Made by a program: the position numbers and the translations under genes. A stretch of 64,000 bases of DNA from Flavobacterium sp. 5. GTDB lineage: Bacteria; Bacteroidota; Bacteroidia; Flavobacteriales; Flavobacteriaceae. The notes below the pieces were generated by a model that was given only the letters and a program-made list of their open reading frames with translations, was not told the DNA's origin and searched no databases. Below, in pieces: positions 1 through 64,000 of the stretch. Within the stretch, counting starts at the first letter, position 1, and the number at the start of each line of letters is the position of its first letter. The DNA lies in NCBI RefSeq assembly GCF_002813295.1, contig NZ_PHUE01000001.1:434001-498000 (forward strand). The letters are read 5' to 3'.

Positions 1-2
1 GA

Positions 3-1259
3 GCCGAAAACGGAATATTAATTAAAGATGCTATTAGTCTGGAATTGGCTCAAAAAATAAATGCAATTGTTCTGGACAAAACGGGTACCATTACCGAAGG
101 CAAACCGGTTGTAACCGATTCATATTGGAATGATGAAACCCCTTTTCTTAAACAAATCTTAACCAGTATCGAACAACAATCCGAACACCCTTTGGCGGAA
201 GCCGTAATCAATCATTTTGAAGCTATAACTGGAATTCCTTTGGATCATTTCGAGAGTATAACTGGCAAAGGTGTTACAGCATCTGTAGAGGGAAAAAACT
301 ATTGGGTAGGAAACAAAAAACTAATATTAGAAAAAAACATTGCACTTTCTGAGACGCTTCTTGAAAAAAGTAATCAATGGAGTGCCGAGTCAAAAACGGT
401 TATCTATTTTTCAGATGAAAGTCATGCAATAGCCGCAATAGCCATCGAAGATAAAATTAAAGAAACATCAATCGGTGCCATCAAACAATTGCAGGAAGCC
501 AATATAGCCGTCTATATGCTTACCGGCGATAACGAAGCAACAGCAGCTTCAATCTGCAAAAAAACAGGTATTACCAATTATAAATCCGAAGTGCTGCCCG
601 AACAAAAAGCCGCCTTTGTAAAACAATTACAATCCGAAGGTAAAATTGTAGCGATGGTTGGCGACGGAATAAATGATAGTACCGCGCTGGCTCAAGCCGA
701 TGTTAGCATTGCCATGGGAAAAGGAAGTGACATTGCAATGGATGTCGCCAAAATGACCATCATTTCGTCCGATCTTAGTAAAATTCCCGAAGCCATCAAA
801 CTCTCCCAACTCACCGTAGCAACCATCAAACAAAACCTGTTTTGGGCATTGTTTTATAACGTAATTGGTATCCCAATAGCAGCCGGAATTTTGTATCCCA
901 TCAATGGATTTCTTTTAAACCCAATGCTTGCCGGTGCAGCCATGGCGCTTAGTAGCGTATGCGTGGTAAGTAATAGCCTTAGACTAAAACTAAAAAATAT
1001 AAACCTTAAAAAACACCTTATGGAAACCAATTCAATAAAAGAAAATGAAATACTTTATACCTTCAAAACCAATATCAACTGTAGCGGATGCATCGCCAAA
1101 GTCTCCCCTACACTAGACACTGCAAAGGGAATTCAAACCTGGAATGTCGATACGACCAATACTAACAAAGTCCTTTCGGTGGTGTCCAAAGGCATTTCAA
1201 AAGCAGAAATCATAGCCTCAGTTCAAAAAGCGGGATTCGAAATCGAAACTTTAGAATAA
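3..1259 (+). CDS. copA: Copper/heavy-metal P1B-type ATPase, 3' part, with C-terminal HMA domain
   Basis: This is the 3' part of a heavy-metal-translocating P-type ATPase in the inner membrane; the reading frame is open from base 3, so the true start lies left of the window and the TTG at 45 is not a start. Visible P-type motifs are the phosphorylation site DKTGT (about base 75), the P1B signature SEHPL, TGDNEA and GDGINDSTAL, followed by the last hydrophobic helix pair. The metal-selecting CPC helix is outside the window. After the membrane part, from about base 1065, comes a heavy-metal-associated domain with a CSGC metal-binding pair. HMA domains usually sit at the N-terminus, so the C-terminal copy is notable. 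Copper is the most likely substrate, but this is inferred from family resemblance. Confidence 0.9.
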   Translation, partial: AENGILIKDAISLELAQKINAIVLDKTGTITEGKPVVTDSYWNDETPFLKQILTSIEQQSEHPLAEAVINHFEAITGIPLDHFESITGKGVTASVEGKNYWVGNKKLILEKNIALSETLLEKSNQWSAESKTVIYFSDESHAIAAIAIEDKIKETSIGAIKQLQEANIAVYMLTGDNEATAASICKKTGITNYKSEVLPEQKAAFVKQLQSEGKIVAMVGDGINDSTALAQADVSIAMGKGSDIAMDVAKMTIISSDLSKIPEAIKLSQLTVATIKQNLFWALFYNVIGIPIAAGILYPINGFLLNPMLAGAAMALSSVCVVSNSLRLKLKNINLKKHLMETNSIKENEILYTFKTNINCSGCIAKVSPTLDTAKGIQTWNVDTTNTNKVLSVVSKGISKAEIIASVQKAGFEIETLE

Positions 1260-1319
1260 AGTACATTATTTTTTTATACCTTTAGTTTACAGTAAATTGT
1301 AAACCAAAATTTAACAAAT

Positions 1320-1751
1320 ATGAAAAAGAAACTTATTATCACAGCACTACTCTTTGGCACATTCACATTTGCAAATGCACAAAGCATGGGAGACATTACA
1401 AAAGCGACCAGCTCTGCAACCAAAACAGCCACAGCAGCTACAGCAAGTACATTTGATGTTACCAGTATAGCCAATCAGGTTATGGGTGTTTTATCTCCCA
1501 AATTAAAATTGACCGATGCCCAAAAACCGGCTGTCAATTCATTAGTAAATGAAATACTAAAGAAAAAGAAAAGCGTTTTGCCTACCAAAAAAACAGATCC
1601 TGCTGGTTATGCTTCAAAAATGACTGCCACAAGAGAATCATTTACGACCAAAATAAAAAAATTAATAACTCCAGCACAATTTACAGCCCTTACCCCTTTA
1701 TTACCAAAATCGGCTCAGTCCCTTACACCACTAGCACAAATGTTGTTTTAA
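1320..1751 (+). CDS. Small exported protein of unknown function
   Basis: A 143-residue protein with a clear signal peptide (MKKKLIITALLFGTFTFANA, cleavage likely before QSM). The mature part starts with a low-complexity stretch rich in Ala, Thr and Ser, followed by two amphipathic helical segments containing LTDAQK and ITPAQF. That pair resembles the helix pattern of Spy/CpxP-like periplasmic helix proteins, but the similarity is too weak to name the family. It lies 60 bases after the metal ATPase in the same direction and ends in a strong terminator, so co-transcription with the ATPase is possible. No enzymatic motif is visible. Confidence 0.75.
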   Translation: MKKKLIITALLFGTFTFANAQSMGDITKATSSATKTATAATASTFDVTSIANQVMGVLSPKLKLTDAQKPAVNSLVNEILKKKKSVLPTKKTDPAGYASKMTATRESFTTKIKKLITPAQFTALTPLLPKSAQSLTPLAQMLF

Positions 1752-1774
1752 TAGCGATACTTATTAATAATACG

Positions 1775-1806
1775 AAAACCGATTAAAGCAATTTAATCGG
1801 TTTTTT
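1775..1806 (+). terminator. Intrinsic terminator after the exported protein
   Basis: Perfect 13-bp stem (1775-1787 with 1792-1804) closed by a GCAA tetraloop and followed by a T run. It sits 23 bases past the stop codon at 1751. Confidence 0.9.
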
Positions 1807-1840
1807 GCTATCTATTCATTACATCAGTAAGATAAAGATC

Positions 1841-1937
1841 AGGAGCTATTTCCTGCTATTCGTTTCAATCTTGTGGGCTGAACCCCAGCCCACAAGGATT
1901 TCCACTACTATCAGGGCTAGGGCATCAGGTTTCATAA
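1841..1937 (+). repeat. Structured intergenic repeat, family I, copy 1
   Basis: Starts with AGGAGCTATTTCCTGCT and ends around CAGGGCTAGGGCATC. In between lies a perfect 10-bp hairpin (1870-1879 with 1887-1896). A second copy is at 25232-25328 with the same flanks but a different, also perfectly paired hairpin. The region 1752-2419 holds no convincing gene; apart from this repeat it contains the terminator at 1775 and the array at 1996-2292. Confidence 0.75.
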
Positions 1938-1995
1938 AAACTTTTTTAAGAATAAGACACAGAGGCAAACTATACAAATCGAATAGTACACTATA

Positions 1996-2292
1996 CAATT
2001 TGTATAGTTCACATATCTATTTAGTAGCTACAACTATAATTTTAGTATAGTATAACATTCAAAATTTAATGGCACATGTATACAAATAATACGGCATAGC
2101 CATTCATTTACTATAGCATAGCCATACAAATAATATAGTACAGCCTATCATTTAGCATAGCACAACCTTACATTTTACATAGATAGCCAATAAATTAGTA
2201 TGCAACCACCTTCATTTTGGTATAGTACTACCTTACATTTTGTATAGACAACCTATAAATTAGTATAGTACAACCATACATTTAGCATAGAC
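1996..2292. repeat. Degenerate tandem array of about 22-bp units
   Basis: About a dozen diverged units, 21-23 bases long, with a core like ACCTTACATTTAGTATAG are arranged head to tail. Recognisable anchors are repeated TAGTATAG, TAGCATAG and ACAACCTTACATTT. At its left edge lies a near-perfect palindrome, ACTATACAA-T-TTGTATAGT (1990-2008). The array has no long open frame with protein-like composition. Confidence 0.65.
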
Positions 2293-2419
2293 CCCTTCCT
2301 ATTTATTATGCTCCTCCCTATTAAACAGATAACATGACCTTACATTTAATAAAGCCTCAGTAAGTATTTTTAATAAATAAATTCGTATTTTTATAATAAC
2401 ATCTAACTTTTACTAAATT

Positions 2420-2755
2420 ATGATTACAATAAAAACAGGCGAAATACTCACAGCATACTGCAACCGCAAAGGAGTTCTTAAAAGCAGACTATCACAAAAA
2501 ACTGGCATCGAATATCAATCACTTTTAAAACACCTTAGATCAAATACATTGAGAGTAGATCTCTTGCTGAAAATTTCGGAAGGTTTGGAACATAACTTTT
2601 TCATGGACATAGCTGCTCAACTCCCAAAAAGCTATTCTAGTGATATCTCCCTAAATGAATCACTTATTAATGAAAACGAAACTTTGAAAGAAAAAATAAA
2701 ACTCTTAGAAACCGAAAAAAACATTTTATTGCAGGTAACTGGAGTCAAAGGGTAA
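2420..2755 (+). CDS. Small helix-turn-helix protein with C-terminal coiled coil
   Basis: A 111-residue protein. Residues about 8-55 have the spacing of a Cro/C1 (XRE)-like helix-turn-helix (SRLSQKTGIEYQSLLKHL). The last third (ESLINENETLKEKIKLLETE) is a leucine-rich heptad pattern typical of a short coiled coil, suggesting dimerisation. No effector domain is present. Two small membrane-protein frames follow closely on the same strand, so it may control or accompany them. Function beyond DNA binding is inferred only. Confidence 0.7.
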   Translation: MITIKTGEILTAYCNRKGVLKSRLSQKTGIEYQSLLKHLRSNTLRVDLLLKISEGLEHNFFMDIAAQLPKSYSSDISLNESLINENETLKEKIKLLETEKNILLQVTGVKG

Positions 2756-2806
2756 TTCGAGATATTATAAAGCATCAAAAAACAATAAAACTTTTATTTA
2801 TTTGTG

Positions 2807-2941
2807 ATGATGCTCCTTTTCAGATATTTAAGTCTAGAATTGCTAATTATAATTGGATTCCTTTTCTTTGCTTATCGAACATATTATTATATTCAAAAAA
2901 ACAACAGAAAACACATAACGATAATAAAATCAAATAAATAA
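2807..2941 (+). CDS. Possible 44-residue single-span membrane peptide
   Basis: A short frame begins at ATG 2807 (a GTG at 2804 is also in frame) and stops at 2941. It encodes one hydrophobic segment (LELLIIIGFLFFAY) followed by a Tyr-rich and then Lys/Asn-rich polar tail. It ends 8 bases before the next gene and starts 51 bases after the HTH gene, on the same strand, consistent with a small operon. No homologue is recognised; the call rests on composition and position. Confidence 0.4.
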   Translation: MMLLFRYLSLELLIIIGFLFFAYRTYYYIQKNNRKHITIIKSNK

Positions 2942-2949
2942 AACTAATT

Positions 2950-3219
2950 ATGGAAATATTAAAAAAATCATCAGGTTATATTTTAATACTAATTGCTATA
3001 CTACTATCAATTGCAGTAATAGCAACTTTTCCAAATAATATTGAACAATGCATTACAAAATTTAAAGAATCAGGAACTATAGGCATAGCCTATCTTTTTG
3101 GATCCTTAATTGGAGATGTAATATTTATTTTTATAATACTATTTATGATAAAAAGTGGCTTAAAACTAATTAAAAAAGACAGGAAAAGTAATAATTCAAT
3201 TAAACAAATTGAATTGTAA
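2950..3219 (+). CDS. Small membrane protein, unknown function
   Basis: An 89-residue protein with two hydrophobic helices (about residues 9-27 and 44-68) separated by a short polar loop and followed by a basic tail (KKDRKSNN). It probably sits in the inner membrane as a hairpin. It follows the possible 44-residue peptide by 8 bases. Nothing in the sequence indicates an activity. Confidence 0.6.
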   Translation: MEILKKSSGYILILIAILLSIAVIATFPNNIEQCITKFKESGTIGIAYLFGSLIGDVIFIFIILFMIKSGLKLIKKDRKSNNSIKQIEL

Positions 3220-3331
3220 AAGACTACTGGCCCGATTGCCCATATTTACAACCAAGAAAAGGAAACATATAACGAAACTCTTGCTTATCAAAAATGGACC
3301 ACTACAATAAAGCCATTACATATACATTCAC

Positions 3332-3358
3332 AAAGTACAGTTTCGGCTGTACTTTTTT
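3332..3358 (+). terminator. Intrinsic terminator
   Basis: AAAGTACAG pairs with CTGTACTTT around a TTTCGG loop and is followed by T residues. Essentially the same hairpin recurs at 7684-7712. The remainder of the 304-base gap 3220-3523 shows no gene that can be supported. Confidence 0.75.
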
Positions 3359-3486
3359 ATTGGGTAGAATCATAAAAAGTCACTTTTTTGTGCGTTTGTA
3401 CACCAGTAAGTAACAGGTAATTCTTTCAAAATATTACATTAGAAATAAATATTTTGAAAAAAAAAGTGGCAACCTATTTTTTCTCA

Positions 3487-3507
3487 TTGATATATCAACT
3501 ACATTTG
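3487..3507 (+). promoter_or_regulatory. Palindrome and -7 box upstream of the MarR gene
   Basis: A perfect 12-bp palindrome, TTGATATATCAA (3487-3498), lies directly before a flavobacterial -7 element TACATTTG (3500-3507). The MarR gene starts 17 bases further on. The arrangement suggests autoregulation by MarR binding over its own promoter; binding is inferred, not shown. Confidence 0.5.
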
Positions 3508-3523
3508 CGCCAAATAAATATAT

Positions 3524-3961
3524 ATGGTGCTAAAAAATCCTACAAAGACTGTTCTATATACGATTGAAAAAACAATAAAAGAATATAGAAAAATTGCACA
3601 GAGAAACATAGGAAAAGTTGTCAATGATATAACAGTTGATCAAGGATTAATATTAATAATACTGGATCAGAATTCTAATTACTCTCAAAAAGAAATAGCA
3701 GAATTAATTTTTAAGGATAATGCTTCAATCACCAGAATAATTGAACTAATGGTGAAGAAAGATTATCTGACAAGAAAAATAAACGAATTAGACAGAAGAA
3801 AATTCAACCTTGAAGTAACAGAAAAAGGAAAAAAAACAATTGAATTATTAACACCAGTTATACAAACCAACAGAAAAAAAGCTCTTGAAGGATTATCCCA
3901 AGATGAAATTGAATCTCTTGATAAAATCCTAAATAAAATAATCACAAACTGTGCAAATTAA
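3524..3961 (+). CDS. MarR-family transcriptional regulator
   Basis: A 145-residue winged-helix protein with the MarR layout: N-terminal dimerisation helix, recognition region NYSQKEIAELIFKDNASITRIIELM at about residues 51-75, and the wing region LTRKINELDRRKFNLEVTEKGK. Proteins of this family usually repress adjacent genes and respond to small phenolic or toxic ligands. A palindrome overlaps its promoter, and the S41 peptidase gene begins 21 bases after its stop, so the two are probably co-transcribed. The ligand is unknown. Confidence 0.9.
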   Translation: MVLKNPTKTVLYTIEKTIKEYRKIAQRNIGKVVNDITVDQGLILIILDQNSNYSQKEIAELIFKDNASITRIIELMVKKDYLTRKINELDRRKFNLEVTEKGKKTIELLTPVIQTNRKKALEGLSQDEIESLDKILNKIITNCAN

Positions 3962-3982
3962 AACGAATCAAATCATACAATT

Positions 3983-5308
3983 ATGAAAAACAAAAACACA
4001 CTGTTTTGTTTGCTTTTTTTGTTTATTTCTATTCTTACTTCGGTTGCTCAATCCAACCAACCGACTGTTACAGCTATGGAACAACAAGTTGTTATTGATT
4101 CGATCAATCACCTATTGAATAAAAATTATGTTTTCCCGGAAACAGCAAGCACAATGGCAAACCTACTGTCTGCTAATCTTAAAAAAGGAGATTATACAAC
4201 TACTACCGATGCTGTTTTGTTTTCGGAACGACTTACCTCAGACTTACAATCGATCAGCAAGGACAGACATATTCGAGTAAGACTTAATCCCGAATACATT
4301 AAAGAAGTAAACGAAAGTAAATCACAAAACCCCAATAATAATCAAATTCCTCCTGCTATGCTCGAAGAATTGAAGATGAAAAACTATGGTTTTAAAGAAG
4401 TTAAAATTTTAGATGGAAATATTGGCTATCTAGATCTTCGTAACTTTGAAGATCCACAGTTTGCTGGTGAAACAGCGGTAAGTGCGATGAACTTTCTCGC
4501 CAATTCCAATGCCTTAATTATAGACTTACGTAAAAACGGTGGCGGAAGTCCAGCAATGATTCAGCTTATCAGCAGTTATTTATTTACTGCAGAACCTGTG
4601 CATCTAAATAACTTCTATTTTCGCCCTTCCAATGAAAATACTCAAACATGGACATTGCCCTACGTTACAGGCAAGCGACGCCCAGATATAGATGTCTATG
4701 TATTGACAAGTAAAGGCACTTTTTCTGCAGCAGAAGAGTTTACCTATAATTTAAAAAACTTAAAACGGGCTACCATAATTGGAGAAACCACTGGTGGAGG
4801 TGCCAATCCAGGTGATGAACTAATTATCAACGATCGCTTTACTATCTTCGTTCCTTTTGGAAGAGCAATTAATCCAATTACAAATACCAATTGGGAAGGC
4901 ACAGGGGTAAAACCAGATATTGAAGTACCTGCATCCGATGCGCTTTTCATTGCTCAACAAAAAGCATTAGAAAAATTAGCAAAAAAAGAAACTAGTAATC
5001 CGCAAAGTATTTATCCTTGGTTATTGACATCTCTAAAAGTGAAACAGAATCCTGTAAAACTTGACGAAAAACAACTAAAGGAATTTGTCGGTAGTTATGG
5101 TTCAAAAACGGTAACCCTACAAGGGGATAAACTTATCTTTTCTTTATCAAGCTATCGCCAAGCAGTCCTTATACCTATGGGAGGCGATCTATTTGATGTT
5201 GAAGAAAAGTTAATACATGTTCAGTTTATCCGAGAGGGAAAGAAAATTACAGGAATACGTATCGAAAACGTTAATGGCAATACAGAAAGTTACAAGAAAC
5301 TGAAGTAA
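3983..5308 (+). CDS. Secreted S41-family (C-terminal-processing/IRBP-type) peptidase
   Basis: A 441-residue exported protein. The signal peptide covers residues 1-22 (ending VAQS). The S41 core follows from about residue 115: DGNIGYLDLRNF, ALIIDLRKNGGG, and the serine-containing catalytic stretch SKGTFSAAEEFTYNLKNL, then GETTGGGANPGD. There is no PDZ domain as in classical CtpA; the layout matches the interphotoreceptor-retinoid-binding-like branch. The last 90 residues form a separate, beta-rich tail. Probable role is periplasmic peptide hydrolysis. It follows the MarR gene closely and ends before a terminator. Confidence 0.88.
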   Translation: MKNKNTLFCLLFLFISILTSVAQSNQPTVTAMEQQVVIDSINHLLNKNYVFPETASTMANLLSANLKKGDYTTTTDAVLFSERLTSDLQSISKDRHIRVRLNPEYIKEVNESKSQNPNNNQIPPAMLEELKMKNYGFKEVKILDGNIGYLDLRNFEDPQFAGETAVSAMNFLANSNALIIDLRKNGGGSPAMIQLISSYLFTAEPVHLNNFYFRPSNENTQTWTLPYVTGKRRPDIDVYVLTSKGTFSAAEEFTYNLKNLKRATIIGETTGGGANPGDELIINDRFTIFVPFGRAINPITNTNWEGTGVKPDIEVPASDALFIAQQKALEKLAKKETSNPQSIYPWLLTSLKVKQNPVKLDEKQLKEFVGSYGSKTVTLQGDKLIFSLSSYRQAVLIPMGGDLFDVEEKLIHVQFIREGKKITGIRIENVNGNTESYKKLK

Positions 5309-5376
5309 CTATAAATATCTCGGCTGTACAACTCAAGAGAATTTAGATAATACCACAACAAATAATGCCACTAAAT

Positions 5377-5406
5377 AACCTTGCTTTAAGTAATTAGAGC
5401 AAGGTT
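5377..5406. terminator. Hairpin between convergent genes
   Basis: AACCTTGCT (5377-5385) pairs with AGCAAGGTT (5398-5406), with A- and T-rich flanks. It lies between the convergent peptidase and GlxA-type genes and could end both transcripts. Confidence 0.6.
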
Positions 5407-5436
5407 TATTTTTCCCATAAAACAACAAGTATTCTA

Positions 5437-6417
5437 TCAAAGCATAACTTCTTTATTATATTTACTTCGGTAATCAATTGGTGACATACCTGTTATTCTT
5501 TTAAATACTTCCCGAAACGCTTTTACATCCGAATATCCTACTTCATACATTACTTCATTAATGGTTTTTCGACTGCTTTCAAAAGCTTTTTTTGCCGATT
5601 CTACTTTTACCCTTTGCATATATTCTACAGGAGTATTACCAGTAGCTTTAATAAAACGTCTATCAAAGTTTCTTCGGCTCACCGAAAACGTAGAGGACAA
5701 ATGTTCTACAGAAATTTTTTCATGTAGTTTACTCTCAATATAGGATTGTGCTTTTTTTACAGTATCATCTTCATGTAATTTCTGCCCAGTAAAGATGGCA
5801 AATTCAGACTGGCTATTTCTATCCATTTCAATCTGAAAAACCTTGGAACAATAAATAGCGGTTTGTCTATCGAAATATTTCTCTATCAGATAAATAATTA
5901 AATTTAGAAAAGAATACGCACCCCCATTGGTATAAATTCCATTCTCATCTGTAATCAATCTATCGGTTTGTAAATTGACCTTGGGAAACATAGTTCTAAA
6001 ATTTTCGGCAGCTGCCCAATGTGTAGAACAACTTTTACCATCCAATAAACCTGATGAAGCTAGCATAAAAGCTCCCGTGCAAATACTTGCAACCTCTGCC
6101 CCATTTTTATATTGCTTCTCAATCCAATTAATTAAAGTTTTGTTTCCTTCCAAAGCTTTTACATAATTGTGATTCAATGATGGAATAATAATCAAATTGG
6201 TTTTGGTTATTTCAGCAATATTCACATGAGGTCTTACTGAAAACAGTCCATCATAAAATCCAACCTCTTTAGAAATACCCGCCAACTGAATAGTAAACAA
6301 TTCGGTATTCTTAGTTTGCTTCCAATAGTCATTGGCTCTTGAAAATATTTTATAAGCACCAACAATACTACTTAAATTATTTTCACCCTCTGGAACAATT
6401 ATAGTAAGATGGTTCAT
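5437..6417 (-). CDS. GlxA-family AraC-type transcriptional regulator (DJ-1/PfpI + HTH)
   Basis: A 326-residue fusion. Residues about 1-185 form a DJ-1/PfpI-like amidotransferase fold with the nucleophile-elbow segment SICTGAFMLASSGLLDG and the following STHW. Residues about 215-322 carry two AraC helix-turn-helix units (ISVEHLSSTFSVSRRNFDRRF and KTINEVMYEVGYSDVKAFREVF). Such regulators sense small metabolites and act on nearby genes. It is divergent from the SRPBCC pair that begins at 6682, which may be its targets. Confidence 0.9.
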   Translation of the reverse strand: MNHLTIIVPEGENNLSSIVGAYKIFSRANDYWKQTKNTELFTIQLAGISKEVGFYDGLFSVRPHVNIAEITKTNLIIIPSLNHNYVKALEGNKTLINWIEKQYKNGAEVASICTGAFMLASSGLLDGKSCSTHWAAAENFRTMFPKVNLQTDRLITDENGIYTNGGAYSFLNLIIYLIEKYFDRQTAIYCSKVFQIEMDRNSQSEFAIFTGQKLHEDDTVKKAQSYIESKLHEKISVEHLSSTFSVSRRNFDRRFIKATGNTPVEYMQRVKVESAKKAFESSRKTINEVMYEVGYSDVKAFREVFKRITGMSPIDYRSKYNKEVML

Positions 6418-6681
6418 AGCATATTATTTTAAGCAAAGATACCATTAAATCGTGTCCAAATCAACCCTCTATAATGTCCATATTACAACCTATAGCGATA
6501 ACATTTAGACAGTACCTTTACCATAATAATTTTAATTCTTTAGTATAACAACTAAGATCAGAAAAGAAAATCAAGACTTGACATAAATACAAAACACTAA
6601 AACAGAATAGTTTAACAAATATAATTAGAATTCAATATCAGTATTATTTGTAAATTAGCTATCCTTTATAATAAAATTAAA

Positions 6682-7116
6682 ATGGAAACAGAAACTAAAA
6701 ATTATACTTTCAGTATTGAATCGTCCCAAACGCCAGAAAATATTTTTGAAACGCTAATTGATGTTCGAAAATGGTGGATAGGTTTGTTTGGAGAAGATAT
6801 TCAAGGTAACAGCAATACACTCAACGAAGAGTTTACATTTAATGCTGGAAATGGAGTACATTATACCAAACATCGATTGATTGAATTAGTGCCTAACCAA
6901 AAAATCGTCTGGCTGGTAACAGAGAGTAATCTTTCCTTTGCTGAAAAAACAGATGAATGGACCAACACAAAATTTGGTTTTGAAATATCAAAACTAGGAG
7001 ACAAAAGCAAAGTTACTTTCACTCATCAAGGCTTAGTTCCTAAATTTGAATGCTATGGGAATTGCTCAAGCGCATGGACTCAGTATTTAGAAAACCTTGC
7101 TGAGAAACTGAAATAA
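6682..7116 (+). CDS. SRPBCC (START-like) domain protein, copy 1
   Basis: A 144-residue single-domain protein of the helix-grip superfamily, with the START/AHSA1-like pattern: an N-terminal strand, the ETLIDVRKWWIG helix region, and the C-terminal helix CSSAWTQYLENLAEKL. The family binds hydrophobic ligands or assists folding, but no ligand can be read from sequence. A related second copy follows after 25 bases and shares WW, KLIEKV/RLIELV, TEWVNTK/DEWTNTK and THEGL/THQGL, so the pair arose by tandem duplication. Confidence 0.8.
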   Translation: METETKNYTFSIESSQTPENIFETLIDVRKWWIGLFGEDIQGNSNTLNEEFTFNAGNGVHYTKHRLIELVPNQKIVWLVTESNLSFAEKTDEWTNTKFGFEISKLGDKSKVTFTHQGLVPKFECYGNCSSAWTQYLENLAEKLK

Positions 7117-7141
7117 ATACAATAAACAAAAATCAAATCAT

Positions 7142-7639
7142 ATGGAAAATCAAGATTTTACATCGACCATTTTGGTTGATAAAACACAAACCGAAGCCTA
7201 CAATGCAATTCAAAATTTTAAAGCTTGGTGGAGCGAAGATATTGAGGGCGAAACAGATCAACTAGGTGAAACTTTTTTCTATCATTACAAAGACCTTCAC
7301 CTATGCAAAATAAAACTTATTGAAAAAGTTCAAAACCAGAAGTTAGTCTACCAAGTGCTAGCAAATGAATTTAATTTCATCGAAGATAAAACGGAATGGG
7401 TAAATACCAAACTTGTTTTTGATATTTCTATAGAAGGTACTGAAACCAAAGTCGTATTTACACACGAAGGTTTAACACCAACTGATGAATGCTATAATAT
7501 ATGTCATGATGCCTGGACAGGATTTATTCAAAACAGTTTAAAGAACTTAATTAATACAGGCAAAGGACAACCCAATCCAAAAGATGGAACCAACGAAATT
7601 AATGCTGAGAACATCAAAAAATGGAATATCACCAATTAA
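7142..7639 (+). CDS. SRPBCC (START-like) domain protein, copy 2
   Basis: A 165-residue paralogue of the preceding gene, with the same strand-helix order (AIQNFKAWWSEDIEG, KLVYQV, CHDAWTGFIQNSLKNLI) plus a 20-residue polar C-terminal extension (GKGQPNPKDGTNEINAENIK). It is very likely in one transcript with copy 1, and a hairpin follows at 7684. Function is unknown beyond probable hydrophobic ligand binding. Confidence 0.8.
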   Translation: MENQDFTSTILVDKTQTEAYNAIQNFKAWWSEDIEGETDQLGETFFYHYKDLHLCKIKLIEKVQNQKLVYQVLANEFNFIEDKTEWVNTKLVFDISIEGTETKVVFTHEGLTPTDECYNICHDAWTGFIQNSLKNLINTGKGQPNPKDGTNEINAENIKKWNITN

Positions 7640-7683
7640 AAAACTAGTTTAATAACTACAAAAGTCAATTAAATAAAACATTT

Positions 7684-7712
7684 AAAAAGTACAGTTTAGG
7701 CTGTACTTTTTT
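7684..7712 (+). terminator. Intrinsic terminator after the SRPBCC pair
   Basis: AAAAAGTACAG (7684-7694) pairs with CTGTACTTTTT (7701-7711) across a TTTAGG loop, then T residues. It is nearly identical to the hairpin at 3332. Confidence 0.85.
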
Positions 7713-7821
7713 ACATTTGTAAAGATCAACAAAATAGAGCGATGGCGAACAGACGAAGTTAATTAACGCTATAATCTTCAACCAAGCTGACATAATCAAA
7801 CTATTTAAAGTTTAAACTAAA

Positions 7822-8187
7822 ATGAACGACAAGATAAAACAAGCCATTACAGATTTTGTAAAAGGTGGTGATAACAGCGATACAATACTTTTGGAAAAAG
7901 TATTACATAAAGACTTTCGTGTAACCAATAATGGTTTTATGGGAACTTCGGGAGTAACAGTAATTGACAAACAAAAATATTTGGCTAACATTCGAGACGG
8001 AATTTTTGGTGGACTCCCAAGAATAATGACAATTGAAAATATTGATGTGAACAATACAATTGCTTCAGTTAAACTTCGTTTGGAGAGTTCGGAAAATTAT
8101 TTTGTTTCCTACAATTCATTGGTTTTGGATACTGATAATGAATGGAGAATAATAAATAATTTAGCCGTTGTTGAAACAAAAAAATAA
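7822..8187 (+). CDS. NTF2-like (putative lumazine-binding type) protein
   Basis: A 121-residue cone-shaped NTF2/SnoaL-like domain: an N-terminal helix with IKQAITDFVKGGDNSD, HKDFRVTNNGF, then the strands ASVKLRLESSENYFVSYNSLVLDTDNEWRIINNLAVVE. The pattern matches proteins annotated as putative lumazine-binding. They usually have no demonstrated enzymatic role. It lies 31 bases before a second NTF2-like gene in the same direction. Confidence 0.75.
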   Translation: MNDKIKQAITDFVKGGDNSDTILLEKVLHKDFRVTNNGFMGTSGVTVIDKQKYLANIRDGIFGGLPRIMTIENIDVNNTIASVKLRLESSENYFVSYNSLVLDTDNEWRIINNLAVVETKK

Positions 8188-8218
8188 TACTTAATTATAA
8201 AAATATAATAGATAAAAA

Positions 8219-8578
8219 ATGACAAAAGAATTTGCAACAGCATTTGCCGAAGAATGGGTAACAGCATGGAACTCTCACGATCTTAATATAATACTATCTC
8301 ATTATTCTGAAGACTTTTCAATTGAAAGTCCATTAGCTTTAAAACGATTTCCTGAAACGAAAGGAACTGTAGTTGGAAAAGATAATGTTAGAAACTATTG
8401 GACTTGGGGATTAGAAAATAATCCAACCTTAAAATTTGAACTTTTAGACTTATTAATTGGAGTGAATAGTCTGACCATTTATTATATCAACACTGCAACA
8501 AGTAGAAAAGCCGTAGAAGTGATGAGTTTCAATAGTGATATGAAAGTAGATAAAGCCATTGTAAATTATTCGGAATAA
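8219..8578 (+). CDS. NTF2-like / SnoaL-type protein
   Basis: A 119-residue NTF2-like domain with the hallmark start FAEEWVTAWNSHDLNIILSHYSEDFSIESP, a conserved helix-to-strand transition in SnoaL-like isomerases and polyketide cyclases, and VVGKDNVRNYWTWGL in the middle. The substrate cannot be told. It is probably co-transcribed with the preceding NTF2-like gene and converges on the AraC gene at 8598. Confidence 0.75.
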   Translation: MTKEFATAFAEEWVTAWNSHDLNIILSHYSEDFSIESPLALKRFPETKGTVVGKDNVRNYWTWGLENNPTLKFELLDLLIGVNSLTIYYINTATSRKAVEVMSFNSDMKVDKAIVNYSE

Positions 8579-8597
8579 AAATTATGTACATTCTTGC

Positions 8598-9566
8598 CTA
8601 ACTCTCCATACTCCAACGCTTTGGTTTCACACCAATATGCGCTTCAAAAAGTCTGGTGAAATGACTCAGATTACTGAAACCTAAGCGGAAACCTACTTCC
8701 GATACTGAAAGTTTATGCTCCCGAAGTAAATTGGCAGCTTCCTGCATTCGGAAGGATTGATAATAATTAAAAAGACTAGTGCCAAAAATTTGCTTGAAAA
8801 GACGTTTGAGCTTCGATTTACTAAAATTAGCAATGGTTGCCAATTCGTCAAGATTAGGTGCAATTTCCAATTGTTTGAGCATTGTGTCTCGTATTTTATA
8901 AATTGTCTGTACATCGTCAATATTCAATGCTGACATGGCTGCATTTTCTCTTTTTAACAGTTCGGCAATCAATAGACATATCAATTCTTCCGCTTTTACC
9001 TTGTGATAAAAATTATTTAAATTGCTTGGAATAGGATTTACCAACATTTCATGAACCACTTTTTGTATGCTTGCTGGCATCAGTTCTTCAAACAAAAATG
9101 ACTTGTCTTTACCTGTAATAGTGTTTAGAATAGTGTTTTCATAATCTCCCTTTAGCAATTCTTTGAGATATGCTATTTCAATGCCTATTATAATTGATTT
9201 AAACAAAGTCTTGCTTGAAAAAAACTTTTCTGTTTCTAACTTCCCTGAAAAAACCTGAATCGACTGCAGCTTTTTTGTATTAATAGTCGAATCATAATTT
9301 TCAGCATTTGATAAAAAGAAATTGTGAAACGTGATAATAACTTTTTCAGTATCATTTTGCGCAAAAGTTCTTTTTACCATCAAATCTTCTTTTAGCTCAA
9401 AATTCTGAATCATCATCCTAAGGTTTTTGTTAAAAATAAAACCTTGCAAGTACCCATTACCAAATTGCTCTGGAATAATGACTTTGCCACTACTATCAAT
9501 AGTCGTATTAAGCTTATCTGCAAAGCTACTTAATAAATTAACTCCAGCATTCAATACTATCTCCAT
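8598..9566 (-). CDS. AraC-family transcriptional regulator
   Basis: A 322-residue regulator. The first 200 residues are an unassigned ligand or interaction region. Residues about 225-320 hold the AraC double helix-turn-helix (NLDELATIANFSKSKLKRLFKQIFG and LSVSEVGFRLGFSNLSHFTRLFEAHIGVKPKRW). Its start lies 93 bases from the flavin monooxygenase gene transcribed in the opposite direction, making that gene the obvious candidate target. Confidence 0.88.
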   Translation of the reverse strand: MEIVLNAGVNLLSSFADKLNTTIDSSGKVIIPEQFGNGYLQGFIFNKNLRMMIQNFELKEDLMVKRTFAQNDTEKVIITFHNFFLSNAENYDSTINTKKLQSIQVFSGKLETEKFFSSKTLFKSIIIGIEIAYLKELLKGDYENTILNTITGKDKSFLFEELMPASIQKVVHEMLVNPIPSNLNNFYHKVKAEELICLLIAELLKRENAAMSALNIDDVQTIYKIRDTMLKQLEIAPNLDELATIANFSKSKLKRLFKQIFGTSLFNYYQSFRMQEAANLLREHKLSVSEVGFRLGFSNLSHFTRLFEAHIGVKPKRWSMES

Positions 9567-9659
9567 AAATGAGCTTTTAAGACTAAATTATAGTCAAATG
9601 TAACTATTTTAGTTTATAATATCCATGTAGTTTTGCATCATACAAAATATCAATACATA

Positions 9660-10835
9660 ATGAATCTACTAAAAGACAAAACTCTAGCCATCATAGGTGG
9701 TGGTCCAAGCGGACTAACATTGGCAAGACTTTTACAACTCAAAGGAGCAAATGTAAAAGTATATGAAAGAGATTTTAATAAAAACGCAAGAGTACAAGGC
9801 ACTATCCTTGACTTACATTTTGAGTCGGGTTTAAAAGCAATTGAATCAGCAGGTTTGACGAATACCTTCAAAGACAACTACAGTCCTGGTGCCGACAGAG
9901 CCAGAGTTGTTGATGAAAATGCAACCCTCTATTATGATAAACTTAATCAAGAGTCGACTGGTGATTTTGGCGATGAATGGTTCCGTCCCGAAATTGAAAG
10001 ATTCGCATTGAGAAAAATTCTATTAGATTCCCTTCAGCCCGACACAGTCGTTTGGGACAGCCATATTGTTTCGCTTGAAAACAATACCAATGCTTGGAAA
10101 ATATTTTTTGAAAATGGCAGTACTGCTACAGCCGATATAATTATTGGAGCAGATGGTGCAAATTCCAAAATCCGTCCATTCGTTACACCAATTAAGCCTT
10201 TTTATTCGGGCGTTACTTTTTTACAGTGTGATGTTTATAGCAGTGAAAAAAAGAAAATTCATGACCTTTTGAAAGATGGAAAAATCATGGGCTATGGTGA
10301 TTCTAGAATGTTAACTATTGTTACCAAAAATGATGGTCATTTGCTTTTTGGTGCCAGTTGGAAAGAAGACATCAATTGGAGCAAGGATAGAGGAATTGAC
10401 TTTAAAGATAACAAACAAGTTTTGGAATGGTTTAAAAAAGAGTACTCCAATTGGGATCCTATTTGGCACGAATTGTTTGAATGCGAAAAATACGAATTCA
10501 AGCCCAGACCATTGTACTGTATGCCATTAGATCAATATTGGGAAGCGCAATCTAATATAACATTGCTTGGAGATGCTGCACACCTAATGCCTCCTTTTGC
10601 AGGCGAAGGTGTAAATATGGCGATGCTTGATGCCTTAGAATTAAGCGAAAATTTAACCAACGGAGAATTTACTTCTTTAAAATCGGCAATAGCGAATTAC
10701 GAAAAACAGATGTTTGCAAGATTTGCCGAAATTGGAAAAATCACAATGAATAACACCGAATGGATGCACTCGCCTGATGGACTAAAAAAAATACTACTAT
10801 TAATCCAATCTAAAACTAAAAATACTACTGCATAA
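9660..10835 (+). CDS. Tet(X)-like FAD-dependent monooxygenase, paralogue 1
   Basis: A 391-residue flavoprotein. The ATG at 9660 is chosen because it puts MNLLKDKT directly before the FAD-binding AIIGGGPSGLTLARLLQ, as in Tet(X); an upstream TTG would add a non-conserved leader. Other motifs are VYERDFN, GTILDLH, the DG stretch GADGANSK and the second FAD motif LLGDAAHLMPPFAGEGVNMAM. The order matches class A aromatic hydroxylases of the Tet(X) branch. A -7-like box TAGTTTTG is at 9628-9635. Whether it oxidises tetracyclines is unknown; the substrate-pocket segment differs from Tet(X). Confidence 0.88.
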   Translation: MNLLKDKTLAIIGGGPSGLTLARLLQLKGANVKVYERDFNKNARVQGTILDLHFESGLKAIESAGLTNTFKDNYSPGADRARVVDENATLYYDKLNQESTGDFGDEWFRPEIERFALRKILLDSLQPDTVVWDSHIVSLENNTNAWKIFFENGSTATADIIIGADGANSKIRPFVTPIKPFYSGVTFLQCDVYSSEKKKIHDLLKDGKIMGYGDSRMLTIVTKNDGHLLFGASWKEDINWSKDRGIDFKDNKQVLEWFKKEYSNWDPIWHELFECEKYEFKPRPLYCMPLDQYWEAQSNITLLGDAAHLMPPFAGEGVNMAMLDALELSENLTNGEFTSLKSAIANYEKQMFARFAEIGKITMNNTEWMHSPDGLKKILLLIQSKTKNTTA

Positions 10836-10846
10836 AATAACAAGTT

Positions 10847-10877
10847 TTGTGTAAACGCCATAATAGTACTAAATTTG
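10847..10877 (+). promoter_or_regulatory. Flavobacterial-type promoter for the AraC gene
   Basis: TTG at 10847-10849 and TAAATTTG at 10870-10877 are separated by 20 bases, fitting TTG-N17-23-TAnnTTTG. The AraC start codon follows at 10895. Confidence 0.5.
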
Positions 10878-10894
10878 AGACTATACAAAAGCCA

Positions 10895-11653
10895 ATGAAT
10901 ACCGAACTAGAATTAAGAACTGCTCTACCCGACCCCACGCTTTCTGAGTTTGTAGGTAGCTTTTGGATGCTTGTTAATAATTCTGATAAAGACAGGGAAC
11001 TGGCTGTTTTGCCCGATGGAAGAGTTGATGTACTTTTTTCTTATTCTAGCAAAGAGCCGTTCGATGCCATGCTTATGGATTTGGACAGACATTCTTCGCA
11101 AACCATATTTGCATCCACAGCCACCATTTTTGCGGTTAGCTTCAAATTACTTGCTGTCGAATATATTCTGGAAACTTCTATTGCCGACCAAAAAAATCAT
11201 CCATTGGTACTGCCCGATAACTTTTGGGATATCGGCATTGATGATCTAAATGACTTTGACCGTTTTATAAAGAAGATTTCAGAAAAAATCCACCAAATTC
11301 TCAAAGAAAAAAAAATAGACGATAAAAAGCGTAAATTATTTGAACACATTTATGCTTCAGATGGTTCATTGACCGTAAAAGAATTAGCTGATAAATCATT
11401 TTGGTCAAGCCGACAAATCAATCGCTACTTTAATCAATATATTGGAATCTCCTTAAAAGAATATTGCAACATTCTGCGATTCAAAGCATCCTGGCCACAA
11501 ATCAAAGAGGGCAAATTTTTCCCTGAACAAAATTTTACAGACCAAGCTCATTTCATTAAAACTGTCAAAAAACATTCGGGATTGACCCCAAAAGGATTGA
11601 ATAAAAATGAGAATGACCGATTTATACAATTTTTAGACTTACCCAAAAAGTAA
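10895..11653 (+). CDS. AraC-family regulator between the two monooxygenases
   Basis: About 252 residues. The ATG at 10895 (MNTELELRTALPDP) is preferred to an in-frame GTG at 10847 because a promoter-like sequence lies between them. An N-terminal sensing region (residues 1-150, with LPDGRVDVLFSYSS typical of AraC proteins with a DUF6597-like domain) precedes a C-terminal helix-turn-helix (LTVKELADKSFWSSRQINRYFNQYIG). It sits between two related monooxygenase genes, 30 bases before the second, suggesting it controls one or both. Confidence 0.82.
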   Translation: MNTELELRTALPDPTLSEFVGSFWMLVNNSDKDRELAVLPDGRVDVLFSYSSKEPFDAMLMDLDRHSSQTIFASTATIFAVSFKLLAVEYILETSIADQKNHPLVLPDNFWDIGIDDLNDFDRFIKKISEKIHQILKEKKIDDKKRKLFEHIYASDGSLTVKELADKSFWSSRQINRYFNQYIGISLKEYCNILRFKASWPQIKEGKFFPEQNFTDQAHFIKTVKKHSGLTPKGLNKNENDRFIQFLDLPKK

Positions 11654-11683
11654 TTTTGCTCTGTAATTATAAAACACTGTAAA

Positions 11684-12853
11684 ATGAATTTACTTAAAAA
11701 CAAAACAATAGCCATCATTGGCGGAGGACCAGGGGGATTAACATTAGCTAGACTTTTACAAAAAAAAGGTGCTGATGTAAAAGTATACGAAAGAGATTTT
11801 AATAGAGAGGTAAGAGCGCAAGGTGCTACACTTGACTTGCATCACGAATCGGCATTAAAAGCACTTGAAGAAGCGGGTTTGATGGATGCTTTCAAAGCAA
11901 ATTATAGACCCGATGCAGATCGACTTCGTATAGTTGATGAAAATGCAGAAATTTTCTTTGATGAACATCACGAAAACAGTAAAGGTGATTTTGGCGATGA
12001 ATGGTTTAGACCCGAAATTGATCGTGGACCACTGCGAAATCTTTTATTAGATTCTTTAGCAGCAGACACCGTTGTGTGGGACAGTCATATTCTTTCGCTT
12101 GAAGAAATCGATAACCAATGGAAAATTATTTTTCAAAATGGTAATACTGCCACTGCCGATATTGTAATTGGGGCAGATGGTGCTAATTCAAAAATTCGTC
12201 CATTTGTTACGCCAATCAAACCTTTTTATTCAGGTGTTACGGTATTGATGGGGAATATTTACGATTCTGAGAAAAATACACCTAGAATTAACGCCTTATT
12301 ACAAGGTGGGAAAATAATGGGTTTTGGCAATTCACAGACATTAAGTGTAAGTGCCAAAGGCGATGGAAGTTTAGATTTTTACGCAGGTTGGAACATAGAT
12401 CCCGATTGGATTAAAAACGCTGATATTGATTTTAAAAATGACTCACAAGTTTTAGAATGGTTCAAGAAAGAATACTCGAATTGGGACAGTATTTGGCTTG
12501 AATTATTTGAAGCCGAAAAGAATTATCTCATACCAAATCCTTTGTATTGTATGCCCTTAGACCAATCTTGGGAAGCACAATCTAACATTACATTAATTGG
12601 TGATGCAGCACACCTTATGCCTCCTTATGCTGGCGAAGGTGTAAACATGGCAATGCTCGATGCTTTGCAATTAAGCGAAAGTTTAACCAGCGAAAATTTC
12701 ACTGATTTAAAATCGGCGATAGCACATTATGAAAAACAAATGTTCGAAAGATTTGCCGAAGTAGGAAAAGAAACATTGGATAATACTGACTGGATGCACT
12801 CCCCTAATGGGTTAAAAAAAATAATAGAAATGTTTAATTGGGAGTCTAACTAA
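11684..12853 (+). CDS. Tet(X)-like FAD-dependent monooxygenase, paralogue 2
   Basis: A 389-residue flavoprotein, closely related along its whole length to the gene at 9660. The motifs are AIIGGGPGGLTLARLLQ near the start, VYERDFNREVRAQGATLDLH, GADGANSK and LIGDAAHLMPPYAGEGVNMAM. Relative to the first copy the central segment (about residues 190-240, substrate side) is the most diverged, suggesting a different substrate after duplication. It is 30 bases downstream of the AraC gene and probably shares its transcript. Confidence 0.88.
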   Translation: MNLLKNKTIAIIGGGPGGLTLARLLQKKGADVKVYERDFNREVRAQGATLDLHHESALKALEEAGLMDAFKANYRPDADRLRIVDENAEIFFDEHHENSKGDFGDEWFRPEIDRGPLRNLLLDSLAADTVVWDSHILSLEEIDNQWKIIFQNGNTATADIVIGADGANSKIRPFVTPIKPFYSGVTVLMGNIYDSEKNTPRINALLQGGKIMGFGNSQTLSVSAKGDGSLDFYAGWNIDPDWIKNADIDFKNDSQVLEWFKKEYSNWDSIWLELFEAEKNYLIPNPLYCMPLDQSWEAQSNITLIGDAAHLMPPYAGEGVNMAMLDALQLSESLTSENFTDLKSAIAHYEKQMFERFAEVGKETLDNTDWMHSPNGLKKIIEMFNWESN

Positions 12854-13026
12854 AAACATCCTTCCTAAAAAATGATTGATTATCAATTTAGCAAAGAATT
12901 CAAATTTGACTTCTTCTTTATATGCTAAATAGGTAATCAATCTTTATTTTTCAATAAACTAATGTACCTTAGCAATACCCTTAAATCATTAGTCCTTTTT
13001 TGACAAAAACCACTTAGAAACAAATT

Positions 13027-13602
13027 ATGTCCGAAATATTCAAACACCATTTAGAAAAATTCATCGAAGTAAATGATACTGAATTCCTCGATATTTTAGC
13101 TTTTTTTCAGGTTGTAAAAGTCCGAAAGAAAGAGAATTTACTTCTCGAAGGTCAAATATGTAAATCAAATTATTTTGTTCTTAACGGCTGTTTGAGGAAA
13201 TTTTTTGTCAATGAAAAAGGGACTGAACAAACTACCGAGTTCGCCATCGAAAATTGGTGGATTACCGACAATATCGCTTACGAAAACCAACAAGCTTCCG
13301 AATTTTATATTCAAGCTGTCGAAAATTCAGAGATTTTAGTCATTGATCATCATTCGCAGGAAAAATTATTAGCAGAATTTCCTAAAATGGAACGCTATTT
13401 CAGGTTCATTTTCCAGCGGGCTTATGCCGCTTCTCAAATGCGGATAAAATATTTATATAGTTTTTCTAAAGAAGATTTTTATCATCAGCTCAATAGTAAA
13501 TATCCCGATTTTGTACAACGAATTCCTCAATATCTTATCGCTTCTTTCTTAGGATTTACTCCCGAATATTTAAGCGAAATAAGAAATAAAAAGCGTTCTT
13601 AA
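13027..13602 (+). CDS. Crp/Fnr-family transcriptional regulator
   Basis: A 191-residue protein with a cyclic-nucleotide-binding-like beta roll (LLEGQICKSNYFVLNGCLRKFFVNEKGTEQTTEF) and a C-terminal winged helix (VQRIPQYLIASFLGFTPEYLSEIRNKK). No cysteine cluster for an Fe-S switch is present, so it is not an oxygen-sensing Fnr. It is a common Bacteroidetes type, usually next to the gene it controls, here the carboxymuconolactone decarboxylase-like gene 69 bases downstream. Confidence 0.87.
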   Translation: MSEIFKHHLEKFIEVNDTEFLDILAFFQVVKVRKKENLLLEGQICKSNYFVLNGCLRKFFVNEKGTEQTTEFAIENWWITDNIAYENQQASEFYIQAVENSEILVIDHHSQEKLLAEFPKMERYFRFIFQRAYAASQMRIKYLYSFSKEDFYHQLNSKYPDFVQRIPQYLIASFLGFTPEYLSEIRNKKRS

Positions 13603-13671
13603 ACCAGTTTAAGTTTTATCTGCTATGTTATTTCGAACTTTGTCCTATCAAAATTAAAAAACATAACAAAC

Positions 13672-14112
13672 ATGGAAAAGAGAGTCGACATTAACGAAAC
13701 TGCCCCACAAGCCTATAAAGCAATGTACGCTTTAGAAGGGTATTTGGCAACCACACAATTATCAAAAACACATAAAGAATTACTAAAAATTCGTGCTTCG
13801 CAAATCAACAAATGTGCCTATTGCATCAATATGCATACCACAGATGCCCTAAAAAACGGAGAAACACCTCAACGTATATTTTTACTAAATGCTTGGCGTG
13901 AAACTGATTTATTTACTGAAGAAGAAAAAGTGATTTTGGCCATTACAGAAGAAATCACATTAATTCACAATCACGGATTATCTGATGAAGTGTATAAAAA
14001 AGCAACCCAACTTTTTGACGAAAGTTATATCGCCCAACTTATAATGGCTGTTGTGACTATAAATGCCTGGAACAGAATTGCGATTAGTACCAATATGCAA
14101 ATCGAAAAATAA
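13672..14112 (+). CDS. Carboxymuconolactone decarboxylase / AhpD-like protein
   Basis: A 146-residue all-helical protein with the AhpD/CMD signature KIRASQINKCAYCINMHTTD, where the CxxC pair and following His form the redox-active centre of alkylhydroperoxidase-like members. The CMD name alone would not imply decarboxylation; the CAYC motif points to peroxide reduction or thiol redox. It follows a Crp/Fnr regulator and is closed by a terminator. Confidence 0.88.
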   Translation: MEKRVDINETAPQAYKAMYALEGYLATTQLSKTHKELLKIRASQINKCAYCINMHTTDALKNGETPQRIFLLNAWRETDLFTEEEKVILAITEEITLIHNHGLSDEVYKKATQLFDESYIAQLIMAVVTINAWNRIAISTNMQIEK

Positions 14113-14143
14113 ACCTTCGCAAAGCATTCTAGTAAACCAACTT

Positions 14144-14187
14144 AAAACCTCTTCACATTTCGAAAAACGAATGCGAAGAGGTTTTTT
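14144..14187 (+). terminator. Intrinsic terminator
   Basis: AAAACCTCTTC (14144-14154) pairs with GAAGAGGTTTT (14175-14185), with partial pairing in the inner part, and ends in a T run. Confidence 0.85.
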
Positions 14188-14322
14188 ATTGACTAAATTC
14201 TCTACAAAACTCCAATTTTTAATATACATATATAAAATTTTAGAGTATTAAATTAAAACTTTAATTAAAGACAATTAAATTTTAAATATTCTATTTAAAA
14301 TTTTAATTATATATCTTAAATT

Positions 14323-14404
14323 TTTAAATAGCTTCATTAAAATTTTAAACAAGAAACTTAAAATTTTATAGTTAACATATAAAATTTTAATGAAGCTATT
14401 TAAA
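14323..14404. repeat. AT-rich long inverted repeat
   Basis: Two perfect 25-base arms (14323-14347 and 14380-14404), containing AATAGCTTCATTAAAATTTT and its complement, flank a 32-base spacer. The surrounding gap 14188-14592 is packed with AAATTTTAA blocks and contains another small hairpin, AACCCC-ATTCAT-GGGGTT (14419-14436). No gene is seen in the gap. Confidence 0.75.
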
Positions 14405-14592
14405 ATTTGGCGTTATACAACCCCATTCATGGGGTTATTTGAAGATAACCACTATGCATTGCAATCTATTTTTACCATAGATTGACAAATGATAAGGATT
14501 AGTAAAAATTTGTTTCAGTATTTTCAAAAATGAAAAGGTATTAGTAGATACCAATGGCAATGATTAACTTTACATAGATAATCTAAAAGAGA

Positions 14593-15450
14593 ATGCGTAA
14601 AACGACAAGATCCATTCCTGTAAATCCATTAGCCGAAGAATTTGATACAGGTATTGCTATCAGAGAAATTTCATTTGGCGATGTACACCTTTCAGAAGAA
14701 ACCAGTCACTCACACCGTCACAATTATCACTTCTTTTTATTACAAGAAAAAGGCACATCGATCATAGAAATTGATTTTGAAAATTATGATATAAAAAATT
14801 CGGCAGTCGTATACATTCATCCCAATCAGGTACACCGTATTCTGAAAACAAATGATGTGACCTGTTATATTCTAGCCATGAGTAGCGATCGGCTTAATCG
14901 CGAATATCTGGAATTACTCGAAGACCTCGCTCCTGTTCATCCTTTGGCTGTTACAACACAAAATTTCTCTGTCATAGCCCACGTAACAGAACTCTGCGTA
15001 AACATCTTTAAAAACAAACAAACCAAACTATACCAACCTTTGCTAAAAGATTGTTGCAACGCCTTAGTCGCCCTAATTATATCGCAATATTTAGAAGAAT
15101 CTAATCTCACGGACAAACTTTCACGATTTGATAGCACAACCAAAGCCTTCAAAACGATATTAGAAAAGGATTTTGCAGTTGCCAAACGCCCTGCTGACTA
15201 CGCAAAAAAGTTAAATATCTCGGTGGCTTACCTAAATGAATGTGTGAAAAATGCGACTGGCTTTTCAGTTTCACATCATATTCAGCAACGTGTTATTCTA
15301 GAAGCCAAACGCCTACTACATCATTCTAACAAATCTGTTAAGGAAATTGCTTCAGAATTAAACTTCGATGATTACGCCTATTTTTCCCGACTATTCAGCA
15401 AGGTTTCTGGAATGACCGCTTTAGCATTTCGAAACAAAAACCACGATTAG
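14593..15450 (+). CDS. AraC-family transcriptional regulator (cupin + HTH)
   Basis: A 285-residue protein with an N-terminal cupin-like sensor (TSHSHRHNYHFFLLQEKGTS, then VVYIHPNQVHRI) and a C-terminal AraC DNA-binding domain (RPADYAKKLNISVAYLNECVKNATG and KSVKEIASELNFDDYAYFSRLFSKVSGMTALAFR). It lies 79 bases before the CDF exporter in the same direction and may control it. The ligand is unknown. Confidence 0.87.
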   Translation: MRKTTRSIPVNPLAEEFDTGIAIREISFGDVHLSEETSHSHRHNYHFFLLQEKGTSIIEIDFENYDIKNSAVVYIHPNQVHRILKTNDVTCYILAMSSDRLNREYLELLEDLAPVHPLAVTTQNFSVIAHVTELCVNIFKNKQTKLYQPLLKDCCNALVALIISQYLEESNLTDKLSRFDSTTKAFKTILEKDFAVAKRPADYAKKLNISVAYLNECVKNATGFSVSHHIQQRVILEAKRLLHHSNKSVKEIASELNFDDYAYFSRLFSKVSGMTALAFRNKNHD

Positions 15451-15529
15451 TCCAATACTTACCTCTTTCGCTCATTGTTTTCTATACCCGTTCATTGTTC
15501 CTTTGTAGTACACTAAAAGCCTCACAACA

Positions 15530-16471
15530 ATGTCACATACACACAACCATAATCATTCGCCCAAAGATGGCCTTACATTAGCCTTTTGGCTTAACCTCCT
15601 ATTTTCGATTGTAGAGGTTATTGGCGGAATGGCCATCAACTCTACTGCGATTATTGCTAATGCCTTTCACGATTTTACAGATGCTATCGCCATTGGTTTA
15701 ACAGTACTGCTAGAAAAACAATCCAATAAAAAACGTACCCCAAAATTCAGTTATGGATTCAAGCGATTTTCATTACTGTCTGCTCTAAGCATGTCTATTT
15801 TTCTGCTAATTGGTGCGATATTTATGTCTATCAGTGCCTATAAATCATTCATAACCCCCCAAATTATAAATAGCAAAGGAATGTTATGGTTGGCCGTTTT
15901 AGGTATCACTATCAATGGTCTTGCCTTTTTAAAAATAAAAAAATCAAGCGAAGATTCCCATCAAGGTGAGCACTCACACGAACATCAAGATGAACAGTCA
16001 CACTCCCACTCACATAACAGCAAAGCCGTAATGTTACATTTGTTAGAAGACGTATTAGGCTGGGCAGCGGTTATAGTTGGTGCAATTGTAATCCATTTTA
16101 CAAATTGGTATTGGATAGACAGCCTATTGACTTTTGCAATTGCAATTTTCATCGGCTACAATGCAACGAGTAACTTAATTAGTACCATGAAAGTGCTATT
16201 GCAAGCCGTTCCCGAAAACATCAATATTGAGGAATTATCCAATGAACTCCAACAAATCAATGGTGTCGAAAACATCCACGATCTGCACATTTGGAGCTTA
16301 GATGGGCGATACAATATTGGCTCACTACACGCTGTTATAAAAATGGAGGATCAAATTCAGAAAGATGCTATTTTTTCGGCCATTTATAAAGTAATGAACG
16401 AACACAAAATTCAACACCCAACCATACAAATTGAAAGTAATACAAATAGTTGTAAATTGGTAAACTGCTAA
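15530..16471 (+). CDS. Cation diffusion facilitator (zinc-type efflux)
   Basis: A 313-residue inner-membrane CDF transporter. It has a His-rich N-terminus (MSHTHNHNHS), six predicted helices, the metal-site pairs NAFHDFTDA (helix II) and HLLEDVLGW (helix V), a His-rich cytoplasmic loop between helices IV and V (HSHEHQDEQSHSHSHN) and a C-terminal regulatory domain (NIHDLHIWSLDG). The HxxxD/HxxxD tetrahedral site favours zinc, in exchange for protons. It converges on an HMA-AraC metal-sensor-like gene. Confidence 0.92.
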   Translation: MSHTHNHNHSPKDGLTLAFWLNLLFSIVEVIGGMAINSTAIIANAFHDFTDAIAIGLTVLLEKQSNKKRTPKFSYGFKRFSLLSALSMSIFLLIGAIFMSISAYKSFITPQIINSKGMLWLAVLGITINGLAFLKIKKSSEDSHQGEHSHEHQDEQSHSHSHNSKAVMLHLLEDVLGWAAVIVGAIVIHFTNWYWIDSLLTFAIAIFIGYNATSNLISTMKVLLQAVPENINIEELSNELQQINGVENIHDLHIWSLDGRYNIGSLHAVIKMEDQIQKDAIFSAIYKVMNEHKIQHPTIQIESNTNSCKLVNC

Positions 16472-16497
16472 AGGGATGCTTTATATTTTAAAATAAA

Positions 16498-17058
16498 TCA
16501 TACCTCATCCAAGGATTTTCTAGAACCAGATCGTATATTTTTAAAATGACTTGGTGAAAGCCCTGTTACTTTTTTAAACTGATTACTAAGATGCGCTACA
16601 CTAGAATAATTCAGCTGAAAAGCAATTTCTCCCAAAGACAATTCATTGTAAGCCAGTAATTCTTTTACACGTTCTATCTTCTGGGCGATAAAATATTTTT
16701 CGATTGTAGTTCCTTCAATTTCAGAAAAAAGATTAGAAAGATAAAAATAATCATGATACACATTCTGACTCAAATAATCAGATAAGGTTATTTTCAAATC
16801 ATTATTTTGCTCATGTATTAATACAATGATTACCGATTTTATTTTTTCAATGTATCTACTTTTTTTATCATCGATTAATTCAAAACCTAAATCTAAAAGA
16901 ATTTGATTGAGTTGTTCTTTTTTATTGGTATCTAAATCGGTATCAATAGTTACTTCTCCCAACTCCACTTTTTGAGCCGAAATACCAAGTTTATCTAATT
17001 CTGTTTTGACTACCATTTTACAACGGTTACAAACCATATTTTTAATATAGAGAATCAT
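16498..17058 (-). CDS. HMA domain fused to AraC helix-turn-helix, metal-responsive regulator
   Basis: A 186-residue protein. Residues 1-65 form a ferredoxin-like heavy-metal-associated domain with MVCNRC at positions 8-13, the CxxC metal site. Residues about 75-180 are AraC-type (NELSLGEIAFQLNYSSVAHLSNQFKKVTGLSPSHFKN). This is a plausible direct metal sensor, coupling Cu/Zn-type binding in the first domain to DNA binding. It is convergent with the CDF gene, which fits metal homeostasis. Confidence 0.85.
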   Translation of the reverse strand: MILYIKNMVCNRCKMVVKTELDKLGISAQKVELGEVTIDTDLDTNKKEQLNQILLDLGFELIDDKKSRYIEKIKSVIIVLIHEQNNDLKITLSDYLSQNVYHDYFYLSNLFSEIEGTTIEKYFIAQKIERVKELLAYNELSLGEIAFQLNYSSVAHLSNQFKKVTGLSPSHFKNIRSGSRKSLDEV

Positions 17059-17111
17059 TATTCTTAAAATTTAATACTTGTAAAGATACGCCAAAATACT
17101 CTATTTCATTT

Positions 17112-17699
17112 TTAGTAATACAATCTAAAATCAAGTAGTTTACATAAAGCATAATGTTTTTGGTGTAATTCTTCTACTATATCCACCACATCATCCAGTT
17201 CCTGACATAAGCTAAAGAATGCTTTGTCCAATGAGTTACTGTTCACATCCCTAAATGCTGATCCATAACCCGAAACTGCAACAGCTCCTGTAATATCCAG
17301 AAAATATTGTGCTTCTTCAGGCTTTAAATCAAGTTTTTTTGTATTAGCAAAATGCAAAATTTTACCTTTCATTTTCCCTTCGAAGAGTTCTGCTATTTCT
17401 TCAAAACTATAGTAATAATTATTGAGGCAAATTGTATTCCTTTTGCCTTGCATAACTAAGTAAATAATTTCATAGTCCTTAAAGTTGTGATCGTCATAAA
17501 GCAGTGTATTCAAACTTTCTTCAAGTCCTTCAATAGTATCACAAGTTTTATAAATACTTGTAATTCCTTCTTCAAGTGCTAGTTGTTCTAAGTTTTTAAT
17601 TACAGCTGTAGTTGTAACTGTTTCAACATCGGGAACAGCTTCTAGGCAAAAAATAAATTGCTCATAATCTTCTGAATTATGTTTATGTGGCAGATTCAA
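17112..17699 (-). CDS. Conserved hypothetical protein, possibly DUF6642-like
   Basis: A 195-residue acidic soluble protein. It contains EDYEQFIFCLEAVPDVETVTTTAV at the start, a central DYEIIYLVMQGKRNTICLNNYYYSFEEIAELFEGKMKGKILHF and a small-residue segment ITGAVAVSGYGSAF. The last part suggests an alpha/beta fold with a loop that might bind a ligand. No catalytic motif is certain. It lies 53 bases upstream of the HMA-AraC gene on the same strand. Confidence 0.65.
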   Translation of the reverse strand: MNLPHKHNSEDYEQFIFCLEAVPDVETVTTTAVIKNLEQLALEEGITSIYKTCDTIEGLEESLNTLLYDDHNFKDYEIIYLVMQGKRNTICLNNYYYSFEEIAELFEGKMKGKILHFANTKKLDLKPEEAQYFLDITGAVAVSGYGSAFRDVNSNSLDKAFFSLCQELDDVVDIVEELHQKHYALCKLLDFRLYY

Positions 17700-17880
17700 A
17701 ATACTTCTTTTAATGGTTACTTAATTTAAAATTGAAGATAATAATTAAAAAATTAAATCTCTAAAATTTAACGACAAACCTAACTAAATTTAAGACTAAT
17801 TTTAGCAAAAAGTTATAATAAGAGATTGAAAATCCTTACTATCTTAGCCAAAAACAAAAAACTCGTAAATACACTCTTCT

Positions 17881-18315
17881 ATGGCTACATTTAGCAAACA
17901 ATTATCTTTTCGTTGGTCTGATTTAGATCCCAATTTTCACTTACGCCATAGTGCCTATTATGATTTTGGAGCACAACATCGTGTTGAAATACTAGAACAA
18001 TTAGGATTGTCATTAAGAGTCATGCAGACAGAACACATTGGTCCAATATTATTTAGAGAGGAATGTGTTTTTAGAAAAGAAATTAAACTCTCCGACCCTA
18101 TAATAATGCAAACCAAAATGGCAAAAATGAAAGCCGATGCTTCACGTTGGTCTATAATTCATGAATTTTATAAAGAAGATGTATTGTGTGCAGTGATTAC
18201 AGTGGATGGTGCTTGGATGGATACTAAACTAAGAAAGCTAGCCACTCCTACCCCTCAAGTAGTTATCGATGCTTTAAGCATTTTTCCAAAAACAGATGAT
18301 TTTATAAATTTGTAA
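17881..18315 (+). CDS. Hotdog-fold acyl-CoA thioesterase
   Basis: A 144-residue single hotdog domain of the 4-hydroxybenzoyl-CoA thioesterase/YbgC group: the N-terminal FRWSDLDPNFHLRHSAYYDFGAQHR matches the D-x-(D/M)-x-H-x-N-N type active-site turn, and LFREECVFRKEIKLSDPI the central strand region. It probably hydrolyses acyl-CoA in the cytoplasm; chain preference is unknown. It is followed by a DUF1398 gene after 21 bases. Confidence 0.82.
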   Translation: MATFSKQLSFRWSDLDPNFHLRHSAYYDFGAQHRVEILEQLGLSLRVMQTEHIGPILFREECVFRKEIKLSDPIIMQTKMAKMKADASRWSIIHEFYKEDVLCAVITVDGAWMDTKLRKLATPTPQVVIDALSIFPKTDDFINL

Positions 18316-18336
18316 TTAATTCTAAATTCTATCAAT

Positions 18337-18726
18337 ATGTTTACAATAGAAGAAATTAAAGATGCGCATTCTAAAGTAAAAAGCGGAGCCGATTTTCCAA
18401 ATTACATACAAGATTTAATCATTTTGGGTGTAAAAGGATACGACACCTTTGTAAATGATGGTCATGTTCAATATTATGGAGTAAACAATCATAATATCAC
18501 CGCAGATGAAAAATATCCTGAAATTAAAGTAGCCGATTTTCCAAATAAAGAGCTTTTTATTGAGCTTTTGGTAAAACATCAGCACGGCGAAACCGATTAT
18601 TTGACTTTTTGTAATCATTCAGCGCAATGCGGTATTGCAAAATGGCGTGTAGATATTATCGAAATGACATGCACCTATTTTGATAAAGGCGAAAATGAAA
18701 TATTAATTGAGAAAATCTCAGTTTAG
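18337..18726 (+). CDS. DUF1398 family protein
   Basis: A 129-residue protein matching the DUF1398 (YbcV-like) pattern: IKDAHSKVKSGADFPNYIQDL, then GVKGYDTFVNDGHVQYYG, FIELLVKHQHGETDYLTFCNHSAQCGIAKWRVD and a C-terminal strand. The family is widespread and of unknown function. It probably shares a transcript with the thioesterase and ends at the terminator at 18734. Confidence 0.85.
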   Translation: MFTIEEIKDAHSKVKSGADFPNYIQDLIILGVKGYDTFVNDGHVQYYGVNNHNITADEKYPEIKVADFPNKELFIELLVKHQHGETDYLTFCNHSAQCGIAKWRVDIIEMTCTYFDKGENEILIEKISV

Positions 18727-18733
18727 ACCTAAT

Positions 18734-18766
18734 AAAAAAGGAGGCATAAAATATGTCTCCTTTTTT
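18734..18766. terminator. Bidirectional terminator
   Basis: AAAAAAGGAG (18734-18743) pairs with CTCCTTTTTT (18757-18766). It lies between the convergent DUF1398 and katG genes and has A and T runs on the two sides. Confidence 0.88.
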
Positions 18767-18788
18767 ATACTATCAAAATCTTTTATAA

Positions 18789-21044
<2,256 letters not shown>

Positions 21045-21232
21045 TTACAAATTTTAATTTATGTAAATATTTTTCTTAATAGATAAAAACTATAGTAATA
21101 GTTCGATACTTTTAACTTTCAAAATTGAATAAGGTGTTTAAAGTTACTACTTAAATTCGTATTTTAGTTAATACATAAACCTTTTCAAATTTTTCAAAAG
21201 AAACAAAAAACTGTATTTGTAAAAATAAAAAA

Positions 21233-21590
21233 ATGAATATGAAAACTGAGTTAATTTCTGTTAATGAATACATTAAACTTTTCCCAAAAGAAGTTCAATT
21301 ACTTTTAGAAAAAGTTCGCGACATAATTATTAGCAATGCTCCCAATACTATTGAAAGCATCTCTTATGGAATGCAAGCCTATAAAACAAACGGAAAGCCA
21401 TTAGCCTATTTTGCAGCTTATAAAAAATTATATTGGTTTTTATGCAACTCCAAAAGGACATACTGAATTTGCCAACGAACTTTCGAAATATAAACAAGAC
21501 AAAGGATCTGTTCAATTCCCTATAAACCAACCAATACCTTATGAACTAATTGAACGTATCGTTATCTTTAGAGTAAAAGAAAACGAATAA
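21233..21590 (+). pseudogene. DUF1801/YdhG-like (iron chaperone-type) gene with a frameshift
   Basis: The first part reads MKTELISVNEYIKLFPKEV to GKPLAYFAAYKK, then goes out of frame and stops at 21466. The continuation is in the +1 frame from about 21430 (IGFYATPKGHTEFANELS to FRVKENE) and stops at 21590. Removing one base in AAAAAATTATATTGG joins them into an ordinary DUF1801 domain of about 118 residues. Either the gene is inactivated by a one-base insertion or there is a sequencing error in a homopolymer-rich stretch. Confidence 0.8.
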
Positions 21591-21716
21591 AAAGTCAATA
21601 AATAACAATCGACTACGCATCACAAAATAATTTATTCTATAGTTTAAATCTACTATATTTACTACCAAAATAAAAAAAGACACGAACAAACTAACGTTGA
21701 TTGCAATTATAAAACC

Positions 21717-22658
21717 ATGCAGAGAAGAAACTTTATCAAAACAACACTTTTATTTGTTACATCCACACAAGTGTTTTCAAACAATACTTTTTATACAAAC
21801 TTATTAGCAAAAAGTAATTTCAAATACATTTATACAAACAGTAAATTAAGAAACGAGTTCTCAAAATTTTTAAAAAATGTCTTTAACCTATATCCAGAGA
21901 ACAAATTCCAAAAACTAATTTATGATACTACAATCCATAAAAGCAACGACCACGAAATTTATACTTCAGCTCAATCAAAATTAGATGACATTTCGCCTTC
22001 ATTCTCTAGCATTAGATATCAGTTGCCTGCCTTAATGAACCAAAAAGATGAAATGGCGAGACAAACTGTAGAACTATTAAAAGAAGGTTCCGTTTTTAAT
22101 GGTTATTTAGAAATTGGTTCTTCTGGAAGATATCTGGATTATCTAGAAGAAAGTGTTACTATTAAAGGTAAAAAATATTATGCCGATGGCAAAGAACCCG
22201 GATACGCTATTACCGAAATGATAGACAGAGGCCAAATAAGCAAAGGCGCAACTTACATTCCTCTGGCTAATTACAAAACTCAATATTCCAAAATCATTCC
22301 GCCCAAAAGCTTAGATCTTGTTACTATTTATATTGGTTTTCATCATTGTCCATTAGACTTGCGGGTTCCTTTCATTTCATCCATACGAGATACAATGAGA
22401 GTCGGAGGCAAATTAATATTACGTGATCATGACTGCAAAACCGAAGATCAAAAAACACTAGTAGCACTTGCTCATGATGTGTTTAATATGGGTACAAATG
22501 AATCCTGGGAATACAATCATAAAGAAATTAGAAACTTTTATTCCTTAGATTTTATTTGTCATTTTGTCGAAAAAATTGGATTTAAATTCAACCACAAAAC
22601 ACTCTTTCAAGAAGGCGATCCTACCAAAAATGCATTAATGGTTTTCACAAAGATATAA
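21717..22658 (+). CDS. Tat-signal protein with a class I methyltransferase-like domain
   Basis: A 313-residue protein. The N-terminus MQRRNFIKTTLLFVTSTQVF has the twin-arginine pattern (RRxFIK) and a short hydrophobic stretch, implying export in a folded state. From about residue 130 an SAM-methyltransferase-like core appears: NGYLEIGSSGRYLDYLEES (motif I region), LDLVTIYIGFHHC and RVGGKLILRDHD. An exported methyltransferase is unusual. It sits 20 bases before the FAD oxidase gene, so the two probably act together. The substrate is unknown. Confidence 0.75.
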   Translation: MQRRNFIKTTLLFVTSTQVFSNNTFYTNLLAKSNFKYIYTNSKLRNEFSKFLKNVFNLYPENKFQKLIYDTTIHKSNDHEIYTSAQSKLDDISPSFSSIRYQLPALMNQKDEMARQTVELLKEGSVFNGYLEIGSSGRYLDYLEESVTIKGKKYYADGKEPGYAITEMIDRGQISKGATYIPLANYKTQYSKIIPPKSLDLVTIYIGFHHCPLDLRVPFISSIRDTMRVGGKLILRDHDCKTEDQKTLVALAHDVFNMGTNESWEYNHKEIRNFYSLDFICHFVEKIGFKFNHKTLFQEGDPTKNALMVFTKI

Positions 22659-22678
22659 ACGCCTCCTTCAACATATTT

Positions 22679-25195
22679 ATGAAACAACTTTTCAATCTAC
22701 TTAGATTACTGTATCGCTATTTTTGTATCCTTATTAAATTCATTTTTTCAGGATTAAAGAAATCAATTCGATTCATTAATAGCAAAAAGACATTATACAT
22801 CCCTTTCTATAGCTTCATTGCATTTGTACTATATATAATTCTCCTTATCCAATTTTCGGGAGACCCAACCTTCAACAAAACACTGGAGAACAAACGTATA
22901 AATGACGTAACCCAATTAAATTCAATTCAGGTCAATAAAATCATTAAGCCAAAAACACTTAATGAAATCATTCGTGCCATAAAAACCACAACAGGACCAA
23001 TATCAATTGGTGGCGGAAAATACAGCCAAGGAGGGCAAACAGCTTTCGAAAACAGCTTGCATATCGACATGAGATCTTTTAATAAGATTGTAAAACTCGA
23101 CAGAAAAAATAAACAAGTTACAGTTCAAACGGGTATTCGATGGAGGGATTTACAAAAGATAATAGACCCTTATGATTTGTCTATTAAAATAATGCAAACC
23201 TATTCCAATTTTACTGTTGGAGGCGCCATATCAGTAAATTGTCATGGACGATATATTGGTCACGGGCCAATTATATCCTCTGTTTTAGGTTTAAAAATAA
23301 TTACAGCTTCAGGCGAAATTATAAAAGCCACACCTACAGTAAATCAAGATATATTCAACGCTGCTATTGGTGGCTATGGTGGAATTGGTGTCATCGCAGA
23401 AGCAACACTTCAATTAGTAGACAATGAAAAAGTAGAAAGATCCAATCAGCTTTTAGATGCCAAAGACTACAATACTTACTTTAACGCCAATATTAAAAAC
23501 AACAAAGATGTTATTTTCCAAAACGGAGATTTGTACCCTCCCAATTATACTCAAATCAGAAGTGTAGTTTGGAAAAAATCAACCAAAGAATTAACAGATC
23601 AAGAAAAATTAAACGCCGAAGATGAAAATTATTGGTTAGAAACCAACGTAGAAAAAATTGTTTCTTGGGGCAATTCAGGAAAATGGATCCGAGAAAACAT
23701 AATAGATCCGCTCTTTTTCATCCCCGAAAAAGTACGATGGAGAAACAAAGAAGCCAGTTATAATGTAAAAGAATTAGAACCCTCATCAAGAGACGCAGAA
23801 ACCTATGTCTTAGAAGAATACTTCATACCTGTCGAAAACATAAAATCATTTATACCCAAAATGAGAGCTATTTTTCAAAAACATGAAGTAAATGTGATGA
23901 ATGTTTCATTAAGACACGCCTTGCCCGATACCAAAAGCTACCTTTCATGGGCAAATAAAGAAGTGTTTGCTTTTGTAATTTACTACAAACAAAAAACAGA
24001 TGATAAAGCGAAAGAAGCCGTAAAGCAATGGACACTAGAAATGACCGATGCCATCCTAAGCGAAAAAGGAACATGGTACCTTCCCTATCAACCCCACGCA
24101 ACTTTAGAGCAGTTCAAAAAAGGTTATCCTAATTCTGATAAATACTTTGACTTAAAAAACAAATTAGATCCAAATCAAAGATTTACCAATAAGCTTTTAG
24201 ACAAATACAATCCCTACAGCAAAAACAAACTCTCGGTTGCAAAAAATGAAATAAAAGGATATTACAGAGCCGAGGAACAAACAATACTTACTGTACCCGA
24301 ATGGTATTTGGTATTCAACCCAAAAGAATACTCAGATTACCTCGAAAGCGGCAAGAACCCATCCAATTTTCCTTTCTACAAATCCATAGACGAATACTGG
24401 ACACTTTATGACCGTTCCTTAAAATTAACATCAAAAGCCTATCCCGAAAACCCCGAATACAAAACCATGCTTCAAGTCATAGGAGTAAGCATAACCATGG
24501 AATATGGTGCCAAAATGATTTATGAAAACACAATCGGAAAAATCTTTTCGCTCTTTTCAGAAGAAAAAATATCAAACGAAGAAAAAACAATATTTCAAGC
24601 CCAAAGAGCCTACAGCAATTTCATTTATCAAACCGCTTGGTACGAATTCAAGTTTTTACCCTGGATAAAACAAGTCTGGAACACATCAAGCTCTTCCAAT
24701 TGCAGTACAATTCGAAAATGGGAACGAACTTTACTCTTTACCTGCGAGTTTACATTCAAAGCCTTCTATGCACAACTCATACAATGGGCAGCCGGTTCAA
24801 GTTACGAAACACCAGTAAACAATATCTACTTAATTGTTTCAAACGATGGTTCAATACAAGAGAACAACAATCTCAAAATAATAAAGAAAGAAGGAGATAA
24901 AATGATCATTTCAATCACTCGATGGGGAGTATTTACAGAAGAATTAAAAAAACTGTCCAATCAAAATATAACCATCTACGAAATATCAGGCAACGACGAA
25001 ATCGCAGTTTCACTAATAATGGATAAATCCCAAACACTAACAAATCGTAAAACACAACTATTATATGAGTCCCAAATAGTTTCAAACAATAAATTAAAGA
25101 GAAGTCTTTACCTCTTGCCCGTCAACGAACTACTATCAATCATCAGAGAATCCAAAAAACAAAACTGCACACTTGAGCACCTTTATGATTATTGA
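22679..25195 (+). CDS. Membrane-anchored FAD-linked oxidase (PCMH/aldonolactone-oxidase type) with extra C-terminal domain
   Basis: An 838-residue protein. A membrane anchor lies at about residues 39-60. Residues about 85-260 form a PCMH-type FAD-binding domain (ISIGGGKYSQGGQ, VGGAISVNCHGRYIGHGP), and the oxidase part ends near residue 512 with the family's LDPNQRF. Residues about 520-838 form a second module (TVPEWYLVFNPKEYSDYLE, FPFYKSIDEYWTLYDRSL, VIGVSITMEYGAKMIYE) that I recognise only as a conserved block of unknown role. It is transcribed with the Tat methyltransferase-like gene. It probably oxidises a hydroxylated substrate at the membrane. Confidence 0.8.
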   Translation: MKQLFNLLRLLYRYFCILIKFIFSGLKKSIRFINSKKTLYIPFYSFIAFVLYIILLIQFSGDPTFNKTLENKRINDVTQLNSIQVNKIIKPKTLNEIIRAIKTTTGPISIGGGKYSQGGQTAFENSLHIDMRSFNKIVKLDRKNKQVTVQTGIRWRDLQKIIDPYDLSIKIMQTYSNFTVGGAISVNCHGRYIGHGPIISSVLGLKIITASGEIIKATPTVNQDIFNAAIGGYGGIGVIAEATLQLVDNEKVERSNQLLDAKDYNTYFNANIKNNKDVIFQNGDLYPPNYTQIRSVVWKKSTKELTDQEKLNAEDENYWLETNVEKIVSWGNSGKWIRENIIDPLFFIPEKVRWRNKEASYNVKELEPSSRDAETYVLEEYFIPVENIKSFIPKMRAIFQKHEVNVMNVSLRHALPDTKSYLSWANKEVFAFVIYYKQKTDDKAKEAVKQWTLEMTDAILSEKGTWYLPYQPHATLEQFKKGYPNSDKYFDLKNKLDPNQRFTNKLLDKYNPYSKNKLSVAKNEIKGYYRAEEQTILTVPEWYLVFNPKEYSDYLESGKNPSNFPFYKSIDEYWTLYDRSLKLTSKAYPENPEYKTMLQVIGVSITMEYGAKMIYENTIGKIFSLFSEEKISNEEKTIFQAQRAYSNFIYQTAWYEFKFLPWIKQVWNTSSSSNCSTIRKWERTLLFTCEFTFKAFYAQLIQWAAGSSYETPVNNIYLIVSNDGSIQENNNLKIIKKEGDKMIISITRWGVFTEELKKLSNQNITIYEISGNDEIAVSLIMDKSQTLTNRKTQLLYESQIVSNNKLKRSLYLLPVNELLSIIRESKKQNCTLEHLYDY

Positions 25196-25231
25196 TAAAG
25201 AAAACCAAAAACTTCAAAGTTCATTTTACTT

Positions 25232-25328
25232 AGGAGCTATTTCCTGCTGTCCACTATATCTTTCCTGTCCTAAAGAAGGACAGGAAAGGATGCCGTTCCC
25301 ATCAGGGCTAGGGCATCCCGTTTCATAA
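25232..25328 (+). repeat. Structured intergenic repeat, family I, copy 2
   Basis: The flanks match copy 1 at 1841 (GGAGCTATTTCCTGCT on the left, ATCAGGGCTAGGGCATC on the right). The central hairpin is a perfect 12-bp stem (25260-25271 with 25277-25288) of different sequence. It begins about 35 bases after the FAD oxidase stop. The rest of the 532-base gap holds an AT-rich stretch and the nirB promoter. Confidence 0.75.
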
Positions 25329-25673
25329 TATTGATTAGCTCTTTCATTTGAAAACAAGCCTAAAAACTTTATTTTATATACAAAATAAGTTTTATTAAGT
25401 ACTTAACTAGCCTACTTAGTACCCTATAAGTATTCATTCCCTATCAACTCAAAATTCTCTTCTTTACTAGATTTGTATGAAGGATAGATTTTTTTTCCTT
25501 AAAAAAAAGAAAAAATATAGCGGACAGTCTGACGTTGTTGCTCCTAAAATAGTATTAAAAACTAGAATGTTGTATAACGAGGACACTCCCAAACAGAATC
25601 ATATATTTAATCAGAATTCACTTTCTGCTTATTAAAAATCATTCTATTTTAGAAAAAAAAATAAAATTAAGTA

Positions 25674-25718
25674 TTGAAATTAAGTATTACTACGTATATT
25701 TGCGTAGTAATACTTAAT
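25674..25718 (+). promoter_or_regulatory. nirB promoter with NarL-type palindromes
   Basis: TTG (25674-25676) and TATATTTG (25695-25702) are 18 bases apart, an ideal flavobacterial promoter. The -7 box is exactly the 8-base centre of a perfect inverted repeat with 16-base arms (25679-25694 and 25703-25718). Each arm side contains a 7-2-7 palindrome related to TAAGTAT-TA-ATACTTA. The ATG follows at 25728. Confidence 0.8.
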
Positions 25719-25727
25719 TAACAGATT

Positions 25728-28235
25728 ATGATTAATGTAATAGTAGTCGGAAACGGCATGGTAGGTTATAAATTTTGCGAGAAGTTCGTTTCGAAATCTG
25801 GGCAAGAAAAGTATCAAATTACAGTATTTGGAGAAGAGTCAAGACGTGCTTATGACAGAGTTCACCTAAGTGAATACTTTGCAGGCAAAAGCGCCGATGA
25901 TCTATCACTCTCAACCACAGAATGGTATAAAGAGAATAACATCTTACTAAATACATCTGAGTTAATTGTAAACATCAATACACAAAACAAAACTATAAAT
26001 ACGCACTTAGATAAAACGTATGAGTATGACTACTTAGTTTTAGCTACAGGTTCAGCTGCATTTGTCCCTCCAATTCAAGGAGTAGAGAAAGAAGGCGTTT
26101 TTGTATACAGAACCATAGAGGATCTGGATGCAATTATGACCTACGCAAAAAAAATAAAAGCCAACGGTGCTACAGAAGCTGCAGTACTTGGTGGTGGTTT
26201 ATTAGGTCTTGAAGCTGCCAAAGCAGTACGTGATCTAGAATTAAATGCACATGTTGTAGAATTTGCTCCACGCCTAATGCCAAGACAATTGGATCAAGCA
26301 GCAAGTGACATGTTACAATCAAAAATTGAAGAGCTTAATATAGGTATTCACCTTAACAAAGCGACTCAATACATAGATGGTGAAGAAAGCATAAAGGGAA
26401 TGATGTTTGCCAATGATGAATTGTTAAAGGTTGATATGTTGGTTATATCGGCAGGAATTAAACCTCGTGATGAGCTAGCTAGAGTTGCTGGACTTGAAGT
26501 TGGTGTGCGTGGTGGAATTGTTGTAAACAATCAAATGCTAACATCTGACCCTTATATATACGCAATTGGTGAAGCTGCCCTATACAACGGAATGATATAT
26601 GGACTTGTAGCACCTGGTTACGAAATGGCCGATGTAGCTGCCGAACAAATCCTTAAAGGGGATAAAACGATGAGAGAAACCATCGATATGTCTACTCAAT
26701 TGAAATTAATTGGAGTTGAAGTTGCGAGTTTTGGTGATCCTTTTATCGAAAATGAAAACGTTACTGCAATTGTTTATGAAAACAAATTCAGTGGTATCTA
26801 TAAAAGAATCAATGTCACCAAAGATGGAAAAACACTTTTAGGAGGAATCCTAGTAGGAGATTCATCAGATTACAACGGATTATTCCAAATTTATAATAAT
26901 GCAATGGCTTTGCCTGAAAACCCAGAAGATCTAATCTTGGGTTCAAGAGGAGGAGAAACTTCTTCTTTTGGAAGCGCAAGTGACTTACCAGATTCAGCAG
27001 TAATCTGTTCTTGTGAGAATGTTACCAAAGGCGCAATTTGTTGCTCCCTAATTGATGGAACGACAAGTACATTTAGCGATGTAGTAAAACTTACCAAAGC
27101 AACTTCTGGTTGTGGTGGTTGCAAACCAATGGTTGTAGACATTGTAAAAGCAACTCAAAAATCATTAGGAAAAGAAGTAAAAGAAAGTATTTGTGAGCAT
27201 TTCAATTACACTAGACAAGAATTATTTGATATTGTAAAAATCAATAAATACTCAAATTTCTATGATGTAATTGATCATCACGGAAATGGAGACGGTTGCG
27301 AGGTTTGTAAACCAGTAGTAGCTTCAGTTTTCTCTAGTCTTTATAATGATACAGCTAACAAACACGTTACCACACAAGATACAAATGATAGGTTCTTAGG
27401 TAATATTCAAAGAAACGGAACGTATTCAGTTGTACCTAGAATGGCTGGTGGTGAAATCACTCCTGAAAAATTAATTGTTATTGGTGAAGTAGCTAAACAA
27501 TTCGATTTATATACCAAAATAACAGGAGCGCAACGCCTTGACTTATTTGGTGCACAATTAAATGATTTACCAGCTATTTGGAAAATATTAATTGACAACG
27601 GTTTTGAAACGGGACATGCTTACGGAAAATCATTAAGAGCTGTAAAAAGCTGTGTTGGTAACGCTTGGTGTCGTTACGGTATGGATGATAGTGTTGGGTT
27701 TGCTATTGAATTAGAAAACCGTTACAAAGGAATTCGTGCTCCTCATAAGATCAAAGGAGGTGTTTCAGCTTGTATCAGAGAATGTGCTGAAGCAAGAGGA
27801 AAAGATTTTGGATTAATCGCCGTTGAAGGTGGCTGGAATCTTTACATCTGTGGAAACGGAGGTGCAAATCCTAAACACGCTGTTTTATTAGCAGAATCTA
27901 TTGATAAAGAAACTGTACTTAAATACATGGACCGTTTCTTGATGTATTATATCAGAACTGCGGGACCTTTAGTTCGTACTTCAACTTGGTTGGAGAAACT
28001 GGAAGGTGGATTAGATTACTTAAAAGAAGTTATCATTTTTGACCGTATAGGAATTTGTGAAACACTAGACTCAGAAATGGCATCTTTAATAAACAGCTAT
28101 GAATGTGAGTGGAATCAAGTAATAGAAAAACCAAGATTAATGAAGCGTTTTACTCACTTTGTTAATACAGACGAGAGAGACGATAATCTAGAATATATCC
28201 CTTTAAGAGACCAAAAAATGCCAAAATCTTGGTAA
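25728..28235 (+). CDS. nirB: Assimilatory nitrite reductase [NAD(P)H], large subunit
   Basis: An 835-residue enzyme reducing nitrite to ammonium in the cytoplasm. Domain order: FAD/NAD(P)-binding oxidoreductase (residues about 1-400, VVGNGMVGYKF, GGGLLGLEAA), two BFD-like [2Fe-2S] segments (about 425-475, ICSCENVTKG and CGGCKP; about 490-540, CEVCKP), then the sulfite/nitrite reductase half-domains with the siroheme/4Fe-4S ligands CVGNAWC (C-x5-C) and CIREC (C-x3-C). All key cysteines are present. It heads the nitrate region, with nirD 108 bases downstream, and carries the operator shared by the region. Confidence 0.96.
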   Translation: MINVIVVGNGMVGYKFCEKFVSKSGQEKYQITVFGEESRRAYDRVHLSEYFAGKSADDLSLSTTEWYKENNILLNTSELIVNINTQNKTINTHLDKTYEYDYLVLATGSAAFVPPIQGVEKEGVFVYRTIEDLDAIMTYAKKIKANGATEAAVLGGGLLGLEAAKAVRDLELNAHVVEFAPRLMPRQLDQAASDMLQSKIEELNIGIHLNKATQYIDGEESIKGMMFANDELLKVDMLVISAGIKPRDELARVAGLEVGVRGGIVVNNQMLTSDPYIYAIGEAALYNGMIYGLVAPGYEMADVAAEQILKGDKTMRETIDMSTQLKLIGVEVASFGDPFIENENVTAIVYENKFSGIYKRINVTKDGKTLLGGILVGDSSDYNGLFQIYNNAMALPENPEDLILGSRGGETSSFGSASDLPDSAVICSCENVTKGAICCSLIDGTTSTFSDVVKLTKATSGCGGCKPMVVDIVKATQKSLGKEVKESICEHFNYTRQELFDIVKINKYSNFYDVIDHHGNGDGCEVCKPVVASVFSSLYNDTANKHVTTQDTNDRFLGNIQRNGTYSVVPRMAGGEITPEKLIVIGEVAKQFDLYTKITGAQRLDLFGAQLNDLPAIWKILIDNGFETGHAYGKSLRAVKSCVGNAWCRYGMDDSVGFAIELENRYKGIRAPHKIKGGVSACIRECAEARGKDFGLIAVEGGWNLYICGNGGANPKHAVLLAESIDKETVLKYMDRFLMYYIRTAGPLVRTSTWLEKLEGGLDYLKEVIIFDRIGICETLDSEMASLINSYECEWNQVIEKPRLMKRFTHFVNTDERDDNLEYIPLRDQKMPKSW

Positions 28236-28343
28236 AATAAAAATTGCACAAATCAATTCGAATAAAAAAAATAATATTTCTAATCTAGGCTCTGTTATTC
28301 CTCATGTAGCGGGGCTTGGTTTTAGAAAATAAAACAAAACATC

Positions 28344-28721
28344 ATGGAAGAACTATTAAACCGATACGAAACCGTAAATTTAAGTGCAGTAAAAATCTGG
28401 TTCAAAGCAGGAGAAATTAAAGATTTTCCAAGCAACAGAGGTGGGTGCATTAAATACAAAGACAAACAAATTGCTATTTTTAACTTCGAAAGAAGAAACG
28501 AATGGTATGCTTGCCAAAATGCTTGTCCTCATAAAATGGAAATGGTGTTATCAAGAGGAATGACTGGTTCAACAGATGGAATTCCTAAAATTGCTTGTCC
28601 AATGCATAAAAAGACTTTTTCATTAGTAGATGGATCTAATTTAAATGGTGATGATTTAAAAATAGCCACTTACCCTGTAAAAATTGAAGGAGAAGAAGTA
28701 TTCGTTGGGTTTTTAGAATAA
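28344..28721 (+). CDS. nirD: Nitrite reductase small subunit, Rieske type
   Basis: A 125-residue Rieske-fold partner of NirB. The [2Fe-2S] ligands CPH (in CQNACPHKMEM) and CPMH are both present, so unlike the E. coli NirD it may hold a cluster. It lies after nirB in the same direction and before the DUF4202 gene, probably on one transcript. Confidence 0.93.
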   Translation: MEELLNRYETVNLSAVKIWFKAGEIKDFPSNRGGCIKYKDKQIAIFNFERRNEWYACQNACPHKMEMVLSRGMTGSTDGIPKIACPMHKKTFSLVDGSNLNGDDLKIATYPVKIEGEEVFVGFLE

Positions 28722-28836
28722 TGTATGTATCTTTGAAATAAGCATACCAATATGTGATATTAACTTATTATTTGAACACACAAAGTGTATTCATCCATAA
28801 AAGTTAGTAACTCCCAATGAATCTATACTTTTTCAA

Positions 28837-29424
28837 ATGAAAACAATGCCTTTTTTAAACGCAAGTGCGTGGATTGATGCCGAAAACGAAGCCGATCCAA
28901 ACAGTGAAATATATCAAGAAATAACCTATCCAAAGGAATTACTATATTCAGATAGAATGTACGAAAGGCTAATGACCTTTCAACCCACTGCTTCCGAAGA
29001 AGTGCAAATAGCGGCCAAAGCACAACACATTTGTCGTTGGAAAATAGCCCGAGAATCCTATCCAATGGATCGTGTAGGCTATTTAAAATGGCGAGAAGAT
29101 CTAAAAAAATTCCACGCCAAAACCACAGCCGACATATTACAAAAAGCAGGTTATGAAGATGCTTTTATAGATCGTGTTTCTTTTTTGATTGAAAAAAAAT
29201 TACTTAAAAAAGACGAAGAAACGCAACTTTTAGAAGATGTAATTTGTCTGGTTTTCTTAGAATTTTATTTGGATCCATTCGTTCACAAACACGATGAAGA
29301 AAAATTAAAAAATATTATTCTGAAAACCTGGAATAAAATGTCAGACAAAGGACACCAAGAAGCGCTAAAAATTGAATATACTCCAGAAAACCTTCAATTA
29401 ATAAAAAACGCTTTAGGATTATAA
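28837..29424 (+). CDS. DUF4202 family protein of the nitrate region
   Basis: A 195-residue soluble helical protein with the DUF4202 signature: AKAQHICRWKIARESYPMDRVGYLKWREDLKKFHA and the later EDVICLVFLEFYL. The conserved His and Asp residues resemble an HD-type metal site, which is only a suggestion. The family tends to accompany nitrate and nitrite assimilation genes. Its exact role is not known. It follows nirD by 115 bases. Confidence 0.85.
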   Translation: MKTMPFLNASAWIDAENEADPNSEIYQEITYPKELLYSDRMYERLMTFQPTASEEVQIAAKAQHICRWKIARESYPMDRVGYLKWREDLKKFHAKTTADILQKAGYEDAFIDRVSFLIEKKLLKKDEETQLLEDVICLVFLEFYLDPFVHKHDEEKLKNIILKTWNKMSDKGHQEALKIEYTPENLQLIKNALGL

Positions 29425-29496
29425 ATCAATTTAATAATTTTGATTTACACATCCCTAACCTGAAAAATCAGTTATAATTGGTGATACTTTTCTTCT

Positions 29497-29856
29497 ATGA
29501 AAAAAAAATCCAAAGTATCTTTTGATAAAATTTCTTTTAAAAAATTAAGGCGATTATACATCTTCGCCTTAATTACTATTGCTGTAACAGTACTACTGAG
29601 TCAGCTGCTCATCCAATACAATCTCTACAGTCAACTCAGCGATTCCAGAATTATTAATATTTCGGGAAAGCAACGAATGCTTAGCCAAAAATTAACTAAA
29701 GAAGTTTTAGTTCTCAATTTCATAACTGATTCTTTGCAAGAAAAAGAGCAGATCAATAAGATTTCTAAAACCATTTTACTTTGGAAATCAAATCATAACT
29801 CATTAGTAAATGGCAGTGACCGCTTAGGATTTCCAAAAGAAAAAATCCTAAACTAA
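29497..29856 (+). CDS. NarX/PilJ-type sensor kinase, N-terminal fragment (frameshifted)
   Basis: This 119-residue fragment has one membrane helix (about residues 19-41) and the start of a PilJ/NarX-type periplasmic sensing domain with SDSRIINISGKQRMLSQKL, resembling the nitrate-binding P-box region. The frame stops at 29856. One additional A in the A6 run at 29840-29845 would continue it as GFPKEKNPKLTRYFKNIKPNF into the kinase frame at 29853-31304. It is therefore one gene split by a -1 shift. Confidence 0.8.
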   Translation: MKKKSKVSFDKISFKKLRRLYIFALITIAVTVLLSQLLIQYNLYSQLSDSRIINISGKQRMLSQKLTKEVLVLNFITDSLQEKEQINKISKTILLWKSNHNSLVNGSDRLGFPKEKILN

Positions 29857-29918
29857 CGCGATATTTCAAAAACATAAAGCCCAATTTTGACACTATAATT
29901 AAGGTTACAAATACTTTT

Positions 29919-31304
29919 TTGACCAACAAAAAACTAAATAAAAACGAACACGAAAACAAAAAACTCGTACAAACTCTACTAGCTAACGAAACGATTTTCC
30001 TTTCGAAAATGAATCAAATCGTCAGTGAATATGATACTGAAGCATTAGAAAAAGTAACCCTGCAACGCAAAACAGAATACATTCTTCTTGTCTTTACACT
30101 ATTCGTTTTACTATTAGAATTTTTGTTTATTTTCAAGCCCACCACCAAAAAAATTGAGTTACTTATTTCGAACCTGTTATCTTCAGAAAGGAAAGCATTA
30201 AAACTCGCTCAGGACACCGAAATAATTAGTGAAGCCAAAGAAAACTCAGTCAAAGAATTAAAATCGCTCAATTATGCGATGGAAAATACGTTACTCTATT
30301 GCCGAATTGCAACTGATGGTACCATTATTCATATTGGTGAAAAATTTTCAAAACTACTTCAATACAATCCTTTCAATTCCGAAACTAAATTCGGTGAAGT
30401 TCTAACTCCAATTGAAAAAGAACAACTTTTCATTGACAGAATCGTACTTCAAAACAACCGCAGAGGCTGGCAAGGCGAATTAAACATTACCACCCGAAAC
30501 GAGCAAACTCTTTGGTTAGACTTATCCATGATTCCGGTAACCATAAAAAAAGATGAGTCCGAGCTTTTAATAATATGCTTTGACATAACCGAGCGTAAAA
30601 AAGCTGTTCAGGAAGTAGAGCGTTTGAATACCGCCAATATTGAAAACAAATTAAATCAGCAAAAAGTAATTTCGAGTAAAATTGTCGAAAATCAAGAAAA
30701 CGAACAAAACAGAATTGCCAGAGAAATTCATGACGGAATAGGACAAATGCTAACTGGATTAAAATTCAGTCTTGAAAGTATCAATCTTGACGACAAAGAA
30801 AAAGCTGCCATAAAAATAGAATATTTAAAAAAATTATCTCTCGACATCATCAAAGGAGTTCGTACGGCTACTTTTAATTTAATGCCTCCTGAATTAAGTG
30901 ATCACGGAATCAATTCTGCACTTTCTAAACTCACTTTAGAACTTTCTAAACTCACTGGAAAGAACATTTTATTTTATAACAAAACTGATTTCAACGCACG
31001 ATTGGACTCTTTAATCGAAATAAATATTTATCGATTAACACAAGAAGCTATCAATAATGCCATCAAATATGCCGATTCTACACATATAATTGTGCAACTT
31101 TCACACAGCGCAACCCTTTTGAGTATCATCGTTGATGATAACGGAAAAGGATTTGACATTAATACAGTAGAGAAAAAGAGAAATAGTGAATCTGGAATGG
31201 GTATGCTCTTCATGAAAGAACGCATTCAATATATCAATGGTCGCGTTTTCTTTAATTCTATTCCAAACGAAGGAACGCGAATTACATTTAACATTCCTAT
31301 TTAA
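29919..31304 (+). CDS. NarX-like sensor histidine kinase, C-terminal fragment
   Basis: This is the continuation of the preceding sensor. The frame is open upstream of the assigned TTG at 29919, back to at least 29853, so no true start exists here. It contains the rest of the sensing domain, a second membrane helix (EYILLVFTLFVLLLEFLFIF), a PAS-like module (MENTLLYCRIATDGTIIHIG to ITERKKA), HisKA_3 with REIHDGIGQMLTGLKFSLE and an HATPase domain (VDDNGKGFD, GMGMLFMKERI). The likely partner is the NarL-type regulator at 31833. If the frameshift is real, membrane sensing is lost unless ribosome or polymerase slippage rescues it. Confidence 0.85.
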   Translation: MTNKKLNKNEHENKKLVQTLLANETIFLSKMNQIVSEYDTEALEKVTLQRKTEYILLVFTLFVLLLEFLFIFKPTTKKIELLISNLLSSERKALKLAQDTEIISEAKENSVKELKSLNYAMENTLLYCRIATDGTIIHIGEKFSKLLQYNPFNSETKFGEVLTPIEKEQLFIDRIVLQNNRRGWQGELNITTRNEQTLWLDLSMIPVTIKKDESELLIICFDITERKKAVQEVERLNTANIENKLNQQKVISSKIVENQENEQNRIAREIHDGIGQMLTGLKFSLESINLDDKEKAAIKIEYLKKLSLDIIKGVRTATFNLMPPELSDHGINSALSKLTLELSKLTGKNILFYNKTDFNARLDSLIEINIYRLTQEAINNAIKYADSTHIIVQLSHSATLLSIIVDDNGKGFDINTVEKKRNSESGMGMLFMKERIQYINGRVFFNSIPNEGTRITFNIPI

Positions 31305-31313
31305 ATAATTATT

Positions 31314-31430
31314 GGGGCGTGCTACCATCTCAATAAAAGGGCTATTATTCTTTGCCTTTATTTGCCCTTTTACCGGTATGCTGTCGTGCTGTCCGCGTTA
31401 CAAGGTAACTTGCTCACATCACTCACGCGA
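31314..31430 (+). repeat. Structured intergenic repeat, family II, copy 1
   Basis: The closing stem GCGTG (31317-31321) pairs with CACGC (31424-31428). Inside are hairpin AAAAGGGC/GCCCTTTT (31335-31342 with 31364-31371) and hairpin GTTAC-AAG-GTAAC (31397-31409). Shared landmarks with the copy at 41479 are ATGCTGTC, CGCG before hairpin two, and CTTGCT after it. It begins 10 bases after the sensor-kinase stop. Confidence 0.75.
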
Positions 31431-31466
31431 TCTAACAGCTTTACTTTTCAGTTTACCTTTTAACCT

Positions 31467-31684
31467 GAACTCGATTATTAAAATCGACACCGCTCTGATG
31501 GAGCTTAAAAAATACTGCCATTTAGAACTTCTATAAATAGTATAGTCCTATGGAGCTAAAATTTCTTAACCTACATTGAATTTAGCCACAGAGTGGCAAG
31601 ATATAAATAGAAATCAATAACCGTTTAATACATCAGAGCTCCTCCATAAGAGCGAAATATAAAGACATATTAATAATCGAGTTC
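31467..31684. mobile_element. MITE-like element with terminal inverted repeats
   Basis: GAACTCGATTATTAA (31467-31481) is inverted perfectly at 31670-31684. A second, imperfect inverted pair lies inside it (CGCTCTGATGGAG at 31491, CTCCTCCATAAGAGCG near 31640). The 218-base element carries no open frame of note. With the family II repeat it fills most of the gap 31305-31832; no target-site duplication was recognised. Confidence 0.5.
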
Positions 31685-31832
31685 GATTTTTAAAAAATCC
31701 AAAAAGATACTCACTAAGTAATTTCACTATTCAAAATTCAATTTTTAAATTTATTTTCAAAAAATACGTATCTTAGCATGCAAATTAGATGAATCTACGT
31801 AAGAAGTAGTATTGAGTAATAAGTAGTACATT

Positions 31833-32492
31833 ATGAGTGATAAAATTCAAGTAGTTCTTGCAGACGACCACGTTTTTGTGAGAGATGGTATAAAATCATT
31901 ATTAGAAAACGAAGCCAACATAACTGTTATAGGAGAAGCCACAGATGGTCTCGAAGCATTAACAGCAATAGATGAACTAAAACCAGATTTATTAATTCTT
32001 GACATCAGAATGCCCAACTTAACAGGTATCGAAGTTGTCGAACAATTAAGAGCAAAAAATAATTTTGTAAAAATTATAATGCTTTCTATGCATGAGTCCG
32101 AAGAATACGTATTGAAATCTATTCAAGCTGGAGCTGACGGATACTTACTAAAAGGATCAAGCAAAGAAGAATTTTTAAAAGCAGTTCATACGGTTTCTAA
32201 TGGTGGAAAATATTTTAGTGGTGATATTTCATCAATTCTAATTGGACAATTAACTAATCCTTCGCTTATCACTGAGCCAAAACAATCATTAGGAGAAGAA
32301 CAGGTAATTACCAAAAGAGAAAAAGAAATCTTAAAACTTTTACTTAGCGGAAAAGGCAACAAAGAAATAGCTGAAGCATTAGATATTAGTAAAAGGACTG
32401 CCGAAGTTCACCGATTCAATCTAATGAAAAAATTAAAAGTTAAAAACCTAATGGAGCTTTCCAATAAAGCAACAGAATACGCACTTTTATAG
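31833..32492 (+). CDS. NarL/FixJ-type response regulator
   Basis: A 219-residue regulator. The receiver domain has the acidic pair ADDHVFV, the phospho-acceptor Asp in LLILDIRMPN and the conserved Lys in GYLLKGSSKEE. The C-terminal LuxR-type HTH is ITKREKEILKLLLSGKGNKEIAEALDISKRTAEVH. Position in the nitrate region next to a NarX-like kinase, and 7-2-7 palindromes at four nitrate-related promoters, suggest that it is the pathway regulator. A half-site-like TACGTAT lies in its own leader (about 31767). Confidence 0.93.
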   Translation: MSDKIQVVLADDHVFVRDGIKSLLENEANITVIGEATDGLEALTAIDELKPDLLILDIRMPNLTGIEVVEQLRAKNNFVKIIMLSMHESEEYVLKSIQAGADGYLLKGSSKEEFLKAVHTVSNGGKYFSGDISSILIGQLTNPSLITEPKQSLGEEQVITKREKEILKLLLSGKGNKEIAEALDISKRTAEVHRFNLMKKLKVKNLMELSNKATEYALL

Positions 32493-32540
32493 CGAGTTCT
32501 ATACTTTCTAACTAAAAATAAGTATTCTAATATTTGTAAA

Positions 32541-32615
32541 TACGTATAAATACTTAATTATTTTTCAAAAGCTGCGTTTTCGCAGCTTTTCTATTTTGCA
32601 TACTACTTAGTTTTG
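32541..32615 (+). promoter_or_regulatory. narK operator and -7 box
   Basis: TACGTAT-AA-ATACTTA (32541-32556) is a 7-2-7 palindrome of the same type as at nirB, the nitrate reductase gene and cobA. A -7 element TAGTTTTG lies at 32608-32615 and the ATG at 32635. The regulator terminator at 32567-32590 sits between operator and promoter. Confidence 0.65.
32567..32590 (+). terminator. Intrinsic terminator after the response regulator
   Basis: AAAAGCTGCG pairs with CGCAGCTTTT around a TTTT loop; a T-rich stretch follows. Confidence 0.8.
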
Positions 32616-32634
32616 TATAAAAATAATAAGTATT

Positions 32635-34116
32635 ATGTCAACAACAAACTCCCTTTCATTATCGCACCGAATTTTATTTCTAAATACTTTAGCTTTCACG
32701 GTGTGTTTCGCTTGCTGGACTCTTAATGGGGTTCTGGTTACTTTTTTAGTAGATAACGGAATCTTCAAATGGGATGTTGTCCAAGTAGGATGGCTTTTAG
32801 GAATTCCTATATTAACTGGATCAGTTATGCGTTTACCAATAGGAATATTAACTGATAAATTTGGTGGTAAGTATGTGTTTTCAATTTTGCTGCTTCTTTG
32901 CTCTATTCCTTTATTTCTTTTACCATTAGCAGATAGTTTTTTTATGTTTGCACTTTTAAGCTTTCTGTTTGGTATGGTGGGAACCAGCTTTGCAGTTGGT
33001 ATTGGATTCACTTCTATTTGGTACCCAAAAGAATGGCAAGGCAGAGCTTTAGGAATTTTTGGAATGGGTAATGCTGGTGCTGCCATAACGACATTCATGG
33101 CTCCTTCTTTATTAAATGAATTCTCAATTGATGATCCACAAAACGGATGGAAAATGCTCCCAATTATATATGGAGTTGCATTAGTTGTAATTGGTATTAT
33201 CTTTTTGATTTTTACAAAAAACAAAAAAATGGAAAACCAAACTAAGAGTGTTCCTCAAATGCTGCAATCTTTAAAAAGTACTAGAGTTTGGAGATTTGGA
33301 GCTTATTATTTCTTAGTATTTGGTTGTTTCGTTGCTTATTCTCAATGGTTGTTACCCAACTTTATGAATGTCTATCAAACGAGTTTGGTTATGGGTGGTA
33401 TGTTTGCAACAATGTTCAGTTTACCATCAGGTGTTATTCGCGCATTTGGAGGTTATTTGTCAGATAAATTTGGAGCTCGTAAAGTAATGTATTGGGTACT
33501 GGGATCATCAGTAATTCTAAGTGCGCTATTAATGATTCCAAAAATGGATATTACCACTTCTGGACCAGGAGTTATGGCAACAAAAAAAGGAATCATCACT
33601 GCCGTTTCAAACACACTTGTGAAAGTTGGCGAAAAAGAATTTCCAATTAATTTAAAAATAAACAAACCTCTAGAAAATACAATATTTCCAACTCGTAATT
33701 CTTGGCAGGAAGTGGTTGTAAATCAAAATCAAGAAGTAAAGAAAAAAGAACTTATTGCTAAAGGTGTTACTGCTATTCACTTTAGTGCTAATATGTGGGT
33801 GTATCTAATCCTAGTAATTCTAATTGGAATTTCATGGGGAATTGGTAAAGCTGCAGTATACAAACATATCCCGGAATATTTCCCAACCGAAGTAGGTGTT
33901 GTAGGTGGTATGGTAGGAATGATTGGAGGTCTTGGAGGATTTTTTGGACCAATAATTTTCGGATATTTATTAACCACTACGGGAATTTGGTCTAGCTCAT
34001 GGATTTTTATTTTACTCTTATCAGCAGCCTGTTTAATTTGGATGCATGTTACAGTAACCAAAATCATGAACGAAAAACAACCAATCTTATCAAAAGAAAT
34101 GGATAGAAAAAAATAA
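32635..34116 (+). CDS. narK: NarK-type nitrate/nitrite MFS transporter
   Basis: A 493-residue, 12-helix major-facilitator transporter of the NNP family. Nitrate signature segments are GIFGMGNAGAAITTFMAP and GMIGGLGGFFGPIIFGYLL. Between helices in the second half, residues about 303-383 form a soluble insertion (SGPGVMATKKGIITAVSNTL onwards) that the short NarK proteins lack. It imports nitrate for the reductase encoded downstream. It has its own promoter with operator and is closed by a terminator. Confidence 0.93.
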   Translation: MSTTNSLSLSHRILFLNTLAFTVCFACWTLNGVLVTFLVDNGIFKWDVVQVGWLLGIPILTGSVMRLPIGILTDKFGGKYVFSILLLLCSIPLFLLPLADSFFMFALLSFLFGMVGTSFAVGIGFTSIWYPKEWQGRALGIFGMGNAGAAITTFMAPSLLNEFSIDDPQNGWKMLPIIYGVALVVIGIIFLIFTKNKKMENQTKSVPQMLQSLKSTRVWRFGAYYFLVFGCFVAYSQWLLPNFMNVYQTSLVMGGMFATMFSLPSGVIRAFGGYLSDKFGARKVMYWVLGSSVILSALLMIPKMDITTSGPGVMATKKGIITAVSNTLVKVGEKEFPINLKINKPLENTIFPTRNSWQEVVVNQNQEVKKKELIAKGVTAIHFSANMWVYLILVILIGISWGIGKAAVYKHIPEYFPTEVGVVGGMVGMIGGLGGFFGPIIFGYLLTTTGIWSSSWIFILLLSAACLIWMHVTVTKIMNEKQPILSKEMDRKK

Positions 34117-34141
34117 TGCCTTTTTAATTACTTGTGTATAG

Positions 34142-34177
34142 CTGCTCTCCTAACCTCTTACTTGGAGAGCAGTTTTT
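34142..34177 (+). terminator. Intrinsic terminator after narK
   Basis: CTGCTCTCC (34142-34150) pairs with GGAGAGCAG (34164-34172), followed by five T residues. Confidence 0.88.
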
Positions 34178-34365
34178 ATTTTTATTAATCATACTATCAC
34201 AATAAAAAGCCCTTTACTAAGTGGTCAAGAACAGCTATGCCCATTCCCAAAATCATTTTTAAATCTTCAAAAGAACAAGAGCAGATACACATCACCTAAA
34301 TTATATTTTTAAAATTACTGAGCATAACTAATCTCACCAGAATATTAACCAAAAACCAAAAGACC

Positions 34366-35781
34366 ATGAGAAAACTAGCCTCAAACTTAATTGCACTTTT
34401 GGTAATAGTATTTACTGTTACCGGTTTTAAAAGTCCAGATACAAACAATTCAATTTTAAAAAAGAAAATTACACTCGAGCATAAGCGAACTAACAAAGTA
34501 AACCCACCAAAAACAAAAAAACTACCTGTAGAAAAAGCAATCTTAACTATTGGCTTTATAAAACTTACTGATATGGCTCCATTAGCAATTGCTAAATTCT
34601 TAGGCTATTTTGAAGAGGAAGGACTTACTGTAAACTTAGAAGCCCAAGCCAATTGGAGAGAAATTCTAGACAAAGTAATAGAAAATCAACTTGACGGTGC
34701 TCAAATGCTTGCTGGGCAACCAATCGCAGCTGCCGTAGGCTGCGGAAGACAAGCTCAACTTGTTACCTCCTATTCTATGGATCTCAATGGAAATGCCATT
34801 ACGGTATCAAATGAAGCTTGGGCAAAAATGAAAGACAGCATACCTCAAGAATATGGAAAACCAGTTCACCCTATTCCTTCTTATGCTTTGAAACCTGTTT
34901 TGAATTTTTACAAACATGCAAACAAACCTTTTACCTTTGGAATTGTTGGTGCTTATTCAACTCATAATTATCAGTTGCGCTATTGGCTGGCAGCAGGTGG
35001 TATAAATCCAGGATTTTACAGTAACACCAACATTCAAGGAAGTAAAGGAAATGCTGGTGCCGATGTACAGTTGAATATTACAGCGCCTCCGCAAATGCCA
35101 GAAACATTAAAGGCAGGTACTATTAACGGCTATTGTGTTGGAGAACCATGGAATCAACAAGCAGTTGAGGAAAGTATAGGAGTTCCTATAGTTACCAGTA
35201 AAGAAATTTGGAAAAATCATCCTGAAAAAGTATTCGTGATGACTAAAGAGTTCGTTACTAAATATCCTAATACTGCCATCGCTATCACAAAAGCATTAAT
35301 AAGAGCCGGAAAATGGTTAGACAATCCTGAAAATCGGAAAGAAGCTACTAGAATTTTGTCAAAATCCGCATATGTAGATGGAAGCAAACGAGTAATAGAC
35401 AATTCAATGTTAGGTACTTTTGAATTTGAAAAAGGGGACGTTCGATCTGTGCCCGACTTTAATGTTTTCTTTAAATACAATGCAACCTATCCTTATTATT
35501 CAGATGGAATTTGGTACATGACTCAAATGAAACGTTGGGGTCAAATAACTGAATCAAAGCCTAATGAATGGTATATCAGTAAAATTCAAGAAGTTTACAA
35601 GCCGGATATCTGGTTTCAAGCAGCAAAATTACTCCTAGAAGAAGGCTTTATTTCTGAATCGGATATTCCTGTAACAGATGGTTTTAAAGCTACAACTAAC
35701 GAATTCATTGACGATATGTTCTACGACGGAAGAAAGCCAGTTGAGTATATAAATAGCTTTAAAATTGGTCTGAAAAACTAG
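34366..35781 (+). CDS. NrtA/CmpA-family nitrate-binding protein without transporter partners
   Basis: A 471-residue exported protein with a signal peptide (MRKLASNLIALLVIVFTVTG). The NrtA/CmpA-like fold is shown by IGFIKLTDMAPLAIAKFLGYFEEEGL, ANWREILDKVIENQLDGAQML, NITAPPQMPETLKAGTINGYCVGEPWN and the C-terminal EWYISKIQEVYKPDIWFQAAKLL. Such proteins bind nitrate, nitrite or bicarbonate for ABC import. No permease or ATPase gene is nearby, so a sensory role with the NarX-like kinase or periplasmic capture for NarK is possible. Both are inferences. Confidence 0.87.
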   Translation: MRKLASNLIALLVIVFTVTGFKSPDTNNSILKKKITLEHKRTNKVNPPKTKKLPVEKAILTIGFIKLTDMAPLAIAKFLGYFEEEGLTVNLEAQANWREILDKVIENQLDGAQMLAGQPIAAAVGCGRQAQLVTSYSMDLNGNAITVSNEAWAKMKDSIPQEYGKPVHPIPSYALKPVLNFYKHANKPFTFGIVGAYSTHNYQLRYWLAAGGINPGFYSNTNIQGSKGNAGADVQLNITAPPQMPETLKAGTINGYCVGEPWNQQAVEESIGVPIVTSKEIWKNHPEKVFVMTKEFVTKYPNTAIAITKALIRAGKWLDNPENRKEATRILSKSAYVDGSKRVIDNSMLGTFEFEKGDVRSVPDFNVFFKYNATYPYYSDGIWYMTQMKRWGQITESKPNEWYISKIQEVYKPDIWFQAAKLLLEEGFISESDIPVTDGFKATTNEFIDDMFYDGRKPVEYINSFKIGLKN

Positions 35782-35853
35782 TTTTTGCTTCTCTATCTTT
35801 TAACAAAAAACAAAGAAAAAAATACCACCAAAAACAAGTTTCAATCCATTAAG

Positions 35854-35890
35854 AACCTGATGCATTTTTCAAATGCATCAGGTTTTTTTT
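35854..35890 (+). terminator. Intrinsic terminator after the nitrate-binding protein
   Basis: A perfect 14-bp stem (35854-35867 with 35871-35884) with a TTC loop and a long T run. Confidence 0.92.
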
Positions 35891-35943
35891 TGATTAATTT
35901 CTAAAACTATAAATTTATATAGATTCTCGGAATTATAGTATTT

Positions 35944-36057
35944 CTCGCGTAAGGGATTGTAGTGGAGCTCTTTTTATATTTGGTGATTTTTCTTCACCAA
36001 ATATAAAAAAGCGGGAACGGAAAGCCCGACCCGACCTTTTTGGGAGGGATACGCCCA
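35944..36057 (-). repeat. Structured intergenic repeat, family II, copy 2 (minus strand)
   Basis: Read on the minus strand it starts GGGCGTA and ends TACGCG; the closing stem is 36050-36054 with 35947-35951. The inner hairpin is a perfect 16-bp stem (35971-35986 with 35994-36009). TCGGGCTTTCCG lies between the two parts. The gap 35782-36400 otherwise holds a terminator and the nitrate reductase promoter. Confidence 0.7.
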
Positions 36058-36308
36058 CATGATTTTTCAAGAACTGACGAAGTAAGTCAAAGTTTCCTTT
36101 TCAAGGGAACTCAAAAACTATTCAATTGAAATATAATTGCATTTACGCTGACTAAAATCTAAAAACTTCGATTTCTTTTTATCAAAGTTGCAAAACATGA
36201 TTATCGTTATGGATTTACACCCCAATTATTCTAATAATTCAAAATATTGAACCTATTTTTAGCATTCTAATTATATTGAATGTAAACGCTAAAATAAAAT
36301 TAATTTTA

Positions 36309-36341
36309 TACGTATTAATACGTAATTATTACTTACTTTTG
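36309..36341 (+). promoter_or_regulatory. Nitrate reductase promoter and operator
   Basis: TACGTATTAATACGTA (36309-36324) is a perfect 16-bp palindrome in 7-2-7 form. TACTTTTG (36334-36341) is a -7 element. No TTG is at the usual -33 place, where the palindrome lies instead, which fits an activator-dependent promoter. The ATG is at 36401. Confidence 0.75.
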
Positions 36342-36400
36342 TCTGCGTACATTGTACATACAATCCTTAGATGATTACTTCATAAATAAAGATATACATA

Positions 36401-39400
36401 ATGCAAAATACAGAAATCAAAACTACGTGTTCCTATTGTGGAGTAGGATGCGGAATTATTGTAAAAAATGATTCTAAAAATGGAGTGACGGTTACAGGCG
36501 ATAAAGATCATCCCGTAAACAGAGGAATGCTTTGTTCTAAAGGGATGAATTTACATTATGTTGTCAATGACACTTCGGATAGAATATTATATCCTGAAAT
36601 GAGATGGAGTAAATCACATCCAAAAGAAAGAGTAAGCTGGGATGCAGCTTTAGACCGCGCAGCAGCTGTTTTTTCTTCCATCATAAAAAAACACGGACCT
36701 GATAGTGTTGGTTTTTATATCTCTGGACAATGTTTGACTGAAGAATATTATTTGACTAACAAATTAGTAAAAGGTTTTTTAAAAACTAATAATATAGACA
36801 CCAACTCCAGACTCTGTATGAGTTCTGCAGTGGCTGGTTACAAAAAAACCTTTGGAGAAGACTCCGTTCCTATTGCGTATGCTGATATTGAACTGGCTGA
36901 TACTTTTATGATAACCGGAGCAAATCCTGCATTTTGTCATCCCATTCTTTTTAGAAGATTAGAGCAACACAAAGAAAAAAATCCTAAAGTAAAAATAATC
37001 GTTGTCGATCCAAGAAAAACCGACTCAGCACTTTCTGCCGATTTACACTTGCAGATACTTCCTGGAACCGATATTGTTTTATACCACGCTATTGGAAAAC
37101 GATTAATAGAAAAAGGATATGTTGACACAGATTTTGTAAAAAACCATACCGAAAACTATCAACTATACAAAGAACTTGTATCTAACAGTTCTTATGAAAA
37201 TGCGTCCAAAGTTTGTGGTATTTCTGTAAATGACATTCACTTAGCAGCAGAAATGATTGGCAGAGCCAAAGGATTTATTTCTATGTGGGCTATGGGACTT
37301 AACCAAAGTGCTATTGGCGTTGATAAAAATACTGCTTTATTGAACCTTTCACTGGTAACTGGTCAAATTGGAAAACCAGGATCTGGTCCTTTCTCATTGA
37401 CAGGGCAACCCAATGCAATGGGAGGCCGCGAAGTGGGCGGAATGGCTAACTTACTAGCAGTTCATAAAGAATTAAACAATCCAGAACATCGCAAAGAAGT
37501 AGCCGATTTTTGGGGAGTAGATTCCATTTCGGAAAAACCAGGACTTACAGCCACCGAAATGTTTGATGCTTTAGAATCTGGGAAAATGAAAGCGGTTTGG
37601 ATTATCTGTACTAATCCAATGGTCAGCTTACCAGATTCACGCAGAGTTGAAAAAGCATTAGCAAACGCTAAGTTTGTTGTCGTTCAAGATATTTCTCATA
37701 GTGCCGACACCGCAAAATTTGCCGATTTATTATTACCCGCAGCAGGTTGGTTAGAAAAAGAAGGTACAATGACCAACTCTGAGCGTCGTATCTCTTATCT
37801 GCCAAAAGGAATTAATCCTCCTGGAGAAGCTTTATCGGATGTTGAAATTTTGTTGAATTTTGCAAAAAAAATGAAATTTTCAGGTTTCAATTTCGAGAAT
37901 ACCGAAGCTGTTTATAAAGAATATTGCCTTATGACCAAAGGCACTAATATAGATGTCTCTTATTTAAATTATTCAAGACTAAAAAACGAAGGAACTTTTC
38001 AATGGCCTGTACCAGATTATGGACACCCGGGAACACCTCGTTTATTTTCGGATAAAAAGTTCTTTACCCCATCGCAAAAAGCAATTTTCAATATCCCAAC
38101 AAGTATCGAAAATACTTCGGAAAAACCATCGGCACAATACCCATTTATATTAACTACTGGACGTATACGTGATCAATGGCATACGATGACCAAAACTGGA
38201 AAAGTATCGCGATTAATGACACACACTCCTAGTCCAGTTCTTGAAATAAATCCTATCGATGCTTATAAAGCAAAAATTAAAAATGGAGATATTGTTATAG
38301 TAGCCAGTAAAAATGGAGAAGTACGTGTAAAAGCCAAAGTAACCGATACTATCAAAGAAGGTGTTTTATTTTTGCCAATGCACTGGGGAAAACAATTGGA
38401 TAATGATTTGAACAGAACCAACAATCTAACCAATACTATTGTTGATCCAATCTCCAAAGAACCTGATTTTAAATTCACTACCGTTTCAGTAACAAAATAC
38501 GTTAAACCTTTTCAAAAAATCGCAGTTATTGGAGCAGGAGCCGCGGCTTTCCGTTTCATTCAGAATTATAGAGAAATCAATACTGTCGATGAAATTATTG
38601 TTTTTTCAAACGAGGAAAACCCATTTTACAATCGCGTTTTATTACCGGAATATGTTACAGCCGAATTGTCTTGGGAAAGTCTTTTAAAAATAAAAGATGA
38701 TGCTTTGGGACAATTAAATATTACTATGAAATCGGGCGTAGCGATTGAAAACGTAAATGCAACCGATAAAATTATAACCGACAGTCAAGGTAAAATTCAT
38801 CAATTTGACACCTTGATTATGGCTACCGGAAGCCGTCCTTTCATTCCCGAAAATGCGCAATTGCATCTACCAGGTCGTTTTACCATCCGTAAGAAAAATG
38901 ATGCTGACCGATTAAAAGATTACTTAGAGGGAACTAATTTACCAGCAGAAGAACAACACGTAGTTATTGTAGGTGGTGGTTTATTAGGACTTGAATTAGC
39001 AGCAGCGCTTAAACACAAAAAAGTTAAAATAACAATTATCCAAAGAGCTTCCCGTTTAATGGAGCGTCAACTGGATCGTATATCCAGTAAATTATTGGCT
39101 GAAGAAGTACAGCTTCGAGATATTCAAATCTATTTTGATAATGAGGTAAGTACTGTATTCGAAACTGAAAATGCTAACGAAATAGAAATTGCCCTAAAAA
39201 GTGGACGAATCTTAACTGCAAATGCTATTGTTTACACTATTGGAACTATTCCAAACATTGAATTAGCAAAGGAAACAGGGCTTATTTGCGGTCGCGGTGT
39301 CAAAGTAAATCAGTATTTACAGACATCCAATCCAGATGTATTTGCTATAGGTGAAATTGCTGAATTCAACAATCAGTTATTTGGAATCACTTCTGCTGCC

Positions 39401-39916
39401 GAGGAACAAGCTGATATTTTGGCGAACTTCATTGCTGGTGATATCAGTAGCTATTACAAAGGATCGGTATTGATGAATATTTTAAAACTGGAAGATATCA
39501 ATCTTTGTAGTATTGGAGAAATCGAAGTACCCGAAAATGATGATTCTTACGAAGAAATTGTTTTTGCCGACTTAGGGAAACGCTATTATAAAAAATGTAT
39601 CGTTAAGAATGATCTACTAGTAGGTGCTATCCTGATGGGAGATAAAAACGAATTTGCTGAATTCAAAACCATGATTGAAAGCAAAATCGAATTGGCAGAC
39701 AAACGAAACACATTACTAAGAGGAAGCGGTTCTGAAGCAAAACCTGTGATAGGAAAATTGGTTTGTTCCTGCAGTCAGGTTGGGCATGGTAATATTGAAG
39801 AAACCATCAAAAGTGGTGTAACCAACTTTACCGAACTATGCAAAACCACTGGTGCAGGATTGGGCTGTGGCAGTTGCAAAACTGAAGTAAAAGAGATATT
39901 AGCTAAATGTAAATAA
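36401..39916 (+). CDS. Assimilatory nitrate reductase (NasA/NarB type) fused to FAD-NAD(P) and BFD domains
   Basis: An 1171-residue fusion. Residues 1-700 form a molybdopterin oxidoreductase with an N-terminal [4Fe-4S] motif CSYCGVGC plus MLCSKG, the MGD-binding regions and a C-terminal dinucleotide domain (TTGRIRDQWHTMTKTG). Residues about 704-1110 form a NirB-like FAD/NAD(P) oxidoreductase (IAVIGAGAAAFRF, VIVGGGLLGLELAAAL). Residues about 1117-1171 are a BFD-type [2Fe-2S] domain (CSCSQVGHG, CGSCK). The enzyme can take electrons from NAD(P)H directly and reduce nitrate to nitrite in the cytoplasm, without a separate reductase subunit. Confidence 0.93.
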   Translation: MQNTEIKTTCSYCGVGCGIIVKNDSKNGVTVTGDKDHPVNRGMLCSKGMNLHYVVNDTSDRILYPEMRWSKSHPKERVSWDAALDRAAAVFSSIIKKHGPDSVGFYISGQCLTEEYYLTNKLVKGFLKTNNIDTNSRLCMSSAVAGYKKTFGEDSVPIAYADIELADTFMITGANPAFCHPILFRRLEQHKEKNPKVKIIVVDPRKTDSALSADLHLQILPGTDIVLYHAIGKRLIEKGYVDTDFVKNHTENYQLYKELVSNSSYENASKVCGISVNDIHLAAEMIGRAKGFISMWAMGLNQSAIGVDKNTALLNLSLVTGQIGKPGSGPFSLTGQPNAMGGREVGGMANLLAVHKELNNPEHRKEVADFWGVDSISEKPGLTATEMFDALESGKMKAVWIICTNPMVSLPDSRRVEKALANAKFVVVQDISHSADTAKFADLLLPAAGWLEKEGTMTNSERRISYLPKGINPPGEALSDVEILLNFAKKMKFSGFNFENTEAVYKEYCLMTKGTNIDVSYLNYSRLKNEGTFQWPVPDYGHPGTPRLFSDKKFFTPSQKAIFNIPTSIENTSEKPSAQYPFILTTGRIRDQWHTMTKTGKVSRLMTHTPSPVLEINPIDAYKAKIKNGDIVIVASKNGEVRVKAKVTDTIKEGVLFLPMHWGKQLDNDLNRTNNLTNTIVDPISKEPDFKFTTVSVTKYVKPFQKIAVIGAGAAAFRFIQNYREINTVDEIIVFSNEENPFYNRVLLPEYVTAELSWESLLKIKDDALGQLNITMKSGVAIENVNATDKIITDSQGKIHQFDTLIMATGSRPFIPENAQLHLPGRFTIRKKNDADRLKDYLEGTNLPAEEQHVVIVGGGLLGLELAAALKHKKVKITIIQRASRLMERQLDRISSKLLAEEVQLRDIQIYFDNEVSTVFETENANEIEIALKSGRILTANAIVYTIGTIPNIELAKETGLICGRGVKVNQYLQTSNPDVFAIGEIAEFNNQLFGITSAAEEQADILANFIAGDISSYYKGSVLMNILKLEDINLCSIGEIEVPENDDSYEEIVFADLGKRYYKKCIVKNDLLVGAILMGDKNEFAEFKTMIESKIELADKRNTLLRGSGSEAKPVIGKLVCSCSQVGHGNIEETIKSGVTNFTELCKTTGAGLGCGSCKTEVKEILAKCK

Positions 39917-40038
39917 GTTATAAAGTTGATAGTTAATAGTTGTTGGTTGATAGAAAGAAGTCAAAAGAATCTTTTTGAATCCCAACACCAATCTACTAAT
40001 AACGATCAACAAACAACTACTCATTAAAAAACAACAAA

Positions 40039-41466
40039 ATGGAATTAACGAGACTCATTGTAAAAGGTGGCGTAATTTCTCCAGGAGAATTACGCGAGAT
40101 TGTAAATATGGGACTAGAACAAGGCCTTGATACCATATCTTTTGGATCAAGACAAGACATTATATTCCCAAAAGGATTCCAAAGTAATACTGCCGAAAAA
40201 ATTGGAAAACATCATTTTGTATATCCCAACGAAAAAAGCGGTAACAATATCGTTTCTTCTTACGTAGCAACCGATATTTTAAGCAATACTCCTTGGCTTA
40301 CCGGAAATAAATTCCTTTATATACTCGAACAATTCAAGGAAAATCCAAAGCTAAAAGTCAATATAACCGATCCCAAACAACAAATCGTTCCTCTATTTAC
40401 GGGACACATCAACTTTATAGCCTCACACCATGAAGACTATTGGTTTTTATATATTCGTTTGCCAAAATGGGACAAAATGGAACTTTTCCCAGTATTAATT
40501 TACAGCTGGGACATTGGAAAAATCTACTACGAAATAGAAAAAATACTTCAGGAAGAACCCGATACAATTGACATGATTTTTCAACTCGTTAGCGACTTGG
40601 ACACCAACAATAGAACCATCGATCAGCCATTAAACATTTCCTTCTATCCGTTCCCGTACTACGAAGGAATGAACAGACTCGGAATCGATCAATACTGGCT
40701 TGGACTCTACTGGCGCAACAACTTATACGACTTACAATTCCTAAAAGAAATGTGTGATTTGTGTTTTGATTGCAAAATCGGAAAAATATGTATCACCCCT
40801 TGGAAATCTTTCATTGTAAAAGGAATCCCTAAAGAGCGTAAACTCGATTGGGAAAAATTCTTAGGCAAAAAAGGAATCAACGTACGCCACTCTTTACTTG
40901 AGCTTAACTGGCATTTACCTGTTGCAATGGAATGGGCATTGAACCTCAAAACCTTCCTTGTACGTACCCTCGACCAATTCGATATCAGTACTTATGGGCT
41001 TACCTTCGGGCTATCCGATTACAATCGTGAGGGACATTATTTTACCTCTATTGTAATCGAAAAAAATGATCCGCCAAAAGATCTCGAATCGATTAAAATA
41101 CGAGACACTTTCAACATTTTGCATGCCAAGAATTTCGATCCTAACACTCGCGAATACATCGTTCACGCACAGGATGTCGATAAACTGGAATTACCTAATA
41201 TTCTTATCGAATTAAGTAAAAAATACTTTGAAGAATTAGGAACCAGCGTACTCGAATTTCAAAATGCCACAACCAAAAAAGAAACCAAAACACTAGACAT
41301 TCATCAATGTCAAGAATGCTTAACCATTTATAATTCAGAATACGGAGATGTTATTCAAGGCATCGAAAAAGGAACACTATTCAAGGATCTCCCAGAGGAT
41401 TATTGCTGTTCTTTATGCGAAGCTCCAAAAGAAAATTTCACCCCTTTAGAAGAAGCCAAAGTATAA
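40039..41466 (+). CDS. Rubredoxin-tailed protein with nitrite/sulfite reductase-like N-terminal region
   Basis: A 475-residue protein. The start (GGVISPGELREIVNMGLEQGLDTISFGSRQDIIFP) looks like the ferredoxin-like half-domain of siroheme reductases. A cysteine cluster, CDLCFDCKIGKIC, lies at about residues 239-251 and may hold an Fe-S centre; it does not follow the normal siroheme spacing. Residues about 422-470 are a rubredoxin domain (CQEC and CSLC). It follows the reductase by 123 bases and probably serves as its electron carrier. The exact role is unknown. Confidence 0.75.
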   Translation: MELTRLIVKGGVISPGELREIVNMGLEQGLDTISFGSRQDIIFPKGFQSNTAEKIGKHHFVYPNEKSGNNIVSSYVATDILSNTPWLTGNKFLYILEQFKENPKLKVNITDPKQQIVPLFTGHINFIASHHEDYWFLYIRLPKWDKMELFPVLIYSWDIGKIYYEIEKILQEEPDTIDMIFQLVSDLDTNNRTIDQPLNISFYPFPYYEGMNRLGIDQYWLGLYWRNNLYDLQFLKEMCDLCFDCKIGKICITPWKSFIVKGIPKERKLDWEKFLGKKGINVRHSLLELNWHLPVAMEWALNLKTFLVRTLDQFDISTYGLTFGLSDYNREGHYFTSIVIEKNDPPKDLESIKIRDTFNILHAKNFDPNTREYIVHAQDVDKLELPNILIELSKKYFEELGTSVLEFQNATTKKETKTLDIHQCQECLTIYNSEYGDVIQGIEKGTLFKDLPEDYCCSLCEAPKENFTPLEEAKV

Positions 41467-41478
41467 TTAAAACAATAA

Positions 41479-41600
41479 GGGCGAGCCACCATAAAGAGAA
41501 AGAGCCAATTCATCGTTGCGGTGAGTCGGCTCTTTCTCTTTATGCTGTCAGGCTATACGCGCTACTTTGGTAGCTTGCTTCTATCCTTCTCGCGGGCATT
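41479..41600 (+). repeat. Structured intergenic repeat, family II, copy 3
   Basis: The closing stem GCGAG (41481-41485) pairs with CTCGC (41589-41593). Hairpin one is a perfect 17-bp stem (41490-41506 with 41528-41544) and hairpin two is GCTAC-TTTG-GTAGC (41561-41574). Compared with the copy at 31314 the stem bases change in pairs. Confidence 0.78.
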
Positions 41601-41890
41601 ACGCAATTACAAGAACAATATTCGATAAAACAATACCCTATATTTTATCAACTTACTCAATCCAATTCTCCTATATTCTTATCCTGCACCTATTCTATTA
41701 GCTTTCGCGCTTAAACATTTATCTAATTTACAAAACAGAGAAAACACAATGAATTTAATTTCATAAAAACTGGCAACCCAATTTATGGTTTAATCCCCTA
41801 TCATCAAATAACAAATTCATGAATAAACCATCAGTAAGATACAAAACGACATTCTAAATAGATAATAACTTATTCAAAGATCGTTTTAAG

Positions 41891-42058
41891 GAGACGGAAG
41901 TACGTTTGATGGACACGGAAGCTTGCTTCAAGGAGACGGAAACTTGTATCAGGTCGACGGAAGCATTCATCAGGCTGACGGAAGCTCGTTTCAAGGACAC
42001 GGAAGGTTGCATCAGACCGACGGAAGCACGCATCAGGCTGACGGAAGCTCGTATCAGG
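41891..42058. repeat. 21-bp minisatellite, eight units
   Basis: Eight consecutive 21-base units, each with GACGGAAG or GACACGGAAG near the start and TTCAAG or ATCAGG near the end; a worn ninth unit precedes them. The unit length is a multiple of three, so several frames on both strands stay open, giving 7-residue repeats (plus strand TEARIRL-like, minus strand RASVSLM-like). I do not call a gene here. The gap 41467-42278 otherwise holds only the family II repeat. Confidence 0.85.
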
Positions 42059-42278
42059 GCATTATTCTTTCTTCGGAGCCCCATTTTTACTTGGCGGAGT
42101 ACAAAAAACAGCCAAAATAACTAAAGATACGAGTAACGATTTATAATTTTTAAATTTCTATATTTGATATAAAGCAAAAACTGAGACAAACTTTCGTTAA
42201 TCTACACTAATTTGAGTGTATATGGGAAAGTTTATGGCGCATATAAATGAGTTGGTGGCTATTGGCCCGTAGAAAACG

Positions 42279-42818
42279 ATGAAAAAGAAAATATACTTCA
42301 CTATTTGTATAATTTTGGCATTAATTATATTGCCATTAATCTATTTATTTAATGAACCAAAATTTACATCTGAATATTGGTTACAGAATAAAATTGATAA
42401 AATAAGGTACGAACCAATCAAATTTTGCAAACTTGGATTAAAAAGAATTAAATACCGAATTAATAATAACAATGAAATTAATTTTGAAATTGAAATTAAT
42501 GATTTAGGATTTTTAATAATAAAAAGGAATGGCTGGTATGAAAATAGTAAAGATGTTAAAACATACTATTTGAATTTCAATCCTAGTAAATTTGCCGAAC
42601 TTGAAAAACAGTTCAAAATGCAATTTCCACATTCACATACAGAAAATATAGATGATCATTTTTCAGGCAAATATTTTGAACTCCAATTTTCAGATATAAA
42701 TGAAATAAACAATAATATTGAAGTTGCATATTACAATATTGAACCAGATGAAAACTTTATAGATTTTAAAAACGAAATTATTGAATTGACAAAAGAAACT
42801 TTAAATAACAGCCACTAA
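42279..42818 (+). CDS. Cassette gene 1: membrane-anchored hypothetical protein
   Basis: A 179-residue protein with an N-terminal hydrophobic helix (residues 5-24, IYFTICIILALIILPLIYLF) and a polar, Asn/Lys/Glu-rich remainder that should lie outside the membrane. No family is recognised. The gene occupies a repeat-bounded cassette from 42252 to 42937: the start TTGGTGGCT and the end AGCCACTAA, which includes the stop codon, are near-complementary. The codon use is very AT-rich, even for this genome. Confidence 0.65.
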   Translation: MKKKIYFTICIILALIILPLIYLFNEPKFTSEYWLQNKIDKIRYEPIKFCKLGLKRIKYRINNNNEINFEIEINDLGFLIIKRNGWYENSKDVKTYYLNFNPSKFAELEKQFKMQFPHSHTENIDDHFSGKYFELQFSDINEINNNIEVAYYNIEPDENFIDFKNEIIELTKETLNNSH

Positions 42819-42940
42819 GCCGTTACAAAAGATTTGGGCATTTGACTTAATTTAAAAATGGTTTTGTATTTGGAAAATTTGTGCATAATGGAAAAAACTC
42901 GCATCTTTAATCCCAAACCTCTTGTAGCGCCAAGACGTTG
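42819..42940 (+). repeat. attC-like inverted repeat R1 between cassettes 1 and 2
   Basis: The left arm GCCGTTACAAAAGATTTGGG (42819-42838) pairs imperfectly with the right arm CCCAAACCTCTTGTAGCGCC (42912-42931). The 73-base middle is nearly identical in R1, R2 and R3. A GTT core follows the right arm (42937-42939). It begins directly at the stop codon of cassette gene 1. Confidence 0.8.
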
Positions 42941-42969
42941 GCAGACATTTTACCGCAGAAACGAAAAAT

Positions 42970-43671
42970 ATGAAGAAAAAAATACCTTTACAAATTTTAA
43001 AAACATTAGAACCTTTTTTAAAAAAAGAGTCTACAATTTTTGAAATCATTCCTCAAGATCAATATTTAATTAAGTTTGTCGATAAAGACAAAAAATCAGA
43101 TTTTCATTTTATAATCGAAGAGTTTAAAAACCAACCTGCATTTTCTGTTTTAGTAAATCGTAAACCTCACAGTGATTTAGCGACTAAAATTGATAGAAAA
43201 TGGGTTAATGTAAATCTTTTAGAAAAAGAGTTTCAAAGTTGGGTAAATATCTTGGAAGAGTACGACAATATAAAATCCATATTTGATGACAATATTGTAG
43301 AAGCATTTGCAAATGAATATTATACTGAATTTGAAATTATTGATGAAGATGCCGGAATAAATCCATTAAAGGTCAAGCAAATTCTATTATTAGATGAACA
43401 TTTAGAAAAAATTCAAAATAATATTGAAAAATATAAGACTGAAAAGAATGAAGCTGAAATTGACAATATTATAAATGAAGTAATTGAATTAAGAGAAAAC
43501 TTAACCAAAAAATCAAAAAAATGGGTAATTAAAAAATTATCCTTGGTTTGGGGAAAAATATCTAAACAAGGACCAATTTTAATAAAGGAGTTTTTATCCG
43601 AAACAAGTAAATACTTAATAAAAGAAAGCGTGAAATTTATAGTCGAAAAAGGAATAGACTTATTGCCTTAA
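42970..43671 (+). CDS. Cassette gene 2: hypothetical protein
   Basis: A 233-residue soluble protein with no signal peptide. The middle (LDEHLEKIQNNIEKYKTEKNEAEIDNIINEVIELRENL) is a long charged helix, probably a coiled coil, and the C-terminal 50 residues are an amphipathic helix region with repeated KESVKFIVEKG-type segments. No family is recognised. It is the only gene between R1 and R2, as expected of a single-gene cassette. Confidence 0.6.
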   Translation: MKKKIPLQILKTLEPFLKKESTIFEIIPQDQYLIKFVDKDKKSDFHFIIEEFKNQPAFSVLVNRKPHSDLATKIDRKWVNVNLLEKEFQSWVNILEEYDNIKSIFDDNIVEAFANEYYTEFEIIDEDAGINPLKVKQILLLDEHLEKIQNNIEKYKTEKNEAEIDNIINEVIELRENLTKKSKKWVIKKLSLVWGKISKQGPILIKEFLSETSKYLIKESVKFIVEKGIDLLP

Positions 43672-43685
43672 ATAAAAAAACGACA

Positions 43686-43807
43686 GCCGTTACAAGAGAT
43701 TTGGGCATTTGACTTAATTTAAAAATGGTTTTGTATTTGGAAAATTTGTACATAATGGAAAAAACTCGTTTCTTTAATCCCAAACCTCTTATAGCGCCAA
43801 GACGTTG
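43686..43807 (+). repeat. attC-like inverted repeat R2 between cassettes 2 and 3
   Basis: The left arm GCCGTTACAAGAGATTTGGG (43686-43705) pairs imperfectly with CCCAAACCTCTTATAGCGCC (43779-43798). It ends in GACGTTGTGCGAC, and the next gene starts within 10 bases of the GTT core (43804-43806). Confidence 0.82.
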
Positions 43808-43813
43808 TGCGAC

Positions 43814-44401
43814 ATGCTTAAAAAACTGCTTATGAAATTTATTTTTTTAATTACTTTTTGTTCGCTAATTACATTTGGAAAACTCTTTGCATCAAACGAT
43901 TCAATAATTTCACTTCGATTAAATGAATTGAAATCGAAAGGTATTAATAATAGTTTTGTCATGGAAACTTATTCTACAGGATGTCATTGTTGCGGAACAA
44001 ACGATAATTGCAATTACGAATCATCACAAATCTATTTTTTTTGGCGTGATAAAGACAAGGACTTTATCCAAACATATAACAAATGTGGTTCTCCCATAAA
44101 AGCTATTCACAATAAGGTTTTTGATTTTTATCTTCAAAACCGAAAGACGATTTTAAAAGAAGAAGTGAAAAGCTATCTAATCTCAGAGAAAGATGGATTA
44201 GTAATGGAATTAATAATTGACGATTCTCGCCATGTAAAATTTTATCTGGGAGCTGGAGAAAAATATATCGTAAAAGAATATGATGCTTATCAACTTACAA
44301 ATATGGAAAACGACCAACCTAATCAAAATTTCGAACGAAATAATTCATTAAAATTGGTAAAATTGCAAAAGTCAATTGATGATTTAATCAATACTCAATA
44401 A
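43814..44401 (+). CDS. Cassette gene 3: exported cysteine-containing hypothetical protein
   Basis: About 195 residues. The ATG at 43814 is used; the TTG at 43805 lies in the recombination core and is an unlikely start, and ATG 43832 gives a neater signal peptide (MKFIFLITFCSLITFGKLFA). The mature part has a cluster GCHCCGTNDNC that could form disulfides or bind a metal. No family is recognised. The first bases of its cassette (TGTGCGAC) are the exact complement of its last bases (GTCGCACA, at 44409-44416). Confidence 0.65.
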   Translation: MLKKLLMKFIFLITFCSLITFGKLFASNDSIISLRLNELKSKGINNSFVMETYSTGCHCCGTNDNCNYESSQIYFFWRDKDKDFIQTYNKCGSPIKAIHNKVFDFYLQNRKTILKEEVKSYLISEKDGLVMELIIDDSRHVKFYLGAGEKYIVKEYDAYQLTNMENDQPNQNFERNNSLKLVKLQKSIDDLINTQ

Positions 44402-44416
44402 TAGCAAGGTCGCACA

Positions 44417-44538
44417 GCCGTTACAAGAGATTTGGGCAAAAGGCTGAATTTAAAAATGTTTTTGTACTTGAAAAATTTGTGCATAATGGAAAAAACTCGC
44501 CTCTTTAATCCCAAACCTCTTGTAGCGCCAGAACGTTG
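44417..44538 (+). repeat. attC-like inverted repeat R3 between cassettes 3 and 4
   Basis: The left arm GCCGTTACAAGAGATTTGGG (44417-44436) pairs with CCCAAACCTCTTGTAGCGCC (44510-44529). The GTT core is at 44535-44537, within GAACGTTGTGCGAT. The middle differs at a few bases from R1 and R2. Confidence 0.82.
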
Positions 44539-44578
44539 TGCGATAGCTTCCCAAAAAGCACGAAAATGAATTGAGCAA

Positions 44579-45619
44579 ATGAAAAATCTTTATGCTTACA
44601 ATGAAGAAAATGAATTAATTCATATTAATAACGTTGAAAAAAAATCAGCACAGAATTATTTTTGCATTAATTGTGAAAGTAAAATGATTGCAAGAAAAGG
44701 CGAAATAAAAGCTCATCATTTTTCTCATAAAGCTGATAGCAATTGTAGTTTTGAAAGCTATTTACACAAATTAAGTAAAATTCAATTTTACAACGAATAC
44801 ATAAAATGTCTTAATAACAATGAAAGTTTTAATATTCAATATAAAACTTATAGAAATTGTACTTCTTGCAAAGAAAAAGAAAACCTAAATTTAGTTTGCA
44901 AACTTGACGATAAAATAAGTTTATTAAATTTAACTAAATGGTTTGATAAGATTACAATAGAAAAATATCACAATGGATTTATTGCGGATATTTTACTTGA
45001 GTCTTCAAAAAGCGAAGAAAAACTCTTTATCGAATTTGCTGTTTCTCATAAATGTGAAATAGCAAAAATTGAAAGTAAAATTAGAATTGTTGAAATAAGT
45101 TTAATCAATGAATTAGATTTGAAATTTATTAGCGAAAGGAAAATACCTATTAATCAAGAAAATATAATATTTCACAACTTTATAATAAATCAAAAAAATG
45201 AAGATTATTTTTTACCAAATGAATGCAACAAAATGTTTAGTTTCTTTGCAATTTATCAGAACAATAAAGCAATAAGCAAGGAATTAAGAATTAAAGAAAT
45301 AATCTATAATTTAAACATTCACAATTACAAACATTTTCAAATCTTAAAACCAAAAGAAATAGATTATGAATATGATGACGAAATAGAAAGTTATAGTGGT
45401 GGACAATTTATTGATTTAATAATTAAATCAGCCTTTGAAATTAAAGATTTTAAAAATTGTTATTCTTGTAGATTTTCAGCAGAAAACAATAATTATTTTT
45501 CACGCTATGAATTTGGACATACCCTTTTTTGCAAAAAATTTAAAGCAGTAATTACCAATTCAAACGATGGACATAATTGTGAAAAATATTGGAGAATTGA
45601 AAAACCGAACATAGAATAA
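44579..45619 (+). CDS. Cassette gene 4: CoiA-like nuclease-family protein
   Basis: A 346-residue protein. Residues about 20-60 form a zinc-finger-like head typical of CoiA-like proteins (YFCINCESKMIARKGEIKAHHFSHKADSNC). Residues about 130-175 have a PD-(D/E)xK nuclease pattern: FIADILLE, then LFIEFAVSHKCEIAKI. The C-terminal third contains another cysteine group (NCYSCRF, C at the end). CoiA is linked to processing of DNA taken up in transformation; a defence or DNA-repair role is equally possible for this relative. It fills the last cassette. Confidence 0.72.
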   Translation: MKNLYAYNEENELIHINNVEKKSAQNYFCINCESKMIARKGEIKAHHFSHKADSNCSFESYLHKLSKIQFYNEYIKCLNNNESFNIQYKTYRNCTSCKEKENLNLVCKLDDKISLLNLTKWFDKITIEKYHNGFIADILLESSKSEEKLFIEFAVSHKCEIAKIESKIRIVEISLINELDLKFISERKIPINQENIIFHNFIINQKNEDYFLPNECNKMFSFFAIYQNNKAISKELRIKEIIYNLNIHNYKHFQILKPKEIDYEYDDEIESYSGGQFIDLIIKSAFEIKDFKNCYSCRFSAENNNYFSRYEFGHTLFCKKFKAVITNSNDGHNCEKYWRIEKPNIE

Positions 45620-45634
45620 AACCATCACACAACA

Positions 45635-45717
45635 GCCGTTCCAAGATATTTGGACATTTGGCTAATTTTAAAGATAGTTTTGTATTTGTAAAACTGTGGA
45701 TTTCGAAAACAAAAAGC
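45635..45717 (+). repeat. Truncated attC-like repeat R4
   Basis: Only the left arm and half of the middle remain (GCCGTTCCAAGATATTTGG onward, then ATTTGGCTAATTTTAAAGAT). The right arm and GTT core are missing. It marks the right end of the cassette array, just before the VOC gene. Confidence 0.65.
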
Positions 45718-45730
45718 AACAAAAAAAACT

Positions 45731-46120
45731 ATGAGAACAACAGATAACACAACTCATTTTGCTCCCGAACTGCACATTCCCAACGGGACATTCAACATAG
45801 ATTTTTATATAAAATTTGGTGCTATTGAACATTTTTGTTTTCGCAATGAGGATGGAAGCATTCATGTAGTAGAATTGGAAATTAATGGTGCTATTTTTCA
45901 TCTTCACGAAACTATGCGTGATGCTCTAGAGCCAATAAGTGCAAAGGGTGTTACAGCAATCATAGGTTTATTTGTACCAAATGTTGATGCAGTAATGCAA
46001 AAAGCTATTCAAGCAGGTGCCATAGAAATTAATCCTGCCGAAGACCATGATTATGGTTACAGACAAGGAATGTTCAAAGATCCTTTTGGGCATTATTGGC
46101 AAATACAGAAAAAAATATAA
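45731..46120 (+). CDS. VOC (glyoxalase/PhnB-like) family protein
   Basis: A 129-residue protein of the vicinal-oxygen-chelate superfamily, PhnB-like branch: APELHIPNGTFNIDFYIKFGAIEHF, a central AIFHLHETM with a metal-ligand-type His, and the terminal RQGMFKDPFGHYWQIQKK. The metal ligands are only partly recognisable. Substrate and role are unknown. The start is 13 bases past the worn R4 repeat, so the gene could once have been part of the cassette array. Confidence 0.82.
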   Translation: MRTTDNTTHFAPELHIPNGTFNIDFYIKFGAIEHFCFRNEDGSIHVVELEINGAIFHLHETMRDALEPISAKGVTAIIGLFVPNVDAVMQKAIQAGAIEINPAEDHDYGYRQGMFKDPFGHYWQIQKKI

Positions 46121-46209
46121 CCCAATATATTTAACAACGCAGTTAATAAATATCAGAACATTATTGGTCATTTATAGTACAGTACAAAAACTACATACGA
46201 ATAATAGAA

Positions 46210-47091
46210 ATGAAAAAAATATTTATAACTTTAGTACTCCCGCTTTTCACTTTGATATCGTGCAATGAAAAAAACACAAAAACCAATAAAATGGAAATTG
46301 AATCAACAGAAAAATTAAATTTTAACAGTGGATATTCAGACGCAAATGGACTAAAAATGTATTACGAAATTTACGGACAAGGAAAACCACTTGTATTAAT
46401 TCACGGTGGTGGTTCGACTATTCAAACAAATTTTGAAAAAGTTATTCCATTATTTGCCAAAAACAGAAAAGTGATAGCGGTTGAATTACAAGCACACGGA
46501 CGAACAACCGATAGAAACTCAGACTCTACGTTTGAACAAGATGCAGACGATGTTGCTACACTTCTCAAAAACTTAAACATCGAAAAGGCGGATTTCTTCG
46601 GTTTTAGTAACGGTGGAACAACTACTTTACAAATAGCTATTCGCCACCCTGAAATAGTTAATAAAATAATTTTAGGCTCAGCACTTGCCAAACGAAATGG
46701 AGTTCCCGATTGGTTTTGGGACTTTATGAAACAAGCCAAATTGGAAAACATGCCCGAACAACTAAAAGCTGGATATAAGAAAGTGGCAGCCAACCCCAAT
46801 GGTTTACAAGTAATGCACGACAGAGATGCCAAAAGGATGCTTAATTTTAAAGATATTCCAAACGAACAAATCAAATCCATTAAAGTACCAACTTTAATCA
46901 TAATAGGTGACAAAGACATTATTACACCTGAACACGCTATTGAAATGCACAGACAAATTACCAACTCAGAATTAGCAATAATTCCAGGGGGACATGGAGA
47001 ATATATTGGAGAAATAACAACAATAAAACCTGATTTTAAAGAAAGTCAGCTTGTTATTCCAATGATTGAAAAGTTTTTAAATGAAAAATAA
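46210..47091 (+). CDS. Lipoprotein alpha/beta hydrolase
   Basis: A 293-residue protein with a lipoprotein signal (LPLFTLISCNEKN; Cys about residue 18). The hydrolase core has LIHGGGS (oxyanion region), the nucleophile elbow GFSNGG, the acid in GDKDIITPEHA and the catalytic His in PGGHGEY. It is likely anchored on the periplasmic or outer face of a membrane and hydrolyses esters or related bonds. Its neighbours give no substrate hint. Confidence 0.88.
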   Translation: MKKIFITLVLPLFTLISCNEKNTKTNKMEIESTEKLNFNSGYSDANGLKMYYEIYGQGKPLVLIHGGGSTIQTNFEKVIPLFAKNRKVIAVELQAHGRTTDRNSDSTFEQDADDVATLLKNLNIEKADFFGFSNGGTTTLQIAIRHPEIVNKIILGSALAKRNGVPDWFWDFMKQAKLENMPEQLKAGYKKVAANPNGLQVMHDRDAKRMLNFKDIPNEQIKSIKVPTLIIIGDKDIITPEHAIEMHRQITNSELAIIPGGHGEYIGEITTIKPDFKESQLVIPMIEKFLNEK

Positions 47092-47193
47092 ACAACCACA
47101 GCTATTCATTGGTCTTACAAAAACCAATAAATCTTAACTGTTAGTATCATTGTAAAACGACGACACTTCCGTACAAAAGACAAAATAAATACA

Positions 47194-47856
47194 ATGGATA
47201 TGGATGAAATTATTGAACTGATAAAAACAAGCAAAAATGACCTTTTAGAACAGAAGCTAAACAACACCCCTTCTCTTGCGGAAATCAAAACGGAACAAGG
47301 AATTTCTCTTTTACAATTTGCTGCTTATTGCAGAAATAATTTTGCAATTGACATTTTAAAAAAACATAAAAAAACACTTGATATTTTTGAAGCTGCCAGT
47401 ATTGGAGACATCGAAACAATCAGTCAATTATTAGACAAAACCCCTGACTTATTTAATTCGTTTTCCGCTGACGGTTTTACTCCTTTGGGACTAGCTTCAT
47501 TCTTTGGACATTTGTCTCTTGTAAAACTACTTCTTGACAAAGGTGCAGACCCAAACATTGCATCAAACAATTCATTTAAAGTTGCCCCCATTCACTCCGC
47601 CTGCGCAATTTCTCACTTTGACATTGCCCAGCTTTTAATAAAACATGGTGCCAACGTAAATGCAAAACAAATGCAAGGATTTACACCATTACATTCTGCT
47701 GCGCATAACGGAGAGACAAAACTTTCAAAACTTCTGATAGACAACGGTGCCGAAATTAATGCCAAAACGGATAATGGACTAACCCCTTTATTTATGGCAA
47801 ATGAAAAGAACTTTCAAGAAACAGCCGAATTAATAATTAAACATGGTGGACAATAA
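47194..47856 (+). CDS. Ankyrin-repeat protein
   Basis: A 220-residue protein consisting largely of ankyrin repeats; at least four complete units are visible from about residue 55 (for example GFTPLGLASFFGHLSLVKLLLDKGADPN, KVAPIHSACAISHFDIAQLLIKHGANVN, GFTPLHSAAHNGETKLSKLLIDNGAEIN). No signal peptide is seen. It is a protein-binding scaffold; the partner is unknown. Confidence 0.92.
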   Translation: MDMDEIIELIKTSKNDLLEQKLNNTPSLAEIKTEQGISLLQFAAYCRNNFAIDILKKHKKTLDIFEAASIGDIETISQLLDKTPDLFNSFSADGFTPLGLASFFGHLSLVKLLLDKGADPNIASNNSFKVAPIHSACAISHFDIAQLLIKHGANVNAKQMQGFTPLHSAAHNGETKLSKLLIDNGAEINAKTDNGLTPLFMANEKNFQETAELIIKHGGQ

Positions 47857-48004
47857 TTATGGACAGAGGCTATAAATAGATCATTTGAAAAACACAATTT
47901 AAGCTTAGGCTTCTTACCTTTGTACGGATAAACAACAATCCTAAAATTCCAAACTAGAGTATTAAAAATTAAACTCTTTTATAGAATAGTATAATAAAAA
48001 AGAT

Positions 48005-48757
48005 ATGACAAGAATTGCTTTTATAACAGGTGCAACTTCAGGAATAGGAAGGGCAACTGCAATTAAATTTGCCGAAAACGGGTATAATTTAATCCTATGC
48101 GGACGCCGTGCAGAGAAACTGGAAGAATTAAAAAATTCATTACCAGAAACTGTAAAAACTCATAGTTTGGTTTTTGATGTTCGCAATAGACAGGAAGTTG
48201 AGCTTCAAATCAACTCTTTACCAAACGAATGGAAAAATATTGACATTTTGGTAAATAGTGCTGGCAATGCTCACGGGCTCTCTTCGATAGACAATGGCGA
48301 TATTGAAGATTGGGATGCTATGATTGACGGAAACGTAAAAGGATTGTTGTATGTTTCAAGAGCCATAATTCCGCAAATGGTCGAAAAGAAAAAAGGACAT
48401 ATTATCAATTTAAGTTCAGTTGCCGGAAAACAAACGTATGCAAATGGAACTGTTTATTGCGCTTCCAAAAAAGCAGTAGAAGCAATAAGCGAAGGAATGC
48501 GACTTGACTTAACCCAGCATGGTATTAAAATTACGAATATCGCACCAGGTGCTGTTGAAACAGAATTTTCAGAAGTTAGATTTAAAGGTGATAAAGAAAA
48601 AGCTCAAAAAGTATATGAAGGTTACGAACCATTATTACCACAAGATATAGCCGACTTGATATTTTACACTATCAATGCTCCTGATAGAGTAACCATTGCC
48701 GATGTAACTATATATTCTAAATCACAATCAGCTCCTACAATGATTTATAAAAAATAA
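48005..48757 (+). CDS. Short-chain dehydrogenase/reductase
   Basis: A 250-residue classical SDR with the cofactor motif TGATSGIGRA, NSAGN, the catalytic Ser in NLSSVAG and YCASK. The residues after the second strand (CGRRAEKL) favour NADP(H). It resembles the YdfG group of broad 3-hydroxy acid dehydrogenases, so the substrate may be a 3-hydroxy acid or sugar acid. A -7-like TACCTTTG lies at 47915-47922. Confidence 0.92.
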   Translation: MTRIAFITGATSGIGRATAIKFAENGYNLILCGRRAEKLEELKNSLPETVKTHSLVFDVRNRQEVELQINSLPNEWKNIDILVNSAGNAHGLSSIDNGDIEDWDAMIDGNVKGLLYVSRAIIPQMVEKKKGHIINLSSVAGKQTYANGTVYCASKKAVEAISEGMRLDLTQHGIKITNIAPGAVETEFSEVRFKGDKEKAQKVYEGYEPLLPQDIADLIFYTINAPDRVTIADVTIYSKSQSAPTMIYKK

Positions 48758-48877
48758 ACTTAGTATAATTTATAGCCAAAAATCAAGCTAGCTACCTGTA
48801 AAAGACACAATAATTCCGAATAATTATATAACAGTTTATTGCCTTATTTAAATCATTTTTACAAAAAATAAAGCGAA

Positions 48878-49723
48878 ATGAAAAAATTGATTATACTATT
48901 TGGAATTATTGCATTTATGTTATTGTCCTGCAAGAATGGAGATAAAAATAAAGTTGTTACTACAAAGAAAATACCCGTTCGAAAAGAACCCAAAAATGTT
49001 TCCTATACTCTGGAAAACACTAAAGAATGGCTTAAAAAAAATAAAAGCGAAGAAAATTTAGAAATTGCTCTAGCAGTAAATAGAACCGATAAAGAAAACT
49101 TTATAAAAATGGATTCTGTTATCATTCCATCATATCTTAATGGTGACATAGTATATTATTTGCCTTTTCCGCTGCAAGTTACTTCGTTACAAGAAGTCGA
49201 TAAAATTATTTTCTTCTCATACCCTACTCAAACTTTTGCAACCTACGAAAATGGAATTTTAATCCGTACTGGTCCAACCAATATGGGTAAAAAAAAGGAC
49301 CCAACACCAACAGGATTGTTCTTTACGAATTGGAAAGCCGAAGAAACCACCAGCACATTCAATGATGAGTGGGAATTAAAATGGAATTTTAATGTCGAAA
49401 ATAAAAAAGGTGTTGGATTTCACCAATATGAATTGCCTGGTTATCCAGCATCACATTCGTGTATGAGATTACAGGAAAAAGATGCTAAATATTTATATGA
49501 ATGGGCAGATCAATGGGTTTTGGTAAATGATGAAAATGTAAAATTTAAAGGAACTCCAGTAGTTGTTTTTGGAAGTTATAATTTTGATGCACCTAAACCT
49601 TGGTTACAACTCGTTCAAAATCCTAAAACTTTAACTATTCCAGAAAGTGAAATTAAAGAAATCATTACACCATATTTAAGCACTATCTTAAAGGAACAGG
49701 AAAAAAGAAAAAATAGCAAATAA
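48878..49723 (+). CDS. L,D-transpeptidase (YkuD family), lipoprotein
   Basis: A 281-residue protein with a lipoprotein signal (IIAFMLLSCKNG). The YkuD domain occupies residues about 100-235, with PTPTGLFFTNWKAEE and the catalytic motif PGYPASHSCMRL; the usual SHGC is SHSC here, while the catalytic Cys and following Arg remain. It probably forms L,D cross-links or attaches proteins to peptidoglycan in the periplasm. A shared terminator follows. Confidence 0.86.
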   Translation: MKKLIILFGIIAFMLLSCKNGDKNKVVTTKKIPVRKEPKNVSYTLENTKEWLKKNKSEENLEIALAVNRTDKENFIKMDSVIIPSYLNGDIVYYLPFPLQVTSLQEVDKIIFFSYPTQTFATYENGILIRTGPTNMGKKKDPTPTGLFFTNWKAEETTSTFNDEWELKWNFNVENKKGVGFHQYELPGYPASHSCMRLQEKDAKYLYEWADQWVLVNDENVKFKGTPVVVFGSYNFDAPKPWLQLVQNPKTLTIPESEIKEIITPYLSTILKEQEKRKNSK

Positions 49724-49801
49724 AAACAGCTTCATTATCTACTAAAAATTGTTCATTTATAAAGGTAGAAATATTGGTTTTGATTAAACCTCAACATTCA
49801 A

Positions 49802-49836
49802 AAAAACCCTTGAAACAATTAATTTCAAGGGTTTTT
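49802..49836. terminator. Bidirectional terminator
   Basis: AAAAACCCTTGAAA (49802-49815) pairs with TTTCAAGGGTTTTT (49823-49836), between two convergent genes. Confidence 0.9.
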
Positions 49837-49860
49837 ATATAATTTATTTTTTCTCTTAAA

Positions 49861-51165
49861 CTATCTTAACTGAGTGGTATCAACTCTCGATGGTGTATCT
49901 TTTCCACTAATAATAGATGAAGAACTCAAAGCAATGGCCTTAATAATTTCGGTCATATTATCAATATCTAATGTTTCAAATTCATCATCAGCAGTATGAT
50001 AATTTGGTTCGCTATCCATTTTTGATGTTGAAATGGTATGTGCAGGAACTCCTAATTTTGCCAAAGTAGCATTGTCAGAACGATAAAATAATTCTTGCTC
50101 TGGATAAGGATCTGGATAAAACTTAAAATTGGTTTTCTCTAAATTCTTTTGTAAAATCTCTCCCATATTCGATTTTTCAAATCCTGTTATATAAGCAGAG
50201 TTCTTCCCCCATTTAGATTCTGTACCTATCATTTCTAAATTGAACATGGCAATTACTTTGTCCGCAGAAAGTTGTTTAGAAAAATATTTAGCTCCAAAAC
50301 CACCTAATTCTTCAGCAACAAAAGTGGTAAAAATAATAGTACGTTCGTTGTTATTTAGTTTTTTAAAATAATTAGCCAACATAACTACTGCAGTACTTCC
50401 TGCTGCATCATCATTTGCACCATTATAAATAGAGTCAGTTGCAGTATGAGGTACACCTTCTTCTGGAGAACCTACACCAAGATGATCGTAATGCCCAGAG
50501 AAAATTACGTATTCATCTGGTTTGCTTTTACCAGGCAATACTCCAACCACATTATTCAATGATTTTTTAGAGATAGTATTGGTTAGTTCAACAGAAAAAG
50601 TGTTTGCTTCTGAAACTCCAAAAACAAACAAAACAGTATTAGTTCCAGGATTAGAAGTGATTCTATCAATATGTTGAAGATTAGGTAAAACATTATTAAA
50701 TGAAGCATCAACTAATACCAAATAACTCTTAGAGCTCTTATAATACTCATTAAATTTCTTTCCAAGATTATCCCCTTTACTGATTTTGACAACTGTAATA
50801 TCACTTTTCTCTGTTAAGGAAACCTGAGGTTCATAAGAAAAAGCAACCACTTGATTGTTATTGATTTCTTGTCCATCAATAGTAATTTTTGAGTCTTTAG
50901 CTTTAGATTCAGTCATAGAAAACTCTTGTCTAAAATTTGCAGCTCCCATAAAAGGTTGCAATCCTGCTTTTTTGAATTCCGATTCAATAAAGGCAGATGC
51001 TTTGTCAATACCAGGAGTAAAAGTTCTTCTCCCTTGCATATCATCTGCAGAAAGTACTTTTTCGATACGAGAAACTTCTTTGCTGGTAACGATTTTATCA
51101 ATCGATTGTCCATGAATACTAAAACACAGACCTAGAACAAATATACTTACAATACTTTTTTTCAT
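49861..51165 (-). CDS. Secreted M28-family aminopeptidase
   Basis: A 434-residue exported metallopeptidase (signal peptide MKKSIVSIFVLGLCFSIHGQ). The two-zinc site is visible as SGHYDHLG, GANDDAAGSTAVV, EELGGFGAKYF and the later NLEMIG and YHTADD. A PA-like insertion (residues about 120-200) precedes the catalytic core. It probably releases N-terminal amino acids outside the cytoplasm. A -7-like element (TACTTTTG on the minus strand) is at 51206-51199. Confidence 0.92.
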   Translation of the reverse strand: MKKSIVSIFVLGLCFSIHGQSIDKIVTSKEVSRIEKVLSADDMQGRRTFTPGIDKASAFIESEFKKAGLQPFMGAANFRQEFSMTESKAKDSKITIDGQEINNNQVVAFSYEPQVSLTEKSDITVVKISKGDNLGKKFNEYYKSSKSYLVLVDASFNNVLPNLQHIDRITSNPGTNTVLFVFGVSEANTFSVELTNTISKKSLNNVVGVLPGKSKPDEYVIFSGHYDHLGVGSPEEGVPHTATDSIYNGANDDAAGSTAVVMLANYFKKLNNNERTIIFTTFVAEELGGFGAKYFSKQLSADKVIAMFNLEMIGTESKWGKNSAYITGFEKSNMGEILQKNLEKTNFKFYPDPYPEQELFYRSDNATLAKLGVPAHTISTSKMDSEPNYHTADDEFETLDIDNMTEIIKAIALSSSSIISGKDTPSRVDTTQLR

Positions 51166-51309
51166 GTTTTACTTTTATAAATAATAACTTAGTCAAACCA
51201 AAAGTATATTATTTATTTGTAAAATAATACTGTAAATATGATTTTTTAATTAGAAAAACACAAGAAAACTTCTAATCATTAAGAATACTTCAAAAGGAAC
51301 AAAATGAGA

Positions 51310-51546
51310 TTATGCTCCAAGAAAATGAGGTAATAAAGCAACAGTGTCGTTACTTTTTAGAATCAGATTAGAAAATCTATCTATTATTTTTTGATTAACA
51401 GCCACGCTAAAAGGAAACTGATTCAATTCATATTTTCGTTCTAGCTCAACTAATAATTGACTTAATTTCAAATCTGAAAAATAGATTTTTTCACCTCTGC
51501 GTCTTGTACGAGCGACAAGAGCTCCAAAATATTTTATCTTAATCAT
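51310..51546 (-). CDS. moaD: MoaD/ThiS-like molybdopterin synthase small subunit
   Basis: A 78-residue beta-grasp protein starting MIKIKYFGALVART and ending ALLPHFLGA. MoaD donates sulfur as a C-terminal thiocarboxylate to molybdopterin. The last two residues are Gly-Ala instead of the usual Gly-Gly, which is unexpected. It overlaps the preceding cobA by four bases (ATGA), so the two are translated together. The molybdenum cofactor would serve the nitrate reductase. Confidence 0.82.
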   Translation of the reverse strand: MIKIKYFGALVARTRRRGEKIYFSDLKLSQLLVELERKYELNQFPFSVAVNQKIIDRFSNLILKSNDTVALLPHFLGA

Positions 51547-52355
51547 AGCATTTCATTTAGATTTTGTAAAATAAATTCATCTTCAAAAGAAGAATCAAAA
51601 ACCAATTCTTCTTCTATATATTCAGTTAGTTTTGAAGCATTTTTAACTACTTCACCAATTACTATAATTGCAGGAGAAGCTATTTGGTTTTCTTCGACTA
51701 ATGCTGATATCGAACTGATAGTTCCAATTACTTTTTTTTGAGTTGTCTTGGTTCCGTTTTGAATGATAGCTATTGGCAAATCATCGGTTCTATTGTTTTG
51801 ATACAACGCGACAATTTCATCAAGCTTATTCATTCCCATCAAAATGACAACCGTAGCCGAAGATTGTGAAGCCAAATTAACATCTTTAGACAATTTATGT
51901 TCCGAAGTAGTTCCAGTAATTACCCAAAAACTCTCTGCAACTTTTCTTTGAGTCAAACTAATTCCGTTTGAAGCTGGTACTCCCATTGCAGATGATATTC
52001 CAGGAACAATTGCTGTTTCAATTCCAAATTGACTTGCAAAATCTATTTCTTCACTACCTCTTCCAAAAACGAAAGGATCTCCACCTTTTAAACGAACTAC
52101 ATGGCCTTTATTTTTAGCCATTGAAACAATTAAATCATTAATCTGATCTTGAGTGTAAGCATGGCATCCAAATCGTTTTCCAACAAATATAATTTCAGCT
52201 TGCTGTGCATATTGCAATAGCTCTTCATTAACCAAGGCATCATATAAAACAACATCAGCACTTTCCAATGCTTTAATTGCTTTCAGAGTAATCAATTCTA
52301 CATCACCAGGCCCCGCTCCTACTATTGTTAATTTTGGTTTATTTATTGCTATCAT
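51543..52355 (-). CDS. cobA: Uroporphyrinogen-III C-methyltransferase
   Basis: A 270-residue SAM-dependent enzyme making precorrin-2, the first step to siroheme. Family motifs are VGAGPGDVELITLKAIKAL, DALVNEELL, RLKGGDPFVFGRG and PGISSAMGVPASNGI. NirB needs siroheme, and the gene shares its operator palindrome with the nitrate genes. moaD is transcribed from the same promoter. No CysG-type oxidase/chelatase domain is fused, so those steps are encoded elsewhere. Confidence 0.95.
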   Translation of the reverse strand: MIAINKPKLTIVGAGPGDVELITLKAIKALESADVVLYDALVNEELLQYAQQAEIIFVGKRFGCHAYTQDQINDLIVSMAKNKGHVVRLKGGDPFVFGRGSEEIDFASQFGIETAIVPGISSAMGVPASNGISLTQRKVAESFWVITGTTSEHKLSKDVNLASQSSATVVILMGMNKLDEIVALYQNNRTDDLPIAIIQNGTKTTQKKVIGTISSISALVEENQIASPAIIVIGEVVKNASKLTEYIEEELVFDSSFEDEFILQNLNEML

Positions 52356-52389
52356 GATTCAAAGTATAAAAGTTCAACTTTTGATTAAC

Positions 52390-52435
52390 TAAGTATTAAT
52401 ACTTATACAAATATAAGTATTTTTTCTAATAACAA
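52390..52435 (-). promoter_or_regulatory. cobA-moaD promoter with nitrate-type palindrome
   Basis: On the minus strand TTG (52435-52433) and TATATTTG (52415-52408) are 17 bases apart. A perfect 16-bp palindrome, TAAGTATTAATACTTA (52390-52405), lies just downstream at the expected transcript start. The -7 box equals that of nirB. Confidence 0.78.
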
Positions 52436-52540
52436 TCTGTTAAAATCAAAATAATGAAAAAATTAACTCATTTGAAAGAAAACAATTATACCCAATTGAA
52501 AATCAATCGTTTTCGTTAATAAAAATGTAAGTTATCAAAC

Positions 52541-52572
52541 AAAAAAGTCTTAAAGTATAAAACTTTAAGACT
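52541..52572 (-). terminator. Intrinsic terminator of the arginase operon
   Basis: An 11-bp perfect stem (52546-52556 with 52562-52572); on the minus strand it is followed by a T run. It isolates the arginase operon from cobA. Confidence 0.82.
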
Positions 52573-52616
52573 CTCTGATATTCAATTACTTTTTACTCTT
52601 TTATTTATAAAAACTC

Positions 52617-53579
52617 TTATTCAATAGGTAAAACAAGTGTAGCGGTAATAGCTTCTAACACTTGAAAAGCAGTTTCAGCCATCTTGTTACCTTTAGTATC
52701 TAAAAGTGGATTTACCTCAACAAATTCAATGCAGACTACTTTCTTCGACTGAATAATCTGGTTGACAATTGCTATAATTTCATATTGATCAAAACCTCTA
52801 GAAACTGGAGTTCCTGTACCAAAAGAGATTAAATCACAATCCATAGCATCTACATCAAAAGAAATATACAAAACATCACAATGAGATAATTTAATCAATG
52901 CTTCCGAAACACAGTTTTCAAGACCTCGATAACGAGTCTCCTCTACTTTATAATTTCGGATATTCAATTTTTCTATTTGTTTATCCTCTGCTTCTTCAGT
53001 ATCACGAACTCCAAAATATATCAGATTTTCTGCTATTATTTTTGGACCTTGAATACCGATATTTTTCATTTCAATCCAATGTTCTTGTGTATCGGTTGCT
53101 ACTGGATTAACCTGAGAATCGAGATTATCATCACCCAGTACAGCAGCCAAAGGCATTCCATGAATATTTCCAGAAGGAGTTGTATAAGGCGAATGTAAAT
53201 CGGCATGCGCATCAATCCAGATAACACCAAGAGTCTGTTCTTGATAAGCAGCTTTCACACCGCTAATAGTGCCTAAAGCAGAAGAATGATCTCCTGAAAG
53301 TACTATTGGAAAATAATTATTATTTAGATTTTTTGTAACTGAATTACTAACTCGTGTACATTGCTCTACAACATGTTCGATTCTTTTGGCTACTGAACTT
53401 CGGTATTTATCATATATTGATTCATTATGCGTTTTTACATCTTCAAACTCATACAAATTAAAATAATCACTATTTTTATTTATGGCAGCAATTTCAATTG
53501 CATCTATCCCCATATCAGATCCACGAGTTCCTGCTCCAATATCGGATCGATTTTTAATAATCTTAATAGCTTTCTGCAT
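52617..53579 (-). CDS. Arginase-family ureohydrolase
   Basis: A 320-residue manganese enzyme. Metal-ligand motifs are SGDHSSALG, WIDAHADLHSPYTTPSG with NIHGMPLA, and SFDVDAMD. Co-occurrence with ornithine aminotransferase (6 bases apart) indicates arginase activity, arginine to ornithine and urea, over formimidoylglutamase or agmatinase. The operon is divergent from an Lrp-type regulator. Confidence 0.9.
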   Translation of the reverse strand: MQKAIKIIKNRSDIGAGTRGSDMGIDAIEIAAINKNSDYFNLYEFEDVKTHNESIYDKYRSSVAKRIEHVVEQCTRVSNSVTKNLNNNYFPIVLSGDHSSALGTISGVKAAYQEQTLGVIWIDAHADLHSPYTTPSGNIHGMPLAAVLGDDNLDSQVNPVATDTQEHWIEMKNIGIQGPKIIAENLIYFGVRDTEEAEDKQIEKLNIRNYKVEETRYRGLENCVSEALIKLSHCDVLYISFDVDAMDCDLISFGTGTPVSRGFDQYEIIAIVNQIIQSKKVVCIEFVEVNPLLDTKGNKMAETAFQVLEAITATLVLPIE

Positions 53580-53585
53580 TAAAAA

Positions 53586-54839
53586 CTATTTTTTAAAATC
53601 ATTTAAAGCTTTCTCAATAATTGAAAGACATTCTTGAATTTGAGCTTCTGTAATTACCAATGGTGGCGCAAAACGAATTTTATTGCCATGAGTTGGTTTT
53701 GCCAATAGTCCATAATCTCTAAAACGAAGACAAATATCCCAAGCTAAATCTGAATCTTCTCCACAGTTGATGACAATAGCATTAAGTAATCCTTTGCCTC
53801 GAACCAATTCGATTAACGGATTACGTGCTGCAATTTCATTAAGTCCTTTTCTTAAAATCAATCCTAATTTTTGAGCGTTTTCAGATAAATTTTCTTCACG
53901 AACAACTTCAAGAGCTGCTATAGCAACTGCTGCTGCAATAGGATTTCCACCAAAAGTAGATCCATGCTGACCTGGCTTAATGACGTCCATAATTTCATTA
54001 TTCGCCAAAACAGCAGACACTGGATAAACTCCGCCCGAAATAGCTTTCCCCAAAATTAAAATATCAGGCTGCACATTTTCGTGATGTACGGCTAATAATT
54101 TACCGGTTCTTGCAATTCCTGTCTGAACTTCATCTGCAATGAACAATACATTATGAGCTTCACAAAGTGCTTTAGCCTTTGCCAAATATCCCTCACTAGG
54201 AACATATACTCCAGCTTCTCCTTGAATAGGTTCTACCAAAAATCCAGCAATATTAGTTGATGATTTCAATACTTTTTCTAAAGCTTCAATATCATCATAA
54301 GGAATTTTTATAAATCCTTCGGTAAAAGGACCGAAGCTTTTGCGAGCGCTTTCGTCATTCGAAAAAGAAATAATGGTAGTTGTTCTTCCATGAAAATTAC
54401 CCTCGCATACAATAACTTGAGCTTGATTTTCAGGAATCCCTTTAACTTCATACGACCATTTTCTACACAATTTCAAAGCTGTTTCCACAGCTTCGGCTCC
54501 AGTATTCATCGGTAACACTTTATCAAAACCAAAATACTTAGTTATATATTCTTCATATACTCCTAATTGATCATTGTAAAAAGCACGGGAAGTCAATGTC
54601 AATTTTTGAGCTTGCTCTACCATAGCCCCAACAATTTTTGGATGGCAATGACCTTGATTTACGGCTGAATAAGCAGATAAAAAATCAAAATATTTTTTTC
54701 CGTCAACGTCCCATACAAAAACACCTTCCCCTTTTTCTAAAACGACTGGTAACGGGTGATAATTATGAGCTCCATATTTATTCTCTTTTTCAATTAAAAC
54801 TTCCGACTTTAAAGAAAGTGCTTGTGTTGTATGTTCCAT
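53586..54839 (-). CDS. rocD: Ornithine-oxo-acid transaminase
   Basis: A 417-residue class III PLP aminotransferase turning ornithine into glutamate semialdehyde. The PLP-lysine region is [16 protein letters not shown] and the cofactor Asp is in [20 protein letters not shown] [15 protein letters not shown] is near the N-terminus. Length and end (ALNDFKK) match the family. It is the first gene of the arginine-catabolic operon, with arginase next. Confidence 0.95.
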
Positions 54840-54867
54840 TGTCTATAATTTTATTAAAATATCCATA

Positions 54868-54897
54868 CAAAAGTAACAAATGTTTTTTATTTACCAA
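54868..54897 (-). promoter_or_regulatory. rocD promoter
   Basis: On the minus strand TTG (54897-54895) and TACTTTTG (54875-54868) are 19 bases apart, and the start codon is at 54839. This is a good match to the flavobacterial consensus. Confidence 0.6.
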
Positions 54898-55074
54898 ATA
54901 AAAAGTTAAATTTGACTTTTATAAGCATCTTTTAAAAAAAATATAATTTATTTATAACAAAAATAAGTCATGTTGTTATTTTAACACTTCCGAAGATACT
55001 CAACAAAAAAAATAACTAAAAAACAATTACTTTTACCTCAATAAAAAGTGATTTTAACTTTAAAAAAGCAGAAT

Positions 55075-55527
55075 ATGGACATATTAGATGAATTTGACAT
55101 CAATATCATAAAAGAATTAGAAAAAGACGGAAGAATGGCTTTTTCTGCAATAGCAAGTAATCTTAAGATCTCAAACACTATGGTGCACCAACGCATCAAC
55201 CGATTAATAGAGCAAGGAATTATATCTGGAATCAAACCCGTTTTAAACGAAAAAAAAATAGGTTATGACTGGGGAACATTTACTGGAATCACTTTAAAAA
55301 AGGATCAGGACTCTGCAAAAGTTATCGAAGCTTTAAAAGAAATACCCGAAATAACTGAATGCTATTACATCACAGGTTCTTTTACGCTTTATATAAAAAT
55401 GATTGCAAAAGATCACGAACATATGAGACGATTACTTTATGAGAAAATCGATTCTATTCCAGGTATTTCAAAAACTGAATCCTTGATCGAATTAGGTTGT
55501 GCTTTCAAAAGGAATATTAGTTTATAA
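55075..55527 (+). CDS. Lrp/AsnC-family regulator
   Basis: A 150-residue protein from ATG 55075; an in-frame GTG at 55048 would add a tail not found in the family. The HTH is AFSAIASNLKISNTMVHQRINRL, and the ligand domain (RAM/AsnC) contains IPEITECYYITGSFTLYIKM. It is divergent from rocD-arginase, so it probably controls arginine use, perhaps with arginine or ornithine as ligand. That is inferred from position. Confidence 0.92.
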   Translation: MDILDEFDINIIKELEKDGRMAFSAIASNLKISNTMVHQRINRLIEQGIISGIKPVLNEKKIGYDWGTFTGITLKKDQDSAKVIEALKEIPEITECYYITGSFTLYIKMIAKDHEHMRRLLYEKIDSIPGISKTESLIELGCAFKRNISL

Positions 55528-55557
55528 ATAATCTCTAAATATAATTAGCATAACTAC

Positions 55558-55592
55558 AACCTTGAAAGAAGGCTTTTTTCAAGGTTTTTTTT
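55558..55592 (+). terminator. Intrinsic terminator after the Lrp-type gene
   Basis: AACCTTGAAA (55558-55567) pairs with TTTCAAGGTT (55577-55586), followed by six T residues. Confidence 0.88.
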
Positions 55593-55632
55593 ATATCAAT
55601 TAATAATTCAGATATTTGTAAAAAATAGTGCT

Positions 55633-56406
55633 ATGGAAAACTTAAAATATATTTTTTTGGGAATCATTTTAATTAGTATTCAAACATTTGGACAATTAAA
55701 ACCTGTACAATACAAAGATGGAAATCAGATTCTGAATGGTTTTAAAATCGTGCCTTCACAAAAAGGTTCTCAGAAACCAGGTATCTTAATTCTACCAGCT
55801 TGGAAAGGAATTGATAAACTATCTAAAGACACAGCCGAAACTCTTTCAGAATTAGGGTATTATGCTTTTATCGCTGATATATATGGAGAAGGAAATTATC
55901 CAAAGGATAATGGTGAAGCTGGAAAAGTTGCCGGATTTTACAAAAAAGACTTTGTAGCCTATCAAAAACGAATTTCATTAGCATTAGAACAATTAATTGC
56001 TGCAGGGGCCAATCCTGATAATATTGTAGTTATTGGTTATTGCTTTGGAGGAACTGGAGCTCTTGAAGCTGCTCGCGGGCACCTTAATGTAAAAGGTGTT
56101 GTTTCTTTTCATGGAGGCTTAGGTAAAGATGCCACTAGAGCAACTGAACCTATAACTGCAAAAGTATTAGTATGTCATGGAGCAGATGATCCATACGAAT
56201 CAAAAGAAGAAATTGCTACTTTTCAACAAGAAATGCGTGACACAAAAGCAGATTGGCAAATGATTTATTATGCCAATGCAGTTCATTCCTTTACCAATCC
56301 TGAATCAGGTACAGACAATTCAAAAGGTGCTGCTTACAATGAAAAAGCCGCAAAAAGATCTTTTGAACATCTTAAGTTATTCTTAAACGAAGTATTAAAA
56401 AAATAA
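55633..56406 (+). CDS. Exported dienelactone-hydrolase-family protein
   Basis: A 257-residue alpha/beta hydrolase with a signal peptide (IFLGIILISIQTFGQ). The nucleophile elbow GYCFGGTGALE carries Cys, as in dienelactone hydrolases; acid and His lie in CHGADDPY and YANAVHSFTNPE. Members cleave diverse esters, so dienelactone is not assured. A secreted M28 peptidase gene begins 38 bases after its stop. Confidence 0.88.
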   Translation: MENLKYIFLGIILISIQTFGQLKPVQYKDGNQILNGFKIVPSQKGSQKPGILILPAWKGIDKLSKDTAETLSELGYYAFIADIYGEGNYPKDNGEAGKVAGFYKKDFVAYQKRISLALEQLIAAGANPDNIVVIGYCFGGTGALEAARGHLNVKGVVSFHGGLGKDATRATEPITAKVLVCHGADDPYESKEEIATFQQEMRDTKADWQMIYYANAVHSFTNPESGTDNSKGAAYNEKAAKRSFEHLKLFLNEVLKK

Positions 56407-56444
56407 CAAATTAAATAGTAAATATTAATCACCAAAAATTCTAA

Positions 56445-57461
56445 ATGAAAAAATTCTTATCTCTATTTATATGTATTGCATCTCTAAATTGTTTCGCTCA
56501 AAAGAAAACAGAGAACAACGATAATGCAACAAAGTTCATGAATACCATAACAGCAGAACAATTAAAAACAAAACTTTACATAATTGCTTCTGATGAAATG
56601 GAGGGTCGTGATACAGGTTCTAAAGGACAAAAAAAAGCCGGAAAATATCTTATTAATCAATATAACAAAAATAAAATATCTTATCCAAAAGGAGCGAATA
56701 ATTATTACCAACACATTCCGGCATCCTACTTAAATGCTAATTACAACGAAAACTTACCAGATTCAGAAAATATATGGGCATATATTGAAGGTTCAGAAAA
56801 ACCAAACGAAGTTCTAGTTATTTCGGCACATTATGATCATGTAGGAGTAAAAAATGGCGATATTTATAACGGTGCTGATGATGATGGATCAGGAACAGTT
56901 GCAGTACTTCAAATCGCAGAAGCCTTCCAAAAAGCTCAAAAAGAAGGCCATGGACCAAAACGTTCCATATTATTTCTTCATGTAACAGGCGAAGAGCATG
57001 GTTTACATGGTTCTCGTTTTTACTCTGAACATCCTTTATTTCCAATAGCTAACACAATAGCTGACATTAATATCGATATGATTGGCCGTCGTGATTTTGA
57101 CCACCCTAATACTAATAATTATGTTTATGTAATTGGTGCTGATAGATTATCCAGTGATTTACATAATATCACTGTTGCGCAAAACGAAAAATATACACAT
57201 CTTGACTTAGATTTTAAATTCAATGACCCGAAAGACCCTAATCATTTCTATGAGCGTTCTGATCATTATAATTTTGCCAAATTTGGTATTCCTGCGGTAT
57301 TTCTATTTAATGGGGTTCATGCCGATTACCATAAAAAAACAGATAAAGTTGAGAAAATAGAATTTGATGCGTTAGCAAAAAGAGCACAACTGGCATTTGT
57401 AATTGCTTGGGAATTAGCCAACAGATCTGAAAGAATTGTAGTTGATAAACCTATAAAATAA
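56445..57461 (+). CDS. Secreted M28-family peptidase
   Basis: A 338-residue exported metallopeptidase (signal MKKFLSLFICIASLNCFAQ). Zinc-site motifs are SAHYDHVG, GADDDGSGTVAVL, TGEEHGLHGSRFY, NIDMIGRRD and the late VHADYHKKTD. It is shorter than the M28 protein at 49861 and lacks its PA-like insert, so the two belong to different branches. It is probably co-transcribed with the hydrolase upstream. Confidence 0.92.
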   Translation: MKKFLSLFICIASLNCFAQKKTENNDNATKFMNTITAEQLKTKLYIIASDEMEGRDTGSKGQKKAGKYLINQYNKNKISYPKGANNYYQHIPASYLNANYNENLPDSENIWAYIEGSEKPNEVLVISAHYDHVGVKNGDIYNGADDDGSGTVAVLQIAEAFQKAQKEGHGPKRSILFLHVTGEEHGLHGSRFYSEHPLFPIANTIADINIDMIGRRDFDHPNTNNYVYVIGADRLSSDLHNITVAQNEKYTHLDLDFKFNDPKDPNHFYERSDHYNFAKFGIPAVFLFNGVHADYHKKTDKVEKIEFDALAKRAQLAFVIAWELANRSERIVVDKPIK

Positions 57462-57482
57462 ACACTAAGTATATATAATATT

Positions 57483-57516
57483 AAGGGGCTTTGAAGAAAT
57501 TTGAAGCTCCTTTTTT
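57483..57516 (+). terminator. Intrinsic terminator
   Basis: AAGGGGCTT (57483-57491) pairs with AAGCTCCTT (57504-57512) with one G-T pair, followed by T residues. Confidence 0.75.
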
Positions 57517-57709
57517 ATTAATCCACTTACCTCTTAAAAAAAACATATTTATAATCAAAACAGTATCAATATATTTGGAGTTCTATTAAACGATATGTAC
57601 ATTAGCTTCTAAGGAATATATTATGTAGAAACCCCAAGACTCTTCAATTAATCTTTTTTTGCCATTAGCAACAAAAGAATTAAAACACTAACATTTGTAA
57701 TACCAGACA

Positions 57710-58819
57710 ATGACAGGAAATCATAATTTAATTTCAGATTCGGGTAGCAAATATCTATTCGAACATTTTTTTGAACTATCTGCCGACTTGCTATGTATAG
57801 CAGGATTCGATGGTTTTTTCAAAAAAATAAATCCAGCTGTTTCAAAATTATTAGGCTACACAAATGATGAACTCCTTTCAAAACCAATTAATGACTTTAT
57901 ATACATTAAAGATCAAGAATACACATCAACAGTTAGGAAAGAACTACACAGAAACAAACCACTTTTTAATTTCGAAAATCGATATGTAACAAAAAGTGGC
58001 GAAATTGTATGGTTCTCATGGACATCTATGCCAATTACTAACGATAAACTAGTTTATGCAATTGCTAAGAATATCACACACAATAAAAAACTGGAAGAAG
58101 AACGAAATTTACTTCTTACAAAATTCACAAAAATCAATAACGACCTCAAAAAAATAAGCTATACCAACTCCCACGATTTGAGATCTCCTGTAAACAATCT
58201 ACTTTCTATTTTTACTCTTTTGGATGTTTCTAAAATTGAAGATTCTGAAACACTTCAGTTTATAGAAATGTTGAAATCGGCTACCGAAAGTTTAAAACAA
58301 GCTTTAAACAACTATGTAGATGTCTTAATTCTTGAAGATAAAGCAATCGCACAGATTGAAGAAATAAATTTTACAGATTCTCTAAATTCAGTTATTCTTT
58401 CGATAAATTCATTAATTCAAAACTCCAAAGCAGTTATCAATGTAGACTTTTCTCAACTTGAAAATATTAATTTCAATAAAGCCTACTTAGAAAGTATATT
58501 TTTAAATTTAATAACCAATTCAATTAAGTATTCAATTCCTACTCATTCCCCTATTATTTCCATCAATTCCAGAAAAATTAATGGTGTTGATCAATTGATT
58601 TTTTCAGATAATGGCATTGGCTTTGATATGGAACTTGTAAAAGACAAAATTTTTGGTTTACACCAAAAGTTCAACAATCATATAGACAGTAAAGGAATTG
58701 GGCTTTATTTAGTAAACAACCACATTACAACCTTAGGTGGTAAAATAGATGTAGAGAGCAAAATCAATAAAGGAACAACATTTACTATTTCATTTAAAAA
58801 GGAAACAATCTTTTTGTAA
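57710..58819 (+). CDS. PAS-domain sensor histidine kinase (cytoplasmic)
   Basis: A 369-residue kinase without membrane helices. A PAS domain covers residues about 13-130 (LSADLLCIAGFDGFFKKINPAVSKLLGYTNDELL). The phospho-acceptor is in YTNSHDLRSPVNNLLSIF, and the ATPase domain has FSDNGIGFD and KGIGLYLVNNHI. No response regulator is adjacent; the receiver-domain end at 63941 is 5 kb away and on the other strand. The signal is unknown. Confidence 0.9.
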   Translation: MTGNHNLISDSGSKYLFEHFFELSADLLCIAGFDGFFKKINPAVSKLLGYTNDELLSKPINDFIYIKDQEYTSTVRKELHRNKPLFNFENRYVTKSGEIVWFSWTSMPITNDKLVYAIAKNITHNKKLEEERNLLLTKFTKINNDLKKISYTNSHDLRSPVNNLLSIFTLLDVSKIEDSETLQFIEMLKSATESLKQALNNYVDVLILEDKAIAQIEEINFTDSLNSVILSINSLIQNSKAVINVDFSQLENINFNKAYLESIFLNLITNSIKYSIPTHSPIISINSRKINGVDQLIFSDNGIGFDMELVKDKIFGLHQKFNNHIDSKGIGLYLVNNHITTLGGKIDVESKINKGTTFTISFKKETIFL

Positions 58820-58846
58820 AATACAGACGAAAATGTATTCCACAAA

Positions 58847-58874
58847 AAAAGCCTCGAATTACTTCGAGGCTTTT
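58847..58874. terminator. Bidirectional terminator between the kinase and tRNA-His
   Basis: AAAAGCCTCGAA (58847-58858) pairs perfectly with TTCGAGGCTTTT (58863-58874) around TTAC. Confidence 0.9.
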
Positions 58875-58882
58875 GCCTTTTG

Positions 58883-58957
58883 GGTGGATGACCGGGTTCG
58901 AACCGGCGACCCTCGGCACCACAAACCGATGCTCTAACCAGCTGAGCTACAACCACC
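58883..58957 (-). tRNA. tRNA-His (anticodon GTG)
   Basis: The minus strand reads GGTGGTTGTAGCTCAGCTGG at the 5' end, with anticodon loop TTGTGGT and T-loop TTCGAAC. The extra 5' G opposite C73 that marks tRNA-His is present. The anticodon stem is TCGGT/GCCGA. In the acceptor stem all pairs form except 5-68, where both bases are T. CCA is not encoded. Confidence 0.95.
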
Positions 58958-59033
58958 ATTTGTGCTTAGCGGTGGCAAAGATAGAATAAATGTTTACTTC
59001 TACAAACAAAAAAACAAAAAAAATTCAGCTTTT

Positions 59034-59750
59034 TTACTTCAAATCACCTAAACTATTGACTGCCAAATACCTTTCAACTGTAAAACCTTCGGCGTGTTCT
59101 ACACCTGTTAACCTTCCTAAGTCTCTTGAACGATAATTCAGGCTTTCTAAGAAATTTTTACTCGATATTGGCGACTCTGGTTCTTTAGAATTTGGATCAT
59201 AAAATTGCGAACCATAAGCCAAAATTGCCTCTATTTTAGTATCTGTGAATCCTGTAATATCCACAACAAAATCTGGTTCTATATTTTTCCATTGAATATA
59301 GTGATAAACTACTTTGGGTCTCCATGGTTTTTGAAGTACTCCATCCAGTTTTGTTTCAATTTTCATCAACCCAGATAAAAAGCAAGCATCCGAAACTAAT
59401 TTACTTCCTTTCCCGTGATCAATATGTCTATCGTCTATTGCATTACACAATACAATTTCAGGCTGATACTTCCTAATCATTTTTATGACTTCCAATTGGT
59501 GTTTTTCATCATTTACAAAAAAACCATCTCGCATATTCAAATTCTCACGAACTGAAACACCTAATATTTTTGCAGCATCATTGGCTTCCTTATCACGAAT
59601 TTCAGCAGAACCACGAGTTCCTAACTCTCCTCTAGTCAAATCAATAATCCCTACTGTCTTACCCAAAGAAATTTCTTTTAAAATAGTTCCTGAACATCCT
59701 AATTCTACGTCGTCCGGATGTGCTCCAAATGCAAGTATATCTAATTTCAT
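59034..59750 (-). CDS. bshB1: Bacillithiol biosynthesis deacetylase BshB1
   Basis: A 238-residue PIG-L/LmbE-type zinc deacetylase. The metal motif is AFGAHPDDVELG near the start and DDRHIDHGKGSKL in the middle; the RGELGTRG segment is typical of BshB1. It removes the acetyl group from GlcNAc-malate in the synthesis of the thiol bacillithiol, which Bacteroidetes use in place of glutathione. Confidence 0.93.
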   Translation of the reverse strand: MKLDILAFGAHPDDVELGCSGTILKEISLGKTVGIIDLTRGELGTRGSAEIRDKEANDAAKILGVSVRENLNMRDGFFVNDEKHQLEVIKMIRKYQPEIVLCNAIDDRHIDHGKGSKLVSDACFLSGLMKIETKLDGVLQKPWRPKVVYHYIQWKNIEPDFVVDITGFTDTKIEAILAYGSQFYDPNSKEPESPISSKNFLESLNYRSRDLGRLTGVEHAEGFTVERYLAVNSLGDLK

Positions 59751-59813
59751 TTATTTTTTTGTTTTTTTGTTTTTGGATTCAAATTCTAATTATCAACTTT
59801 AAAATTGAAACTT

Positions 59814-60884
59814 TTATACTATTCTCAAAACTCTCTTCATCGTCATTGATTTATTAACGCTTTCCTCCCACTCTTTTTCAGGAATACTTTCTTTAGTTAT
59901 TCCGCATCCCATATACAAAATGGCTTTATTATCTTTAATCTGCATGCTACGTAAATTTACAAATAAATCAGAACTTATGGCGATTGCAGCCAAACTACTG
60001 TTTAATTCACCTAAAAAACCAGTATAAAAAGTTCGATTATAATTTTCATTTTCTATAATAAAGGCCTTTGCTTTCTTTTTAGGTAAGCCGCAGACTGCAG
60101 GCGTTGGATGCAAAGTATCAATCACTTCTGCTAAAATTGAATTATCATTTAAAACTCCAGAAATATCTGTTTTAATATGCCATATCGATCCAGCTTTAAT
60201 GTTGTATGGTTCTGTTACTTTTACAGACCGAGCCACTTCACGAAGTCGTTTTACTATAAAATCAGTTACATATTGCTGTTCTTCTTTTTCCTTTTGCTGC
60301 CACAAAATTTCAACTTCTGAATTTGCTTTTTGTGTCCCAGCCAAAGCAGTTGTTTCAAAAACATTTCCATTCGCTTTCAATAACTGCTCAGGAGTTGCAC
60401 CCATCCAAAATCCAACTTTTGGATGATAGAAACAAAAACTAAAAGTTGTTGGATACAATTGAATTAACTGTTGAAAAGCAGTGACAAAATCAAATTCAAT
60501 CAAATTAACACTTTCACTTCGAGATAAAACAACTTTCTTGAATTCATCTTGTTTGATAGCCTGAATCCCTTTGGTAATTAAATCTTCAAATTGACTTTTG
60601 GCTTCAATATCAAAACCTGAATCATCTATTTCAATCGGATTAATAGTAATATTTTCATGCTCAGAAGTTATTATTTCAGATTCATTTTCTGGAATTAAAA
60701 TCAATTGTTTTTCATCAAAAGAAGCAAAGACAAAACCTTTTTCGGTGAAATCTGAAACAGTATACAAAACATCATTTTGCTGTAAAAGCCCAATCATTTT
60801 ATTTGAATTAGGCTTAGAATATAATACAAAAGGAAGTTCTTCTTCTTTGTGAAGTTTTATTTTAGAAAAGAAATTATTCATCAT
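59814..60884 (-). CDS. Isochorismate synthase-type chorismate-binding enzyme
   Basis: A 356-residue protein of the MenF/EntC/TrpE family, with the catalytic core KVVLSRSE, GFWMGATPEQLL, TALAGT, HPTPAVCGLPKKKA and YTGFLGEL. The sequence favours isochorismate synthase in the menaquinone pathway over anthranilate synthase. It shares a TAATG junction with the thioesterase gene upstream (one base overlap at 60884), so the two are translationally coupled. Confidence 0.88.
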   Translation of the reverse strand: MMNNFFSKIKLHKEEELPFVLYSKPNSNKMIGLLQQNDVLYTVSDFTEKGFVFASFDEKQLILIPENESEIITSEHENITINPIEIDDSGFDIEAKSQFEDLITKGIQAIKQDEFKKVVLSRSESVNLIEFDFVTAFQQLIQLYPTTFSFCFYHPKVGFWMGATPEQLLKANGNVFETTALAGTQKANSEVEILWQQKEKEEQQYVTDFIVKRLREVARSVKVTEPYNIKAGSIWHIKTDISGVLNDNSILAEVIDTLHPTPAVCGLPKKKAKAFIIENENYNRTFYTGFLGELNSSLAAIAISSDLFVNLRSMQIKDNKAILYMGCGITKESIPEKEWEESVNKSMTMKRVLRIV

Positions 60885-61312
60885 TACTTGTTCTCTTTGG
60901 TCAAAACCATATTCGTCAATTTACAAAGTGAAATCAGATTCCCTTCATCATCGGTAATTTTAATTTCCCAAAGATGCAAACTTCTGCCTTTATGGATAAT
61001 TCGAGCAGTACCAAAAACTACGCCTTCACGAATACTTTTTAAGTGATTAGCAGAAATCTCGATACCACGAACTTCTTGGTTTTTAGCATCTATAAAAAAA
61101 TGCGAAGCAGCACTTCCAACACTTTCAGCCAAAGCAAGCGAAGCACCACCATGCAGTAATCCCATAGGTTGATGCACACTCGAATTTACAGGCATTTTGG
61201 CAACCAAAAATCCCTCACCAGCATCTACAAACTCAATTTTCAGGGTTTCCATCAAAGTGTTTTTGGAAAAAGCATTGCAATATTCCAGTATTTTATCTTT
61301 ATCCATTGTCAT
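60884..61312 (-). CDS. PaaI/MenI-type hotdog thioesterase
   Basis: A 142-residue hotdog protein with NSSVHQPMGLLHGGASLALAESVGSAA, the active-site loop of PaaI/DHNA-CoA thioesterases. Coupling to an isochorismate synthase gene suggests release of 1,4-dihydroxy-2-naphthoate from its CoA ester in menaquinone synthesis. MDKDKI at 61306 is an equally possible start. Confidence 0.88.
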   Translation of the reverse strand: MTMDKDKILEYCNAFSKNTLMETLKIEFVDAGEGFLVAKMPVNSSVHQPMGLLHGGASLALAESVGSAASHFFIDAKNQEVRGIEISANHLKSIREGVVFGTARIIHKGRSLHLWEIKITDDEGNLISLCKLTNMVLTKENK

Positions 61313-61577
61313 TTTTTTATTTTAAAGAATGTAAAAATACGCTAATTTGATAATTCAAAAAAGAAATAAATCGAACACCAAAAACTGAAAATCTGAAGCA
61401 TTTAACTAAGCATAAAAACTAATTTAAAAATGCTTCCCTAATAAAAGCTACACTATGCAAGGACAGCTATGATTGCAAAAAAGATAAAAATACTCCAAAA
61501 TGGGTATTTTATCTTTTTAACTGTAGCACTAATTTTATAAAAATATAAATTTCAAATAAAACCAAAACAATTCTATC

Positions 61578-62192
61578 ATGAAAAATATTTCATTTACTCC
61601 ATCAAAAGCTTGTAAATTATTTTTTTACTGCCTTATTCTATTTATTAGTTCCTGCAGCAGTGATGAAAACAAAAATGATTCAGAAAACTCAACTGAAGTT
61701 AGTGATGCTCTTCATTTAGCTTTTAAAACACCAGATTGGGAACAAAATATTAATTGTGAAAAATTAGACCTTTTTCCTGACGCGCAAAATGATTCTACGA
61801 ATGTTGTATCTGCATCATCAGCTTCCACTAGAGAAACTTTTTATTTTTCATACCCTAAAGACAGCTCTAAAATTGTAAAAACTAAAATATTATCTAAACA
61901 TAAAATAATGGAATTAGGCAGTAATAATGAGCCTTTCCAATTTTCACAAAAACTGCCTTTAAATGCCAGCAGCATAGACGACACTACAAAAAGACTCGCA
62001 AGTCTTGAAGGCTTATCAGATACTGAATACAATCAAGTTATTGAAATAAAATATTTAAAAAGTGAGTCAAATTATGCAGTATTTATAGTAAAATGTAAAT
62101 ATGAAATGAAAGCATACTTAATAGAAACCCCTGAAACAATTAAAAAAATAACTGGAACATTTTCTTTTAAAATCAGAACTACCAAAGATTAA
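61578..62192 (+). CDS. Lipoprotein of unknown function
   Basis: A 204-residue protein with a lipoprotein signal (FYCLILFISSCSSDENKND, lipidated Cys about residue 26) followed by a Ser/Asn/Asp-rich spacer. The body is polar with alternating beta-like segments (VIEIKYLKSESNYAVFIVKC). It has no recognised domain. It precedes another lipoprotein gene in the same direction, separated by a terminator. Confidence 0.7.
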   Translation: MKNISFTPSKACKLFFYCLILFISSCSSDENKNDSENSTEVSDALHLAFKTPDWEQNINCEKLDLFPDAQNDSTNVVSASSASTRETFYFSYPKDSSKIVKTKILSKHKIMELGSNNEPFQFSQKLPLNASSIDDTTKRLASLEGLSDTEYNQVIEIKYLKSESNYAVFIVKCKYEMKAYLIETPETIKKITGTFSFKIRTTKD

Positions 62193-62216
62193 ACAAATTC
62201 TATAAACAAATCATCA

Positions 62217-62254
62217 AAAACCAGAAGTAACTTATGAAAGATACTTCTGGTTTT
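62217..62254 (+). terminator. Intrinsic terminator
   Basis: AAAACCAGAAGTA (62217-62229) pairs perfectly with TACTTCTGGTTTT (62242-62254). Confidence 0.88.
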
Positions 62255-62367
62255 CTTTATAATATTAAAAAAGATGAGATTTATTTGAAGAAAAAGCTCA
62301 GCCTACAATTCAATTAAATACCAATACCTACTAGTTTTTTTCTATTTTTACAAAAATAAAAAACCAA

Positions 62368-63894
62368 ATGTCTCGTATCTACTTATTTTTTTTAACTGGA
62401 ATATTATTTTCAGTTTATTCATGTCGTAGTGATTTTGATACCGTAAGTAGTACGGGTGAATTAACTTTTTCAAAAGATACAGTGTATTTGGATACTGTAT
62501 TTACTAATTTGAGTTCTAACACATACGCTCTGAAAGTCTATAACCATTCTAAAAACGATATTAATATCCCAATTATTAAGTTTAACAAAGGCCTTAACTC
62601 AAAATACAGAATGTCTGTTGATGGAATTCAAGGAAACCAAGGCAAAATGTTCGAAAACGTTACTCTATTAGCGAAAGATAGTTTGTACATTTTTATTGAA
62701 ACAACTGTTGAAAGTGGCAACACTACCCCAACAGAATTTCTATACACAGACCAAATAGAATTTGACAGCGGAGCCAATCTTCAAAAAGTAGAACTGGTAA
62801 CCTTAGTTCAGGACGCCATTTTATTATACCCCAACCGCAATACAGATGGAACTACAGAAACATTACCTATTGGAGATGAAAAAATAAGTGGCTTTTATTT
62901 AGACAAAAATGATCCCCTTCATGGTAATGAGTTACTTTTTACTAACAAAAAACCATATGTTATTTATGGATATGCAGCTGTTCCAGAAGGAGAAACTGTA
63001 ATTTTTGATGCAGGATCTCGAGTGTATTTTCATGCCAATTCTGGTCTTATTGTATCTAAAAATGCTTCAATACATGTAAATGGAACTACATCGACAACTG
63101 CTAAACTAGAAAATGAAGTGTTTTTTGGTAGCGACCGTTTACAGCCTGATTATAGTTATATACCTGGACAATGGGGAACGATTTGGTTACAAAATGGAAG
63201 TACTAATAATATCATACAAAATCTTACTCTTAAAAACGCCACTGTTGGACTATTAGTTGACAATAACAACGGAACGCCTTTATCAATAAAAAATTCTCAG
63301 ATTTACAATTGTACTCATTACGGGATTCAAGCTAAAAATGCCTTGATTGAGGGAGAAAACATTGTAATCAATTATACTGGGCAAGCGAGTTTGGCATGTA
63401 CTTATGGAGGGAACTACAAATTTACACACTGCACCTTCAACAACAACTGGTCAAGTCCAGAGCAGTTAGCTGTATATATCAGTAATTATAATACTGAAGC
63501 TACATCAGAAACTAAAGACTTAACAGCTGCTACATTTAACAACTGTATTATCTATGGTTCTTATTCTTACGAAATGATTTTGGATAAAAACCCAGAAGCA
63601 CTTTTTGAATACCAATTTAACAATTGCTTACTAAAATTCAACAACATTAATAATAAATATACTAGCGATCCACTTTACAAATTTGATACAGATCCAGCAC
63701 ACTACAATTCAATAATCCTCAATAAAGATCCAAAATTCTTTAATTCAAATATCAATAATTTCAATATTGACAATAGCTCTTCTGCTTTCGCAAAAGGAAG
63801 TGCCGCTTATTTAGTTCCACTTGATATTTTAGGAATAACTAGAACATTACCGCCAGATTTAGGAGCATACCAGAATAAGTTATTTCCAAAATAA
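62368..63894 (+). CDS. Lipoprotein with right-handed beta-helix repeats
   Basis: A 508-residue protein with a lipoprotein signal (FFLTGILFSVYSCRSDFD). After an N-terminal beta-sandwich-like part (residues about 30-150), the central and C-terminal regions show repeated strand turns (GSTNNIIQNLTLKNATVGLLVDN, SIKNSQIYNCTHYGIQAKNAL, TFNNCIIYGSYSYEMIL) and end in PPDLGAYQ, a typical close of such beta-helix proteins. It may bind or cleave a polysaccharide at the cell surface; no catalytic residues can be named. Confidence 0.8.
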   Translation: MSRIYLFFLTGILFSVYSCRSDFDTVSSTGELTFSKDTVYLDTVFTNLSSNTYALKVYNHSKNDINIPIIKFNKGLNSKYRMSVDGIQGNQGKMFENVTLLAKDSLYIFIETTVESGNTTPTEFLYTDQIEFDSGANLQKVELVTLVQDAILLYPNRNTDGTTETLPIGDEKISGFYLDKNDPLHGNELLFTNKKPYVIYGYAAVPEGETVIFDAGSRVYFHANSGLIVSKNASIHVNGTTSTTAKLENEVFFGSDRLQPDYSYIPGQWGTIWLQNGSTNNIIQNLTLKNATVGLLVDNNNGTPLSIKNSQIYNCTHYGIQAKNALIEGENIVINYTGQASLACTYGGNYKFTHCTFNNNWSSPEQLAVYISNYNTEATSETKDLTAATFNNCIIYGSYSYEMILDKNPEALFEYQFNNCLLKFNNINNKYTSDPLYKFDTDPAHYNSIILNKDPKFFNSNINNFNIDNSSSAFAKGSAAYLVPLDILGITRTLPPDLGAYQNKLFPK

Positions 63895-63940
63895 TATAGA
63901 TTTCAAAGTAAGTTTTGAATGTTTTTTAATGAACTCTCAA

Positions 63941-64000
63941 TCACAATAAAGTATCTAACAATTCGAATATTTTTTCTTTTTTCAAAGGTTTTGTAATATA
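63941..64000 (-). CDS. C-terminal end of a response-regulator receiver domain (partial)
   Basis: The minus strand from the right edge reads YITKPLKKEKIFELLDTLL and then stops at 63941. YITKP with the conserved Lys-Pro pair and the following helix are typical of the end of a CheY-like receiver domain. The gene starts beyond the window. Confidence 0.6.
   Translation of the reverse strand, partial: YITKPLKKEKIFELLDTLL

Follow-up and report, generated by a model that had tools for sequence, protein, structure and literature searches.

An integron-like cassette system in Flavobacterium and its relatives, with a putative outlying landing site in Flavobacterium sp. 5

Four genes in the window (the whole 64,000-nucleotide stretch of Flavobacterium sp. 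5 DNA analysed here) look like mobile cassettes. They would occupy an outlying landing site of a large and so far overlooked system that shuffles genes in an integron-like manner in Flavobacterium and relatives. We suggest that the feature is, very probably, a satellite platform of an integron-like system of the class Bacteroidia, served by one tyrosine recombinase. Below, coordinates 41872-45703 are window positions; 348404-349447, 352-426 kb and values in Mb are genome positions.

All elements of the cluster lie on the plus strand. Its leader contains 21-base tandem repeats (GACGGAAG...; 41872-42058) and a predicted promoter-like element (TTTA...TATATTTG; 42140-42166). The attI-like site follows at 42199-42253 (profile E 5.4e-9), with the crossover between G 42251 and TT 42252, which confirms the cluster start proposed by the first-pass annotation. 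Cassette 1 (42252-42937) carries a gene for 179 aa (42279-42818), cassette 2 (42938-43804) one for 233 aa (42970-43671), cassette 3 (43805-44535) one for 195 aa (43814-44401, with a TTG start at 43805 also listed) and cassette 4 (44536-45703), whose right end is lost, one for 346 aa (44579-45619). These are the four single genes that had been described as lying head to tail. The first three products, called products without a recognised family, have no Pfam match above cut-off, and the fourth has a CoiA N-terminal domain. Among the related loci sequences gathered, the four proteins match only themselves.

Behind each gene lies an attC-like site: R1 at 42805-42939, R2 at 43672-43806, R3 at 44403-44537 and R4 at 45621-45703. 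The shared repeat reported here earlier is present as three near-identical 131-base copies starting at 42818, 43685 and 44416 (the latter two 94% and 87% identical to the first) and as a fourth, left-half copy in R4 (45629-45703). The crossover G of R1-R3 is found, as had been proposed, at 42937, 43804 and 44535. The left core of R1 pairs with the start of cassette 1 but is short of two AACA bases (assigned partly by eye). In R2 the match between left core and cassette start is lost (5/14); R3 matches its own cassette start at 6/14 ungapped and pairs with it, by eye, only if two lost AACA bases are allowed. R4 keeps an intact left core (CACACAACA) and lacks its right half. Judged from its sequence, the cluster is a satellite platform composed of a promoter-like leader, an attI, four cassettes and three attC with damaged left cores. 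Because of this damage and the loss of the right half of R4, it now looks mostly stranded. Folded as they stand in the window, the sites surpass shuffles only to a modest degree: R1, R2 and R3 have z of -0.92, -1.90 and -3.00 on the bottom strand and 0.27, -1.15 and -1.42 on the top strand; many shuffles fold as well as R1 in its present form. The repeats have no Rfam match at the gathering threshold, and R2 gave zero matches to plasmid and phage records.

The main array lies elsewhere in the genome. A tyrosine recombinase gene (348404-349447) adjoins a cassette array that spans 352-426 kb and contains 83 related attC-like sites, the first of them at 352421, 3 kb past the recombinase; the 258 kb of own-genome sequence examined hold 98 sites in total. 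Hence, the term 'integrase-less' fits the cluster locally and fails for the genome, where the array has the recombinase at its front, 127 kb upstream of the cluster; an attI-like site also sits at the cluster's own start. When the repeat was sought throughout the genome, as had been advised, a 27-base right-arm pattern gave 77 matches at no more than 3 mismatches and the reversed pattern gave 0, thus the matches are not due to chance. Sites were taken as profile hits. A typed regular-expression finder was dropped, since its sites were too few (28) and its pairing signal was weak (own start better in 6/15, equal in 5, worse in 4).

The R' core consensus of IntI integrons is GTTRRRY. Cassettes of this genome start with GTT in 90/94 cases and with GTTR in 89/94, and with GTTRRRY in only 7/94. 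The core GTTGTGC, suggested earlier as the non-canonical core, does occur, as one of many variants; the consensus of the array is GTTRNNNG, with about 10 R-stem pairs. Of 86 cassettes, 67 contain an ORF of at least 60 aa and 19 do not; among the 67, the longest ORF follows the orientation of the array in 60 and is reversed in 7.

The two ends of a cassette belong to each other. The left flank of a site matches its own cassette start at a mean of 10.88/14 positions and the next start at 6.83/14, while 2000 permutations of the own-start pairing gave a mean of 6.82 and a maximum of 7.47. The own start pairs better in 73/86 cassettes, equally in 5 and worse in 8; of the 13 cassettes without this advantage, four carry a second attC type missed by the profile and several others belong to outlying or window sites. 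In predicted folds the circular-form hairpin has -29.5 versus -22.1 kcal/mol (lower in 69/75, equal in 3/75, higher in 3/75), and R'' pairs with R' once the cassette is free, as in attC. On folding, the bottom strand is the more stable one in 51/51 unique sites, and the R stem shows covariation. The predicted consensus fold has mismatches, a 5:1 loop and an L stem without a single-base bulge. We suggest that the attC works in folded, single-stranded form. Being numerous and palindromic, the repeats could be taken for MITE- or REP-like elements that have multiplied downstream of genes, with the cassettes themselves immobile. This is hardly credible and was rejected: unit ends pair with each other, whole-unit duplicates are cut at G^TT, cassettes form junctions with attI, and one recombinase family adjoins them in many species.

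Exact cassette boundaries are given by the sequences of 18 duplicate cassettes in 8 groups, all with edges at ACG^TT. The copies are identical within a group, except one at 98.4%; each copy has a downstream neighbour of its own, and the upstream neighbours within 60 bases differ in every group. These duplicates and the attI junctions support crossover at G^TT, and breakpoints away from the GTT core, which would speak against cassettes, were not seen inside this genome. Homologous recombination between the ~130-base repeats might also move cassettes without any site-specific reaction, and the likeness of most repeats (at least 91% to R2 among the 40 matches listed) and one cassette duplicated in tandem agree with it. 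We consider it very unlikely and rejected it, because identity begins exactly at TT in most duplicate groups and insertion at a remote attI requires no attC homology; moreover, upstream attC variants (63- and 73-base loops, differing bases before ACG) keep to the upstream cassette.

Besides the main array there are six outlying clusters, the window's included. The genome has seven attI-like sites, each at the head of a cluster, and at only one of them was a recombinase found; there, as in IntI integrons, the attI lies between the recombinase gene and the first cassette. Near-identical cassettes are common to the main array and a remote attI: in the satellite at 2.824 Mb the first cassette after the attI has 99.9% identity (959 bases) to 407509-408466 of the main array, and the next cassette is identical to three main-array copies. 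The earlier reading of the window genes as a cassette array is thus borne out by own-start pairing, duplicates with exact G^TT edges and the remote attI that holds main-array cassettes. A leader upstream of attI is common to 4/6 satellites, window included; elsewhere its 21-base repeats are regular (2.824 Mb), less regular (4.231 Mb) or degenerate (3.308 Mb). The element TATATTTG, present in 5/6 satellites, may be compared with the Bacteroidetes promoter type TTTG/TAnnTTTG, and the leader is presumably a promoter. No recombinase remnants were found near the leader-bearing satellites, and tblastn with the recombinase over a 218-kb stretch returned 348404-349444 only. With a shared leader and no such remnant, the satellites look like a platform in their own right. 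Eight sites on the minus strand (414-424 kb) form a block that is not headed by an attI, putatively a part of the main array that has been inverted.

Recombinase, attI and attC occur together across the class Bacteroidia (80 loci), and the same set is found on two Chryseobacterium plasmids. An attI-like site is present in 61/80 downstream stretches versus 0/79 upstream controls, and attC-like sites number 129 downstream, 2 upstream and 0 on the minus strand; the profiles were iterated on the loci that were then counted, so these totals are inflated, with the strand and side asymmetry unaffected. In the relatives own-start pairing is better in 61/72 cassettes, equal in 3 and worse in 8. Six single-contig genomes have 4-36 sites each in 40 kb, and the shuffled control has 0. 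In the genus Flavobacterium the recombinase is detected at E <= 1e-60 in 155/299 genomes, own included, and attC-like DNA in 165/299. In eight other species with the anchor gene of the window locus, no attC, attI or recombinase was found in 4-18 kb (in one of them, L227, the sequence stops about 1.5 kb past the anchor).

In the recombinase R204, K229, H294, R297, H320 and Y329, which we take by motif to be the catalytic residues, are invariant in 24 aligned sequences. It scores 201.3 bits with TIGR02249 (IntI), below the curated cut-off of 265, and 215 bits with NCBIfam NF040815 (cut-off 220). The IntI-specific insert (patch III / I2), present in 13 aligned IntI, is absent from this protein and nine relatives, also in comparison with the IntI4 structure 2a3v, and about 70 N-terminal residues are extra relative to IntI. 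Xer recombinases act at dif sites. Among solved structures, XerA and other Xer match best in both sequence and fold (5hxy, 4a8e; fold search with residues 68-341, model mean pLDDT 82.8, pTM 0.52); unlike Xer genes, the gene here heads a cassette array with attI. In the tree the family falls outside the sampled IntI clade (support 98/94 for the family, 100/98 for IntI), although long branches and the sampling of IntI only from Bacteroidota leave room for secondary loss of the insert.

We also weigh a canonical integron whose IntI secondarily lost the insert, the window cluster being a plain CALIN after integrase loss. The logic of attI, attC and cassettes is identical, a relative (G030) has a recombinase-attI-cassette-attC unit at the locus matching the window cluster, and the insertion has been described as 'not fully conserved' within an integron-like subgroup (PMC8138268; papers with PMC numbers are cited for the available part of their text), so that insert-less members may already sit there. 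The sub-cut-off score, the position outside the sampled IntI clade, the leader common to 4/6 satellites and the failure to find recombinase remnants near them argue against it, and we regard it as rather unlikely. A CALIN has at least two attC and no nearby integrase (PMC9024848); the window cluster, with R1-R3 and a partial R4 that are attC-like by our own profile, likewise has attC-bounded cassettes and no nearby integrase, but it also has its own attI and leader. Of the two earlier guesses, a CALIN-like cluster or a Bacteroidetes analogue, the analogue is the better one, the recombinase not being IntI by the tests made.

The proposed mechanism of the satellite platform is as follows. The recombinase whose gene leads the main array would recognise attC and attI, the attC as a folded single strand with the bottom strand the more stable. 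Cassettes would leave as circles after crossover inside ACG^TT and insert at the attI in cis or at satellite attI sites in trans. That this recombinase performs the recombination, and that the system is active, is suggested by the sequences.

Chromosomal superintegrons are known from Vibrio. IntI integrons share with the present system a recombinase, an attI, a long same-strand array, attC hairpins with R pairing to the own cassette and the G^TT crossover; in the Treponema integron (PMC3607928) the integrase gene is also co-directional with the cassettes. They differ from it in the insert, the core and its R-stem pairs, the L-stem bulge (predicted fold), the N-terminal residues and the number of attI platforms per genome, here several. 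Working like an integron, without the insert, with a sub-cut-off score and another core, the system thus fails some defining tests of IntI integrons. The insert is called necessary for IntI activity (PMC9668308), hence either another part does its job or the reaction differs. The I2-less XerCD acts on the folded CTXphi strand without extrahelical bases (PMC4792948), an action here only predicted; CTXphi uses the host XerCD and has no cassette array, unlike the Flavobacterium system. A second integron lineage, with a Xer/XerA-like recombinase that handles folded attC otherwise and a distributed system, is a tentative reading that falls a little short of probable. One recombinase would then serve seven chromosomal attI platforms, most with their own promoter, plasmid forms would exist, and integrons would either have originated twice or predate the insert.

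If our interpretation is right, a large cassette pool has been overlooked in environmental and fish-associated Bacteroidota, and the need of single-strand recombination for the I2 insert could be tested directly by comparing two natural systems. Bacteroidota integrons as such are already recorded (PMC8618304, PMC2426708), and IntegronFinder 2.0 names one complete example, Salinibacter ruber M1 (PMC9024848). Surveys have identified integrases of integrons through the IntI-specific domain (PMC2426708, PMC9668308), thus a system without it would be missed. Titles and abstract openings of the papers listed by searches in open-licence PMC, preprints excluded, yielded no description of such a system; 'attC' in the available text of PMC4322650 is a misspelt strain collection name. 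One of the plasmid copies bears the NCBI label 'site-specific tyrosine recombinase/integron integrase'.

The four genes lying head to tail in the window, the attC-like repeat behind each of them (R1-R4) and the breakpoints are all as the first-pass annotation described, with the crossover G at 42937, 43804 and 44535. Over 131 bases R2 and R3 are 94% and 87% alike to R1, while of R4 only the left half of a repeat is present. The AACA core is shorter by two bases in R1 and R3, and the left core of R2 has lost its match to its own cassette start. Only the fourth of the four products has a Pfam match above cut-off, the CoiA N-terminal domain. The window also contains three matches to the Flavo-1 RNA family over the gathering score, at 1845-1922 (-), 25236-25313 (-) and 35942-36035 (+).

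With R2 as the query, 40 scored places are listed in the whole genome (4.97 Mb, one contig, C1, on which the window spans 434001-498000), mostly upstream of the window at 353-411 kb. A profile finds 98 attC-like sites in the 258 kb fetched. Of these, 83 lie at 352421-426148, taken here as the main array: 73 on the plus strand up to 413 kb, then a minus-strand block of eight (414-424 kb) and two more plus-strand sites beyond it. The others are a partial site at 332 kb, the four of the window, another four at 529-531 kb and two groups of three, near 2.82 and 4.23 Mb. A right-arm pattern, with 77 matches genome-wide against 0 for the control, revealed two further clusters at 3.30 and 3.77 Mb. Ahead of the main array lies a tyrosine recombinase of 347 aa (C1:348404-349447), the top own-genome match to the IntI profile; no second copy was found in the stretches searched in this genome. 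A second attC type, which escapes the profile, closes a 523-base cassette at C1:355690, 364005, 370680, 372727 and 374177 (in tandem at the last). Six outlying attC-like sites (near C1:414734, 421447, 424163, 426084, 530520 and 2820490) have ...CATAGGA right before GCCG with AACA missing, which resembles a 5-base insertion.

If units are excised as circles, each attC should pair by its left flank with the beginning of the unit that it closes, and it does so. Own-start pairing averages 10.88 of 14 versus 6.83 for the next start, and the own start is better in 73 of 86 own-genome cassettes, equal in 5 and worse in 8; 2000 permutations gave a mean of 6.82 and a maximum of 7.47. The same holds for 72 cassettes from 19 loci of relatives (11.08 versus 7.39), where the own start pairs better in 61, with 3 ties and 8 cases favouring the next start; permutations there gave a mean of 6.91 and a maximum of 7.375. 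The hairpin of the circular form has a mean energy of -29.5 kcal/mol versus -22.1 with the next start; of 75 cassettes retaining the YAACA core, 69 have the lower energy with their own start. From 59 cassettes with this core and a score >60 we took 51 unique sites for the fold. Ten positions of the R stem pair, at 34 to 51 of the 51 sites each, five of them showing three or four pair types, and the bottom strand is predicted to be more stable than the top one in 51/51. The array core is GTTRNNNGNNA, with GTT in 90, GTTR in 89 and GTTRRRY in 7 of 94 cassette starts.

We suggest that the recombinase most likely binds attI and the folded bottom strand of attC, the latter at its paired R and L arms, and would exchange strands at G^TT, which makes the proposed mechanism similar to that of IntI. 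In published work, the I2 insert is tied to extrahelical bases (PMC4792948). Both the insert and, in the predicted fold, single-base L-stem bulges seem to be absent here, which would be consistent with this tie.

The duplicate cassettes (18 in eight groups, 498-967 bases) have their edges at ACG^TT and are identical, save one copy at 98.4%. The downstream neighbour is different for every copy, and upstream neighbours within 60 bases differ in each group, although one group, and two copies within a second, agree over the last 36 upstream bases. Identity starts exactly at TT although the upstream attC types vary (63- or 73-base loops). One cassette has three copies in the main array and one at 2,823,740; the latter is preceded by a cassette that directly follows an attI-like site and matches main-array 407509-408466 at 99.9% identity across 959 bases. 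In the 3.77 Mb cluster two stretches are 98% alike to the main region.

Cassette ORFs of at least 70 aa number 64, with 4 more crossing stretch edges. We scanned 61, omitting four (three in duplicate cassettes, one overlong) and adding one window gene, and found 24 Pfam families, each in one or two proteins, including the integron cassette protein family Hfx_Cass5, HepT, PIN, Gp49 and Fic. Several cassette proteins match candidate defence models; the first main cassette encodes a C5 methylase, together with a protein that has the NgoFVII C-terminal domain. No ORF of at least 60 aa is present in 19/86 cassettes (for example, main array C1:378005, 379488 and 398598), the most duplicated cassette among them.

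A conserved attI-like site lies behind the recombinase (349498-349552), and copies head six other clusters, the satellites, at 476199 (window 42199), 531887, 2824891, 3308155, 3777460 and 4231726. The attI profile was seeded from the first four of these seven sites, with 3308155, 3777460 and 4231726 outside the seed. In relatives we used 80 loci in genome_contigs, from the best 80 of 552 relatives, many of them metagenome bins, including Flavobacterium, Frigoriflavimonas, Pelobium, Algoriphagus and others. The iterated attI profile matches 61/80 stretches downstream of the recombinase versus 0/79 upstream, mostly beginning 36-51 bases past its stop codon. A simpler reading, in which some picks are visibly wrong, has GTT in place in 62/80, followed by R in 57 and RNNNG in 46. 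Two overlapping nine-pair attI palindromes covary (0.776 and 0.774 paired versus 0.473 and 0.509 with arms shuffled) in the 53 rows kept after nine were dropped, the pairs being selected for at least 65% pairing and the fractions uncorrected for relatedness. The iterated attC profile gives 129 sites downstream (40 loci), 2 upstream, where twice the length was searched, and 0 on the minus strand. A contig ends within 2.5 kb downstream in 44/80 loci and upstream in 7/80, an excess such as long repeat arrays would cause. Six single-contig genomes carry 36, 33, 21, 19, 9 and 4 sites within 40 kb (shuffled control 0), in each on one strand behind recombinase and attI.

The window cluster is an attI platform without a recombinase. 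In the relative G030, a recombinase (71%) comes after the gene marking this locus (90.5% identical), then attI, a cassette and attC, behind which the contig ends; recombinase, attI and attC are all absent from the stretch fetched in eight other species with this gene. In one relative, then, an integron has occupied the locus. In the window's genome the integrase may have been lost from it. It is also possible that the platform arose as a dedicated satellite. We favour the latter history, as a leader with 21-base tandem repeats is common to four of the six satellites (window 41872-42058; also before attI at 2.824, 4.231 and 3.308 Mb (degenerate)). In five of the six, TATATTTG lies ~40 bases before attI, and we take it to be a putative promoter-like element for Bacteroidetes. 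In two fetched loci a gene of ~220 aa (L244:10585-11280 and L019:12284-12955) precedes a satellite attI site by ~370 bases, the two genes sharing 76.7% DNA identity over 703 bases.

Among 299 same-genus genomes, the leader-plus-attI query has matches in 79, some short, attC-like DNA occurs in 165, and the recombinase in 155 at E <= 1e-60. At this threshold it also has matches in 133 of 295 genomes of the same class, but those towards the bottom of that list, at ~40% identity, may be other recombinases. Recombinase and attI are also present on two Chryseobacterium plasmids, one of which has an attC as well. On the Chryseobacterium oryzae plasmid (L231:12156-12818) a second tyrosine recombinase, 38% identical, is annotated adjoining an IS91 family transposase. 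Canonical IntI is over cut-off in 84 of 296 phylum genomes, nearly all outside the window's class.
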